Assembly (NCBI GenBank): GCA_033002965.1
Contig: JAURVB010014818.1
Coordinates: forward strand, 1 to 64,000
Length of the DNA: 64,000 nucleotides
Origin: Piper betle
Taxonomy: Eukaryota > Streptophyta > Magnoliopsida > Piperales > Piperaceae
Direction of reading: 5' to 3'
Below, in pieces: positions 1-64,000 of the stretch. A program made the translations under genes and the position numbers. How positions within the stretch are numbered: position 1 is the first letter of the stretch; each line of letters starts with the position of its first letter. The notes below the pieces were generated by a model, which saw nothing but the letters and a program-made list of their open reading frames with translations, was not told the origin of the DNA and searched no databases.

Positions 1-204
1 GGGGCCAAGTGTCCTGACCAATAAAATCCAAATCTTAATTTATTCATCTTTTTCTGCATTGAAACACCAAAATTAAGCATATATAATAAAATATTAATTA
101 ACTAAAAAATAAAGTAAAATATTACTTAATTAATAATGTTTATACCCGGGAAGTACAAAATCATATTAAAAATATTGAGAAATATTATATATTTTAAACA
201 CTTA

Positions 205-1960
205 ACATCCCCTCGCCCCAACATTTCCCCCCGTGATCTCCCCATTGTGAAGCAGCTGCCTCCCCCCCCCCCTCCCCTCCCCCACTTTGGTGACCTGTCC
301 GCCCCTGCCCCCCGCCTGCCGCCCGTAGCCGTGGCCCTCCAGCATTTCTCCCCCACCACCCAACCCCCCCCCCCGGCCCGCTGTGATCTGTCCCCACCCG
401 CGCTGGCCGCCCCCTTCCACCCCTCCCACACCCCTGTCCCCGCCTACAATCGCGGCCCCCTCCCCTTGTGCCTGCACGCAACTGCAGGCCCCGCGGGTGT
501 CGTTGTCCCCTCGCTGCCACCCCCACCTCGGTTCACATCTTTTCCTCCGTCGCCGGATTCTCAAGTGGCCTAACCAAATAGAGGGGGATGGAAATGACGA
601 TGACAATTTCGTAATAAAAACTTAACTCGCTCCCTACGAAATAAATTAAAAAATAATAATTTCGTAATAAAAACTTGACTCACTCCAGACTCGAGTCAAG
701 TTTTTAATATGAAAAAATATTAAAAAAATAAAATACGTTTGTAATAAGAAATTGACATGGTCCTTCCTCGCTTACGACTCGTAATATATTAAAAAAAATA
801 ATTTTGCAATAAAAATTTGACTATATTCACGAAAAAACTTGACTCGCTCCCGACTCGAGTCAAGTTTTTATTACGAAATAAATATTAAAAAAATAAAATA
901 CTTTTGTAATAAAAAATTGACACGGTCCTTACTCGAGTCAATATTAGGCAAAAAAATTAAAAAAATAATTTTGTAATAAAAAATTGACTCTATTTATGAA
1001 AAAACTTGACTCGCTCCCGACTCGAGTCAAGTTTTTATTACGAAATAAATATTAAAAAAATAAAATACTTTTGTAATAAAAAATTGACGGCGTCCTTACT
1101 CGAGTCAATATTACATGAAAAAAATAAAAATAATAATTTTGTAATAAAAACTTTACTCACGAAAAAACTTGACTTAACCACCCCCATCGCCGGCCACCGC
1201 GCTCCTAACTCGATTTACTATTGCATGAAAAAGAATTAAATAAAATTTTCATAATAAAAATTTGACTCACTCCCGACTAGAGTAAAGTTTTTATTACAAA
1301 ATATATTTTAAAAAAATAAAATAATTTTGTAATAAAATCTTGACTCCCTCTCGACTTGATTCAATATTATATGAAATAAATATTTTTTAAAAAAATTTAT
1401 AATAAAAAGTTGACTTGCTCCTGACTAGATTAAAATTTTTATTATGAAATATTTTTTTAAAAAATAAAATAATTTTCTACTAAAAACTTGACTCATTCGT
1501 GACAAGAGTCAAGTTTTTATTACAAAATTATTTTTTTAATTTTTTTCATGTAATATTGACTCGAATAAAAACTATATTAACTTTTTATTATAAAAGTATT
1601 TTATTTTTCTAATATTTATTTCGTAATAAAAACTTAACTTGAATTAGATGCGAGTCAAATTTTTATTACGAAATTGTCATCGCCCTTTCCATCCCCCCTC
1701 TGTTTTGTCACACCATCGCTGGCGACCACGCTGGTTGAGAATCGGGCAACATAGGAAAATATGTGAACCGGGGTGGGGGGTGGCGGCGAGGGGACAGCGC
1801 GCCCGGGGGGCCGCAGCTGCGGGTGGGCACAGGGGCATGGGGCCACGACTGCAAGCGGGGACGGGGGCGGGGGGGGGGTGGAAGGGGGCAGCCAGGGGCA
1901 GGGAACGTGTCGGGGGCCGCTTCACAGGGGGAAGATGACTGGGGAAATGCTAGGGTTGTG
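205..1960. mobile_element. Foldback-type element with long GC-rich inverted arms
   Basis: The GC-rich block at about 205-610 is repeated as an inverted copy at about 1670-1960. Reading inward from each end, both arms pass the same landmarks in order: a cluster resembling CATTTCCCC, TGTGAAGC, a long C-rich tract, CCCTCGC-GCCACCCC, GGTTCACAT-TTTTCCT, GGGGGATGGAAA and GATGACAATTTCGT. Between them lies an AT-rich core of hairpin units. Long inverted arms around a repetitive core is the layout of Foldback or large MITE-type elements. I cannot fix the exact ends or a target-site duplication, and no transposase is present. Open frames across the arms come from GC-rich composition and are not genes. 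Confidence 0.65.
610..1650. repeat. AT-rich tandem array of CTTGACTC/GAGTCAAG hairpin units
   Basis: A motif in which CTTGACTC is followed after about 10 bases by its reverse complement GAGTCAAG, flanked by TAATAAAAA / TTTTTATTA, recurs near 676, 841, 1008, 1263, 1412 and 1490. The better preserved units are about 167 bp apart and each can form a short hairpin. The array is the core of the foldback element. No coding potential is seen. Confidence 0.7.
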
Positions 1961-2299
1961 GGTAATGCTTGATGCAAATGTCTTTATTGTGTTATAGATT
2001 AGGGTGTTATCTAAGCACTCATAATTTTTCTCACTATATAGACGTCATTAAGAGCATGACCAACATGAGTAATTAAAGACTATGCTTGTAGTTCTTTTGC
2101 AGCAGACAGGACAATGGTCCACTTCAGGTAAAATAAATCAACTTTTAAGAAAATTTATAAAATTATGATAAAGTTAATTAATGATGTGATAATTGTCTAC
2201 TTATAACCTACGAATTTTGAGCTTTATCTGAGCTCAATTACATAGCTAAATAATTCTTTTTTCTGAGATGTGTTGAAAGCAGAGTTCACTTCTAATTTT
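1961..2299. other. Intergenic spacer
   Basis: AT-rich sequence between the foldback element and the next LTR-like repeat. No open frame with recognisable protein similarity and no clear repeat ends are seen. Confidence 0.4.
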
Positions 2300-4679
2300 T
2301 GTCTTCCTTTGTAAAATTTGGTTCATGGATATGGTGGTCCGTAAAAATTTCTGAAATCTTACACAGATGTTCCTTAAGAAGGCTTCTTGTCTCATGTCAC
2401 GTTTTATTGCTTTTGGACAACTAGAAAGCCTCTTAGGATTTTTCTTTCCAAAATAGGTCAGAACTGTTCTGAAATTCTAGTGACAAGGACCCAAGTTCTT
2501 GAATTTTTCTAGCCTTGTCTGGATTAAATTTAAGCTCAATAGTTTGTAGGACTAAACCCAATGTGTTAGGAGTCCACACGAGTTGTTAATGAGATTTTTA
2601 GCCCATTTTAAACCCTCGGACTAAATCCATCAAGATTAGTATGTAGTCCAGACCCTTAGATTCCAGAACCTATCACTTAGGTTAATGGGCTTAGAATCCA
2701 GTAAGCACATAGAACGAACCCATAATATAAATTAGAGTTATACCTTAGCCTATTAGGAGCAAGCTTACCAATTTTCAGATCATTCAGAATTCATTTAGAT
2801 AGTTAGAAAATTTGTCCATGTTAGACAGTCCTAGAAATTCAAGATTTAGACTTAATTAGTGTTTTGCATAATTAATCCTTAATGAAACCCCTAAGCTTTT
2901 AAAATATTAATGAAGCAATTTAATAGTAGTTAGGACATAATTAATAAGATTAATTAGGATGTTTTAATTTAATCATGTGTTGTTGCATGATTTAAGGCCT
3001 TACCTCGTGTTGCGTGGCTCTTCATGTGTTTGATTAGTTCATTTTATTTTTGGACTCACTGAGTGAGCTTGCCATGCTAGGTCAAAGAATTCTACTCATC
3101 AAATTTGTAGATTTCCCTATGTTTGTTCTCTTACTTGGCTCCCTGAGTGAGTTTACCCAAGTTTTTACAATAGGACGGGTTATTGGCGTTTTATTGGATC
3201 CTACTAATACCGGGTCATTTAGTATACTTTTCAGTAAGTTTGCTCAAACTTAAAGGATGAGATTCAATGATGGTCTTTAAACGTAAGATCCAAAAACTTA
3301 TATTTTGAAACCCTTCCTACACCTTATATATACAAATATGGAAGCTTTGTTTTCATGATGACTGTGTATGGAGATACGAAGACTGTGCTATTACTTCTCC
3401 TACCCAAAGTAGTACGATTATCTAGCGTATTACAAAGGCAACGCATTTTTAGAAATTGTGGCACCAACAACCAGTTTCTTGTCATTTGAGTACCATGGAA
3501 CGTAAAATAAGGAAAAAATTGTAAGTGTATTATTATGTGTATGAATGTAAGAATCTCCAAGCATATTATCTAGTTCATGATTACTGAGAGTGCTTAGTGC
3601 ACCTCTTGTTACATGACATGTGAGTCTTGGAAGTTTTAAGTTTTCCGTGGATGTTAAGACATCTATCTGACACTTTGATTATTTTCCTAATTTCTTATAG
3701 ACTCAATGATCTTTTGATTATTAACATTTTTCTATTATATATATGTAGGTTTGTGATCTTGGTGTTCACCAGCGTGGCGGGGCGGATCGGATGGCTCGGG
3801 AGGGAGGCAGGGATTTTAGATGTTTTTTATGTGTTTCTTATATTACATTTAATGCTCATATTATTTAATTTATGTCCCTTGGACTCATGGAATTAAATGT
3901 CATGTGATGTACTCTTAAGTGGACTTAGCGCAAATCTATGTATAAGTCTTGTGTATGGATGATGTTATACATGTACCTTTGGTTTATTGCACTGACTTTG
4001 TTTTGCAGGTTGTTGAACAAACTTTGGGGCATAAAAATAGCAAGCTCTGTAGGTTACTTATGTAATCCTCAAAGTCCTTAAATATGACAAGGAGCTAAAT
4101 CAGGTGCACTAAACTTTGCGGGTGCAATTATTTGAGTGTGTAAGAGAAATATCGATAGGAGGAGCAAACATTTCTTACCCTTCGAAGAGTCCACGTGAAG
4201 GCCAGTTGTTAGGGTGAAACCTTAACAATTGATGATTCCCTGTGTAGTTTACTTCTTTGTGTTGAAAGTTATTGGAATTGGTAACTATGACCTTTATAAA
4301 CTAATAAGGTATGTAAGCACAACTCAAAACTAAATAGTAAGAATACGGGTCATGCATTGGTCTTAAGCACCACTTTTAGTTGTAGCGGGGGTGCGCATCT
4401 TCTACATAATATTCGGAGTGCTCATTTGTAGTAAGAATACGAGTCCCTCTCCTGTATACTAGGAATGTCATGTTGGAAGCCTAGTGTTTAAGCCTTCCTT
4501 TTAGCTAATGATATGCAGACACGTTTACATATAATGTTCTACCCCGTTCTATATCTTAAGCCCCATTGAGTGTTAAGATATACTTCCACGTATTAATCTA
4601 ATTTTAGTATGTCTAACGAATAGTTCATCAAGTTTACCATCATGATTCAGTCTAGTCTAGAGCCAAATTGGGTGTTACA
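2300..4679 (+). mobile_element. LTR-family repeat (probable solo LTR), right end GGGTGTTACA
   Basis: The stretch ends at 4679 in TTGGGTGTTACA, a typical plant LTR 3' terminus. It runs collinear with the split copy at about 19.3-20.8 kb plus 29.05-29.45 kb: both contain a GAGTGAGCTTRCC block, a CCCACTAA/CCTACTAATACCGGG block, a GCGGRCGGATCGGAT block, and near the end GTCTAACGAATAGTTC followed by CATGATT. The left boundary is not resolved; 2300 is approximate. No gag or pol coding is present, so a solo LTR is the simplest reading. Confidence 0.55.
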
Positions 4680-5305
4680 TGTTCACTATCGAGTGTTGTT
4701 GTGTGCTTCACTGTGAGGTTTTTCAGTGAGGATCTGTCATTTTCTTAGAGGAGGGAGAGCCTCTACTCACAATGGCATAAATATTCTCAATTAGAGTGTC
4801 TTCTTTAGTTGGAGATTTAAGGTATTCCCACTTAGAGTGTCTTCTATAATTAGAGATTAAGGGTATTCTTAATAGGAGTGTGTTCAAAATAAAGATTATG
4901 AATTTTTTCAATTGGTGTGTGTTCCAGTTGGAGATTGTAGATACCATTTGATCTATTAAGAGGAGATTGACAGACGATGAAGATGATGCTTTGGTTTCAC
5001 CCGATGTTAGAGAGAGAAGGACAAAATTTTTCTTATTCCTTATATTCAGCCATTAATTGATGAAGACTAATTGTATACCTAGAGTATGTTGTGTGCTCTT
5101 GATGAAATTATTGTGTGTACTCATTATTTTGTTATAGTGGATGATTTGTAGTTTTCCTCTATATATATATATATATATATATATTGGAGGGGTTACTTTA
5201 AATTGGCGTACCATTATTGTTTTTACTTTATTCTTTTATCTTGTAAAATATAAAACAAGAAGGTGACTGAAGATTTCAACAAGAGGGTTTTTGGGCCTCT
5301 GAAAG
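4680..5305 (+). mobile_element. Degenerate LTR-like segment left of a PBS-like site
   Basis: The stretch at about 5071-5150 resembles about 5925-6010 (both carry a TGTATAYCTAG-AGTAT segment followed by TGTGT and TCATTAT motifs), as expected for the two LTRs of one short element. It includes an (AT)n microsatellite at 5160-5184. The left boundary is not defined. Confidence 0.35.
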
Positions 5306-5731
5306 TAGTATCAAAGCCTAGTTCGTTGGCTTGTGGAGGTTCATGGAGCTATGATTTGTGAAGCTTTGGTAAGAAGATCAAAATTGTTGGTGTTTTATCA
5401 AAATGACTATTAGATAGTGCTAACGGAGGGTGCTCCTTCCATTAGAGTAGGAGAGATGTGTTAGAAGTTCCAATGAAAGGAGATACAAAGCATTCTACAT
5501 GAGACATGAGAGAAAGTGTGTTGAGATATTTTCCTCCTTATGTAATGGTCGGAAGGTGGTTAATAATGGTGCATCAACTTCGACAAGTGTTCAACATCAA
5601 TGCCTAATGGAAGATTTTTCAAGGAATTTCCACATGGGCTGGAAAGGGAAGATTTGTAAAGGTTGTATCTCCTCCCTATGTGAAGACTAAAACAAGCCCT
5701 GTGTGTTCCATATAATTCAAGAGGGGAGAAT
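5306..5731 (+). mobile_element. Internal region of a small copia-like or TRIM-like element
   Basis: It begins with AGTATCAAAGCC, close to the initiator-Met tRNA primer site TGGTATCAGAGC, and ends with the purine run AAGAGGGGAGAA at 5719-5730, a good polypurine tract placed directly before a TGTTGG start at 5732. Only about 430 bp lie between, with one short meaningless frame, so the element lacks its enzymes. Both signals are on the plus strand. Confidence 0.45.
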
Positions 5732-6010
5732 TGTTGGCGTCCTCCATCATACGATGAATATGAAAAAACCTACAAGTACATAAAAAGCAGTAAATACATA
5801 GAATTAGTCAAAGAGGTTTGAGAAATTTAAAAAGAATTGTGAAAGACAAAAAAAAACTCAATTGATGAGTATTCCAATGCTCAGAGAGGATCATTTAGTG
5901 CTAGTTCTTTGTATCTAAGAGGTTGACTGTATATCTAGTATACTGTTTTGTATTCATTATCGAGTTATCGAGTGTTATTGTGTTTTTCATTGTAGGCTAG
6001 TGATGTTTCA
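5732..6010 (+). mobile_element. Probable 3' LTR of the small copia-like element
   Basis: It starts with TGTTGGCGTCC immediately after the polypurine tract and shares a diverged segment with about 5071-5150. The 3' end is not defined. Confidence 0.4.
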
Positions 6011-7288
6011 TAGTGGTGAAATTGATAACCCTAGTGATTTTGAGGGAGTTTTTGGTAGTTATAATCAATTTTTTATTATATGTAGTAAAAATAACTACTT
6101 AAATTACTAGAATTATCAATTTCATCACTTAAAAATATCATTATTCATCTTTAACTTGGTCAACCATCTATTGCAAAGATGACTTAGCATATCATATTGC
6201 ACCTAAGCTGGATTGTTAATTGAAATATTTTGATGGGTTTAGTTTGATTTTATGAGTAATTTGGTTTAGTTTAAAATATAAAACTCAACCAACAAATGGA
6301 TTTTGGTTAATTTGGTTCAATCGGGTTTGGAATTTAACTGACCCAATGCTTACCCCACCCCCATATAGAGCTCAAGTGCAAGAAAATTTGTGGTTGTTTT
6401 CTCGTAGTACTTGAGACTTCTGGATTTTTTTGTGTGAATTATTCTAAGAATTTGATGTAATTTTCCCCAGCAAGTATATAATTTAATATATCTAATATAA
6501 TTTGCACATATAAGTTTAGTTTAATAATTGAGGAATTCTCTTAGGTTAATCATATTTAAGCACGTGATGATGTATTAAATACAAATTCCATATTTTAAGA
6601 CCATGGCATTCATTGTTATGCCTAAATTGTTAGTATTTAATTAATTCATTGTTTAGGATGAAAGATGGATTCTATATGCATAGAAAAAGGATGGAATTGT
6701 AAATGTATATATATTAATGAATATATATGGTTAATTAGTGCATGAATGTGAATTGAAGTGGAAATCTTTGTTGTAGATCCAACGGAGCCTACATCGTGTC
6801 GTATATAATAGATGCGTCCATCTTTTTTCTCTTTCTTTTTAATTTCTTTTTCTTTATTAAGTCTTCAAAAACAACAATATAGATTAGAGGAAAAGGATTG
6901 TTTTTTTTTCATTTTGTTATCGGTTGGATGTGCGATAGTGGCCTTTGACCAAGAAATATATGTCAATTTAAATTACATGTTAAATGGAGGTACTGATATT
7001 GTAGTGATCATCCCTTGAAATTTCTCAAAATTACCGAAGATATCTGTAAGATCCATAGCAAACTATGAGCTGTCTATTGAATAAATATATATCAGATATC
7101 AGGTGGATATAGATACGTATGGAGAGATACACAGGTCATGTATGATGTATATATAGTAGTACTTATATATAGATAGACAAATTACTCAACATATACATAA
7201 CTTAAATATCGTAGTACTCTATATGTCCAGAAATGGCCTCTATTTTCTAGATAAGAAGTTAGTAAGACATGAAGAGCTAGCTAGCTAC
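6011..7288. other. Intergenic AT-rich region downstream of the PSY-like gene
   Basis: AT-rich sequence without recognisable genes. The part next to 7288 is the likely 3' UTR and terminator region of the minus-strand peptide gene. Short open frames here show no family features. Confidence 0.4.
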
Positions 7289-7814
7289 TTAGGGGTGGCC
7301 ACCCTTTCTTGGATCATGCTTGGGGTTGGGTCCTGTATAGTCATAGTCCAACAGTGAAACCTCCTCCAAAAGCCTTCTGTTTGCTATCTGCATGACAACA
7401 AACACAAGAACATATAAGGTCATGAATCATCTCCATGAGGTAATTAACTTATATGCAACATCTCAATAGAAAATATTTTGCTGCATTGCAGTATGCAATC
7501 AACTGAAATTAAGGAGAACCGATGAACAAGAAAAGCAAACATGCATGAAGATTCATGTACATCAATTTTAGCATGCAAGATTATATATGATCATATGTGT
7601 GTGCACAGAGAAACATACTTTGTAAGGTGTCTGAGTCAAAGGTTTGTAACTCACATCTTCTAAATCCACACCTGCATGTAGAAATAAGATAGATTATCGA
7701 AAAGGAACTTATTAATTTGTATGTATGGCTTATGCATATATCCATGACTTGATCACCAGATGTTAAGTTAAAGAAGATGAGAATGATGAGAAGAGAAGCT
7801 ATGAACTTTGGCAT
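7289..7814 (-). CDS. PSY-type sulfated-tyrosine peptide hormone precursor, three exons
   Basis: Spliced CDS on the minus strand: exon 1 7814-7757, exon 2 7671-7619, exon 3 7387-7289, with GT-AG introns. The joins keep frame and total 210 nt, giving 69 residues. The N terminus MPKFIASLLIILIFFNLTSG is a signal peptide. A short variable region follows, including NRRLL, and the C terminus carries DYDYTGPNPKHDPRKGG. The Asp-Tyr start and PNxxHDP core match the PSY family; Arabidopsis PSY1 has the same DY...NPKHDP plan. In that family the Tyr after Asp is sulfated by TPST, the peptide is secreted, and it acts through PSYR receptor kinases to balance growth and stress responses. Family assignment is from the motif; the exon joins are inferred. 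A second ATG upstream lies in another frame. No lesions are visible. Confidence 0.85.
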
Positions 7815-7877
7815 GTATGTTCTCCTTATGGTGCGACGTATTCTTTGAGTGTTTGGGCATGACTGCACCAGGGAGAG

Positions 7878-7886
7878 TTTATATAT
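7878..7886 (-). promoter_or_regulatory. TATA box of the PSY-like gene
   Basis: The minus strand reads ATATATAAA, 64 bases upstream of the chosen ATG at 7814. Spacing fits a short 5' UTR. A short upstream ATG in a different frame lies between the TATA box and the start, which could dampen translation. Confidence 0.5.
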
Positions 7887-7899
7887 TCACCTTCGTGAT

Positions 7900-9700
7900 G
7901 CTTAGAAGGAAATGCCCACAAGCTTTTTCATAGTTTCCAACCCACTTGAGAGCTTTGTTGAATAATGGAAACCAATACCAACGCCAAAGTCAGGTGCACT
8001 AACTAGAGTAATATCAAGAAACATCACCTTTCGTCTTGATCTCCGAGTATATAAATTACAAAAGCTATATCCAATCATATATGAGAAAGGCAAGTCTCCC
8101 CCTTTTTCATGACTAAGACCCCTAAATATTTGATGTCAGATTCAGAAAAAATAATCACTGCCACTTCTTTACGTTGAGCTTATTTTTTTCTTCAAGTAAA
8201 AAACTCAATGTTAAATGCTTTCTCTAGTATGTGACAAGGGCCCTCTACTCTTTAGTAGATTCCTTTGGAGTTTGTCTTTGCCAACTCTTTCTTTCTGCTT
8301 TTCTTATCTTTACCTGGTTGTGCTGTGTCAGTTAAGCCATCACTACCATTAACACTTGGCAGCAACACTCGAATATTGAATGGTCCTTGCCATTGCCTTT
8401 GCATTGTTCTTAACCATGAATGTACAGCTTTTTGGGCACAGAATCAAAGCAAGAACCAGATACTAAGGGGCCATGATTTATGTGGTGTTAAAGCATTGTG
8501 TGGTGGACATTAAGTACTGAATCATTAGTGCAAGCACTAGCACAAAGAACATTTTCTCTATTGTATCAAAACTAGATAAGTTTACTCTGTCTATGATGCA
8601 GCTGGTTGCTAACTTGCTATCATATTTTCACAGAAAAGAGAAGGCCCAACCTTCTGTAGTTGCTTCCCAGGTCATCTTTCTAAATGTACAGTGAGTGGCT
8701 AATGTTGCTTGTAATCTCTGTTGAAAATGTTCCTCCAAACATGAATAGAACACAGAGAAATTTTAGCTGATCTTGGACATGCATATATATATATCTTCTG
8801 TAAACTCTAGGAAGACCCAGATAGTTATTGATGAAATTGCCCTTTTGAAGTTGCAAAAGGCCATCCATTTTTTATCACAAATTAGTGCTACTATGAATTA
8901 ATTTTCACACTCATCCATTAGAAAAAATAATACTATTTAATTATAAATAATAATGGAATTCTAATCTCCAAGAGGAATTATATCTCTTGGGCTAACGATG
9001 TTAACTCTAGGAGATGGACATCAAATAAGTGGTTAATTTATCTAGGCCAAATGTCTCACCATGAGCAGCCAATATTAGTGTATTAATTTGATATCTTAAA
9101 AATAAACTCTAATTTTAAAGATTGACTTTCTTAAGGAGATAAACTATAATAATATAATTTTTATTTTATTTTATTTTATTTTGATTAGTTAAATAATATT
9201 CCCTTACTTTTTTACGAGAGAGCAATTTTTTTAGTTCTTTTTTTTTAATATAAATAGATTGCTATGCTGACGTCTCTCCTTGGGGAATGTGACCTTTTTT
9301 TAATACAAAATGTTTAACAGTATAGGCTAGTTCAATAGACAAAATTATTGTGATTGGTCACTAGGTTTTATCTTGCTAGCTAATTTGCTAGCTTATTGTA
9401 CATGTCTACCTTCTTAATTTAAATAATAACGTAATACTTTGAAGAAATATAAAACAAAGTGTTAATTTTGAGCAAATATATTTCTTGTAAGTTATAATAT
9501 TTTCTCTCAAACACAAAGAGGCTTACCAACAAAAAAGAGGAATTATCACATAGCACTTTCAATTGTACGAGTAGTCTTAATTGAATGAGGCCACAACAAT
9601 ATTAGACCTGCTGCATATATTTTTTCATCTCACTAGAGACACTTAAATTTATTATGTTTTACTGAAGCAATATTTGGGATCATTTCGATGCAATACCAAA
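7900..9700. other. Intergenic AT-rich region upstream of the PSY-like gene
   Basis: Probable promoter of the minus-strand peptide gene at its left end, then AT-rich sequence with no recognisable genes. Frames at 8265-8513 and 8680-8868 have no family features. No clear transposon ends are seen. Confidence 0.4.
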
Positions 9701-9701
9701 T

Positions 9702-10636
9702 TGTTGGGCCATTCGGGCCCCTAAAAGGAGTTGCAATAGGTGTCACGGGCCTCTTGTAATCCAAAAACTAACTAAAGAAATAAGGTTTTTCATTAGTCTA
9801 TATACAAGTTACCAACATTATCTACAACTGATGTGGGATAAACCCAACAACTCCCCTTCACACATCGGGCGATCCCGAAACAATCATCGTCAAGCAATCT
9901 TACACTTTCATCAGACGACACCTACCTTACAAACTCCCCAACTCCCCTTCACACATCAGGCGACCCTTTTATCAGATGGCACCCACCTTACAAACTCCCC
10001 AACTCCCCTTCACACATCGGGCGACCCCGAAACAATCATTGTCTAGCAATCTCACACTTCATCAGACGACACCCACCTGACACACATCAGGCGACCCTTT
10101 TATCAGATGGCACCCACCTTACAAACTCCCCAACTCCCCTTCACACATCGGGCAACCCCGAAACAATCATTGTCTAGCAATCTCACACTTCATCAGACGA
10201 CACCCACCTGACATGACACCCACCTGACATCTGACAAAACTTCAAACCTCTCATCAGGTAGAACTTCAAACCTCTCATCAGGTAGAACCTATGAAGGAAA
10301 CAATAACAACTCACCTGACACACAATAACAACTCACCTGACACCTGACAAACTTCAAACCTCTCATCAGGTAGAACCTATGAAGGAAACAATAACAATCA
10401 GCGTAGGCAAACCTCGACTCGAACCTGACAATGATAACACTTCTTGGGCTTCGGCCCTTTGGGCCCCCAACCAAGCTCTGGTACCATTGTTAGGCCCTTT
10501 GGGGCCCCCAAAAGGACTTGCAATGGTGTCATGGGCCTCTCTTAATCCAAAAGTTAACTCAAGGAATAAGGTTTTCCCATTATCCCATATACAATTCACC
10601 AATATCATCCACGATCGATGTGGGATAAACCCAACA
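9702..10636 (-). mobile_element. TRIM (miniature LTR retrotransposon), complete
   Basis: Two direct repeats of about 148 bp, 9702-9849 and 10488-10636, each start TGTT(G/A)GGCC and end CCCAACA, the inverted tips expected of LTRs. Flanks CAAAT (9697-9701) and CAAAC (10637-10641) look like a 5-bp target duplication with one change. On the minus strand, ATGGTACCAGAGC (10475-10487) next to the right LTR matches the initiator-Met tRNA primer site at 11 of 12 core bases, and GTGAAGGGGAGT next to the left LTR is a polypurine tract. So the element reads on the minus strand. With under 1 kb and no coding, it is a TRIM moved by enzymes from elsewhere. Confidence 0.85.
9850..10300. repeat. Alternating tandem repeat inside the TRIM
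   Basis: A CACACATC(G/A)GGCGACCC block recurs near 9861, 9951, 10011, 10081 and 10142. Two variants alternate: one continues CCGAAACAATCAT, the other TTTTATCAGATGG. Related CATCAGACGACACCCACC and CATCAGGTAGAAC blocks fill the rest. It looks like local amplification within the element interior. It is not a CRISPR: blocks overlap in composition and have no unique spacers. Confidence 0.75.
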
Positions 10637-10727
10637 CAAACGAGTAAATAAAAAAAAGGGAGAGAAACACTCATCTAACATTTGTCTACGTACCTTTCAA
10701 GCACAATCAGGTTTTTTATTACCCTAA

Positions 10728-10990
10728 AACGCTAGTGGAAAAAGCCTTTATGTCACTGAAATTTCTAGTGACAAATTTGTCATTTTTTTGTCACGGAAAG
10801 ACAATGACAAAATAATGTCATCGAAAAGTCACCAATAAAATCAACATGAGAATCAGCCACCTCTTTGTCACCCCAAATTTGGTGACTAAATATTTGCCGC
10901 CATTTTGATATTGTTTTTTGGTGTCAAATTAAAATTTTGGTGGCGCATTTTTTAAAATTTGTCACTGAAAATTTTGGTGCCAAATGGTTT
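10728..10990. mobile_element. Possible CACTA-like terminus remnant
   Basis: GCTAGTGGAAAAAGCC at the left is followed by many short GTGAC/GTCAC and AATTTGTCA repeats in both orientations. Dense subterminal repeats next to a CACTA-like tip (here CTAGTG on the plus strand) are typical of En/Spm-type ends. No transposase or partner end is identified. Confidence 0.3.
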
Positions 10991-11084
10991 TAATATCAGT
11001 TCGGTCTTGACCTAAATTGAATTCGACCATTTTGCCAAGAGTCTTATGTATAGTATGGTATATATGAACCCATGTCACAACCTC

Positions 11085-11155
11085 CTCCGGTGAAAGCAGG
11101 GAGTTTCAACATCGCAGCCTTAGAGTTTGTATGTGTGATTTGACATGGCCAACAC
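11085..11155 (+). repeat. Direct repeat, left copy (partner near 13047)
   Basis: The block GTGAAAGCAGGGAGTTTCAACA through GATTTGACATGGCCAACACCA is repeated with few changes at about 13047-13113. The two copies flank the gag remnant. Diverged LTR pieces or an internal duplication would both fit. Confidence 0.5.
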
Positions 11156-11279
11156 CATAACATGCTCATACGGCCATTTGCGCCCCATACTTATGGTCTG
11201 AAAGCTGAACCGACTCAAGACTAACCCATATAGGGCAAGGCAACAAGCGGGTAAAAAACCCTACTCCAAAACTAGGGTT

Positions 11280-12110
11280 TTACAAGATGTACCGCCACCG
11301 GTGGTTCATGTTGAACAAAACCCGGCTAGCGAGGCTCTTAGGGTGGTTGATGATGGAACTAATGATTTCCTTAAGAATGGAGGGGTAGATCCAATTAAGA
11401 ATGGAGCTAAGGAATTCCTTGGAGTTAAGGCTGAAAACTGGATAAACAATATGGAGACTATATTTAGGGCCATGCAAGTAGCTTACAGACACAAGATAAG
11501 GTTGGCAACCACTATGCTTCAAGAAGAGGCCTATCACCAGTGGCAATCAATGAAAAAGTCAGCTTAAAATCAAAGGGAAATCACATCCATCACTTCCTTC
11601 AACGAACAATATTTCTCGGAGCCGGTGATTCAACAAAGGCTCTTGAGTTCAACAATCTTACTCAAGGCTGCAAGAGTATGCTAGAAAATTCCAACACTTG
11701 GAGTGATTTTCTCCTAGATCGCTAGATAATGAAAAGACAGGGTGCAGCAAGTTCTTTTGGAGATTAAAGGTTGAGATGAGGCTCAAAATTGCCAACATCA
11801 TTTGGAATAATTTAAATGAAATTATCAATGTTGCAGCCAATCATGAGTTGATCTTGGAATAGGAGAAAGCAGCCAAGAGGAGTAGTTTTATTCCGATAAC
11901 TAGTGTACCAACTTAGAATGTGTCTATGTCCTCTACTCAACAAACTGTGGAGATCCAAACAACTCAAACAAGAGGACGAGACAATGAAAGTGCAGAAACT
12001 GTGGGAAGGAGCATCTAGGGAGGTGTCCCAAGTGCTTCAAGTGTGAAAAAATTAGGCACATGAGTAGGAACTATACTATGCCAGCAAAGGAGCAAACTAA
12101 TCGCTAGGTT
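11280..12110 (+). pseudogene. Retrotransposon gag remnant with zinc knuckles
   Basis: Frame 11301-11567 reads as gag: KAENWINNMETIFRAMQ then KIRLATTMLQEEAYHQWQ, matching the ENW...ME.IF...T.ML.GEA..WW pattern of Ty3/gypsy gag. The continuation shifts frame. At about 11985-12090 two knuckle-like clusters follow, CRNCGKEH and CFKCEKIRHMSRN, with a stop between the His and the final Cys of the first. So it is a frameshifted, stop-ridden gag piece. Protease, RT and integrase are not seen downstream. It lies between two copies of a repeat (about 11085 and 13047) that may be LTR remnants. Confidence 0.6.
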
Positions 12111-12129
12111 ATGTGAGATCATAGGTCAG

Positions 12130-13754
12130 GCCAAATTTTCATTTGATTATTTAATTCATTGAGTAAAATTGACCGAGAAGGTTTAGACGGGTAGAATAAT
12201 TAAGTGGATTTTATTTCAGATTATGAATTATTCTTAATCAGGAAATAAGACACTTAATTATGTTTTTTAAAAGTATTTTTGATGGAATTTACCAAAATAC
12301 CCCCATTAATAAAGACCCTAGTATAAAAAACTAGAGAGAGGTCGACCCCTCTCTCCATAAAAAGTTTCTGACATCAACTTCTAGGGGAGGAGAAGAAGAA
12401 GGAGAAGGAGAAGGGATAACTAGGGCTTAGTAGTTTCGTCGTTTTGTTTGGCTTTTTCATCATAAAACATTATAATTTAGTTGATTTGCATGTAGGACAA
12501 GCATACATCGTGTTTTGATTGATTCTACATGAGTTTTTGGATGAATTGTGATGATTCTGTAAATTTTTTGTTTTGATGATATTGTGATGTCATTTAGTGA
12601 GTACCAGAAATTGAACTCATTGGACAATGATTTTGTGAGAAACGAATGAGTTATACATGTTGTATACTTTAACATTTCAAATATCCGTGGTTGCTTTTAC
12701 TTTTCCTATAAATCATGATGGAAAATTGTAGATAAGTAAAAATGTCATGATTTTATGGAAGTTTGCATGTTTATAATTAAATTAACATGGTAGTTAATCA
12801 TCTAGCAAGTTATATACTTATATCTTGTCAACCTATGCTTTAATGGCAAAATTGTGTATCATAGTTAATTGAATGAAAACTTAACATGGGTATATATTAA
12901 AAGGTATAATTAACTTGTTGGAATAATTAAAACTTGATTTCATGATGAGTAACCACGAAATAAATCAGATATAAAAACTGCTATTTGCAATAGCGCCGCA
13001 GCGCTACGTATTTGATTTGTTGAGGAGCAAAACCAGCGCGATGGTGCTGAAAGCAGGGACTTTCAGCACCACAGCCTTGGAGTTCGTATGTGTGATTTGG
13101 CATGGCCAACACCACGGTGCTAAAAGTAGAGAGTTTCAGCACTGCGGCCCTTGTGTTTTGTGAAGTGTGAAATTTGACTCAGTGTTGTGACCTTCATATA
13201 TTGTGTATAATGATACAACACTAGTGCCGCGGCGCACAACACTGACATGTAATTGTGTTTTATTCTAAGTTTAATAAATGGTTAATATGTGGTTTAATTA
13301 AGTAAAATTAAGTAATGTTGATCATTTATTGATGTGTTATGATTGTGTTTTGACTCTGTTTGAATATGAATCATCTCATGCATTGCATATCATGTAGGTT
13401 GTAAATATACATTCCCTACTGATATTTTTTGGTTCTAGGGAGCACTTGCTAGCTTACGAATAAAGTAATCTAAGGAGGCTTCTCGAAGTGTGTGTAGCTT
13501 CTATGATATTATATTAACACACTTGTATGGCCATTGATTGGTATGTTGGGTATATATCGGGACTTTGCTTTCCTAGTTGAAAGGTATGGTCTAAGGTTTC
13601 AAGCTTTAGAACCAATATAACCTAATATGCACTCGAACACTAAAAGCTTGGCGGGATTAGGTGTACTGTCCTTCCTCTAGGACAGTGGCAATGTTTGTAA
13701 TCATAAATGAAAATTCTTTCTGGTAGATCGGCCAAATATGTTAGATGGCAGTTA
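12130..13754. other. Retroelement-derived spacer with a second direct-repeat copy
   Basis: No genes are seen. About 13047-13113 repeats the block at 11085, and about 13116-13150 holds a third, weaker piece (GGTGCTAAAAGTAGAGAGTTTCAGCAC). The rest is AT-rich. Confidence 0.4.
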
Positions 13755-15225
13755 TGTAAAACCCCTGATTCAAGTCAGAGTTTTACATTAGCAAACCAGT
13801 TGGTTTAACTTTAGTTCGAGTCAAATTAGTTTCATAACACATGTACTAAGCCGAGGCCGGCCGTACGTTATGAACGATAAGGGTCTAGTATACCCGAATA
13901 TATAATGATAATGTCAAAAAATAATGAGAAATGAGTTATCATAGTATATGTCAGTATGCAATTATTTTTTATGTATTTAATCATAGATTTATTTTTAGGT
14001 TGAATAACGCATTTAGGATGTATTGTATAGTAATTTGGGTGGGTTATTAGGTATAGAACGTGTTATTTTTTATTTTATTGGGTGTAATATATTTTATGGT
14101 ATTTTTTCATTTTTTATAGATTTCTTTTGAATTTATTAGGAGTTAGCTATTATTTTTGACTTAGGTTGGAGTCGAGTCAACTTTTAATTACAAAATTGAC
14201 ATTGAACCCTTCACCACCCTGAACGACATTGCTAACACCACCTCTGGCCACCGCACTACCACCGATCGATGCTAATGAAGCCGTCGAAGCCCTGACAAGC
14301 AATCCTCCCACCATCCCAGCCGCCACCTAGCTTCCATGATGCAAGGGAGCTTCCAGAACATGCCACGCCCCGACACTGATTCCACCAACGGGTGCATTGC
14401 TCTACTGTCGTAGTGCCACGATCGCCAACTCTTTTGACTTAGAACCCTCTCCCCGTCGTGCGCTGCCGCCAAGACAGACCAAGGAGCCCCGATCGGGCAA
14501 CCCTAACTGACTGACCAAATAGCCACTACCAGAAACCATTGCCGATGTTGTCGCCCTCACCCTCACCACGGTTGTGTCGAGCTCGCCGTGCCAGTGCTGA
14601 CTCACAATCTCTACCACCTCACAGAAAAAATTGCCTTAAAACCGCCAAAAATCATCAAAAAAAGCCACCAAAAAACCATTGAAAACCACAAAAAACAAGA
14701 TTCGAGTCCTATAACGCATGAAAAGCCCTAATCGTTGTCGATTGCCGACAATGTGATGTATAATTACATTTGACCTAATTAATTAAAATTGATAATTATT
14801 AGCACTGCATCCTAGGATTTGATTAATTTACATGATGGAGAGCTTTGATTGTAAATAAAAATGAATTTACATGATTTGAATGTATGAAATGAATGTTAAT
14901 GACCAAATTAGGTAAATTAAGTACAAGTTCTAAATTAACTACCAGGTAGTAGAGAAAATCATAATGTGGATGAATGTGAATGCTTGATATGAATGCATTG
15001 TTTAGGATGTGTGACTACATCATTCAAATAGTTAGCGTTAGCTATTAAATTGGATTTGTAGGTACAGAGTAGGAGCTTGCCACATTGGCACGTGGACACG
15101 ATTGGAGCTTCTACTAGGTCCATTTAGGACTCACTTCTACCTTGACTTTCTCACTCTATCGTGACTTGATTTAACAAGTAAGCAGACATGTTGATTAGTA
15201 GATTTATCTAATCCCACTTTACACG

Positions 15226-17670
15226 TGTAAAACCCACGATTCGAGTTAGGGTTTTATATTCAGAACCAGTCTGTTCGACTGTTATTTTTTAGTCGAGTCA
15301 ATTTCAGAACACATGTACTGAGCCGACGCCAGTCGTGTGTATGAGTTATGAGGGTCATACATAACCAAGTAAATGATGATAATGCCATAAACACAACAGA
15401 ACAAAATAAGTTATCAGAATATATGAGTGCATGCCAGTTATTTTTATATATAGTGGGTTGTAGAATTAATTTTAGGTCGTTTACCATGTTAAAATGTATT
15501 ACGGGCAGTTTGGGTGGGTTGATAGTTCTAGAGCATATCATTATGATGTTTTGGTGTTTGTTTGATTTTATGGGATTTTTCCCTTTTTTTTAGGATTTAA
15601 TACAACTTATTTATTATTCTTGACTCGAGCCGGACACGAGTTAAGTATTATTTATGATATTGCCACCCAGTTATTTTTCTCACCCCCCCCCCGACCTTTC
15701 TTCTTCTTCCTTATCCAAACCCTAGCCGCGCCGCTACCTTTTGCTTGTCGTCGCCGCTACCGTCGATGCCGGCCTGCCGTCAATTGTTGCCACCAGGCCC
15801 CGCCTCAAGCACCCTGGCCACTGCCAGACTGCCGCGACACCAGAATCACCGTGCCTAGAGCCACAACTGCATTTTGGTAGCGTCACCGATTCCACCACTG
15901 AAGACCATCGCCGCCATGATCGGATGGTAGCCTCGACACCCTTGACCCTTCAGTGATCTTTCCCGATTGGAGCGGAGGCCATTGCCGCCCAGACTAGCCA
16001 GATTTCTTCACCCATCACCGCGGCTCTATTTTAGGCATTTCCCGACAAGCCGCCGCCTCTATTGGCTATGTCGACATTGTAGATTCTTCAGGCTCACCGA
16101 GCCGGTTCCAATGGTACCCAATATGACCCCTATCCAGCCAGTAGACGCCGCCGGTGATTATCATCGAAAAATCGCCAGAAGTTGCAAGAAAACTATTGAA
16201 ACCTGCTGGAAAACCGGATTCACTGGAATTTGCCAAATCTTTTGTGGAGCTCAACCAGTCAATCTCGATCTCCGAGACGCGCGACAAAACCCTAGCCATC
16301 GCCGATTGCCGATGACGTGAGGTATAATTACCTCCGAGTTAATTATTTAAAATTGATGATTGCTAGCATAGCATGTTAGGATTGATTACTTGTCATGATA
16401 ATGACTAATTATGGATGAAGTGATAAGTTACATGATGTGATTAATAGTGCGTGGAGGATTAAGTGATCTACTGAGATAAAGTAAATATGAGCATGCTAAT
16501 CGAGTATGACGTAAAAACACAGTAAAATTGGTATGAATAGGATTAGTTAGAATTATTTTCATACTTATGATTATTTGATTGTTGATTGATGTTCATTGAG
16601 TTTGATGCATCATTCAGTTAGCAGGCGTTAGTATTTAGTTTTGATGTGTAGGTGCGGAGTAGGAGCTCGCCGCCTAGGCGTGATGACACGCTTGTAGCTT
16701 CTACCAGGTCCGTTTAGGACTTGTCTTTGTTTTACGCTCTCTTCTATTATATGTTTATTTTATTATTTGCAGGATGGGTTAAGTGGCATTTTATCAGATC
16801 CCACTTAACTCGGGCCATTTAATCAAACAGTTTTTCTTATTAATAACCCCTCGAGGATGATTTCGAAAATAAGATCCACCACAAGTTGCCATTGGGCCTA
16901 TTATATGAATCCCTTCCCAGGCCTATATATATAATTTTATTGACTTTTTAGTGAGATGAGAGATGGAGAAACCGACTGCAAGTACCATGAGCGGATGTCG
17001 TGATAGTCAAAATGGGCTATAGATGTTTTATCGAATCCCACTTAACTTGGGCTATTTAACCAAACAGTTTTTCGGATTAATAACCCCTCAAGGATGATTT
17101 CGAAATAAGATCCACCACAAGTTGCCTTTGGGCCTATTATATGAATCCCTTCCCAGGCCTATATATATAATTTTCTTGAGTTTTCAGTGAGATGAGAGAT
17201 GGAGAAACCGACTGCATGTACCATGAGCGGATGTCGTGACAGTCAAAGTGGGCTCTAGATTAGTGAAGCGGACTATTCCATTCTTGAGGGATCCTTACAA
17301 CTTCGCATTTAAGTTCCTCCCACATGGAGAACGTGAAGGTTTACGGGTATTGTTTAGTACAGCGCATCTCCGAACTTGTGGTTAAAGGGTTCTAAAGGCA
17401 ACTGCCTGAGAGTACTCGGCCTTCATGCTCAAGGCCAGGAGAAATATGGAGGTAAGAAGAGGGTTTAGGATTCAAGAGCAGAAAATGAAGTAAGAAAATG
17501 CTGAGAGAGGCATCAGCAGCAACAGATCAGTCAGTTTGGGATGCTACTAGGTCTGCAGCCCAGTTTGTAACCATGGGGCCTGTAACATGGGATGCTACCA
17601 GGTCTGCAACCAAGGGGCCTGTAACATGCTGATTTGGTTCACGAGCGTGAACTAGATTTGGGGTGTTACA
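15226..17670 (+). mobile_element. Younger solo LTR nested in the older LTR
   Basis: It begins TGTAAAACCCACG and ends GGGGTGTTACA, 2445 bp. Flanks ACACG (15221-15225) and ACATG (17671-17675) form a 5-bp target duplication with one difference. Rejoining the flanks restores the block seen inside this LTR at about 16797 (ATCCCACTT...GGGYCATTTA), showing that the target was another copy of the same family. Its GC-rich part at about 15.7-16.3 kb has open frames in several phases, which are composition effects. Confidence 0.8.
16781..17265 (+). repeat. Tandem duplication of about 240 bp inside the younger LTR
   Basis: The block with ATCCCACTTAACT-GGGC, AATAACCCCT, AAGATCCACCACAAGTTGCC, CCCTTCCCAGGCCTATATATA and GAGATGGAGAAACCGACTGCA occurs twice in a row with few changes. 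The older LTR has a single copy at about 17671-17900, so the duplication arose within this lineage. Confidence 0.75.
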
Positions 17671-18904
17671 ACATGGGTCATTTAGTCATATGAATTTTCA
17701 AATTAATAACCCTCAAGAATGAGATCCCTCGAGTTTGTTTTAGAAAACTTAGATCTAGATCATGATGCCTTTGAGTCTACTATATTATAATCCCTAGATA
17801 GACCTATATATGTATAGTTTTCTCGATTTTCTAATGAGATGTGACACAAAAGAAAGTTGACTCACGTGCACCGCAAGCAATTACACATGTCAATCAAAGT
17901 AGGCTCTGAATTGGTGGGCAGGCCTCCTGAGGGATCATGACAACTCCAATTTTTGACTTTCTCAAACCTAGAGAAGTGTGGAGGATTGTGGGTACTGCAA
18001 TGCAATGCATGCCTAGACATATGAATTAAAAGGGTATTGAAGGTGCCTGCTTGAGAGTACTCAGCCTCTGTGCTCAATGCCAAGAGTTATACGAAGGATG
18101 TAGAGGGCTTTAGGATAATTAATTTTCTCGAGCGTGGGATAGTTTGAAAATGCTGAGGCATCTGACAAGTTAGGATGGGACATTATCCAGCCTAGGCTGA
18201 TGGCTCCTGATTAGGGCCCTTATGAGTGTTCCTAATGCAGAAGTATAGATGAATGATTTTATTTAACAGGAGAGTTATCTTTCCTGTGCCAATTTGACTA
18301 TTAGTTATTTATAGACCAGTAACACTCATTACTTTTTCGTATTATATATGTAGGTGAGAACTTAACTGAGGGGACCACAGAGAAGCAATAATACAACTTG
18401 CACACATGTACCTGCCGAGATGGAATGACAATGTGCTTTGATAACCTGCTATGCATTTTATTGTGAATAAATGATATGATGTCTGATTGCAGGAATTATT
18501 CCGTGAAAATTATGAAATGACTATGATGTGAATGCTAGGTGAAAATGCAATGTTTTGGTATTGTTTTATGTTTTTATCATTACATATAAATAATATCTAT
18601 TGTTGACAAGGTGGTCCCTATTGCATTTTTAGGGGAGACTATGTCTGTTTTGTTTTAAAAATAGTTATTTTCAAACTTTTAATGATTTCGTTTTCTTTTG
18701 AATATGAATTGCATATCATATAATGTATCTAGATCAATGTTAGAACCTAAACATCTCATCCATGCATTGATGTTTGCATCACCATCTTGAGACACAGAAG
18801 GTAAATATGGGTTGGCTTGACCAAATTAAGTAGATTAACGAACGGTTTGGTTGCCGGTAGCATTTCTAGTCTGGTTCACAGGTTAACCAAATTGAGGTGT
18901 TGTA

Positions 18905-20450
18905 GGTTAGGCATAGATTTTATGGTCAATGGACATGTTTATTATCGTTATATGTACTTAGTGGTTTTATCACTAACGTAAAATTGCCTCCACATGTAAC
19001 AACTAGTTGGGAGCGTGACTTAGGCCTAATGGGAGACAGTAATGGCAGACTTAAGCAAATAATTAGTACTGATTATTTAGTTGGACTTGATTGATTACTC
19101 TCGTTATATATTTTATTAGTACTAGACCATGGTTTGTTCATTGGGAGTTTATTTATTTTATCTGCTGCTTTATGATTAGCCTATGATGACTCTAATGTAT
19201 TAGTGGATATCTGTTAATGACATAGGACAATTATATTAGTAAAAGTAATTGACATTTATTTAGTCATTAAATTTTTGTTATATTGGCATGTTTGATGATT
19301 TATTTTTTATTATTATTTGTTGTATGCTATTGGGGTTCGAGTTGGACCAAAAGTGACCCCCAGTTTGGTTGTATAATTGGCAAGGTCGTCACAGGTCAAG
19401 CAGGGACGATTAATCAGAGTTAAATGCTAAGAGTGTTCACTCATTAATTTTTTACCAAAAATTCTATAAACCCTAATTAAGCTTATCTCATTAGGTTTAA
19501 CAAATAACTAAGAAAGTTAAGTATCTCAGTGTCTGTGCATGTGTTGAGGCCTTGCCTCATTTTACGTACCAATGTGATCCTAGAGTGATAATGGTTTAAT
19601 CGTTTATTAGGACACGTGGAGTGAGCTTACCGAGTTAGAACAAGGAGTTTGACTTATCCAAATCTATTAGACTCCTTGGTTTCACCTTCTACTTGTCTCC
19701 TTGAGAGTGGATTGCATCAGTTTTAGACGATAGGATGGTAGCCGTTTCATTTTTTAAGATCCCACTAACATCGGGCCATTTGGTTGACTTTTTTTAGTCT
19801 AATAAAATTTCTAAGTTAAGATCTCTTGATAGTTTTCGAACTTGAGCTCCAAAAATATATTATAATATCCATACCCAAACGTATTATAAACTAATATGAG
19901 CGATGTTTACTTGTGTGTTGTCCATACATAGCATGCCAGTTCTTTATGTGACCTTTCCGTACTTAGCATCTTGGCTCATTTCATATCATTGCATTAACGA
20001 ACTTAGAATACCGATTCATCTCATTGCATTATTGTGCTTAGCATGCCATACCACATCATTGTGCTTAACATGTCGATGCATTTTATTGTTCAAGAGTGTT
20101 TAGCGTGTTTCTCATCCTCTATTTATTCCTATGCAACTATTCTAAAATTATAGCATTTTATCCATGGTTATGAGATGACCCATTTGACAGTTTGATGTAT
20201 TAGTAGTTTAGATCTTAATCAACGTATTTGATTATTAGCGGATTTCTTATATATATGTAAATAATTTTCCGTGGTGATGGTTGGCATAGGCGGACGGATC
20301 GGATAGCTCATGGCGAGGGTTCGTGCCTTTGTTGTTGTGTTATATATTTATGTGGGAACTATGTGTATTATGTTCTGACATTGTAACAGTTTGAGGGCAT
20401 GTATGATATAGCTTGAATGTTGGGTTCATAATTGTGTGCGCTAGTGTTTC

Positions 20451-20524
<74 letters not shown>

Positions 20525-20838
20525 CGTACAAGGTGATAACTTTGGTACAAATTCTAACAGTCATTTGCAAGGTGTTAGCCATAAAGTCCAAAAACTAATG
20601 TTGGAGAACCAATGTACACTAAACTTATTTAATTGCAGCTGCATGTGTTTGTTGAAGCACCATGGATGGAAGGAGTATATGAGTCATATCTCATGAAGAA
20701 TTTACGTGAAGACCAAGTGATTGGTTATGATACCCTAACACTTGATGAATGGTCTCTATTAGTACTATTTATAGTATGTGTACGGGGTATATAGTACATG
20801 TAATCATGACCCCTGTGACTCTATCCTTAAGTACCTAG
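18905..20838 (+). mobile_element. Left part of an old LTR-family repeat, interrupted at 20838
   Basis: Collinear with about 2.85-4.25 kb: the GTGAGCTTACCGAG block, the CCCACTAACATCGGGCCATTT block, and the GGCGGACGGATCGGATAGCTC block correspond in order. It continues after the inserted element at 29053-29450. A long (TTA)n microsatellite sits at about 20453-20523. The left end of this LTR is not resolved. No gene is seen. Confidence 0.55.
20453..20523. repeat. (TTA)n microsatellite
   Basis: About 23 uninterrupted trinucleotide repeats. They produce poly-Leu and poly-Asn artefact frames on opposite strands. Confidence 0.95.
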
Positions 20839-22355
20839 TGTCACAGGGGTCAGTTTAGGGGATAAATTTTTTCGCCCAAACTGCCACTGTGCGGCGTGTT
20901 TCCCTCCCTGGAAACACCAGCCAACACCACCTCCGCACCCCAACGTGCTGTGGTGCACAGCGGCCTCGGACCGCACGCCTGCAAGTATCGCACGCACCCA
21001 GTCCCAGTACCGCGCCCAGCTACCAACGCCTGCGTACCGTAACCAAGTTACCAGCCCCTGTACCGAACACACACACCGATCACCAAGTCGCAAGTGATTA
21101 CACGCCCCACGTACCGAGTACCCTGCTCGGTGCCCCTAGACCACGGAATCACTGGTCTAGACCACGGTGCACAAACATGATGGATACATCACACCAATTA
21201 CAGGATAAATCTCAACCTCTATTCTTACAACGTGAATACAGGATATACACAGGTAATCCCTCTAGACTACCCGCCAGTCGTGGACATGCAAACCCCACGA
21301 CCATGCCTCTCGATTCTCACTCGACAGGACTTCACCCAACCCTCGGTTCACCGCGCAGGGTTGCCGAACAACAGGTGTGTGAGCCTTGACCCTAAAGGCG
21401 GACGACGACTACCCCCGGTAATCCCCCTTAGTGTTCCAGACCCTCCTCGGCCTGACTGCAGTAACCCCAAGGCGTCCCCTTGCCCGACCAAGTTTCACTC
21501 CCCCACTGAGATCACTCACACACTCAACTCTCTTTTGTTGTTCTGATTTCTACACAAGGATGGCATCTCCTTATATAGACCTTCCGGACTAGTGGGCACC
21601 GCGTCCCCAGCTTGCATCCTCACCGTCCAATCCACGATCAACGGTCCTCATGCTCCAAGCCTTGTCATCACTCAACCCCTGGGATTCCAGCAAAATTACC
21701 GGAAAGCCTACCCCTGGGTGTGGCGCAAAAGACTGATCGCATTCTTGGTTCGACCCAACACCGAACCCCTCCTGGGTGTGTTGTGGTCGCCTTATCGAAC
21801 CAGCGACCCCAGTACTGAACCCTGGTCTGCCCGTTCCACAGCACCCATGCGCGTGCACGATAACCCCTGCAGCTCCTTGGCTCGGTCACCCGCACACCTG
21901 CGCACCCGTGACTACCGCCCATTTGCACGATAGCGCACGGCCCTGGTGCCTGGCTCGCCTGGTCATGATGCCTGGTCGCTCGCATCCCACGCATCCGGAA
22001 CCCGCACTTCTACCCGCCATGCTGCTCGGTAGAATGCCCCGGCTGTGCCTGACCTTGCACGCGCCTGGAACCTGCACCACACTCGGTACCAGGTAGCGGC
22101 CTGCTCGGTACTCCTTACCGACCAATTGTCCACCACAGCCTGCTATCGGTACTGCACGGTAGCTCGCCCACACAGCAACTCGCCCGATAGACCACATGCG
22201 CCAGTCAGACCTTGGACTTGCCCACATCACGGATAAATGCTCGGTAGGTTGTTCAACACTCGGATAGCACCGGCCACCCGACTTGGACGCGGGAATGCTA
22301 GGGACAACCGCCAAACCCTAGCTCTCGACCGTCCCATGAGCTAAACCCCGTAACA
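20839..22355 (-). repeat. 3' LTR of the gypsy-like element
   Basis: 1517 bp, uninterrupted. It is nearly identical by eye to the right LTR, with scattered substitutions. Open frames on both strands (for example 20889-21389) also occur in the other LTR and are not genes. Confidence 0.9.
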
Positions 22356-22370
22356 GTCTCCCCCACCAAT
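22356..22370 (-). promoter_or_regulatory. Polypurine tract
   Basis: The minus strand reads TGGTGGGGGAGAC immediately before the 3' LTR, the position where plus-strand DNA synthesis is primed in LTR elements. Confidence 0.7.
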
Positions 22371-23686
22371 GAGACCCGATGTCCTCATCGGAGGTTTGAG
22401 TCCTGCCCTGCCTCTTGACCCATCTCACGCAAAGATCTCCTTCCTGTTCCCACTTGAATCACTCTGTCTGCTCCTTCGAAGCCCCCAGGTTGACGTACCT
22501 CTGCTTCAAAAGTCCTTACTCCCTCTTGTTCGCCGGCAGTAGTAGAAGCCCATACAGACAGCTATTCAAACCGGACTGACCAAATCCCCTCGGAAAACAC
22601 ACAAAGGAACCCGTACCTTCACTTGGTACACCAGATTTTCTCCCAAAATCTGGGCATGAGCGTCAGCATCACTTGCTCTCCACGCGGAATGATATGCCCT
22701 CCCCGTCAGGTCCGCATTTCTCCTCATTCGGCCCGTTGCACCATCCTCGGTCCACAACGTCGGAGAACTAAGCCTCGTTAGCTGACCACAATGCAAATTT
22801 TCTAGCTGCACCGTGCAAGAGGTAATGAACGTCTCACATACTCCTCTTGAGTAATGCATCCATATCTCAGCCTCTCCCGACTGAGCTTGGTTACTGGTTA
22901 CCGATCTCTTTCCTTCCGCTTGTACCTCGCGTACTTCCCCATGATTCGGCAAGCAGCCCACAGTTGGGTAATCCTGGGAACTGCTCCGAACAGCGTACTC
23001 CGAGACTCGATAGAGTAACCCTGCTATTGCTCCCTTCTTCTTCGGGAAACTGGACACCATGTCCATGAGATCGAGCTTCAAGATCTCAAGGTGAAGCTAG
23101 TGCTGCAGCATCCCAGTCACGAACTCTTTTCTCTGCACCTTACCCTGTGGTACTCCCAATCAGGGTTTCACAAAAGCTACGTTATCAGCATGTCGCCAAC
23201 AATGATCACCCTAACTTCGGGTACACATCCAGACCCTTCTAAATGCCCTTCCACTGGGGAATGTGGAACCTCAGCTTTTGTCTTAGCCTATCCGTAGGAC
23301 TGAATAGCCGATGTCCTTACTGGCATAGACTAACGGTATCATCTAACCAACACTTGAGTCAAGCTCCAACTTGCTCTGTCAACCAAGTTTCTGGTTATCA
23401 CGATCTGAAGCTGCTAACCCTCTCTCCATGGGTCTTGAAGAAGGCGTAAGCTTCATTGTCCTCCTGACAATGAACTCAGACCAACGAGTAAACCCGCCAC
23501 AGTTGGACAATGTACTCCTGGCCAGCCCTTGCTGCCTTCCACCATCCCGGCTTTTGTCTGAAGTGCGTCACTACTCCAACGGTTGCCTGGAACCCGGCCG
23601 TTCCAGAATTGGCTCCGATGATCACAGCTCTTATCACACCAAAAGCTGTAAGGTATGGCACCGACCAAACCTATTCAAAGATGACC
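22371..23686 (-). other. Unrecognised 3' interior of the gypsy-like element
   Basis: Several frames up to 171 codons exist on the minus strand (for example 23081-22566), but I recognise no integrase zinc finger, DDE core, RNase H or chromodomain. It may be heavily decayed pol or unrelated filler in a non-autonomous element. Confidence 0.4.
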
Positions 23687-24130
23687 CTACATGGCGCAAT
23701 CCATGTACAAACTTCCAGTAATTGGCCAAACTCCTAGGAAGTTCTTCCTTCCAGTCACCCCTGTTGGCGTCCACTTGGCAATGGAATCCGCCTGATTCCT
23801 CACTCGCACCATACTCGGCCAATTATAGGGAAGCACAACTCCCCTAATCACGAACTCACACGGCTCTTCACACAGAGAATGCTCCTTGAGCCCTGCATCG
23901 GTTGACCAACTCCAAGGAACTGGGTACTTCTTCCACACGGTCACCTCCTGTAACCCATGGTGCATGACGGCTGAATTTTCCCCCATCCAGGAACCACATC
24001 TGGATCTGTGTGAGTTCGTCCGGCACCACACTCTAGTGCGCCGGTGCTGGTACCCTCCCTGGCACCAACTCGATCTGGTGAACGATCGTCCTCTCGGAAG
24101 ACCCCATTGGCAACTCAGTAGACTCAGCAT
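23687..24130 (-). pseudogene. Degenerate reverse-transcriptase trace
   Basis: The frame contains VTVWKKYPVP, which resembles the conserved LNKVTVKNKYPIP segment of gypsy RT, at the expected distance after the protease. The upstream -VPDEL- stretch (around 24010-24030) resembles the start of RT but is in the other frame. The catalytic YxDD motif is not found. So RT is at best a decayed fragment. Confidence 0.4.
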
Positions 24131-25847
24131 CTACCAGTAAATCCAGTACCCTCACCACCTGGTCCGGTTGGATCATCACCACTCCTGCAAGGCCAGTCAA
24201 GTCCCCCGTGCACTCTCGAGTCACCTGCATTGCCGACAGATGCTTCTCCCTGACAGTGCTGCACTTGACCCCGGAAGATCCTCTCTGCCCACGAACAAAA
24301 CATGCACCCGCTTCATTTGCGATCAGTATACCTTCCAGCTGTGGAAACACTCCCACACCAGCAGAACGCATGAAAGGATTCCCGAGTATCAGATCAAAAT
24401 CATCGAGTTCGATGACCATCAAATCAACTCGCCCTTCATACTTCCCCAAGCAAATTCCGACATTTCTGGCTATACCTTGCACCTGTCTCGCCTATGAGTT
24501 CACCGCCTTCACCTTGCTGGTCACGATCCCAGTCTTCAACCCTAGTTCCAACGCCATCCCATTGGAAACAAAGTTGTGCGTAGCACCCGTGTCTACTAAG
24601 GCTGAAACTGCTCTCCCGTTCACTACACATGGAACGTATATCAAGCCAGCTCCCTCAGAAGCTGAGCGTTCAGCTCGCAACGCCCCGAGTATCTGAAGGG
24701 TAGACGCTCGGGCAAGAGGCTCCTCCTCATGGTCCTGGACTGCATCCGCCACCAAGGCATTCACCTTACCTCGGCTCGGACACTGCTTTGCCCAATGCGG
24801 ACCACCACACAGAAAGCACTCGGATGCTGGAACACCCAGCCCACGATCCCTGCTGCCCGACTCAACGTCTGGCCCCCTCTTTGGCCAGAATGGCCTTCTG
24901 CCCTCCCGTTGGCTGTCTCGACCGCCCTTGGTCATCTTGCCCTGGTTATCCTCCTTGACACGCGATCGCGGTTGCAAGTCCACCAAGGCGTCGGCTGCCA
25001 CCAAAGCCGCAGGCAAATCCTGGACTTTCTGCTGCCTCAACTCCACCTGAGCCCAAGGCTGCAAACCAGAGATAAAGCTAAATAACTTATCTTCCTCCGA
25101 CATGTTTCTGATGTCGAGGAGACAAGAGCTAAACTCCTGGACATACTCCCGCACTGTTCCGGACTGTCTCAAATTCTTGAGTCTGTCCCTTGCCACCCAT
25201 GTAGTGTTAGATGGCAAGAACTGCTCCCGAAGCTCCTCTTTTAGGGAATTCCAGGTCTCCATTCGGGGTCAACCAGCACTCCGATCCTCCTCGGTGCGAG
25301 TACGATACCACAATTTGGCATCCCCCGATAGATACATGCTGGCCAAAGAAACCTGGCGCTCTTCGGGTATGTTCGCAGCAACGAAGTACTCTTCCATGTC
25401 CCAGATGAAGTTCCCTAGGTCCTTGGCTGACCTAGCTCCCTCGAACTTCTTTGGCTCCGGCACCTTGAGCCTTCCTGGAACCGAGCTTTCTTCGACTGCA
25501 CGGTCAACCAAACCTGGTTGAGGATATCTGGCGACAACCTGCTTTAACAGAACAACGTTAGTGTGTAAAGCCTCTATGATATCCCGGAACTCCTCCAACA
25601 GTCCCATCGTTGCTTCATCCTTGCTACGGCTGGTCCCGGGTATGTCGCTCACCCGAGAACTCAAGTCCTTCATCCCTTCCGTTAAGGACTGTAGCTGCTC
25701 GAAGATGGTTCGCCCATCGTCGCTACTAGTTGGACTGCCCACCAGCACCTTCAGCCGTGTCACGCGCTCCTGTGTGTCCATCTCTTGGTACCTGCTTACT
25801 GGCAAAGTGTGGAGACTTTCCTCTGAAAGTAGAATCGTGCCTCGCAA
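24033..25847 (-). pseudogene. gag-protease of the gypsy-like element, two internal stops
   Basis: One continuous minus-strand frame, broken by TGA at 25269-25271 (in a context suggesting CGA to TGA) and TAG at 24492-24494. In order it shows a gag capsid region (FEGARSAKDLGNFIWDMEEY, then LREQF, VREYVQEF and LFSFISGLQPW), a zinc knuckle CFLCGGPHWAKQC (CX2CX3HX4C), and a retroviral-type aspartic protease with ALVDTGATHNFV and a later LILGNPF flap-side motif. Gag packages RNA and protease matures the polyprotein. The start is unsure: M at 25847 or a later MDTQERV. The two stops make the copy non-functional unless read through. Confidence 0.85.
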
Positions 25848-25871
25848 AACCTTCGGCTTTCACCGAACTCC

Positions 25872-25886
25872 GAGCTCTGATACCTC
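25872..25886 (-). promoter_or_regulatory. Primer binding site (initiator-Met tRNA)
   Basis: The minus strand reads GAGGTATCAGAGCTC directly after the 5' LTR; GGTATCAGAGC is the standard match to the 3' end of plant initiator-Met tRNA. Confidence 0.75.
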
Positions 25887-26889
25887 TGTCACAGGGGTCA
25901 GTTTAGGGGATAAATTTTTTCGCCCAAACTGCCACTGTGCGGCGTGTTTCCCTCCCTGGAAACACCAGCCAACACCACCTCCGCACCCCAACATGCTGTG
26001 GTGCACAACGGCCTCGGACCGCACGCCTGCAAGTATCGCACGTGCCCAGTCCCAGTACCGCGCCCAGCTACCAACGCCTGCGTACCGTAACCAAGTTACC
26101 AGCCCCTGTACCGAACACACACACCGATCACCAAGTCGCAAGTGATTACATGCCCCACGTACCGAGTACCCTGCTCGGTGCCCCTAGACCACGGAATCAC
26201 TGGTCTAGACCACGGTGCACAAACATGACGGATACATCACACCAATTACAGGATAAATCCCAACCTCTATTCTTACAACGTGAATATAGGATATACACAG
26301 GTAATCCCTCTAGACTACCTGCCGGTCGTGGAGATGCAAACCCCACGACCGTGCCTCTCGACCCTCACTCGACAGGACTTCACCCAACCCTCGGTTCACC
26401 GCGCAGGGTTGCCGAACAACAGGTGTGTGAGCCTTGACCCTAAAGGCGGACGACGACTACCCCGGTAATCCCCCTTGGTGTTCCAGACCCTCCTCGGCCT
26501 GACTGCAGTAACCCTGTAACGACCCGCCATTTTTCACGATATTGTGGGCCTAACTGGCTAGTTGTTACTCAAAAGTAAGTAATTATGTCAAACATTTTTT
26601 ATAAATAATAACATACATAAACATCCCACAGTCTTGGACCGTTTCCCAGCAGCCACACTTATTTCTCAATTTAAAAGAAAAGGAGTCCTCATATTTATTT
26701 TGCTCCATACTCTGGATGTCAATCACCTAATCTTGTATCTGCACACCTGCGGAGGCAATTCCGCATTAGTGATTACAACACTAAGTAGTATAATAGATAA
26801 AACAAAACAAGTACATTCCACTATTTCCTTATGTTTATTTTAATATGCGGTGGAGCGATTCCGCTATACTCCAAAACAATGCGGAGGAG

Positions 26890-27440
26890 GTGTCCGCTGT
26901 GATCCGCACACCCCGGCCGTAGCCTTTTTATGGGGAGGCTACCACTACTGTCTCCAGTGCCAGTGCCTCGCACACCCCGGCCGTAGCCTTTTTGTGGGGT
27001 AGCTATCACTGCACTCGGGTGATTGCTATGCCCCGTTTGTGGGGAAGCTCTCACTACCAATTCTAATGCCAGTGCCTCGCACACCCCGGCCGTAGCCTTT
27101 TTATGGGGAGGCTATCACTGCAATCCAGTGCCAATGCCTTGCACACCCCGGCCGTAGCCTTTTTGTGGAGCGGCTATCACTGCACTCAGGTGATCGCTAT
27201 GCCCCGTTTGTGGGGAAGCTCTCACTGCCAACTCTAGTGCCAGTGCCTCACACACCCCGGCCGTAGCCTTTTTATGGGGTGGCTATCACTGCACTCAGTG
27301 CCAGTGCCTCACACACCCCGGCCATAGCCTTTTTATGGGGCGGCAATCACTGCACTCTAGTGCGATGGAGGAATCGCTGTGCCTCACTCACCCCGGCCGT
27401 AGCCTTTTTATGGGGCGGCTATCACTACTCCAAAACAATA
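26890..27440. repeat. Higher-order minisatellite in the solo LTR
   Basis: CCCCGGCC(G/A)TAGCCTTTTT followed by (A/G)TGG-GGCT occurs seven times, at about 26911, 26975, 27084, 27146, 27255, 27316 and 27391. Spacings alternate near 62 and 109, so the amplifying unit is a dimer of about 171 bp. Confidence 0.85.
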
Positions 27441-27719
27441 TCGATGCATTACATGATTCACACACATAACACGACCCAGTGTCGGACTGAGTCAATTCAT
27501 TAACCCCGGTTGCACTTCGTGCATGGTGGTCGAATCTGGGCTCAGGCCGACCTAGGCTACCAACAAGGAAAATACGATGTTCTACCTATTATACGTACCT
27601 GATTTGTGATTACATCTGACTGTGATCCGTGAACCCTAATACAGTAATGGGGAGGTCGCCTGGGACGGAGATGAGGGATGAAATACTCCCTCCTCCTGCA
27701 TATATATACACTTCAACCA

Positions 27720-27895
27720 TTCCCTCCATTAAATTCTCATACCCCATCATCCATTGGTATTTCCTAGGTTCAATGACCCCTTCATTAAATTCTCACACCC
27801 CATCATCCATTGGTATTTCCTAGGTTCAACGACCCCTTCATTAAATTCTCACACCCCATCATCCATTGGTATTTCCTAGGTTCAACGACCCCTTC
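27720..27895. repeat. Three-copy tandem repeat of about 56 bp
   Basis: ATTAAATTCTCA-ACCCCATCATCC followed by ATTGGTATTTCCTAGGTTCAA and CGACCCCTTC is repeated three times with very few changes within the solo LTR. Confidence 0.85.
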
Positions 27896-29052
27896 TCCTT
27901 TTTTAAAGAATAAATGACGGCTAGGGTTTATGGAAGCACCCTTTCATCATAATTCCTTTAACCGGGTAATTGGGTAATTAACACGGTTCACTTAACCTTT
28001 TCACTCAACCTCTTAAATGGTATGGTTCACTTAATTAATGTGTTCGACTCGACTGATTCAACTAGAATCGTCCGATTAGAAATTACTTTTCAATTTAACT
28101 GGGTAATTCATACTTAACCAGCTAAAAAAAAATTTTTTTTTTCCGGGTCTTTACAAACCCCAAGGCGTCTCCTTGCCCGACCAAGTTTCACTCCCCCACT
28201 GAGATCACTCACACACTCAACTCTCTTTTGTTGTTCTGATTTCTACACAAGGATGTCATCTCCTTATATAGACCTTCTGGACTAGTGGGCACCACGTCCC
28301 CAGCTTGCATCCTCACCGTCCAATCCACGATCAACGGTCCTCATGCTCCAAGCCTTGTCATCACTCACCCCCTGGGATTCCAGTAAAATTACCGGAAAGC
28401 CTACCCATGGGTGTGGCGCAAAAGACTGATCGCATTCTTGGTTTGACCCAACACCGAACCCCTCCTGGGTGTGGTGTGGTCGCCTTATCGAACCAGCGAC
28501 CCCAGTACTGAACCCTGGTCTGCCCGTTCCACAGCACCCATGCGCGTGCACGATAACCCCTGCCGCTCCTTGGCTTGGTCACCCGCACACCTGCGCACCC
28601 GTGAGTACCGCCCATTTGCACAATAGCGCACGGCCCTGGTGCCTGGCTCGCCTGGTCATGATGCCTGGTCGCTCGCATCCCACGCATCCGGAACCCGCAC
28701 TTCTACCCGCCACGCTGCTCGGTAAAATGCCCCGGCTGCGCCTGACCTTGCACGTGCCTGGAACCCGTACCACACTCGGTACCAGGTAGCGGCCTGCTCG
28801 GTACTCCTTACCGACCAATTGTCCGCCACAGCCTGCTATCGGTACTGCACAGTAGCTCGCCCGCACAGCAACTCGCCCGATAGACCACATGCGCCAGTCA
28901 GACCTTGGACTTGCCCACATCACGGATAAATGCTCGTAGGTCGTTCAACACTCGGATAGCACCGGCCACCCGACTTGGACGCGGGAATGCTAGGGACAAC
29001 TGCCAAACCCTAGCTCTCGACCGTCCCACGAGCTAAACCCCGTAACACCTAG

Positions 29053-29450
29053 TATCATGTAATAAAGTTCTTAATTCAATGATGGAACTAAGTATTAGAA
29101 TTAGATCATGTCTTAGCACTATTAAGTTCCAAACCCATAGTTACGGGAAGGCTGTATGTTGTGCCCTTGCTAGGGTATTCGACATATGTAAAATTCGCTC
29201 TTTTAGTTGCAAGGGAGGCTCTTGTGAATTGGAGTGCTCATAGTATAAGCCCCTCTAAGTTAAGATTCTCTCCTGTAGTATGCATGATCAACATGCATCA
29301 TGTAATATCTCCTAGGGTTTTCGTATTAAGCCTCCTAAAATTTTAGGATCTTCTTTCGTTATGTTACTTCATATTAATAGTCTAACGAATAGTTCTCTAA
29401 ATTATAATATCATGATTTGGTCTGTACCCAAGTCGAATTGGGGTGTTACT
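29053..29450 (+). mobile_element. Right part of the interrupted old LTR
   Basis: Collinear with about 4260-4679, ending GAATTGGGGTGTTACT at 29450 (final A of TTACA changed). It continues the repeat cut at 20838 and so dates the gypsy insertion as younger than this LTR. Confidence 0.6.
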
Positions 29451-30620
29451 TTGCTACAAAGTTAGATCCCCACCACATGTGTAATGATGATTTTGGATCA
29501 CTCCAAATGCGTGAACTGTGAGGAAGCTTCATAGAAGAAGTTGGAAACTTTCCACGAAGGCAACCCACCTTGGACTTATTATAAGTAAACATACTCACTC
29601 ACTTGTGGAAGAACATATCCGTCGCATAATTCTCCTTCTAGACCTTGGAGCTTGAAGTTCTTCATTTCTTCTAAGTGTAAGAAGGAAAGGTTCCTATAGT
29701 TGAGATGAAGGAACCATGTAATCAGGCTACAAGAAAGTAAACGCAGCTAAGGAAGAAAAACTGTACTAAGGTCTTAACGATTTATATTTTAACTATCTAT
29801 TTCTTCTTCTACTTGCGTTGTTTTTTTTGTTTTGTTTAATGATATTTATAAATCATTCATGTAGGAAATTGTATTGATTTGGCAGAACAGACATAGTTTG
29901 TAATGTAGATTTATTATTCTCTTCACTTTATAATTGATTACAATTTAGTTACGCTTTCAAAAGTGTAACCAATTTTGCATAATAAAGAGATTTGATTTTG
30001 TGTAGCCTTAGGAAAATTAATGATTTTATTATTTGAATGATGTTTGGGCAAGCGATCTTTATTCAAGTTGAATTATATTGTTTTTGTTTAATTTTTCTTT
30101 CTCCTAAGTAATTAAATTGATATTTTCATAGTTATGAAGCTATTATATTATATTATTGTGAAAATCAATTTTGATTGTGCAATAGTGCACTGCTTATTAA
30201 TATTTTCATTTGTGTTCTGGTATGTATTTACGGTGCATCGAGTGGATCAGGAGCAAGGGAAGCTATCTAAGTCGATGATTTGGGCGAACAAATATCAGGT
30301 GGCTCAAGGTCTATCTAGCACCGTTTCGGTTACTCAACCCCACACTTCCTTCAGCGGGTGCTTGCCGATCCCTTAACCACCACTGTCTAGGTTATTAACC
30401 TCCCTCTTCCCTGGCAGTCTCTACTATTCTGCACGTCGCATTCGGCTAGGTCTCCTTTGCTGGATCCGTTCTCCATCACCCTTTAACGCCGGCAGATCTC
30501 CTCCCTTCTGGTTTCGCCATATCCAAGCCTCTCCCCCACCGCAGTGGTGTGAATTATTTTTAGAGACTCCATCTGGATGCCTCGTTCAGATGCCGACAGC
30601 TGGCCACTTACTAGTTTTAG
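29451..30620. other. Intergenic region
   Basis: AT-rich to 30200, then mixed sequence with one frame (30134-30376) of no recognisable family. No repeat ends were resolved. Confidence 0.35.
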
Positions 30621-30638
30621 AAAATAGCAGCAAACGGT

Positions 30639-30968
30639 GTGGAGAGGAATCACCGTTTGGTATTTGGAAGAAAACGGCGTTTTAGCACGTTAAATTCCTA
30701 TCGCCTCCTAACTCTTCCGTCTTCCCAACGAGATTTAATCTCCGAAATAAAAAAACTTCACACTTCCATCCCCGTTGCCGCCCTCCTTCCCACCACCGTC
30801 AAGCGGCTCGGCGACTTTAAGCAGCCCATCGGACGACGACGCCCACGGCCTCCTATGGAGGTATTGTTTCAGGGGTTTGCACGATCTACTGTGTTTAGTC
30901 AATTTGTTGTTTTCATGTGCTTTTTGTTTTTTGTTTTTGTTATTACGATGAGTTTGTTGATCAAATAG
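30639..30968 (+). other. Possible first exon of an unidentified or truncated gene
   Basis: An open frame of 109 codons whose 5' half is richer in GC and Arg than its surroundings. CCTATGGAG followed by GTATTG at about 30853-30866 has the look of a short coding start at a splice donor, and T-rich intron-like sequence follows. I recognise no domain and cannot find a convincing second exon. It could be a truncated gene start or chance. Confidence 0.2.
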
Positions 30969-31718
30969 TGCATCTGCGTACTGATGGCAGCAATATAAGC
31001 TATGCTGATGTAGTAAGAGTTGTTTAGAAAGGAGACATTGATTTTGCATGTTATTTGACAAGTTATAGTTGACTGGAAGGGTACATGATTATAAAATATA
31101 AATGTTGGAAATGAAGACGAGGGGTGCATATAGCTGGGAATTGGCAGTTCTAGCCATCTGTTTGAAGAATGTTCACAATTGCAAGGTTATGCATTCTGCT
31201 TCTTCTACTCTTCGTATCTAGGTCTGCGACCAAGAAAAACGGTTCTTCATGATTTCCTATGTTTTTTCATTTTTTAAAATTTAATCTTTGTTATTTTTGC
31301 ATTGCTTTGAAATTTGCTTTTTTTGATTTTATGTGAATTATAATTTGTTATTTTGTTTATTTTGATATTTCAATGGTATATGTTTATTTTGTTTGAAATT
31401 TTTTTTCTTCCCTATGTTTTTTCATGTTTAAAATTTTAATCTTTTTTTTATTTTTGCATTGATTTGGAATTTACATTTTTTTATTTTATTTGTCTTTTAA
31501 TTTTTATTTGTTTATTTTGGTATATCAATGGTATACGTGGTGAACCCTAAAATATGGTGAATCAAAGATCATCAGGAACATACACAGTAGCTAACCAATT
31601 AAAATCAAGATGTGGTGAATTCAAAGGAAGAATCCTCCAACTTAGATGGAAGAGCTATAACAATGAGATTAGCAGAAAAGGCATTTGAAGGATATGGAAG
31701 AAGCTAATGTGGCTGCCA
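30969..31718. other. T-rich intron-like or intergenic sequence
   Basis: Long T-rich runs with two near-repeats (CCTATGTTTTTTCATTTTT at about 31257 and CCTATGTTTTTTCATG at about 31411). Nothing else was identified. Confidence 0.35.
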
Positions 31719-32417
31719 ATAACACCCTTTTTTTTTTTTGGTCTGAAGGTGGACCAAAGCGTAATGTTAAAATTTGGAAAACTATTTATTAGACTACCAC
31801 GTACAAACTCTACGAATTTAGATCTTAACCCTCAACAGACTTAATACAGACATCTTATTTTATTTTTTCACAATGTATTCTGAATTATAAGAAGTTCTTA
31901 ACTTTAAAGAAGCTCCTATCATGAGTACTCCGAGTTACGGGAGAGGTAGCACCTCCCTGGCAATTAAGAATGTGACTTTATAAAATGCAGATGATCAATC
32001 TGAGCTATATAAAAACAACACCTTATACAACAAAGAAGTTAAGCTTGAATGGATGTAAATACATGACCTGGTTTTTATACTTAGTAACAACCTTAAAGTT
32101 AGGTATACTTATTTTTATTATGAAGTTGAGTTTAACTTGCTTAACACATGGGTCGTAGTTACCTGTTCCACATGCTTGAGAACAAAAATTAAACACATAC
32201 ACACAGAGGCATCAACAAGTGTCATGGCATAATACCTAAACGCTTGTCTTCACATGAACCCTTCAAGCAGTATGAACAGTGTACCCCTCTAGTCCATGTT
32301 ATTCTATCACACACACAATTGTAACCAAATATGTTTAGCATACCAGGTGTTGCTCATCGTCGTGTTTTAGGACTTTGAGATTTACACATACCTTATATGA
32401 TGATGATGGTGATGATG

Positions 32418-32458
<41 letters not shown>

Positions 32459-34200
32459 AATACACAAATTACACAAAATACATCTACATGCATCATAACA
32501 AGGTTGAGGGCACCAACCCATATCATAATACAACACATACCCGTAATTCTTGATAAAACATGAATCTCAAATAAATAGTAAGTCCGTCAAAATACATAGG
32601 TCGAATACAAGACAAATCATACACACGGTACCATCCCTTGTCAAGAGTCTCTTGATCTGTCCACCTACACTAGTCATTGACATGCGTACTCACCTACATA
32701 GATGTAAGAAATCTCTCAGTAATCAACCAAGTTTGATTACTAACCTGAAAATAATTACTGATAAAGAATATTGACAAATGAATATTTTAATACCCACAAA
32801 AAATCATAAAACTTTGAAATCTAACTCAAGACAGTAAGCTGAGGCCAACACAGATGAACATCATACAATAAACGTTGGAGCAAACTCGATGGCTTCATAC
32901 TTACATACATACATATATGTATTTACTCTCTCACATCCTCTATATAACACCTGTCACAGCATTCATGTTGCATGGAACAGTTAGGATAGTTTCACAATTT
33001 ATTGAACACTGCATTCATAGTACCTTAAGTTACACTACTTTAGGGTGTAAATGAGTAATAGTGTAACTCATATAATCTTTATCACTCATTCTCTTATTCA
33101 TGAAATTTGAAAAACCATGCATACTTATATAATAGGATTATGGAGAGACTTATAATAGGCCTATGGAGGAACTTATATAACAAATTTTTTGAGCACATCC
33201 TTCGAAAACCAATAAGAGATCTCATCCTTATAACTTTATTAGACTGGATAAAACTCAACTAAATGGCCCAATGTCCGAGGGATCTGATAAAATACCACTA
33301 ACGTTATCCTACACATAAATTATGATTAAACTCGACACTCAATGAGCCAAACAAAGATGAAACAGAAGAGTCTTACGGAGATGAATGAGTCGAGCTCCTC
33401 CTCATAACTCGTCAAGCTCATTCCACTTAACTTAGGAAGGAATGAAACCTAAATCAGCCTTGAATCACATCAGCACGCAAAAGAAGGCAAGGCAACAACA
33501 CATACATGGCACAAAAAACATAATTGATTTTCTTATTTTCTTAATGAAGTGTTAATCCTCATTAGGTAACCTTAATTAGGGTTTGGGGTTATATGTATAC
33601 TTAGTGAAAGTCTCATACTTAGGATTTTTATCAAATGAGCTTAACTGGATAATTCTTTTGACATGCCAAATGGCGTCCAAATTAGCTAAAATTTAGACAA
33701 GTGGGTTTTTACACTCTAGGGATTTGGAACAAAACTTACCAAGTACTAGATCATGGGCCAACATGGTAAAAAGGCCAATTAAGGTTACGTTAAGGTGTTA
33801 TGAACAGTGTTCTTATGCCACACACTAATTTTGCTAAGTATCATTCATAGGCTTGGAGATTCTAAATAGGCCTAAGTGAATGGGTAAAGTTAGTCAACAC
33901 CATGAGATTGAATCATGTAAAATTTCAAGTCCAAACTCTAAGAATTTGGGCCTAAGTGGACTTAGAAATAGAAGATATTTGTTAGGCATTTCAGGAGTTG
34001 GCTAGACCTAATAGGCTTATAAAAATCATTAAGTAAGTTCTACTGAGCCAGTGGCTCTCGAATTGTAAGGAGATATTAGGACAAACCCTAAGGTCTGGAT
34101 GAAATGTCATGTAGTTTCACTGCCAAATGGTTGGGGTAAGGGAATTTGTAACTATAGCTACGGAGCTAGGGCTTTATCCTGCATTCTTATACACCCTAAA
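31719..34200 (-). mobile_element. Minus-strand LTR-family repeat
   Basis: Read on the minus strand it parallels the 2.3-4.7 kb repeat: a GATCC/GGGCCATTTAGTTGAGTTT block and a GATGAGATCTCTTATT block in the expected order, ending in GGGTGTTAT near 31719. An (AAT)n microsatellite lies at about 32398-32455. The 5' end is uncertain. No coding is seen. Confidence 0.5.
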
Positions 34201-35427
34201 AACCCAATTAATTAACCACTTAAAATGATTTTTAAATATTAACAAAATTTACCTATTTTCAGTAAACACTCAGAGAGTCCAAACATAATTTTCACAGATT
34301 TTATTTACATATTTTAATAGGTTTAGTACAGAACAAAATCTCAAAGCATGACATACCACATCAACAAAACAGCAAATACACAACGTATTTAGGGTTTTGT
34401 TCATGCCCTTACTAACATTATTTTAACATGGTATTTTAACATAAGGTAGATAACGTCCTAAGCAATAATCATGCAAAAGATGACATTTAAATACATCCTA
34501 CAACATAATGCAAAAATTGCAAAAAGAGACGGTCAGGTCATTGAGGCCATGAAACCGGCCCCCTTTTGCCAAGTTTGGCACCTATTTAAGCTCATACATG
34601 TAAATTCAGACAAAATAATTTAAACAAAACTTGTATATTTAACTTTTATGAAGCTTACAAGACAAGAATCATACAGATATACAACCTATCACATGAGATA
34701 TGATATTTCTACCAAAAATGTACAAAACAGTGAGAGTAGTAAAAAATGCATAACTATTTGATACAACTCCAAATGTGATTAAAGCAAGTTCTAAATACTC
34801 CAACGGCATACCACAAAAATCAAGACTTAACAAAAACACAACCACACAAACATAATAATCACAAAAAAAGGTAAAGCTGAGACCTTTACCTCAACCCGTT
34901 CCTAGGGGAGGTTTTTTGGGACTTTCTATCCTAAGACCTTCAACCTTAAGAGCTTGACTAAGATTAGAGAAGCCTAGAAGGGTCTGGGAAGGGCTGGAGA
35001 GGAAGAAGGAAGGTAAGCGAGCAAGGGAAAGTTGGAGGAAGAAGGATCTAAAGGGTGAAATGCTTGGAAATATCTACTATTTATAGGTAGAAAAGTGGGT
35101 TAGTGCAAGCATACTTGGAGGGCACCTTTGCGCTGGGTTCTACCGAGATAGACTATCAAAAACCAAAAAATTGGGTAAGCAAGTCAGATTTGTGTGAACC
35201 GAACTTCATGCAAGCACAGGCCTAGGCGCAAGGGCAACGGCGAGGCACCTTTGTGCTAGCTAAAAGAGCAGGATTATCAAATTTAGGCACAAGGATGTTG
35301 TGCTAGTGCTTTTATGCCCTTACTTAAAACCCTAACCCTAAAATGTGCTAGTGCAATGGCTCTACAGTGGAGTTTCTCGCACTTAGGATTTCCACCCTAA
35401 GGTAGATAGGGTGACCTAGGGAATTAT
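34201..35427. other. Intergenic, repeat-like, no genes
   Basis: AT-rich sequence, possibly the rest of the adjacent LTR element. No frame of interest and no resolved ends. Confidence 0.35.
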
Positions 35428-35435
35428 GCCACGGG

Positions 35436-36968
35436 TAGGGGTGGGCATCGGTCGGATGGATATCAGACAAACTATTGTTTGCCTCTGTCCGAAATTTCAT
35501 CGGACAAAACTTGTCCAACTAAGTCATTATTGAAGTTGTCCATCAGGCCCAAACAGTATTTGTGGATAGTCCAAAATCAAAATCTACCCTAACGAATACT
35601 ATTCACAGAGAGCCTTCTTCTCCGCTGCCGCCACCTGCGACCACCCTCAGCCACTTTGAGTGCTCCCTAAAAACCCCCTCTGCACCACCCGCAGAACCCC
35701 TCCACCACCCTACATATTGTGTGAGTGCCCCTCCTTGCCGCCGGCCAGGTCCATCACTGCCATGGTCAAGCGCTACCCCACCGTCTTCGAGCTATGCCAA
35801 CCCACCGCCTCTAACCTCCTCTCCGTCCGCCTCTCGCCGGAGGCGCTCTGCCTCGCCGCTGAGGAGGCCGCACTCCGGTTCCTCCTCGCCAGGAAGCTGT
35901 AGCGGCTGCTGCTGCTCTCGTCCCACCGCCACCTGTTGCTGGCCAAGCTGGCCCACTTGGGGCCCGACCTCGGCCTGCCGGCCAACTTCCGGTCCTGCCT
36001 CTGCAACAACCACCCCAGCCACTTCCGCACTGTCGAAACTTCCTACGGCTGGGCCTAGAGCTCGTCGGCGCCGACACCTCCCTTGCCGTCCCACTCCCCC
36101 TGCAGCCTTCACCGTCGGCATCACCGGCGACCGCCCTGATCATCGATCGGCCGCCAAAGTTCTGAACTTTGAAGCTCAGGAAGGGGCTAAACCTAAAAAG
36201 CAAGCACCGGGAGAAGAGGATGCCGGTGGATCACCTGACTCATTTCAGGAAGGAGGTTGGATTGCCAAACAGGCTGAGAGGGATGCTGGTGAGGTACCTG
36301 AAGATGTTGTACGTGAGCTTGAAGGGGATGAGGGACACTGTGTTTCTGGTGGAAGGGTATGATGAGAAGGGGAGGCTGACAGAAAAAGATGAATCTCTGT
36401 AGTTGAAAGAGAGGCTGTTGGAGCTGGTGAGAGAAGGGAAGAAGATGAGGAAAGATAGGAGGAATGGTGTTTGTCTCCGTGATGATGATGATGGTGACAG
36501 CGATGCAGCGGAGACTGATGATGATGAGGAGGAGGAAGATGATGGGTTTGGAGACTCGTTTGTTGTTGGTGTTGATGGGAAGGATTGGGAGGAGCTTGGT
36601 GAGCTTGGAGAGGAGGAAGGGTGGATTGAGTATGGTTTGTCGGTGAATATTGGATGGCCAAAGCTTCTCTTGTCAATGGTGATGGCAATGTGACGGAGTC
36701 ATGGTATAAACTTAATATCAATTTTATGTATAAATTTAATTAATTTTATTATATATTATATTTTTAAAATTTTCATAAAACATAATATTATTGAAAGCCA
36801 TTATGTTATTAATATAAAATATCGGAGACTCGGTCGGTTATTCAGTCGAACAAATAAATATCCACGTTTGGTTTGTTTTAATTTGATTGAATTTGGTCGG
36901 TTAAATTTAATCAGATATGCTTCGGATTTGGGTCAGACTCGGTAATTCAAATGTTCGCGCCGCTCCTA
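35436..36968. mobile_element. hAT-like non-autonomous element carrying a PORR gene copy
   Basis: Flanked by GCCACGGG (35428-35435) and GCCACAGG (36969-36976), an 8-bp duplication with one mismatch; 8 bp is the hAT length. The inner tips are TAGGGGTGGGCAT at the left and, reading inward from the right, TAGGAGCGGCGCG, a short imperfect inverted repeat of hAT type (TAGGRGYGG). The 1533-bp interior has no transposase and is filled mainly by a broken plant PORR-domain gene copy. The ends are seen in the sequence; classification as hAT is inference. Confidence 0.65.
35640..36693 (+). pseudogene. PORR-domain (organelle RNA-binding) protein pseudogene
   Basis: Three phases read in turn match a PORR protein of the WTF1 family, which binds organellar group II introns during splicing. 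First phase: KRYPTVFEL, SVRLSPEAL, LLARKL, then (after TAG at about 35900) HRHLLLAKLAHLGPDLGLPAN and HPSHFRTVETSYGWA. Last phase: RKGLNLKSKHREKR, then directly VDHLTHFRKEVGLPNRLRG, YVSLKGMRDTVFLVEGYDEKG and LKERLLELVREGKKMR, ending in an acidic Asp/Glu tail. Lesions: N-terminal part missing, TAG at about 35900, a stop after TSYGWA, frame change near 36.1 kb, roughly 40 residues missing between the RKGLNLK and VDHLTHF blocks, and TAG at 36400-36402. It lies inside the hAT-like element. Confidence 0.75.
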
Positions 36969-36976
36969 GCCACAGG

Positions 36977-38206
36977 TGCCGCAAGGATCGTCCAAAAGGG
37001 TCTAAACAAACAACAAACACCCTAAACTCGCGAAAGACACAATCCTAAAGCTAATTAGACTCTACTCAAATAAAAATAAAAAACAAGAGTCGGGACGACG
37101 TGGTGCCCTACCAGATAGCTTGAACCACCAGGGGAGACTAAAGTCGTGGCTTACACATATATACCATATAAATGTATATGGTAAAAAGAGACCGGCGTAG
37201 AACTTGATATAGGTTGCAACCAAATCGAAATTAAAACCAAAAGGCCCAAGTTTTACAACCGAGGGAGCTCTTCCATCGATTGGAATGCATCATGACTTAG
37301 ATTGAAGGAAAGGGGAGGAAATATGGTTAAATATGACGTGGACTTGTTTGTCTCGAGAGACGGATTTCCTTTTGTACACTTTGGTATCGCTATTACTGTT
37401 AGGTGAAATTTTGTCTCCCATGGGGTAAATATGAAACCCACTTGTAATCAGTTCCAGTTCTTTTATCCACTAATACAATCCCAATGTATTCTTACGCACT
37501 CTTATGCATTCCCTTGAAACTTTCTCAAACAATTTCCAATTTGCAATTCTATTCAACTTTAGAAATTTTATTTACGGTTATAATTCCAATTTAGTCAATA
37601 GAATCGGTATGAAATAACCTTATTTCATATAAAGAATGTTATCCACTAATATAATCATCTCTTGTATACTATATTATATACACCTCATAGGTTAAAAATA
37701 TCTACATATATTCGACTCTAGTTAATATATTCATTAATATCTTTCTTATGAATTCAATATTGTCTAATGAGAATCTGATCATATGCATTGCATATAAGGT
37801 TTGTTATTCACTAGAACCGTTATATCTTCTCCACTCGTAAGCATTCCCCTAAATTCATATATAGAATAACACATTCCACTTGTATTCAACGTTAGGAATG
37901 TTATTCATTGTTGTAGTTGCAAATTGTTCAGTATAATATATTACTATATATTTGTGTAAACTTTCACGTTGCAAAAACATTTGAAGCCGCCAACAATGTG
38001 AAAAATGTCATCCTGAAGTAGCATGAGAACAACATTTAAAATTTGATCCACAAGATGATCCTTATTTAGCGTGTTTCAAAAATTACATGTAGTTAGCAAT
38101 AAAGGGCTGTTATACAGTGTAATAATAATCTCTTATCCACTATTAGCCGAACCTCTTAATTGCAACACAGATCTGCTTGTAATCATCACTAGGTCTTCCA
38201 TCCATT
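36977..38206. other. Intergenic AT-rich region
   Basis: No recognisable genes. Repeated short phrases on CACTTGTAAT/ATTCC/GTTATTCA themes suggest decayed repeats. No boundaries are defined. Confidence 0.35.
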
Positions 38207-40865
38207 TGTAACATCTCAAAATATTCAATATTACCTAATAAAAAATACTGATTATATATTCTTGATCTCAAAATTGTCTAAAGGTTTTTCCAAGTCAGTT
38301 GACGGAGCATATGTTCTCTATTTCCTCGGCAAACATAAGAGTTTGCACACCAAATATATATATGACGATAAAACTTAAAACATTGTCAAAATATTTTTCT
38401 TTTCTCACACAATCACATCATAACCATTTTTATATTGTTGCGCCGGGTCTCAACCCCATTTGATCATCCTATGCAATTCTACTCATAATAACTACTATTC
38501 ATAATTCATTTTACAGTTTCACGCAACAATTCCTACTATAACACGTTATAGCATTTAATTCATAATTATTCATAACAGTTCATCACACCACAATTTCCAT
38601 TCCATTCGGTAGGTGTATGTATGCATGGTACATCATTACTCCTCTGCAATCCCGATAGCACTCAATCATTCAGATTCTCACCTAAATATATAATACAAAA
38701 ACATCAGTAACGAGTATTACTAGTCAGAAATAACTAATAATCAAACTAACACAGGAAAACTAATTCTCCTATTAAATAAAATCATTCATATACTTCTTCA
38801 TAAAATCTCTCATAATGGGGCTAATTAGGAGTCGTTGGCATCAGCTCGACAGCATCTCATTCTGACTCATCTCATGCCTCGATAAATTTTAAAACTATCT
38901 CATGCACGAGAAAAATAATTTTCCTTCAACCCTCTACATCTTTTGTATCACTCCTAGCCCTGAGCACAAAGGTCAAGTACTCTCATCCATGTGCCTTCAG
39001 TAACCTTTAAAATCACAAGTCTAAATATGTCCTACATTGCAGTATCCATAATCTTCCATACTTCTTCAGGTTTGAGGAACTCAAAAGTAGAGTTGTCAGG
39101 ATCCCTCGGGAATAGAATGGTTTGCTCATCAATTTAGAGCCCGTTTTGACTAGCACGTGCTCGTTCACGGTTCACGTGAGTCAACTTTTCCTTATCTCAC
39201 ACCTCACTGGAAAACACCAATAAAACTATATGTACATAAGTCTGGGTAGAGATTTTAATAGTGTAGGCCCTAAGGCATCATGATGTGGATTTGAGTTTTC
39301 AAACACAAACTCAAAGGATCTCGTCCTTTCGGGTTATTAATCAGGCAATTCATACGACTAAATGGCCCATGTGGAGTGGGATGCGATAAATCTACCACTC
39401 GACATGTCTGCATACCTATTAAAATAAATCACGATAAAGTGAAGGAGTCAAACCAAAAGTGGGTCCTAAATGGACCTATTAGAAGCTCCAATCGTGTTCA
39501 TGTGCCTAGGCGGTGAACACTTACTCTGTACGTACACACATCAAAACTAAAAGTTAACGCCTACTATGATGCATTCACGCATCCTATATCATACTCACAT
39601 GAAGCCATTCATCACATCAAGTCACATCATGATCAACTACATTACAATGCAATTAATTAGATACTTATACTTAATTTACCTAATTATGTCATTAACATTT
39701 ATTCAACACAATTCAAATCATACAAATTCATTTTGTCTATAATCAAAATAATTTACTAGGTCAGTCAAATCTTAGCATGTTGTGTAATTATTATCAATTT
39801 AATTAATTAGGTTGGAGCCAATTATACCTTGTGTCGTAGGCAATCGGCAACAACTAGGATTTATCGCACGGTTAGAGACTCGAATTTGGCACCTTGTGGC
39901 ATCCAAACTTCGATCAAGTTTAGCCGGATAAATGTGGCAAAAACCCGGCAATTTTTGCTATATTTCAACAAATCCATTTTTTCGGTGATTTTCCTACGAC
40001 TTTTCCGGCAAGGCGATTGGGGCTATGGGGTCGGCACCGACTCAATGAGCTCAATCTGACTATGGTGGTAGTGAGGGTGGCAATGGAGGCGATCATCACC
40101 GATGGCAGTGGTGAGTCAGTCAGGGTCAATCGACTTGTCTAATCGGCCTTTGGCCGGCCTCAGCGGTAGCACTTGGTGTGGGGAAAGCTTCCTGGACTGA
40201 AGGGGAGGGCATCGGCGGTGGCGGATCAGTGCAAGGGCGCTGCGTCAGGGCATCGTGGAGGTCAGGCGGTGGCCAGGAAGTAGGGCAATGGCTCGGCAAA
40301 GGCCTAGCAAAGGTCGGCGGAGTCGATCGGCGCCAGCACGATGGCCAAAGGAAGCATCAGCGACCTGAATCGGGGCAGCAATCAAGGAAGAGGAGAAAGG
40401 TATCATGGAGGGTTTTGGGTAGCAATTTCGTGAATAAAAGTTGACTCGACTCCGATTTAAGTCAAAAATAATAACTAACTCCTAATAAATTCAAAAAAAA
40501 TCTAAGAAAATGTGAAAATACCATAAAATATAATATACTCCATAACATCAAAATGACATTCTCTATAACTAATAATCAACCCAAACTGCTATATAACGCA
40601 TCCTAATATGTTATTCAACCTAAAATTAATTTTACGATCAAATATATAAAAAAATAACTACATATTATCATATACTATGATAACTCATTTCTTATCATTT
40701 TTCTATCATTATCATGATATATTAAGGTATACTTGACTATTATCGCTCATAACGTACGACTGACTTCGGCTAGCACGCGGGTCATGAAATTAAGTTGACC
40801 CAAACTAACGGTTGAACCAATTGGTTCACTGCTATAAAACTCTAATTTTAGTAAGGGGTTTTAAA
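38207..40865 (-). mobile_element. Minus-strand copy of the 14-19 kb LTR family
   Basis: Read on the minus strand from 40865 it starts TTTAAAACCCCTTAC (TG tip changed to TT). It then follows the 13755 LTR block by block: a CCAATTGGTT block, the CGTACGTTATGA block, a GC-rich stretch, a GGAGCTTCTAATAGGTCC block, a GGTGAGAA block, ending near 38207 with TTTTGAGATGTTACA. A target duplication is not clear at these ends. The open frame at 40178-40444 lies in the GC-rich part and is not a gene. Confidence 0.6.
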
Positions 40866-41612
40866 GCTTTCATGGTAAAATAAGCTTTGTACTATTAAAT
40901 TGGTATATTCTAAGAGTTTGTTGAGTTGCACAAAGAAGTTGTATTTTTCCACCTTACAAGCTCTTCTTTCTCCTATAAGCCGTTACAAATTTTATTCTCT
41001 ACCTTATAAGGTCTCATTTTCGACTATATATATAGCAATGATAGTTCTATGTGTTTTATTACTTGTACATGAATAGGTGGAGAGCGAATACGAGTTTTTA
41101 AGTTGTTTTTTTGGATGTGGTGTGATTTCTTATTAATGTGTGGGCGTCATAAAAAAAAATTGATAAATATTTGTGGGTAGAAACTTTCTTCGGTACCCTT
41201 AAGGATTATAAAATTTAATTTGTTATCCAAATCAATAATAGGATCTGTACTTATATCATAAAGTGTTTCTATAAAAGGGAAATTCTTAGTGTACCAAAAT
41301 TTTCCTCACTTATATTTTCCCACTTGAATTTAATTAATTTAATAAAATTTTAACATGATTTATGTGGGTAATGCCAATTAAAATAAATTTAAGGTGAAGA
41401 AAAGTTGGTATAGAAACTAGCCTTTGATTTCATTTAATTAAATATCAAATGAAGGTGAAAGATAAATACTGCATGGGTGGATCTATGTGGGTCAAAACCA
41501 TGACATGTTAATTTTTTCAAGTTTTGATACTAGTTTCACTAATTGCTAGCCATTTAATCATTTTAATTTTGTTGTTGGTCACGATTTTAACAAGGATTAC
41601 GATTTAGGGGAC
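40866..41612. other. Intergenic AT-rich region
   Basis: No genes were recognised. It would include any promoter of the SKP1-like copy to the right. Confidence 0.35.
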
Positions 41613-42021
41613 ATGGTGGCAGCTGTACTGAACGTTACCCTCGTAAGCTCTGACGGCGAGAGGTTAGAGGTGGAAATCAGTGTTGCAAAGTTGTCTGAGC
41701 CCAACCGAAGTATAATGGGCAATGGGGATGATATTGAAAATTTTCTCCCAAAAGTGGAGGAGAGCAAGATATTGAAGAAGGTAATTACGTACTGTAAAGA
41801 AGAAGCCCGACTTGGAGGGCATAAAAACTGAATGGCAGGTTTTCTTGACGTCGACTGAACACCATTATCCAACTTATCATGGCAAGTATTTTTCTTACCA
41901 TTATTATTCAGTATGAAAGGTGAATCACTACATAGGCAAAAACAAGTAGGATGGTAGCCGGACAGGTTATTTCATGTTCAATACCGTTTTTAATAATATT
42001 TACCATATCTACGAACAGGTA

Positions 42022-42024
<3 letters not shown>

Positions 42025-42096
<72 letters not shown>
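42025..42096. repeat. (AT)n microsatellite
   Basis: About 36 dinucleotide repeats abutting the left end of the inverted-repeat element. Confidence 0.95.
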
Positions 42097-42097
<1 letters not shown>

Positions 42098-42099
<2 letters not shown>

Positions 42100-42619
42100 A
42101 TAAGATAGCATGGGGTGATTATAAGAAAAATTTCCTCCAATTGCCCCGACCAAGACCATCCAATTATATCGAATAGTCTAGATCTATTTTTTTAAAAAAA
42201 TAAAAAACTTCCCTTCTTCCCTCCCACTACCGTTCACGCTGCCGCCACCGCTGCCACCACCGCTGCCGTTACCGTGCTCACCTGCCGGCGCCCAAGCCCC
42301 ACCCATGCATGTGCCCTCAGTCGCGCTCACACCCTCTACTGCACCCTCGCCTCCCTCCTCGCTGCACCCATGCCCTCAGCCGCCTTCCACACCCACGACC
42401 GCACCCACCGCCAAGCCCCTACCCAAGCCCACACCCTCTGTCATGCCCTCACCTCTGCCCACGCCCATGCCTTTGAGGACGGCGAGGGCAATAGTGGCGA
42501 CCTAAATAGCAGTGGGTAGAGAGGGGAAATTTTTATTTTTTTAAGAAAATAGATCTCAAATGTCCGATATAATTGACTGCAGAAAATTTTTCCCCTTGTC
42601 GCCCAGAAGCTATCCTATT
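42098..42619. mobile_element. Non-autonomous inverted-repeat element in the SKP1-like intron
   Basis: The left end (GGATAAGATAGC, then AATTATATCGAATAG and AGATCTATTTTTTTAAAAAAATAAAAA) is repeated as a reverse complement at the right end, finishing CTATCCTATT near 42618. The arms are about 110 bp. The GC-rich core shows CCGCTGCC- and CACCC-type runs and no real gene. A target duplication is unclear because the left flank is a microsatellite. Confidence 0.65.
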
Positions 42620-43089
42620 GTTTTAAGGTTTATGAGCTCAAGAAGTTGTTGTTAGTGTTCGACTAATTTTATTTTATTTTTTAATTTGATGTTTGTCGTG
42701 TTGTATGGTTTTATGGTGGAATATGATTTTACATGGGTTTTTATATGCCTTCTTTACAATATTATTGGTTTATTAAACTTTATTTTTTTAAGCACATCGA
42801 TAGTTGTCTTGATTCCTGCGCTGTTTCCTAGGTATATAGGTTGCTTCTAAAAATATATTAGCCATTTGTGTTCTGATAATTATCTTTTTATCATTATATT
42901 ACTAAATTGTAGTAAACTTTTTTCTATTTTTCAATATAGCATAATTATGCTTCTCTTTTGCAGGATGTGTACTACCTACAGATTTCTAATCTTGTAGAAT
43001 GGACGAGGAATTAGCAACAAAGCTACATAAAAAGTCATCTGAAGAGATCTGGAAATGTCTCAAAATTAATAATTTACAGCGATAGAAAT

Positions 43090-43738
43090 AGAATCCAAGG
43101 AGAGGATATAATATATTAATAGTAAGAGTACGCACACTACTGATACCTTTACGTTGTGCCTAGTTCTGAATTGATATTTAGCACATTTGATTTTTTCATT
43201 TTGATTCTTAGATGATAGCATACTTATAATAACGTATTTAGATTTATACACCATGTCTCAAAATTGATAACCCTGATTAACGTGACTACGTTTTACTGCC
43301 TCCTTGCAGCTCTGGCAATTTTTTATATTTGCGTTGTTTTTTGTTTTTTTCGGTTAACGAACCATCTGTGTGGATGTTTTGACGGATAAGTAGTAGTAAA
43401 ACTGCTGCATCAAATGCTGTTAAAACTACTACAAGCAGCAGTCTAATTGCTGCATCAATGTTTAGAAGGTTTAAAACTAAAAGCATATGATCTGTGGAGA
43501 AATTTTTCAAAGAAAAAGAAATCAACGAATGTTTTTAGTAAGGATGACTGCGTACCACAAAGTCAATCTATGGTCTAAATGTTCTTCGTATACAGGTAAC
43601 ATGTCCAACCAAATTAAAATGTGGCATGCAACATAAACAGGAAGTCCAAAAAAATTGATGTAATGAATTGTGTGGTAACAGGTTACTCGGTAGAATACTA
43701 TGCTCATACTCCGGCAAAAAGTAAATTGGAGAAAGCCT
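43090..43738. other. Intergenic and 3' flank of the beta-amylase gene
   Basis: AT-rich. The portion next to 43738 is the likely 3' UTR of the minus-strand beta-amylase-like gene. No other gene is seen. Confidence 0.4.
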
Positions 43739-46610
43739 TCAATAATATGCAAAAGCCCTCCTGCACGCTTCTTCAGATGAAGACAGGCACAATTCACTTC
43801 GACCAAAATCTAATTTAGCCTGAAAGGTTTTGGTATCAGACATTTGCTTCACAAATCGTGTAAATTGTGCCCAATTATGAGCGTCAAAAAGATGCCTCCC
43901 CATCCTCAAAAAATTGAAGGAGAAAGATTGCTTATAACCCCCATACCAGTAAAACCTTGAATTCCTTATAACCTGCTTCATAGACGAATCATTCATGCTT
44001 CCAGAGGAGTTCTCCCCAGTCATCGGTACACCGAACTCCCTAGCGGCAAAAATAAGCTGCCGGAGGAATCCTTCTGGGCTGCTGGTTGGCTCAGATTCCC
44101 CTTCTTCCGAGTCTAGGAGGTCAAAACATGTACAACATAAAGTCATTCTGTACCTAGCTAGTAGTTGTGCAATTGGTATGTAGCCATCCCTAAGTGAAGT
44201 ATTGTAATAGCCAGCAGTTAATTCAGATGGGTGTGATTTTGTTCCATAATGCCAGTGTATCCCTGCCACTTTTGCTGAGATATTGACACCTGTACCCAAG
44301 AAGATGGTGTCTGCAGCCATACATAGCCTCTCACCATGAAGAAGCAACATCCTGGAGTACCACTCAAGGAAAAACTCCCCATAAGGAGTGTTCCAAGCTC
44401 CATCACTATTGAAAAAGGCTGTCCTCTCAGGATTCTGCATCAAATTACTGGCACCTATAGGACCACCATCTCCCCATTCACGAATCCCAATTTTTCGAGC
44501 ACAGGCATTCAATGAAGCAAGCATAAACTGACAATGGCACATAAATACTTTCATCAAAACAGAAATATCCAAATACAAATAACATCAGGAAATTATCGCA
44601 ACTGCTACCTTATCATAACACTGAAATTCTCCAAGCTCCCGAGTGCGTGCACGTGAGGAAAATGATGGATATCGCAATTCACCACCAGGGCCCATTCCAA
44701 TTTGGACATCCTGAAAAAAAAAATGATCGCATATATTGGAATAGGAATTTTCAAGCAAAAAAGTCAACATTGAGATCTTCATTAATTTATAGTGTGTACT
44801 AACCGTGATTACAATGCCAAGATAGCCTTCAAAAGCCTTTTTAAATTCTCTCATAAAGTCTGAATACGCTTGAATAGGTGATCTACCATCAAGAACAGGT
44901 AGTAGATCACAGCCCAAGGAAACATACTCTCGGTTTCTTCTCCCAAACCGGTCTGAATAAGAGATATTTGGCTCCTTTTCCATTTCTTCAAGAACCCATG
45001 GAGGAAGAGGGATCCTTCAGAGAAATATTTTAATTTCTTTAATATATGATCAGGCTATACAAGAAGAATCCTTTCAATCAATAGGAATGAAACCAAAAAA
45101 AGGCTCAGAAATTGATCCTGCAAAGTCCTAAACTTCATGTCTACTGTGAGTTGGTCTAGTCACACTTTCTAGCAGTGTAAAATTGGAACAAATATATCCC
45201 TAATGAAGAAAAACCATATCTATGACTAATATCTACAACAATAGCAAGCATTTATATACCACTCAACAATAAGAAAACTCCAAATGTTACTCAATTATGC
45301 CTAAGGTGAGTCCACAGACTTATTGGAAACCATAATAATTGGCTTTCAACATCACATATATAGGAAACAAATTAACGCAAATAAACATACAAAACAATAG
45401 CACTCAAACAGCATGTAAAGACAATACAAGTTATACAGAATGAATTCTTGGCACACATGTGATCTAAACAAATGCTTCCATTGACAATTACAACAACACT
45501 AGTTTTCCCCGACTAAAAGTTTGTAACAGAAAAGGCAGGAGCACAAAAATATCATGAAAGAACAAAATTCAAGATTGAACTTCAACAAAATTCTAGTGAG
45601 TACAGAGTCGATTTCTCCCAGCTTGGGTACGACAAGGGCCCTTTCAATTGGTCTTCTTTTGCATAAGAAGCTTATATAAGTTAAGAACCGACCTTTCTCC
45701 ACATAATCAAACACCTAGATAAAACAATCCTTGGAACAACTCCTTTCCTCTTTTGACCGTCCAATCAACAATGGTGGCATCAATCAAGCCAAACCCCTAA
45801 TACCGTGTGAAGGTCAGGTGACAAGCATATAAAGAATGCTATCGAAATTAACATAAAATTGATGCATCACCATTTGGAACAAGACCATCTACCAATTCAA
45901 ATAGAGATATACTTACAATTTCGGAACAATCCAAGAACACTCACATGCAACAAGCATATAAGCAATCCTACAGTATTAAAGTGACGAATTGATCAACCCA
46001 TTAACGTACAAGACAATATGTGATCTCTATAGGCAATCTTGTGGTAAAGCAACTCTGAGAAGTACGATCACTCAACCAGCAGAACAAGATGACTGTACCT
46101 ACCAAAGAGGATCACCGGGGCCCTGGCCGCACTGATGGAAGGCTAAGATGACCCGGACCTTGAGACCATGCCTGTTAGCCAAGGCGACGACGTCAAGAAA
46201 CCCCCGCCAATCATAAACCCTAGGCGCCTCCCGCTCCACGATCCCCCACCAGACCTCCATCATGATCCCCTCCACGCCCGCCGTTACCAGCGCCGCGAAC
46301 GACGCCCGCAGCACCTTCGACCGGCGCATGGCGCCGTCCGGGCCGACGGAGTCCTCGGGGAGCGCGACGAAGACGGGGGCGGCGCGGGCGGATCGGGGCA
46401 GCGGCAGGGGGAGCGCGTGGTACTGGAGGAGCTCCGGGTGCTGGTTCCGGGGGTTGGCATCGTCCGGTGAGGGGAGAGCGGCGGCGGGAGGAGACGGCGA
46501 GGCGGGGCCGGCGACGGCAGCACCGGAGGGGGTGGGGGTGGTGGTGTGGGAGCGGAGGAAGGAGTGGCGCGGCCGAAAGAGACGGCGGCGGTTGCGGCGG
46601 AGATCGCCAT
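43739..46610 (-). CDS. Plastid beta-amylase-like protein (BAM1/3/9/10 group), exon 1 frame problem
   Basis: Exons on the minus strand: 46610-46103, 45014-44804, 44710-44609, 44527-43739, all GT-AG and in phase. The glycoside hydrolase 14 barrel is clear: [50 protein letters not shown] (first catalytic Glu), [30 protein letters not shown], and GENSS in place of the active GENAL...RYD around the second Glu. The ELRYPSY-WxFPGIG loop is shortened to [12 protein letters not shown]. Active beta-amylases release maltose from starch; these changes suggest weak or no catalysis, as in known non-catalytic plastid BAMs. The first ATG (46610) opens a transit-peptide-like [15 protein letters not shown] in a different phase from the body, and the body frame has no ATG before 46330. 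An indel or sequence error in C-rich exon 1 is likely. The exact BAM subtype is unsure. Confidence 0.75.
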
Positions 46611-46722
46611 CGGAGGACGGCAGAGACGGCGGCGGAAATGAAGGCCGACCCCGACCTCCGAAGCTGGCGACGGAGAAGTAGGAGGAAGAAACGATTTCCA
46701 ACGTTTCCTTTGGAATTCTCGT

Positions 46723-46731
46723 GTATATATT
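46723..46731 (-). promoter_or_regulatory. TATA-like box of the beta-amylase gene
   Basis: The minus strand reads ATATATACAC about 115 bases upstream of the first ATG, a plausible core-promoter position. Confidence 0.35.
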
Positions 46732-46739
46732 GGGTTTAG

Positions 46740-47800
46740 TCTCTGACGGATATCTGAGTCTGGCGTAAGTCAAATACCATCGGCTAATATCTGAATTATG
46801 AATATGAATTATTAGCTTACCAAACTGCTTTTTTCAAGCATTTGGCAATGATTTTTTTCCTTTTTCTTTCTTTTTTTTTGCTTTATAAAAAAAAAGATTT
46901 TAGGGCTTCCTGACTCTTTTTTATTTTTATTTTGTGGGAGAGAGATTCCTAACTCTTTTTAGGGAAAAAAATCAATTCATATGTAATGGCTTGCTTGCCA
47001 TGTTAAAGCCAAAAATTAGCTGTTTCTAAACGATATAAATATTATCTTTTACCATTTCCTCAAATTGTTGATACATCAATAGTGTTTTGAAATCTTGCAG
47101 ATATCAACGTTAAAATTAAATCAACTACCTTATATTGGGGAGAATTCGTAGAACAAAAAAGAAAAAAAATAGTTTGATTTGAGCACTTCCCAAACAAATA
47201 GAACTTACAAACTTACAATATCTTCTTCGAGATAGTTTCTTAACCAAAATCAGACATTAGTATCATGTTTCATGCAAATAATTGCCCCCCTTTTATGTTT
47301 TGGCAAGCTCTAAATGATAATTTACCATAGAGCCGTGTTACTTGCAAACGATTATATAAAGAACGACCATCATAATTGAGTCACTAATTGCAACCAATGC
47401 GTATTTGTCCACAACGATGTCTCATCCGCATCTAGTCTAGTAATCATGCTCAAGAGTCTATAATCCTCGTACCCATAGTTTTCAATCTTGGGTCCACATT
47501 AGAAAATTCCGTCTAGACCACTCATAAAGAAATCTCAGTTTAAATAGGAAAATATGAAAATGCAGTGGCTAGAAACTAAGCGAGGGAGGCAGGCAATGCT
47601 ATTGCATTGGCATAGCAAGCCCATAAAAATATGGTCCCTTGGTGCAGTCTCCAGATGGAAAAGCATGGGGAACAAACACAACATCGCCCATTCCACATCA
47701 ACTTTAACATTTCCTTCTCAAGCATATTTCCTTAGCCAAGCAGAAACCAATAAAACGGGAAACATAGTAATTAAAACACTACCCATCGGAGCCATACACC
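46740..47800. other. Intergenic AT-rich region
   Basis: It lies between the divergent side of the beta-amylase promoter and the 3' end of importin copy 1. No genes were identified. Confidence 0.4.
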
Positions 47801-48298
47801 ACACTGATAACTAGGAGAACAAATGCAAAGTAAAGAAGGTGAGAACATTTAGTGCAGGATAAAGTAGTATTAATGATAGGCTTAAAAATAAATCGGGCAA
47901 TAGTGATTGACTCTTGAATATGAACAAAACGCAATCTCAGAAAACAACTTCTTGGTAACATATATGAAGTATATATGAAGAACAGGAGGTCGAAAAATAT
48001 GACAGTTGAAGCGTGTAGAAGGAACAAATGTAGGACACATATAAATAATATGAAAACAATACAAAAGAAAGAATTCAAATATGCTGCTGACATGCTACCA
48101 GGTGATTTTCAACATGGGATCACCTTGGCGCACTCTTTGACTGAGAGTTAGAACCCAACTTCCATGATTCGGGCACTTTCTGCTAAACTTTACAATAAAA
48201 GCCCACCCGATGAACTTGGCATGATCGACTCGGAATGACAGGATTCTGAAGGATGACACAACAAAACCAGTTCAACGTCCTCATCCCTTAACAAGCCC
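47800..48298 (-). other. 3' flank/UTR of importin copy 1, diverged from copy 2
   Basis: It aligns with about 54430-55018 only with many differences and indels, in contrast to the near identity that begins at about 48299. The copy 2 side holds about 170 extra bases here. Part is probably 3' UTR. Confidence 0.5.
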
Positions 48299-48448
48299 CG
48301 ACTTCATATTACTGCTGACATGCTTGACTTAGTGACCCTTCAGAACTACCCTTCATGATGACCACTGACACATGATATGCAATCCCAGACTCATCGACAC
48401 ACCCGACTGCATGCAAGAGACCAATAGAAAATTGGACAAAAAGCATCA

Positions 48449-51135
48449 TCAACCAGATATAGCACGACTGACAGTAAACTGAGCCCAATCAGCAGATTCT
48501 TTAATTAAATGATCATCTGATGACAGACATTCATTCAAGAAATCTTTGCTTGCTACTGACTGACTAATCAAAGGACCTGCATTAGCACCCAATGTATCTG
48601 CCAGATCTCCAAGCACGCTGACAGCAGTTTTCATCACAGATTCATCCCTAAGAAGCCAAAAACCAAATTAGAAGTAGAAAGAGAAGCATAAGTAAGACAA
48701 ATAAATAGAAAAAGGAGGGTCTCAGTTAAAGAGAGCACAAACTCACATATCCTTCTCCATGTATAAACTGTCCAAGAACTGAAGAATGTGTGGTGCATAT
48801 GGCATAAGCAATTGAGTTTTCGGTGAGTTCTTGAAACCTTGGAATATACCTGAATAAGCTTCAAGAATTCCATTCCTCAAAAGGTTAGTATATTCAAGCA
48901 TCTCATCATCCGCACCCGACGTATGCGTAGACAGCTCAGCTGCACCTTGGAGCATTGGCATAGCATACATCAGGTACTTTTCAAAATTCTCACCGATAGC
49001 CAAGGCAATATCACCAAAGCATGAAAATATTGGCGGCTTAACAGATCGATGCAATTGATTACTTGAGAGGTCCTTCAGGAGCTGAGTCATGATGCCATCA
49101 CAATAGGGGAGTGTCTTTTCCTCCAAAGCACGACACAAATCACCAACCACCCCTACAGTGATAGCACAGACCTGATATTCCTCAAAATTCTGTAAGCCCA
49201 TTTCCAAGTACGGATAGAACTCATTCATGTACTTCGCAAAATCTGGACCAGTAGCGTATGCAAGAGCTCCAATTGCAAGCATGGCTTCCTCGTGTACAGT
49301 AGCACTTCTGCATGCAAATACCCTCAGGAATAGGCTCATCATCTGGTCTGCAAACTGCATGAACGTATATTTTGTCGCTTCAGATGTGCCTAGCTTTTGT
49401 ATGATCACTTGAAGGCAGCCACAAAGAAGACCATGCAACTCTGTCTGCTGCTTTTGGGTCTCAATCGTCTGGTTAAGCTCCATCATGATGACTGGCACTA
49501 ATTGCAGCACTGTTGGAGCTGTCTCTTCTGTAGAACACCTCACCACCTCGTTTAAAGTTTCGTAGGCAGATGTTCTCAAACGTGACTCTCCAGCATCCTC
49601 CCTATGTGTGACGGCAAGAAGAGCCTGAATAATGTCTTGAAAGAAAGGGGAAAGGGAGACGTTGAGCTTACGTCTTCGTATCCTTGAGCAAGGAAATAAA
49701 GGGCTCCACAGGCCTTTTCCGCAACATTTGGAACATCTTTCATGCTTTGTAGCAAAACAGTAAGTATCTGTTGACAATTGGCTGGGGTGATAATTGCTGT
49801 TTCGACAGTGGAACCATGAAGAAACTCAAATATTCGTCCCAAGGTCCACGCAGTTGTGTCCTTCACATGGTTGCTCGGGTCCTTTGTCAGTGCAGAAAGC
49901 ATAAAGTTCAAAGCAACGTTAACAACAGGCGTCAATTTGTCAGGTGATGGGCCTTCCAATATGGATCCAAATGCATAAGTTGCTGCCTCTCTGCACCTCC
50001 AATCAGGTTTTGTGATATTTTCTTCTATGAAAGGCATGACAAGAGGAACAATATCATCGCCAACAGTTCGAGCTACCAGACCTAAACAAGTACCCCCAGC
50101 CATTGCAAGATTCCATGCACCGTCATCTTGGTCCTGATCTTCTTCTTGCTTAAGAAGTGTCTCCAACAAAAGAGGGACCAACGCAGGTAGAGCCTGCTTG
50201 ATAAAATAAAAGCATGGGATTGCCGAATCTCCACTGAATTCACCACCATATTCTTCTAAAATATCGATTTCCTCATCACAAATTGAGCTCCAAAACTCAA
50301 TTGCTTGCAGTGCCACAGGCTCCTCGTCCTCCTTCACAGCCTTTGAGGTAATGCTGAAAATATCACTAATGTAGGAAGCGAGTTTCTCATAGTAGGTAGA
50401 AGATATCGAAACCAAGCATTCAAATGCTGCCTGCCTTATCTTCAAATCTGGACATATAGTTGCCTCGCATACTACCCTCATGATGTAATCGCGCTCCATA
50501 TCATTTGAAAAATTTGCCTGGGCAAACCCCAATGCATTGTTCAAAGCCCTGGTAGCAGCGAGCCTCACATCTGTATTAGACTCTGAGGAGCTCATGCTTT
50601 GAACCACAGCAGTGAGAATTTTGTTGACCTCACCCTGAACCACGGCATCAGGGGAAACCTCTTCACACAAATAGCCAAGGGTCTCAAGTGTGGCCTGCTT
50701 CACAAATGGTGGAAGTTGCTGAATGTTCGACAATAAAGAAGTTATCAGCTCTGGCCATTGGCTATGAGGCAACTCTATGCCAGCAATCTTTGCGATAACT
50801 TGAGATGCTGTTGACCGAGCATCCAGAACCGGAGACAAAAGAGTCTGTAACAAGCACGCCTTAACCTGGTTCTTCACAGAAACATCCAACGCCAACCACC
50901 TCTGTACGAGTTCAAACTTTCTGTGTTGCTCCTTGGCATCTAGGGTGTTTTTTAATATCAAACCAGCCAACTTACGACTTTCCACCGGTTTCTCATTATT
51001 TGCTAATTCACCGGATAAGGCCAAAAAGAAACTTGGCAAATCTTGTTCCTGAAATTGCTTCAATGTTTCCTCGGCATGCTTTCGCACATTCCCATCAACT
51101 GCTTGTGCATTCAACAAAATTTGGGTAACCTCCAT
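48449..51135 (-). pseudogene. Importin subunit beta-1 copy 1, one-base frameshift
   Basis: Same structure as copy 2: exon 51135-48747, intron with GT-AG, last exon 48647-48449. Importin beta carries cargo through the nuclear pore via an alpha-solenoid of HEAT repeats. The copy reads identically to copy 2 from MEVTQILLNAQ until EDVSSTSP, then lacks one G of a GGGG run (plus-strand 49654-49656). The frame changes and stops at 49576-49578, giving 519 residues instead of 862. After the lesion the original frame (from about 49650 on) is open to the normal end, with GLLCGCLQVIIQKLG and YCDGIMTQLLKDLSSNQLHR intact. Only this one lesion is seen, so loss is recent or the base is an assembly error. The main exon is 2389 nt against 2390 in copy 2. 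Confidence 0.85.
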
Positions 51136-51942
51136 TCCCACTGGTTTTCCAGGCAAAAAAAAAAAAAATCAGCTCCCGCTTATATAGAATCCACATAATG
51201 GCCTCTAGCTACCCATCAAATAGCCAATCAGTAGCATTCATGGAATCTAATTACCAGTCAGCGCCTCAAATCATAATAAAAGTAGAAAAAACTAGAATCG
51301 TCTTGATTTTCCTCCACCAATGTGAAAGTCAAATCAATCAGTACTAGATCAATTAACAGTTATCGCTCAAATCACAATACAATGAATAAAAAATGAGTTA
51401 TCGTAATTTTTTACCACCAATGGGAAAGGCAATCAATCAGTATTTTATTTTTTAGATCAATTACAAGACAATGCTTAAACTACAGTAAAAAGAGAATAAA
51501 AAAGAACTGTCATAATTTTTCCCAACCACTCGTAAGCAATTGCTACTATTCATTCAACTCAATAACTAGAATTGTATGCCACCCTCAACCATCCCGATTC
51601 CCAAATCATGTAATAAATACTAACAATTCCAAACAATTAAGGGAAGAGCTAAAAAATCATCGAAAAAATTATACAGAGCCAAATCAAGTCGGAGAAGAAC
51701 CAAGCAACTTCTGATCAGCTCGATTGGCGAATAAACAAACACGGACTGTCAATATCACTCAATCAACACTTGCATGAGCTCGTTCACAGCTAAATAAACA
51801 AAGATCTAGCAAGATCAGCAGCCCAAACAGCTACAAATTCACAAAAAGAAATAATAAACGCTATAACAAGAAAAAGCGGCTATCTAGCTCGTGGGATCTA
51901 CTCTAATGGAAATTCGCGGAAATCGAATCCAAAAAATCTCAC
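51136..51942 (-). other. 5' UTR intron of importin copy 1, altered acceptor
   Basis: Donor at 51942 (CAACAG then GTGAGATTT on the minus strand). In copy 2 the acceptor is TTTTGCAG before GAAAACCAG. Here that site reads TTTTGCCTGGAAAACCAG, so the original AG is gone; the next AG (in ACCAG, 9 bases before the ATG) could serve. Intron sequence differs widely from copy 2. Confidence 0.55.
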
Positions 51943-52075
51943 CTGTTGCCGCCTTCGTCGACCGCTTCCGCCGCCGCCACCGCCGCCGGGATGGTGCCGC
52001 CGGAGATTGAATTAGGGTTGGGGGGAAAGGAAGTGGGAGAGAGGGATCGATAGGGTTTGGTCGGGCCTAAATGAC
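51943..52075 (-). other. 5' UTR exon of importin copy 1
   Basis: A GC-rich, CCGCCGCC-type leader ending in CGGCAACAG before GTGAG. It corresponds to 59458-59590 of copy 2. The transcription start is not defined. Confidence 0.5.
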
Positions 52076-53390
52076 CCAGACCGAAACGGTTTAAAACAAA
52101 ACCGGCCCTCAATTATTAACCCGCTTATATTAAAGCCCTAGCTTTTTTTTTCACGTCTCGTTTCAACTTTTTTTATCATTATAGTTGGTTTTAGCCCAAT
52201 AATGGTCTCATTAATTCTTATTTAATTTAAAATTATTATTATTATTTATTATTTATCATTAAACAAATTTTAATTAGAAAACTATAATTTTACACAAATT
52301 AAAATTTTTTAAAACATTATCAAATTTTATTATATTTATAATTATATTACTCAACTTGTGTACATACTTAATAACTCATACTTAATAATACATATCTAAT
52401 TTTTTTATTTTTACAGATTTTCGTTAATTTATTTATTTATAAATTGTTATTTATTATTAAGAAAAATTTAGAGTATAATTATATCCTAACTAAATAAAAT
52501 AAAAAAATAAATTTCATTTAATTATAAAAATTCTTTACTTATAAAAAATTAAAATTAGTTTTAAAATTTGTATACTTCAATATTTTTTATTAAAATTTAA
52601 TAAATATTCATTATGTATATTTAAAAATAAATACAATAATATTTTTTGCAATTAATTTTGTATATTCTAATATATTTTAATTATAAATTAGAGTTTTTTA
52701 TCATAAATGGGGGGAGAGTTATTTATATTGCTTAGTGTGGGAAAAATAAAGCAAATTACTCGATAAGGGGAACATTAATTAAAATTCCAAAAACTAGCCT
52801 TAAATTTAAAAATAAATAAATCAAAAAAATTTTTAAGGTGTAGTTGCTAGTCCTTGGCAAGGGTCGCCCACCTTGATGTGGCCAACAACTATGAGGTGGT
52901 CAAATTGGGTCGCCCTAGACCATGGGAGGCTAGATCTTATGTCTCCGTTGTTGGTGGTGACCATTGGGCTTAAGATGGCCAAATCGAGCTGCCTCTAATC
53001 ATAGGGAAGTCGATCTGGCTATCGTCATGACAACAATTTGTCTTTTTTAAATCTTTTGTATATTGAGGGTTGCCTAGCCCCTCAATGGGTGCCTAGCTAG
53101 TTGCCCCCGATGATGGGGTAGTCAGGTCGGGTCACCCCAAAATTTCCCCATGCTCGAGGGCGACCTAATTTAGCCACCCCATTGTAAGGGGCGGCTTCGT
53201 ATTAGAGTCAACTTAGGATTTTATTAAATTGTGGGCTAAATTAAAGCGTGAGTAGGTGCTCTACATGGGCGGTCGTATTTGATCACCCTCAACCATCAAC
53301 TTTAAAAAATAAAAACATAAATAAATACTTGGTCAACTCCCTAGTTGTGGCTAGTGGCTGGGTGACCGCCTTAATGTCATTTCAAATATA
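52076..53390. other. Spacer between the importin copies
   Basis: A very AT-rich half (52.1-52.8 kb), then sequence with repeated GGTCGCCC / GGGTCGCCCTAG themes at 52.85-53.35 kb. No open reading frame resembles a gene. Confidence 0.4.
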
Positions 53391-53546
53391 TATATATATA
53401 GTGGGGTACCTGCGAAGTTAGGAGCCCCAACTCTAGTGTGTTTGATAGGAATTAACAGATGATGATTTCTAAAAACAAAAACATGATTACTATTGATCTA
53501 TATCTAACGGTCTAACCATAACTTCTTAAGTTCTTCGTCTATTATT

Positions 53547-53596
<50 letters not shown>

Positions 53597-53745
53597 GATG
53601 CTAGATCATTAGAAATAAATGAATGGTGATCATGTGTTATGTGAATCATCATTATCATTAGTTCCTATCCAACGCACTAAAATTAGATTCCTAAATTCTT
53701 AAATTCTCGCTGTATCTTTCTTCTCTCTCTATATATAACTTATTG
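53391..53745. mobile_element. Palindromic MITE-like element with (TA)n centre
   Basis: The left arm (TATAGTGGGGTAC-TGCGAAG, then CTAGTGTGTTTGATAGGAA, GATGATTT and CATGATTACTATTGATC) is matched by the reverse complement of the right arm (TTAGTGCGTTGGATAGGAA, GATGATTC, CATGATCACCATTCAT). A (TA)n tract at about 53549-53594 lies between the arms. The arms are roughly 130-150 bp. The family is not identified. Confidence 0.6.
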
Positions 53746-54430
53746 GCCGTCACCAATAGCTTGGACGAGCTGCTCGTTTGACCACCCTAGGTGAAAGGGA
53801 TTTTATAATTTATTTATTTTTTATTTTTTAAAAAATTTTGGTTAAATTTATTATAATTTTTTAAAAGTATTTTACACAATTCATATTTTTTCTTCTTTTC
53901 TAATAATTAGGTTAAATTTTCTCACCACTGATAATATAAAAAATTATTCTCCTTTTACTAAAAAGCACAAAATAAAGCGGCACACATATCCATCGAAATA
54001 AAAGGGCCCAGAGATTGAAGATGAGAACTAATTTAGCAACACTTTCTACCACCGAACAGCCAGATGGCGGAGAACAATATATAACAGGCATATATCAGAT
54101 TTTGTAAATTTCTTTTTCTCTTTTTTTATCATTTATTTAAAAAAAGTACACAATAACAATAACACCACCATCAATTTCAAAGTTTGTGAACTCCAAAGTA
54201 CAACCGATCGGGAATACAAATGATTATACCCACACAATCTTGACTTTACAGTTAAGAAACATCTCTTTATACAATAAACAAATAAACTTTCCTGTATGAT
54301 CGAACACCAATCCTCCCACCCACGGCCAAGCTGAAAACCAAGAAACAGAAGACAAATTGATGAAAACACTACACACCATAGCCAAACGCCCACTGATGAC
54401 CAAGATTACTGATGTTCACGACAGAAGTTG
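53746..54430. other. Intergenic region
   Basis: AT-rich, no recognised gene. The right part leads into the 3' flank of importin copy 2. Confidence 0.4.
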
Positions 54431-55170
54431 AAAATATATAATAAGGGATAACAATAAGTGATGATAAAAGGCTCGAAAATAAAAGGTGAAGATTTATGTT
54501 TCAAATATGAACAAAAATGTAATCTCAGAACTCCGCTTCTCGGAAATATAATATGGAGTATGAAGAACAAGTCGTTGAAAACATGAGGTGAATGATGTAG
54601 CTCAAACAAATGTAAGACTCGTATAATTATACATAAAAGAATTAACAAGAAAAATGCAAATATGCAGCTGGCATACTGCAAGGTGATATTCAACTTAGGA
54701 TCACCTTGGCGAACACTTGACCGAGTTATAACCCACCCAACTTCCCTGCTTCGGGCAATCGCTGCTCCTATTTACCATAGAAGCCAGCCCCACAAACTTG
54801 GCATGATTGGCTGGGAATGACAGGATTCCAGAATAATACAAAACAAAAAACTTTTTAAGGATTGTCATTCCAAGAGCTAAATAGAGCTCACACCAGCCTT
54901 CTCACCCTTTCTCCATCTTTTTGCTCAATGGGATGCCCACCGCCAAGCATGAAACTCAAAAAGTTAGAAGAGGTGGGCGCCCATACGAGCTGGTAATCAT
55001 CATCCCATAACAAGACCCGACTTCATATTACTGCTGACATGCTTGAGTTAGTGACCCCTCAGAACTACCCTTCATGATGACCATTGACACATGATATGCA
55101 ATCCCAGACTCCAACTCGACACACCCGACTGCATGCAAGAGACCAATAGAAAATTGGACAAAAAGCATCA

Positions 55171-57858
55171 TCAACCAGATATAGCACGACTGACAGTAAA
55201 CTGAGCCCAATCAGCAGATTCTTTAATTAAATGATCATCTGATGACAGACATTCATTCAAGAAATCTTTGCTTGCTACTGACTGACTAATCAAAGGACCT
55301 GCGTTAGCACCCAATGTATCTGCCAGATCTCCAAGCACGCTGACAGCAGTTTTCATCACAGATTCATCCCTGAGAAGCCAAAAACCAAATTAGAAGTAGA
55401 AAGAGAAGCGTAAGGAAGACGAATAAATAGAAAAAGGAGGGTCTCAGCTAAAGAGAGCACAAACTCACATATCCTTCTCCATGTATAAACTGTCCAAGAA
55501 CTGAAGAATGTGTGGTGCATATGGCATAAGCAATTGAGTCTTCGGTGAGTTCTTGAAACCTTGGAATATACCTGAATAAGCTTCAAGAATTCCATTCCTC
55601 AAAAGGTTAGTATATTCAAGCATCTCATCATCTGCACCCGACGTACGCGTAGACAGCTCAGCTGCACCTTGGAGCATTGGCATGGCATACATCAAGTACT
55701 TTTCAAAATTCTCACCGACAGCCAAGGCAATATCACCAAAGCATGAAAATATTGGCGGCTTAACAGATCGATGCAATTGATTACTTGAGAGGTCCTTCAG
55801 GAGCTGAGTCATGATGCCATCACAATAGGGGAGTGTCTTTTCCTCCAAAGCACGACACAAATCACCAACCACCCCTACAGTGATAGCACAGACCTGATAT
55901 TCCTCAAAATTCTGTAAGCCCATTTCCAAGTACGGATAGAACTCATTCATGTACTTCGCAAAATCTGGACCAGTAGCATATGCAAGAGCTCCAATTGCAA
56001 GCATGGCTTCCTCGTGTACAGTAGCACTTCTGCATGCAAATACCCTCAGGAATAGGCTCATCATCTGGTCTGCAAACTGCATGAACGTATATTTTGTCGC
56101 TTCAGATGTGCCTAGCTTTTGTATGATCACTTGAAGGCAGCCACAAAGAAGACCATGCAACTCTGTCTGCTGCTTTTGGGTCTCAATCGTCTGGTTAAGC
56201 TCCATCATGATGACTGGCACTAATTGCAGCACTGTTGGAGCTGTCTCTTCTGTAGAACACCTCACCACCTCGTTTAAAGTTTCGTAGGCAGATGTTCTCA
56301 AACGTGACTCTCCAGCATCCTCCCTATGTGTGACGGCAAGAAGAGCCTGAATAATGTCTTGAAAGAAAGGGGAAAGGGGAGACGTTGAGCTTACGTCTTC
56401 GTATCCTTGAGCAAGGAAATAAAGGGCTCCACAGGCCTTTTCCGCAACATTTGGAACATCTTTCATGCTTTGTAGCAAAACAGTAAGTATCTGTTGACAA
56501 TTGGCTGGGGTGATAATTGCTGTTTCGACAGTGGAACCATGAAGAAACTCAAATATTCGTCCCAAGGTCCATGCAGTTGTGTCCTTCACATGGTTGCTCG
56601 GGTCCTTTGTCAGTGCAGAAAGCATAAAGTTCAAAGCTATGTTAACAACAGGCATCAATTTGTCAGGTGATGGGCCTTCCAATATAGATCCAAATGCATA
56701 AGTTGCTGCCTCTCTGCACCTCCAATCAGATTTTGTGATATTTTCTTCTATGAAAGGCATGACAAGAGGAACAATATCATCGCCAACAGTTCGAGCTACC
56801 AGACCTAAACAAGTACCCCCAGCCATTGCAAGATTCCATGCACCGTCATCTTGGTCCTGATCTTCTTCTTGCTTAAGAAGTGTCTCCAACAAAAGAGGGA
56901 CCAACGCAGGTAGAGCCTGCTTGATAAAATAAAAGCATGGGATCGCCGAATCTCCACTGAATTCACCACCATATTCTTCTAAAATATCGATTTCCTCATC
57001 ACAAATTGAGCTCCAAAACTCAATTGCTTGCAGTGCCACAGGCTCCTCGTCCTCCTTTACAGCCTTTGAGGTAATGTTGAAAATGTCACCGATGTAGGAA
57101 GCGAGTTTCTCATAGTAGGTAGAAGATATCGAAACCAAGCATTCAAATGCTGCCTGCCTTATCTTCAACTCTGGACATATAGTTGCCTCGCATACTACCC
57201 TCATGATGTAATCGCGCTCCACATCATTTGAGAAATTTGCCTGGGCAAACCCCAATGCATTGTTCAAAGACCTGGTAGCAGCAAGCCTCACATCTGTATT
57301 AAACTCTGAGGAGCTCATGCTTTGAACCACAGCAGTGAGAATTTTGTTGACCTCACCCTGAACCACGGCATCAGGGGAAACCTCTTCACACAAATAGCCA
57401 AGGGTCTCAAGTGTGGCCTGCTTCACAAATGGTGGAAGTTGCTGAATGTTCGACAATAAAGAAGTTATCAGCTCTGGCCATTGGCTATGAGGCAACTCTA
57501 TGCCAGCAATCTTTGCGATAACTTGAGATGCTGTTGACCGAGCATCCAGAACCGGAGACAAAAGAGTCTGTAACAAGCACGCCTTAACCTGGTTCTTCAC
57601 AGAAACATCCAACGCCAACCACCTCTGTACGAGTTCAAACTTTCTGTGTTGCTCCTTGGCATCTAGGGTGTTTTTTAATATCAAACCAGCCAACTTACGA
57701 CTTTCCACCGGTTTCTCATTATTTGCTAATTCACCGGATAAGGCCAAAAAGAAACTTGGCAAATCTTGTTCCTGAAATTGCTTCAATGTTTCCTCGGCAT
57801 GCTTTCGCACATTCCCATCAACTGCTTGTGCATTCAACAAAATTTGGGTAACCTCCAT
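55171..57858 (-). CDS. KPNB1: Importin subunit beta-1 copy 2 (intact)
   Basis: CDS exons 57858-55469 and 55369-55171 with a short GT-AG intron. The junction AT|G GAT GAA keeps frame (MEKD-MDESVMK), giving 862 residues; Arabidopsis KPNB1 is about 870. It starts MEVTQILLNAQAVDGNVRKHAEETLKQF, the importin-beta N-terminal domain, and continues as HEAT repeats throughout, with the acidic KQEEDQDQDDGAW loop, CREAATYAFGSILEGPSPDKL, DTTAWTLGRIFE, HEEAMLAIGALAYATGP, and the C-terminal ADTLGANAGPLISQSVASKDFLNECLSS. Importin beta binds importin alpha, nucleoporins and Ran-GTP to import nuclear-localised proteins. MEV is chosen because the 5' intron acceptor lies 15 bases upstream, leaving no other ATG. 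It lies downstream of no operon; copy 1 sits about 4 kb away in the same orientation. Confidence 0.95.
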
Positions 57859-57873
57859 TCCCACTGGTTTTCC

Positions 57874-59457
57874 TGCAAAATGAACATCAGTTCCAGCTTA
57901 CATGAATACTTCATCACATACACTAAGACAATGATGCAAAATTTAGTACCAATCAAAAAGTCAAACAGTACCAGTCATTTAACTCAATTAGCAGCCAAAG
58001 CTCAAATCACAATAAAATGGGAATAAACAAAAATTGTCATAATTTTTCTCCACCAAAAGAGTAGGCAATCAATACCAATCAATCAACAGCCACTGCTCAA
58101 ATTACAAAAACAGAAAAGAAAGTAAATTGAATGTCCCTTACTCATCGTAGTTCCTGAATCACTAAAACCCAATAGCCCCCCCCCCCTCAAAAACAACGGA
58201 ATACTTCCAGAGAAATAAGAGAGGAACTAGCAAATACGTAAAGAATCAATCAGGACCAAATAATGTACAATAAAAATCAAGTAAGTTCTTATCCTCAACT
58301 ATTAAATACTAGCTGAAGCATCTTCAAAGCTAAATAACAAAGGATCTAGCAAAAATACCAGCATAGCAAAGACAAATTCATTAAAGAAAAGAAAGAATGA
58401 ATGAAAGAAAGAAAGGAAATCAACCATAGTTCACCTGACTTCGTCAAAATCAAATCAAAATGAATATCACCTGCTGCCACCATCCTTATCTGCTGCTACC
58501 ACTGGCGGTAGGGTGTCACTGAATGTTATTTTTGGGTTGTTAAAATGGGTCCTTCAGCTTCAAGCCAAAATGACTAGCCATTTTGGAAGGCCTAGGGACC
58601 CACATACATACAAGACACCACGCATCTCATATAGCAATGTGAGCTTATTCTATCAAGGGTTAGGAAAGCGAATGTGGTAGAGAAGGGAGAGAAGGGCATA
58701 GGATTTTATAGTTTATATTGACAAAATGGTCTAATCCAAAAATTTATCATACAAAATTCACCACATACACTTATGCAAAGATACAAATTCTTTGCCACCA
58801 ATCGTAAACACCATCAGCACCAGTCATCGAACCCAATAAACAGTCAATGATCAAATTACAGTACAAAGAAGAAACTAGACTTGTCAAAATTTTCTGCACC
58901 AATCAAAAAGACAATCATTACCATTAAACTCAATAACCAGTCTATGCCGGAACAACAGTTAAATGAAGACCCTAGAACTGCCATAATTTTTCTCCACTAA
59001 TCGAAAAGGCAATCAGTATCATTCAATCAATTCAACAGCCAGTCAACGCTCAAATTACGGTAACAATAGAGAGGAACTAGAATTGTGCGCCACTCTCAAT
59101 CATCCTAGTTCCTCAATTACTAAAATCCAATAAACACTTAATTCTTAAAATACAACAACAATTGCAAACAAATAAAAGAATAACTAACAAAATTGCAAAA
59201 CATCAAACAGAAACAAATTAATTCCAAAAGAAACCAACCGGGCTCTTATCCACTCGATCGGAAATAAATGAATAAATAAATAAATAACAAATACAGACCT
59301 GTCAATATCACTTAATCAACACTTGCACGAGCACGTCCAAAGCTAAACAACCGGAGATCTATCAAGATCAGCAGCACCGCACATGCAATTCACAAAAAAA
59401 TCAATAAAAATAAAAATCAATCGTGGTTCGCCAGCATCGAATCGGAAAAAATCTCAC
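57874..59457 (-). other. 5' UTR intron of importin copy 2, containing an internal duplication
   Basis: The donor is at 59457 (CAG then GTGAGATTTTTT) and the acceptor TTTTGCAG ends at 57874. A second block at about 58465-58520 (CACCTGCTGCCACCAT..., plus strand) resembles the leader exon and its donor at 59450-59500. Intron text on both sides repeats: CTCAAATTAC, the GAGAGGAACTAG block, CATCGTAGTTCCT / CATCCTAGTTCCT, and ACTAAAA-CCAATA. So part of the leader and intron has been duplicated in tandem. Confidence 0.6.
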
Positions 59458-59590
59458 CTGCTGCCGACTTCCTTCACAGCCGCCGCCGGCTATGGAATTG
59501 GGGTTGTGAGTCGGGGGAGGGTTGGGGAGGCGGGGAGCGGTGGAGGGGGGAGAGGATGCGAGGTTCGATTGGGTTTGTTCGGCTATATAT
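59458..59590 (-). other. 5' UTR exon of importin copy 2
   Basis: A GC-rich leader (GCCGCCGCCGG, plus strand) ending before the GTGAG donor; it corresponds to 51943-52075. The start site is not defined. Confidence 0.5.
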
Positions 59591-60880
59591 TGCCATCAAT
59601 GGCCTAAAACTAAAATTTATTAAAGCTCTGAAAAAAAAACCTTATTTATTATAAACAAACCTGTACGCTAGTTAATTTTTTTTATTTATTATAAACAAGG
59701 CTGATTGTGATCATTTAAATATCACTGACAAAGTATTCTTGTTGACAATTTTGAAAATTATATTGCATTATATTATATATATATATATATATAATTAACA
59801 ACAGTAAATAGAGATTAATATTTTTATGAAAAAGGTTTTTAGAATTGAATAATTAAACTCGTAGTACATTGATAAAAAAATTTCTATGTACAAATAAATC
59901 TTAAATTTAAATTTATTAACTAAATCTAAAGCTTACCTACTTGTATAAATTTTAATATGAGTATTACTTTGTTTATCATTTTATAGATACAATTATCTCT
60001 AAATAAAAATTACATTTATCGACTCACAGTAACTAAGAGGCAAAAGAGGGTTCAGTAATAAATGATACATATAAGAGAATATTTAAAAATAATTAAATTA
60101 AAAGTTGGTAACAAATGAAATATTTGGGAAACAATATTATGTTTTAAAGGGTGTTGGAAATAAATACACTTGAAAAATATATTTTTTAAGTTGGAGGATA
60201 GCAAACTTTAATAAATAAAATATTGATGATGGTGATTTACAACCAAAAAATACTAAGTCACTATGACATATTTAATTTTTTAATAAATCGTGATAATGTT
60301 GAACATTGTATGGGCAATATATCATTCTCTAACACTAAAATTATATCTTAAAATTGAGAAATTTCAATTTATTAAAATGCTAGGCATCAAATAAAAATAT
60401 TTATATATTAAAACCTTATGTTTTAAATTATTAAACCTACTTGCCATTATTTTAAAGTCGTCTTGTATGACCAACCTATATTAATATAGAATCCAATTTT
60501 ATAAATAAATTCTAAATTAAATAAGATGGTAGACTTTGAATTTAAATATGAATTCTAATTAAATTAAGAGATAAATTAAAATAATTTAAGTTATTTTATT
60601 TTAATTTGTTGAGTTTTATATTTTTATTTGATGGTAATTTTTGGTTCCTTTTTAATCAATAAAATAGAATAAAAAGAAGGAAGGTTGAATGGAGAGAGTA
60701 ATTTTATTACAGGCTTTTTAAAAAGGTCTAAATGAATGGCTATATCTACATTTACATTTTTTGCAACATAACTATATTTACATTAATTTTTTTTCCAAGC
60801 ATATTTGCATTTGATTTTTTTCCTCAAGCATATTTACATTTAATTGTTTTCCCAAGCATGGGCTGTATCGTTTTATTACT
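59591..60880. other. Intergenic AT-rich region
   Basis: Very AT-rich, with a short (TA)n at about 59772-59792. It separates the importin promoter from the plus-strand transcarbamoylase copy. No genes were seen. Confidence 0.45.
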
Positions 60881-61032
60881 AAGCAATCAAAAAGATAGCA
60901 CTAACTACGAGTACCCGACAGTCCAAAACCTCCTCCTCTCGCCTCTTGGGAGGCTTACTCTGACTAGCATTATCACTTCCACCGCCGACCGGCGACGCCG
61001 ACGCCCAAGCTTCTGACGGTGGTAAAGACCGG
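60881..61032 (+). other. Possible 5' UTR exon of the transcarbamoylase copy
   Basis: A local GC-rich stretch (CACCGCCGACCGGCGACGCC) ends GACCGG then GTATGATT, donor-like. A T-rich intron-like stretch follows, with a TTTCCTACAG acceptor at about 61426. This fits a leader exon but is unproven. Confidence 0.3.
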
Positions 61033-61535
61033 GTATGATTGGTCTTCTCTTGTTCTTTGTTGGTTTTGCATGCCTAGCTAATGTGAGCCAATGGCGGCTG
61101 TTAATGTTGCTCTTCTCTGATATTGTTTGATTGGTACTGTCCGGAAGAGCTTGTTTGGATTGTTGTCATTGATTGTAATAAATGGCCCCGCGAAAGGTGG
61201 TTGCTTTCTGGTTTTCCTTGGTTAGTGACTTGCTACGCCCTGGATTGGCTGGGTTGGTTGTGATTACTGTTTAATTCAACAGGTTGCTACACTAGCAATT
61301 GCAGAGCTAACTTAATTGTTTAATCATTTTGTGTGTCCATTCCTTCTAGTTTATGGCGTTGTTATGAGATTGGAGTTTATTTCAGTTGTTTATGTTGAGC
61401 TGACATAATCGGTTATTTTCCTACAGTTATACCTCGATCTGACAAGTTATGCAGCTGGCATCATCACTGTGTTGGGTCTTTTAAGGAGCTTAATTATTCT
61501 CGTTGATATAGCCTCTGTTAATTTGATTTGGAATA

Positions 61536-63208
<1,673 letters not shown>

Positions 63209-64000
63209 AATCTAAAATAAGATATTCTGCAATCAGTTTCACTTGATTTTTTGTTCCTGATATCGGCAAGTGATACCTGGTAGAGAAGACGAGATAAAGT
63301 TCTTTGGCAATTAAGATTTTGCATGGAGTTCTATGCCATCAATAAGAAAACCATGCTGATATATGCACGAGCTTCATGTCGTAAAACTGCAATATGAATC
63401 ACTTCATGACAGGGGTGTCAAAAAACTACGGACATTCGCGTCGTGTTTGTGTCCAATTCTGTGTCCATGTATAAAATATGGACCATCCGCACGGACGATT
63501 GACACTTTTACAGACACTAAAATAGTGTCGAACTCAAAATAAAAGCGATTTCTTGTCTAATATTATTTTCTAAGCTATGGATAATATTCATTTGTTTAAC
63601 ATAAATTGAATGATTGTTATTTTAAATAGTGTGATTGTCTAAATTATAAATCTATAACTTTTATTATGAATATTAGGTGTATGGTAAGAAATAAAGGATA
63701 TTTTTAATTCAATATTTATGTTATAGTTTTAAATATGAAATTTTTGTATAATTAAGATTATGTTGTTGATTTATTATTTGTATTAATAACAGTTTTAAGT
63801 GCTAGTGAAAGAGAATGGTTGTATCTTTTGTCTTATCATAAAAAAATCGAAATCATGCAAATTAAATTCATTTAAAACAAATTGCTTACAATTTTATTTT
63901 AGTAAAATACATTTCTTTATGTTTATTTTTGAGTTTGAATTTTTTAATTTATGTTAATTTTCTTATTAATTTATGTAATGTTTGTATTTTTCCGTGTCCT
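63209..64000. other. 3' flank with a possible hAT-type tip
   Basis: A probable 3' UTR, then at 63410 CAGGGGTGTCAAAAAAC, which resembles the start of many plant hAT elements. It is followed by AT-rich sequence to the window end. No partner end is in view. Confidence 0.25.

What the first reader, a model, noticed from the sequence alone, without database searches (positions are those of the whole stretch)
35428..36976. hAT-like element with 8-bp duplication that carries a broken PORR gene copy
The 8-mers GCCACGGG and GCCACAGG flank TAGGGGTGG... and ...CCGCTCCTA tips. The interior is mostly a PORR-domain gene copy with stops, a frame change and an internal loss of about 40 residues. This looks like gene capture (transduplication) by a DNA transposon, which is well known for Pack-MULEs but less often shown for hAT elements.
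Basis: partly seen in the sequence, partly recalled or inferred. Interest (0 to 1): 0.75.

Follow-up and report, generated by a model that had tools for sequence, protein, structure and literature searches.

The report
hAT transposon carrying captured PORR gene
A plant jumping-gene fragment of the hAT type once picked up most of a gene for a PORR protein (a family of organelle RNA-binding proteins) and spread decaying copies of it; gene capture by hAT elements is already known, but this is a clear, multi-copy example.

Summary
Window 35436-36968 is a 1,533-bp non-autonomous element with hAT-type ends; 35728-36704 is a broken copy of a PORR gene (PF11955, E 8.3e-23 and 2.2e-21). The intact, intron-free parent is on contig C320. 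Five PORR-carrying copies on five contigs share the left junction; 4 of 5 share the right junction, exactly after the last sense codon, followed by a 12-bp filler that resembles the element's own sequence. That points to one capture followed by spread. PORR-free relatives with the same ends are numerous; 11 of 14 insertions counted as independent have 8-bp duplications with at most one mismatch (0 of 182 control pairs), and a 4.2-kb relative has decayed hAT transposase pieces. Other members carry serpin-like and DUF1681 pieces. The flanking repeat is uninterrupted in 15 of 15 fetched paralogs. Whether the window's own 8-mers are a true duplication stays open. Capture by hAT is in print: a new member of a known kind.

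The parts
35428..35435 (.). left flanking 8-mer GCCACGGG, putative target-site duplication
   Evidence: 7 of 8 match to 36969-36976; not settled by paralogous empty sites
35436..36968 (+). non-autonomous hAT-family element, 1,533 bp
   Evidence: ends shared with relatives; family has 8-bp duplications and a member with hAT transposase pieces
35436..35727 (+). element 5' arm: tip TAGGGGTGGGCATCGGTCGG, subterminal part and GC-rich stretch
   Evidence: 74% to PORR-free member L021 over 35436-35709; 39 other places scored for 35436-35630
35728..36704 (+). captured PORR gene copy (parent L012 3475-4591) with stops, frame changes and losses of 12 and 135 bases
   Evidence: Pfam PF11955; 86% and 90% to the parent
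36209..36210 (+). place of the 135-base loss (parent 3970-4104); GGAG is shared by both sides
   Evidence: L009, L011 and L013 keep most of this stretch, L010 has a different large loss
36705..36716 (+). 12-bp junction filler TATAAACTTAAT, near-copy (1 mismatch) of element sequence at 36729-36740
   Evidence: at the junction with 0-1 mismatch in 4 of 4 PORR copies that keep it; a single place in each of 7 PORR-free stretches tested (4 whole elements, 3 partial)
36717..36968 (+). element 3' arm with tip CCGCTCCTA (decayed form of ...CGCCCACCCCTA)
   Evidence: about 80% to 25 further places without PORR among those scored; alignment
36969..36976 (.). right flanking 8-mer GCCACAGG

Best explanation
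A non-autonomous member of a hAT DNA transposon family in this plant took about 1.1 kb of an intron-free PORR gene (relatives are named WTF1/RPD1), from codon 86 or so to the last sense codon, into its interior, next to its GC-rich 5' arm. The 12-bp filler that resembles the element's own sequence at the right junction suggests template switching during gap repair or replication (inferred). Transposase supplied by autonomous relatives then moved the composite element, giving at least five copies (one origin shown by shared junctions; movement by transposase inferred from the family's ends and duplications). The copies decayed with no sign of coding constraint; the window copy also lost 135 bases. 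It is very unlikely to make a working PORR protein.
For: Intact parent at C320, open frame from L012 3218 with a stop at 4592-4594. Five copies on five contigs with the left junction at parent 3473-3479; four with the right junction at 4592 and the filler. 32 of 1,067 comparable sites where the available copies agree against the parent (some may have changed on the parent's side). PORR-free members with the same ends. 8-bp duplications with at most one mismatch in 11 of 14 insertions counted as independent, 0 of 182 control pairs. hAT domains in L042, which has the same ends and a perfect duplication, and in L022, which shares the 3' end. Flank uninterrupted in 15 of 15 fetched paralogs. Differences from the parent fall on the three codon positions 28, 28 and 38 of 321 each in the window copy.
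Against: At the window site 10 of 15 uninterrupted paralogs align better if both 8-mers are kept, 4 if one is removed, 1 ties, so the local duplication may be coincidental. None of the other four PORR copies has both ends clean: L009 has a decayed 5' tip, for L011 and L013 no 3' tip was found, L010 has a decayed 5' tip. The parent has no intron, so an RNA route cannot be excluded. No relative species could be examined.
Confidence: 0.93

Rival explanations
1. An ordinary PORR pseudogene (segmental or processed copy) that merely lies between chance or unrelated hAT-like ends.
For: The window copy alone is degraded, and its 8-mers could be older target sequence.
Against: Four further contigs have the same PORR piece joined to element arms at the same places (left in 4 of 4, right in 3 of 4); the parent's first 85 codons and 3' flank are not found in window 34000-39000; PORR-free elements with both arms exist.
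Confidence: 0.03
2. Several independent captures of the same gene by the same family rather than one capture followed by spread.
For: A second, high-copy repeat family (L014-L018) holds a piece of the same gene, apparently taken separately, with a left edge close to that of the hAT copies, so the gene may be prone to capture at that place.
Against: The right junction with its 12-bp filler is the same in 4 of 5 copies, and shared differences from the parent exist.
Confidence: 0.04
3. Capture went through a PORR transcript (reverse-transcribed) rather than genomic DNA.
For: The parent is intron-free in this genome, and the capture ends exactly at the last sense codon.
Against: Neither 3' untranslated sequence nor a poly-A run follows the PORR piece in the copies; two maize captures in print, Ds2-22 and Ds-l4-354, contain introns (PMC3260210, passages).
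Confidence: 0.1

Closest known systems
Pack-hAT elements among Pack-TYPE transposons of maize and rice (Gisby and Catoni 2022, PMC8903248; passages seen)
   Same: Non-autonomous hAT ends with 8-nt duplications around captured coding DNA; clusters of copies.
   Different: Different plant and genes; there found by a TIR-based genome scan, here by locus anatomy with the parent gene and the junction filler resolved.
Hatvine-6 of grapevine (Benjak et al. 2008, PMC2528002; passages and the transduplication section seen)
   Same: One hAT family, constant ends, interiors that differ and match genes.
   Different: Hatvine-6 elements share a transposase coding sequence; the window element has no room for one.
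Maize Ds2 and Ds-l4 elements with gene fragments (Du et al. 2011, PMC3260210; passages seen)
   Same: Non-autonomous hAT elements, Ds-l4 with a modal length of about 1 kb, with filler DNA from genes.
   Different: There 2 Ds2 and 9 Ds-l4 elements carry gene pieces; here one capture is found in five copies with shared junctions.
Pack-TIRs of animals, multicopy Pack-hAT-N8_XT (Tan et al. 2021, PMC8277862; passages seen)
   Same: hAT capture of a gene piece, spread to several places; template switching proposed.
   Different: Animal, 291-bp piece of a 5' UTR; here about 1.1 kb of coding sequence in a plant.

Membership tests
hAT superfamily | 8-bp target-site duplication (family level) | tested here: met
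   11 of 14 insertions counted as independent with at most 1 mismatch, 0 of 182 control pairs; misses L038 (2), L044 (2), L046 (4 mismatches)
hAT superfamily | 8-bp target-site duplication at the window copy itself | tested here: inconclusive
   7 of 8 match; 10 of 15 uninterrupted paralogs align better with both 8-mers kept, 4 with one, 1 tie
hAT superfamily | short terminal inverted repeats of hAT type | tested here: met
   Window tips TAGGGGTGG / CCGCTCCTA, 7 of 9 complementary; exact TAGGGGTGG / CCACCCCTA in several relatives, e.g. L020, L040, L041, L042. That TAGGG-type tips are usual for plant hAT is recalled.
hAT superfamily | transposase with BED finger and C-terminal hAT dimerisation region in a relative with the same ends | tested here: met
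   L042: zf-BED E 4.1e-4 (20.7 bits, cut-off 20.6), Dimer_Tnp_hAT E 3.2e-15; a 155-aa middle piece and a 110-aa piece gave no Pfam hit. L022: Dimer_Tnp_hAT E 2e-15, 3' end only
Pack-TYPE (transduplicating) element | host gene fragment between the element ends, parent elsewhere | tested here: met
Pack-TYPE (transduplicating) element | no transposase of its own | tested here: met
   Apart from PORR only about 0.55 kb of arms remain, too little for a transposase; the arms themselves were not scanned with Pfam
Pack-TYPE (transduplicating) element | captured piece spread by transposition to several places | tested here: inconclusive
   Five contigs, shared junctions show spread of one capture; clean duplications at the other four PORR copies were not found
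Pack-TYPE (transduplicating) element | absence from the orthologous site in a related species | not testable with these tools
   No relatives held for this genome; only paralogous uninterrupted sites were tested

The most novel reading that the evidence does not exclude
This hAT family is a serial gene capturer: a GC-rich stretch in its 5' arm acts as a landing place for GC-rich exons by template switching, so that one family holds PORR, serpin-like and DUF1681 (NECAP-like) pieces and perhaps more, with filler copied from the element as the scar.
Probability: 0.35. Interest if true: 0.5.

Novelty: new member of a known kind. Interest (0 to 1): 0.36.

Why it matters
A multi-copy gene capture by a hAT element with the parent, both junctions and an element-like filler all visible is useful for working out how cut-and-paste transposons acquire genes. 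The family also holds pieces of other genes under one set of ends, which would let capture sites be compared between events.

Tried and rejected
Plain pseudogene or retro-copy: rejected because the PORR piece has the same borders inside the same arms on other contigs. A shared origin of the PORR piece in L014-L018 with the hAT copies: judged unlikely. At 12 sites where the hAT copies agree against the parent, three of the L014 family (L014, L016, L018) share the hAT state at 4 (3477, 3489, 3722, 3837), keep the parent state at 2, have a third state at 3 and a gap at 3; the flanks and the right edge differ too. An LTR-retrotransposon name for the flanking repeat: not supported, as no repeat pair was seen in the window. 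Naming the host plant: importin and PORR best hits point only to some angiosperm. LPEAT-like identity of the piece in L046: recalled only; Pfam and a protein search gave nothing. A count of PORR copies with the parent as query did not complete (first, last), so five is a lower bound. No paper in the held library has words starting 'PORR domain', 'transposon' and 'pseudogene' together. Correction made on checking: the internal loss is 135 bases, not the 131 that I had first read from BLAST borders; and of the fetched L014-type copies 3 of 5, not 4 as in my note, begin after a TA run.

Full report
What was checked. The window lies on contig C10897 of a 527-Mb plant assembly of 11,211 contigs. 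The element without its flanking 8-mers is 35436-36968, 1,533 bp. Its interior has PORR (PF11955) in two pieces, profile positions 50-150 and 250-325. The best protein match is an unnamed 439-aa protein, 69% identical over 99% of the read-through query.

Parent and copies. Searching the own genome with the element (40 of 2,495 candidates scored, so counts are lower bounds) gave the parent on C320 and four further PORR copies with element arms on C4613, C10128, C7781 and C8410. The C320 locus (L012) has one open frame from 3218, matches the 439-aa protein at 92% in a single frame and has its stop at 4592-4594; no intron is seen. Against this parent, the PORR piece starts at 3475 (window), 3478 (L009), 3473 (L010), 3479 (L011) and 3478 (L013), and ends at 4592 in the window, L009, L010 and L011; L013 stops at 4552 and no 3' arm was found there. 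The last parental sense codon is followed in the four by TATAAACTTAAT or a one-mismatch form. PORR-free relatives have this 12-mer at a single place in 7 of 7 stretches tested (4 whole elements, 3 partial). In the window a second, one-mismatch form starts 24 bases further on; L010 also shows two, L009 and L011 only the one at the junction. The copies differ from each other by 0.107-0.140 and from the parent by 0.096-0.111 substitutions per site (Kimura). At 32 of 1,067 sites with four or more copies readable the copies agree and the parent differs; I cannot say how many of these changed on the parent's side. The window's 135-base loss (parent 3970-4104) is not shared by L009, L011 or L013, which keep most of that stretch, and L010 has another large loss. 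Differences from the parent by codon position: window 28/28/38, L009 38/38/33, L010 20/24/31, L011 31/26/36, L013 39/32/35. Best reading: one capture, spread, decay without coding constraint.

The element family. The 3' arm alone matches 25 places at about 80% among those scored, and the 5' arm 35436-35630 matches 39 other places (40 of 1,106 candidates scored). In 35 loci examined, both ends were placed by script in 20, and in two more (L025, L026) by the tip search. For the duplication test I dropped L026, L045, L029, L035 and L037, whose flanks look like those of an insertion already counted (L029 and L037 have 3 mismatches; their group is represented by L032 with 1), and L010, L024 and L047, whose ends were unsure. 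Of the remaining 14, 11 have an 8-bp duplication with at most one mismatch; the misses are L038 (2), L044 (2) and L046 (4). Mismatched pairs of flanks under the same offset search give 0 of 182. The end positions had been chosen with the duplication in the score, but no offset was used in any of the 14. L042 is 4,248 bp long with perfect tips and a perfect duplication and holds decayed pieces of a transposase: zf-BED, just above its cut-off, and Dimer_Tnp_hAT; two other pieces gave no Pfam hit. L022, which shares the 3' end, has Dimer_Tnp_hAT too. So the family is hAT.

Other passengers. L020 (1,844 bp) has a serpin-like piece (PDB 3le2, Serpin-ZX, E 4e-14; Pfam E 3.7e-4, 20.3 bits, below its cut-off of 27). 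L041 and L044 have a DUF1681 piece (E 2.7e-19 and 3e-7; that this is NECAP is recalled); L045 is near-identical to L044 by its frames. Parents of these were not found, as searches did not complete, so 'captured' is inferred for them. L046 looks to me like an LPEAT piece, from memory only; two searches found nothing.

Empty site. Both flanks are parts of a dispersed repeat: 40 further matches for the right flank and 39 for the left. I fetched stretches of 15 of these places, and in 15 of 15 the best alignment to the joined flanks runs across the site without the element (L049 over 555 columns at 70%; the rest; L051, L053 and L055 align weakly, scores 19-23). This shows the element to be an insertion into an older repeat. 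The paralogs do not confirm the window's duplication: 10 of 15 score higher when both 8-mers stay (among them the two highest, L060 and L049), 4 when one is removed (L057, L059, L061, L063), 1 ties (L051). The repeat itself has an imperfect CA.GGG/CACAGG repetition at this spot and comes in longer and shorter forms, so either history is possible. I lean to a true duplication, since the family regularly makes one; this is judgement.

Comparison with print. Gene fragments in hAT elements are described for maize Ds (PMC3260210, passages), grapevine Hatvine-6 (PMC2528002, passages and one section), maize and rice Pack-hAT (PMC8903248, passages) and animals (PMC8277862, passages). The last reports that multicopy Pack-TIRs are rare in animals and proposes fork stalling and template switching followed by transposition; the 12-bp filler here fits such a route. 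The finding is thus a well-resolved new member of a known kind.

Noticed in passing
L014-L018 (contigs C9927, C6817, C9245, C8662, C10479); also C2441, C8667, C365, C9356 by match only: A second repeat family, about 99% identical between fetched copies and starting near GAGGCAAGGTTTGGTGTGCTGCAG, carries what looks like a separately captured piece of the same PORR gene (parent about 3472-3927); 3 of 5 fetched copies begin directly after a TA run.
   Followed up: partly
L020; L041, L044, L045; L046: Members of the same hAT family carry other gene-like pieces: serpin-like, DUF1681 (NECAP-like), and one that looks LPEAT-like from memory.
   Followed up: partly
L042 (contig C9897), element of 4,248 bp: Decayed autonomous-type relative with perfect tips and duplication, BED finger and hAT dimerisation pieces.
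   Followed up: yes
L010 (contig C10128): This PORR copy still has an open stretch of 221 codons over the C-terminal part, while an inner part is lost and other sequence lies in its 3' arm.
   Followed up: no
window 48743-51168 and 55465-57897, minus strand: Tandem importin-beta-like copies: one has an open frame of 810 codons, the other is split in two overlapping frames.
   Followed up: no
window 20859-21389 and 25907-26437: Nearly identical 176-codon open stretches about 5 kb apart, with gag-like frames on the other strand between them (by eye); may be the repeat ends of a retrotransposon.
   Followed up: no
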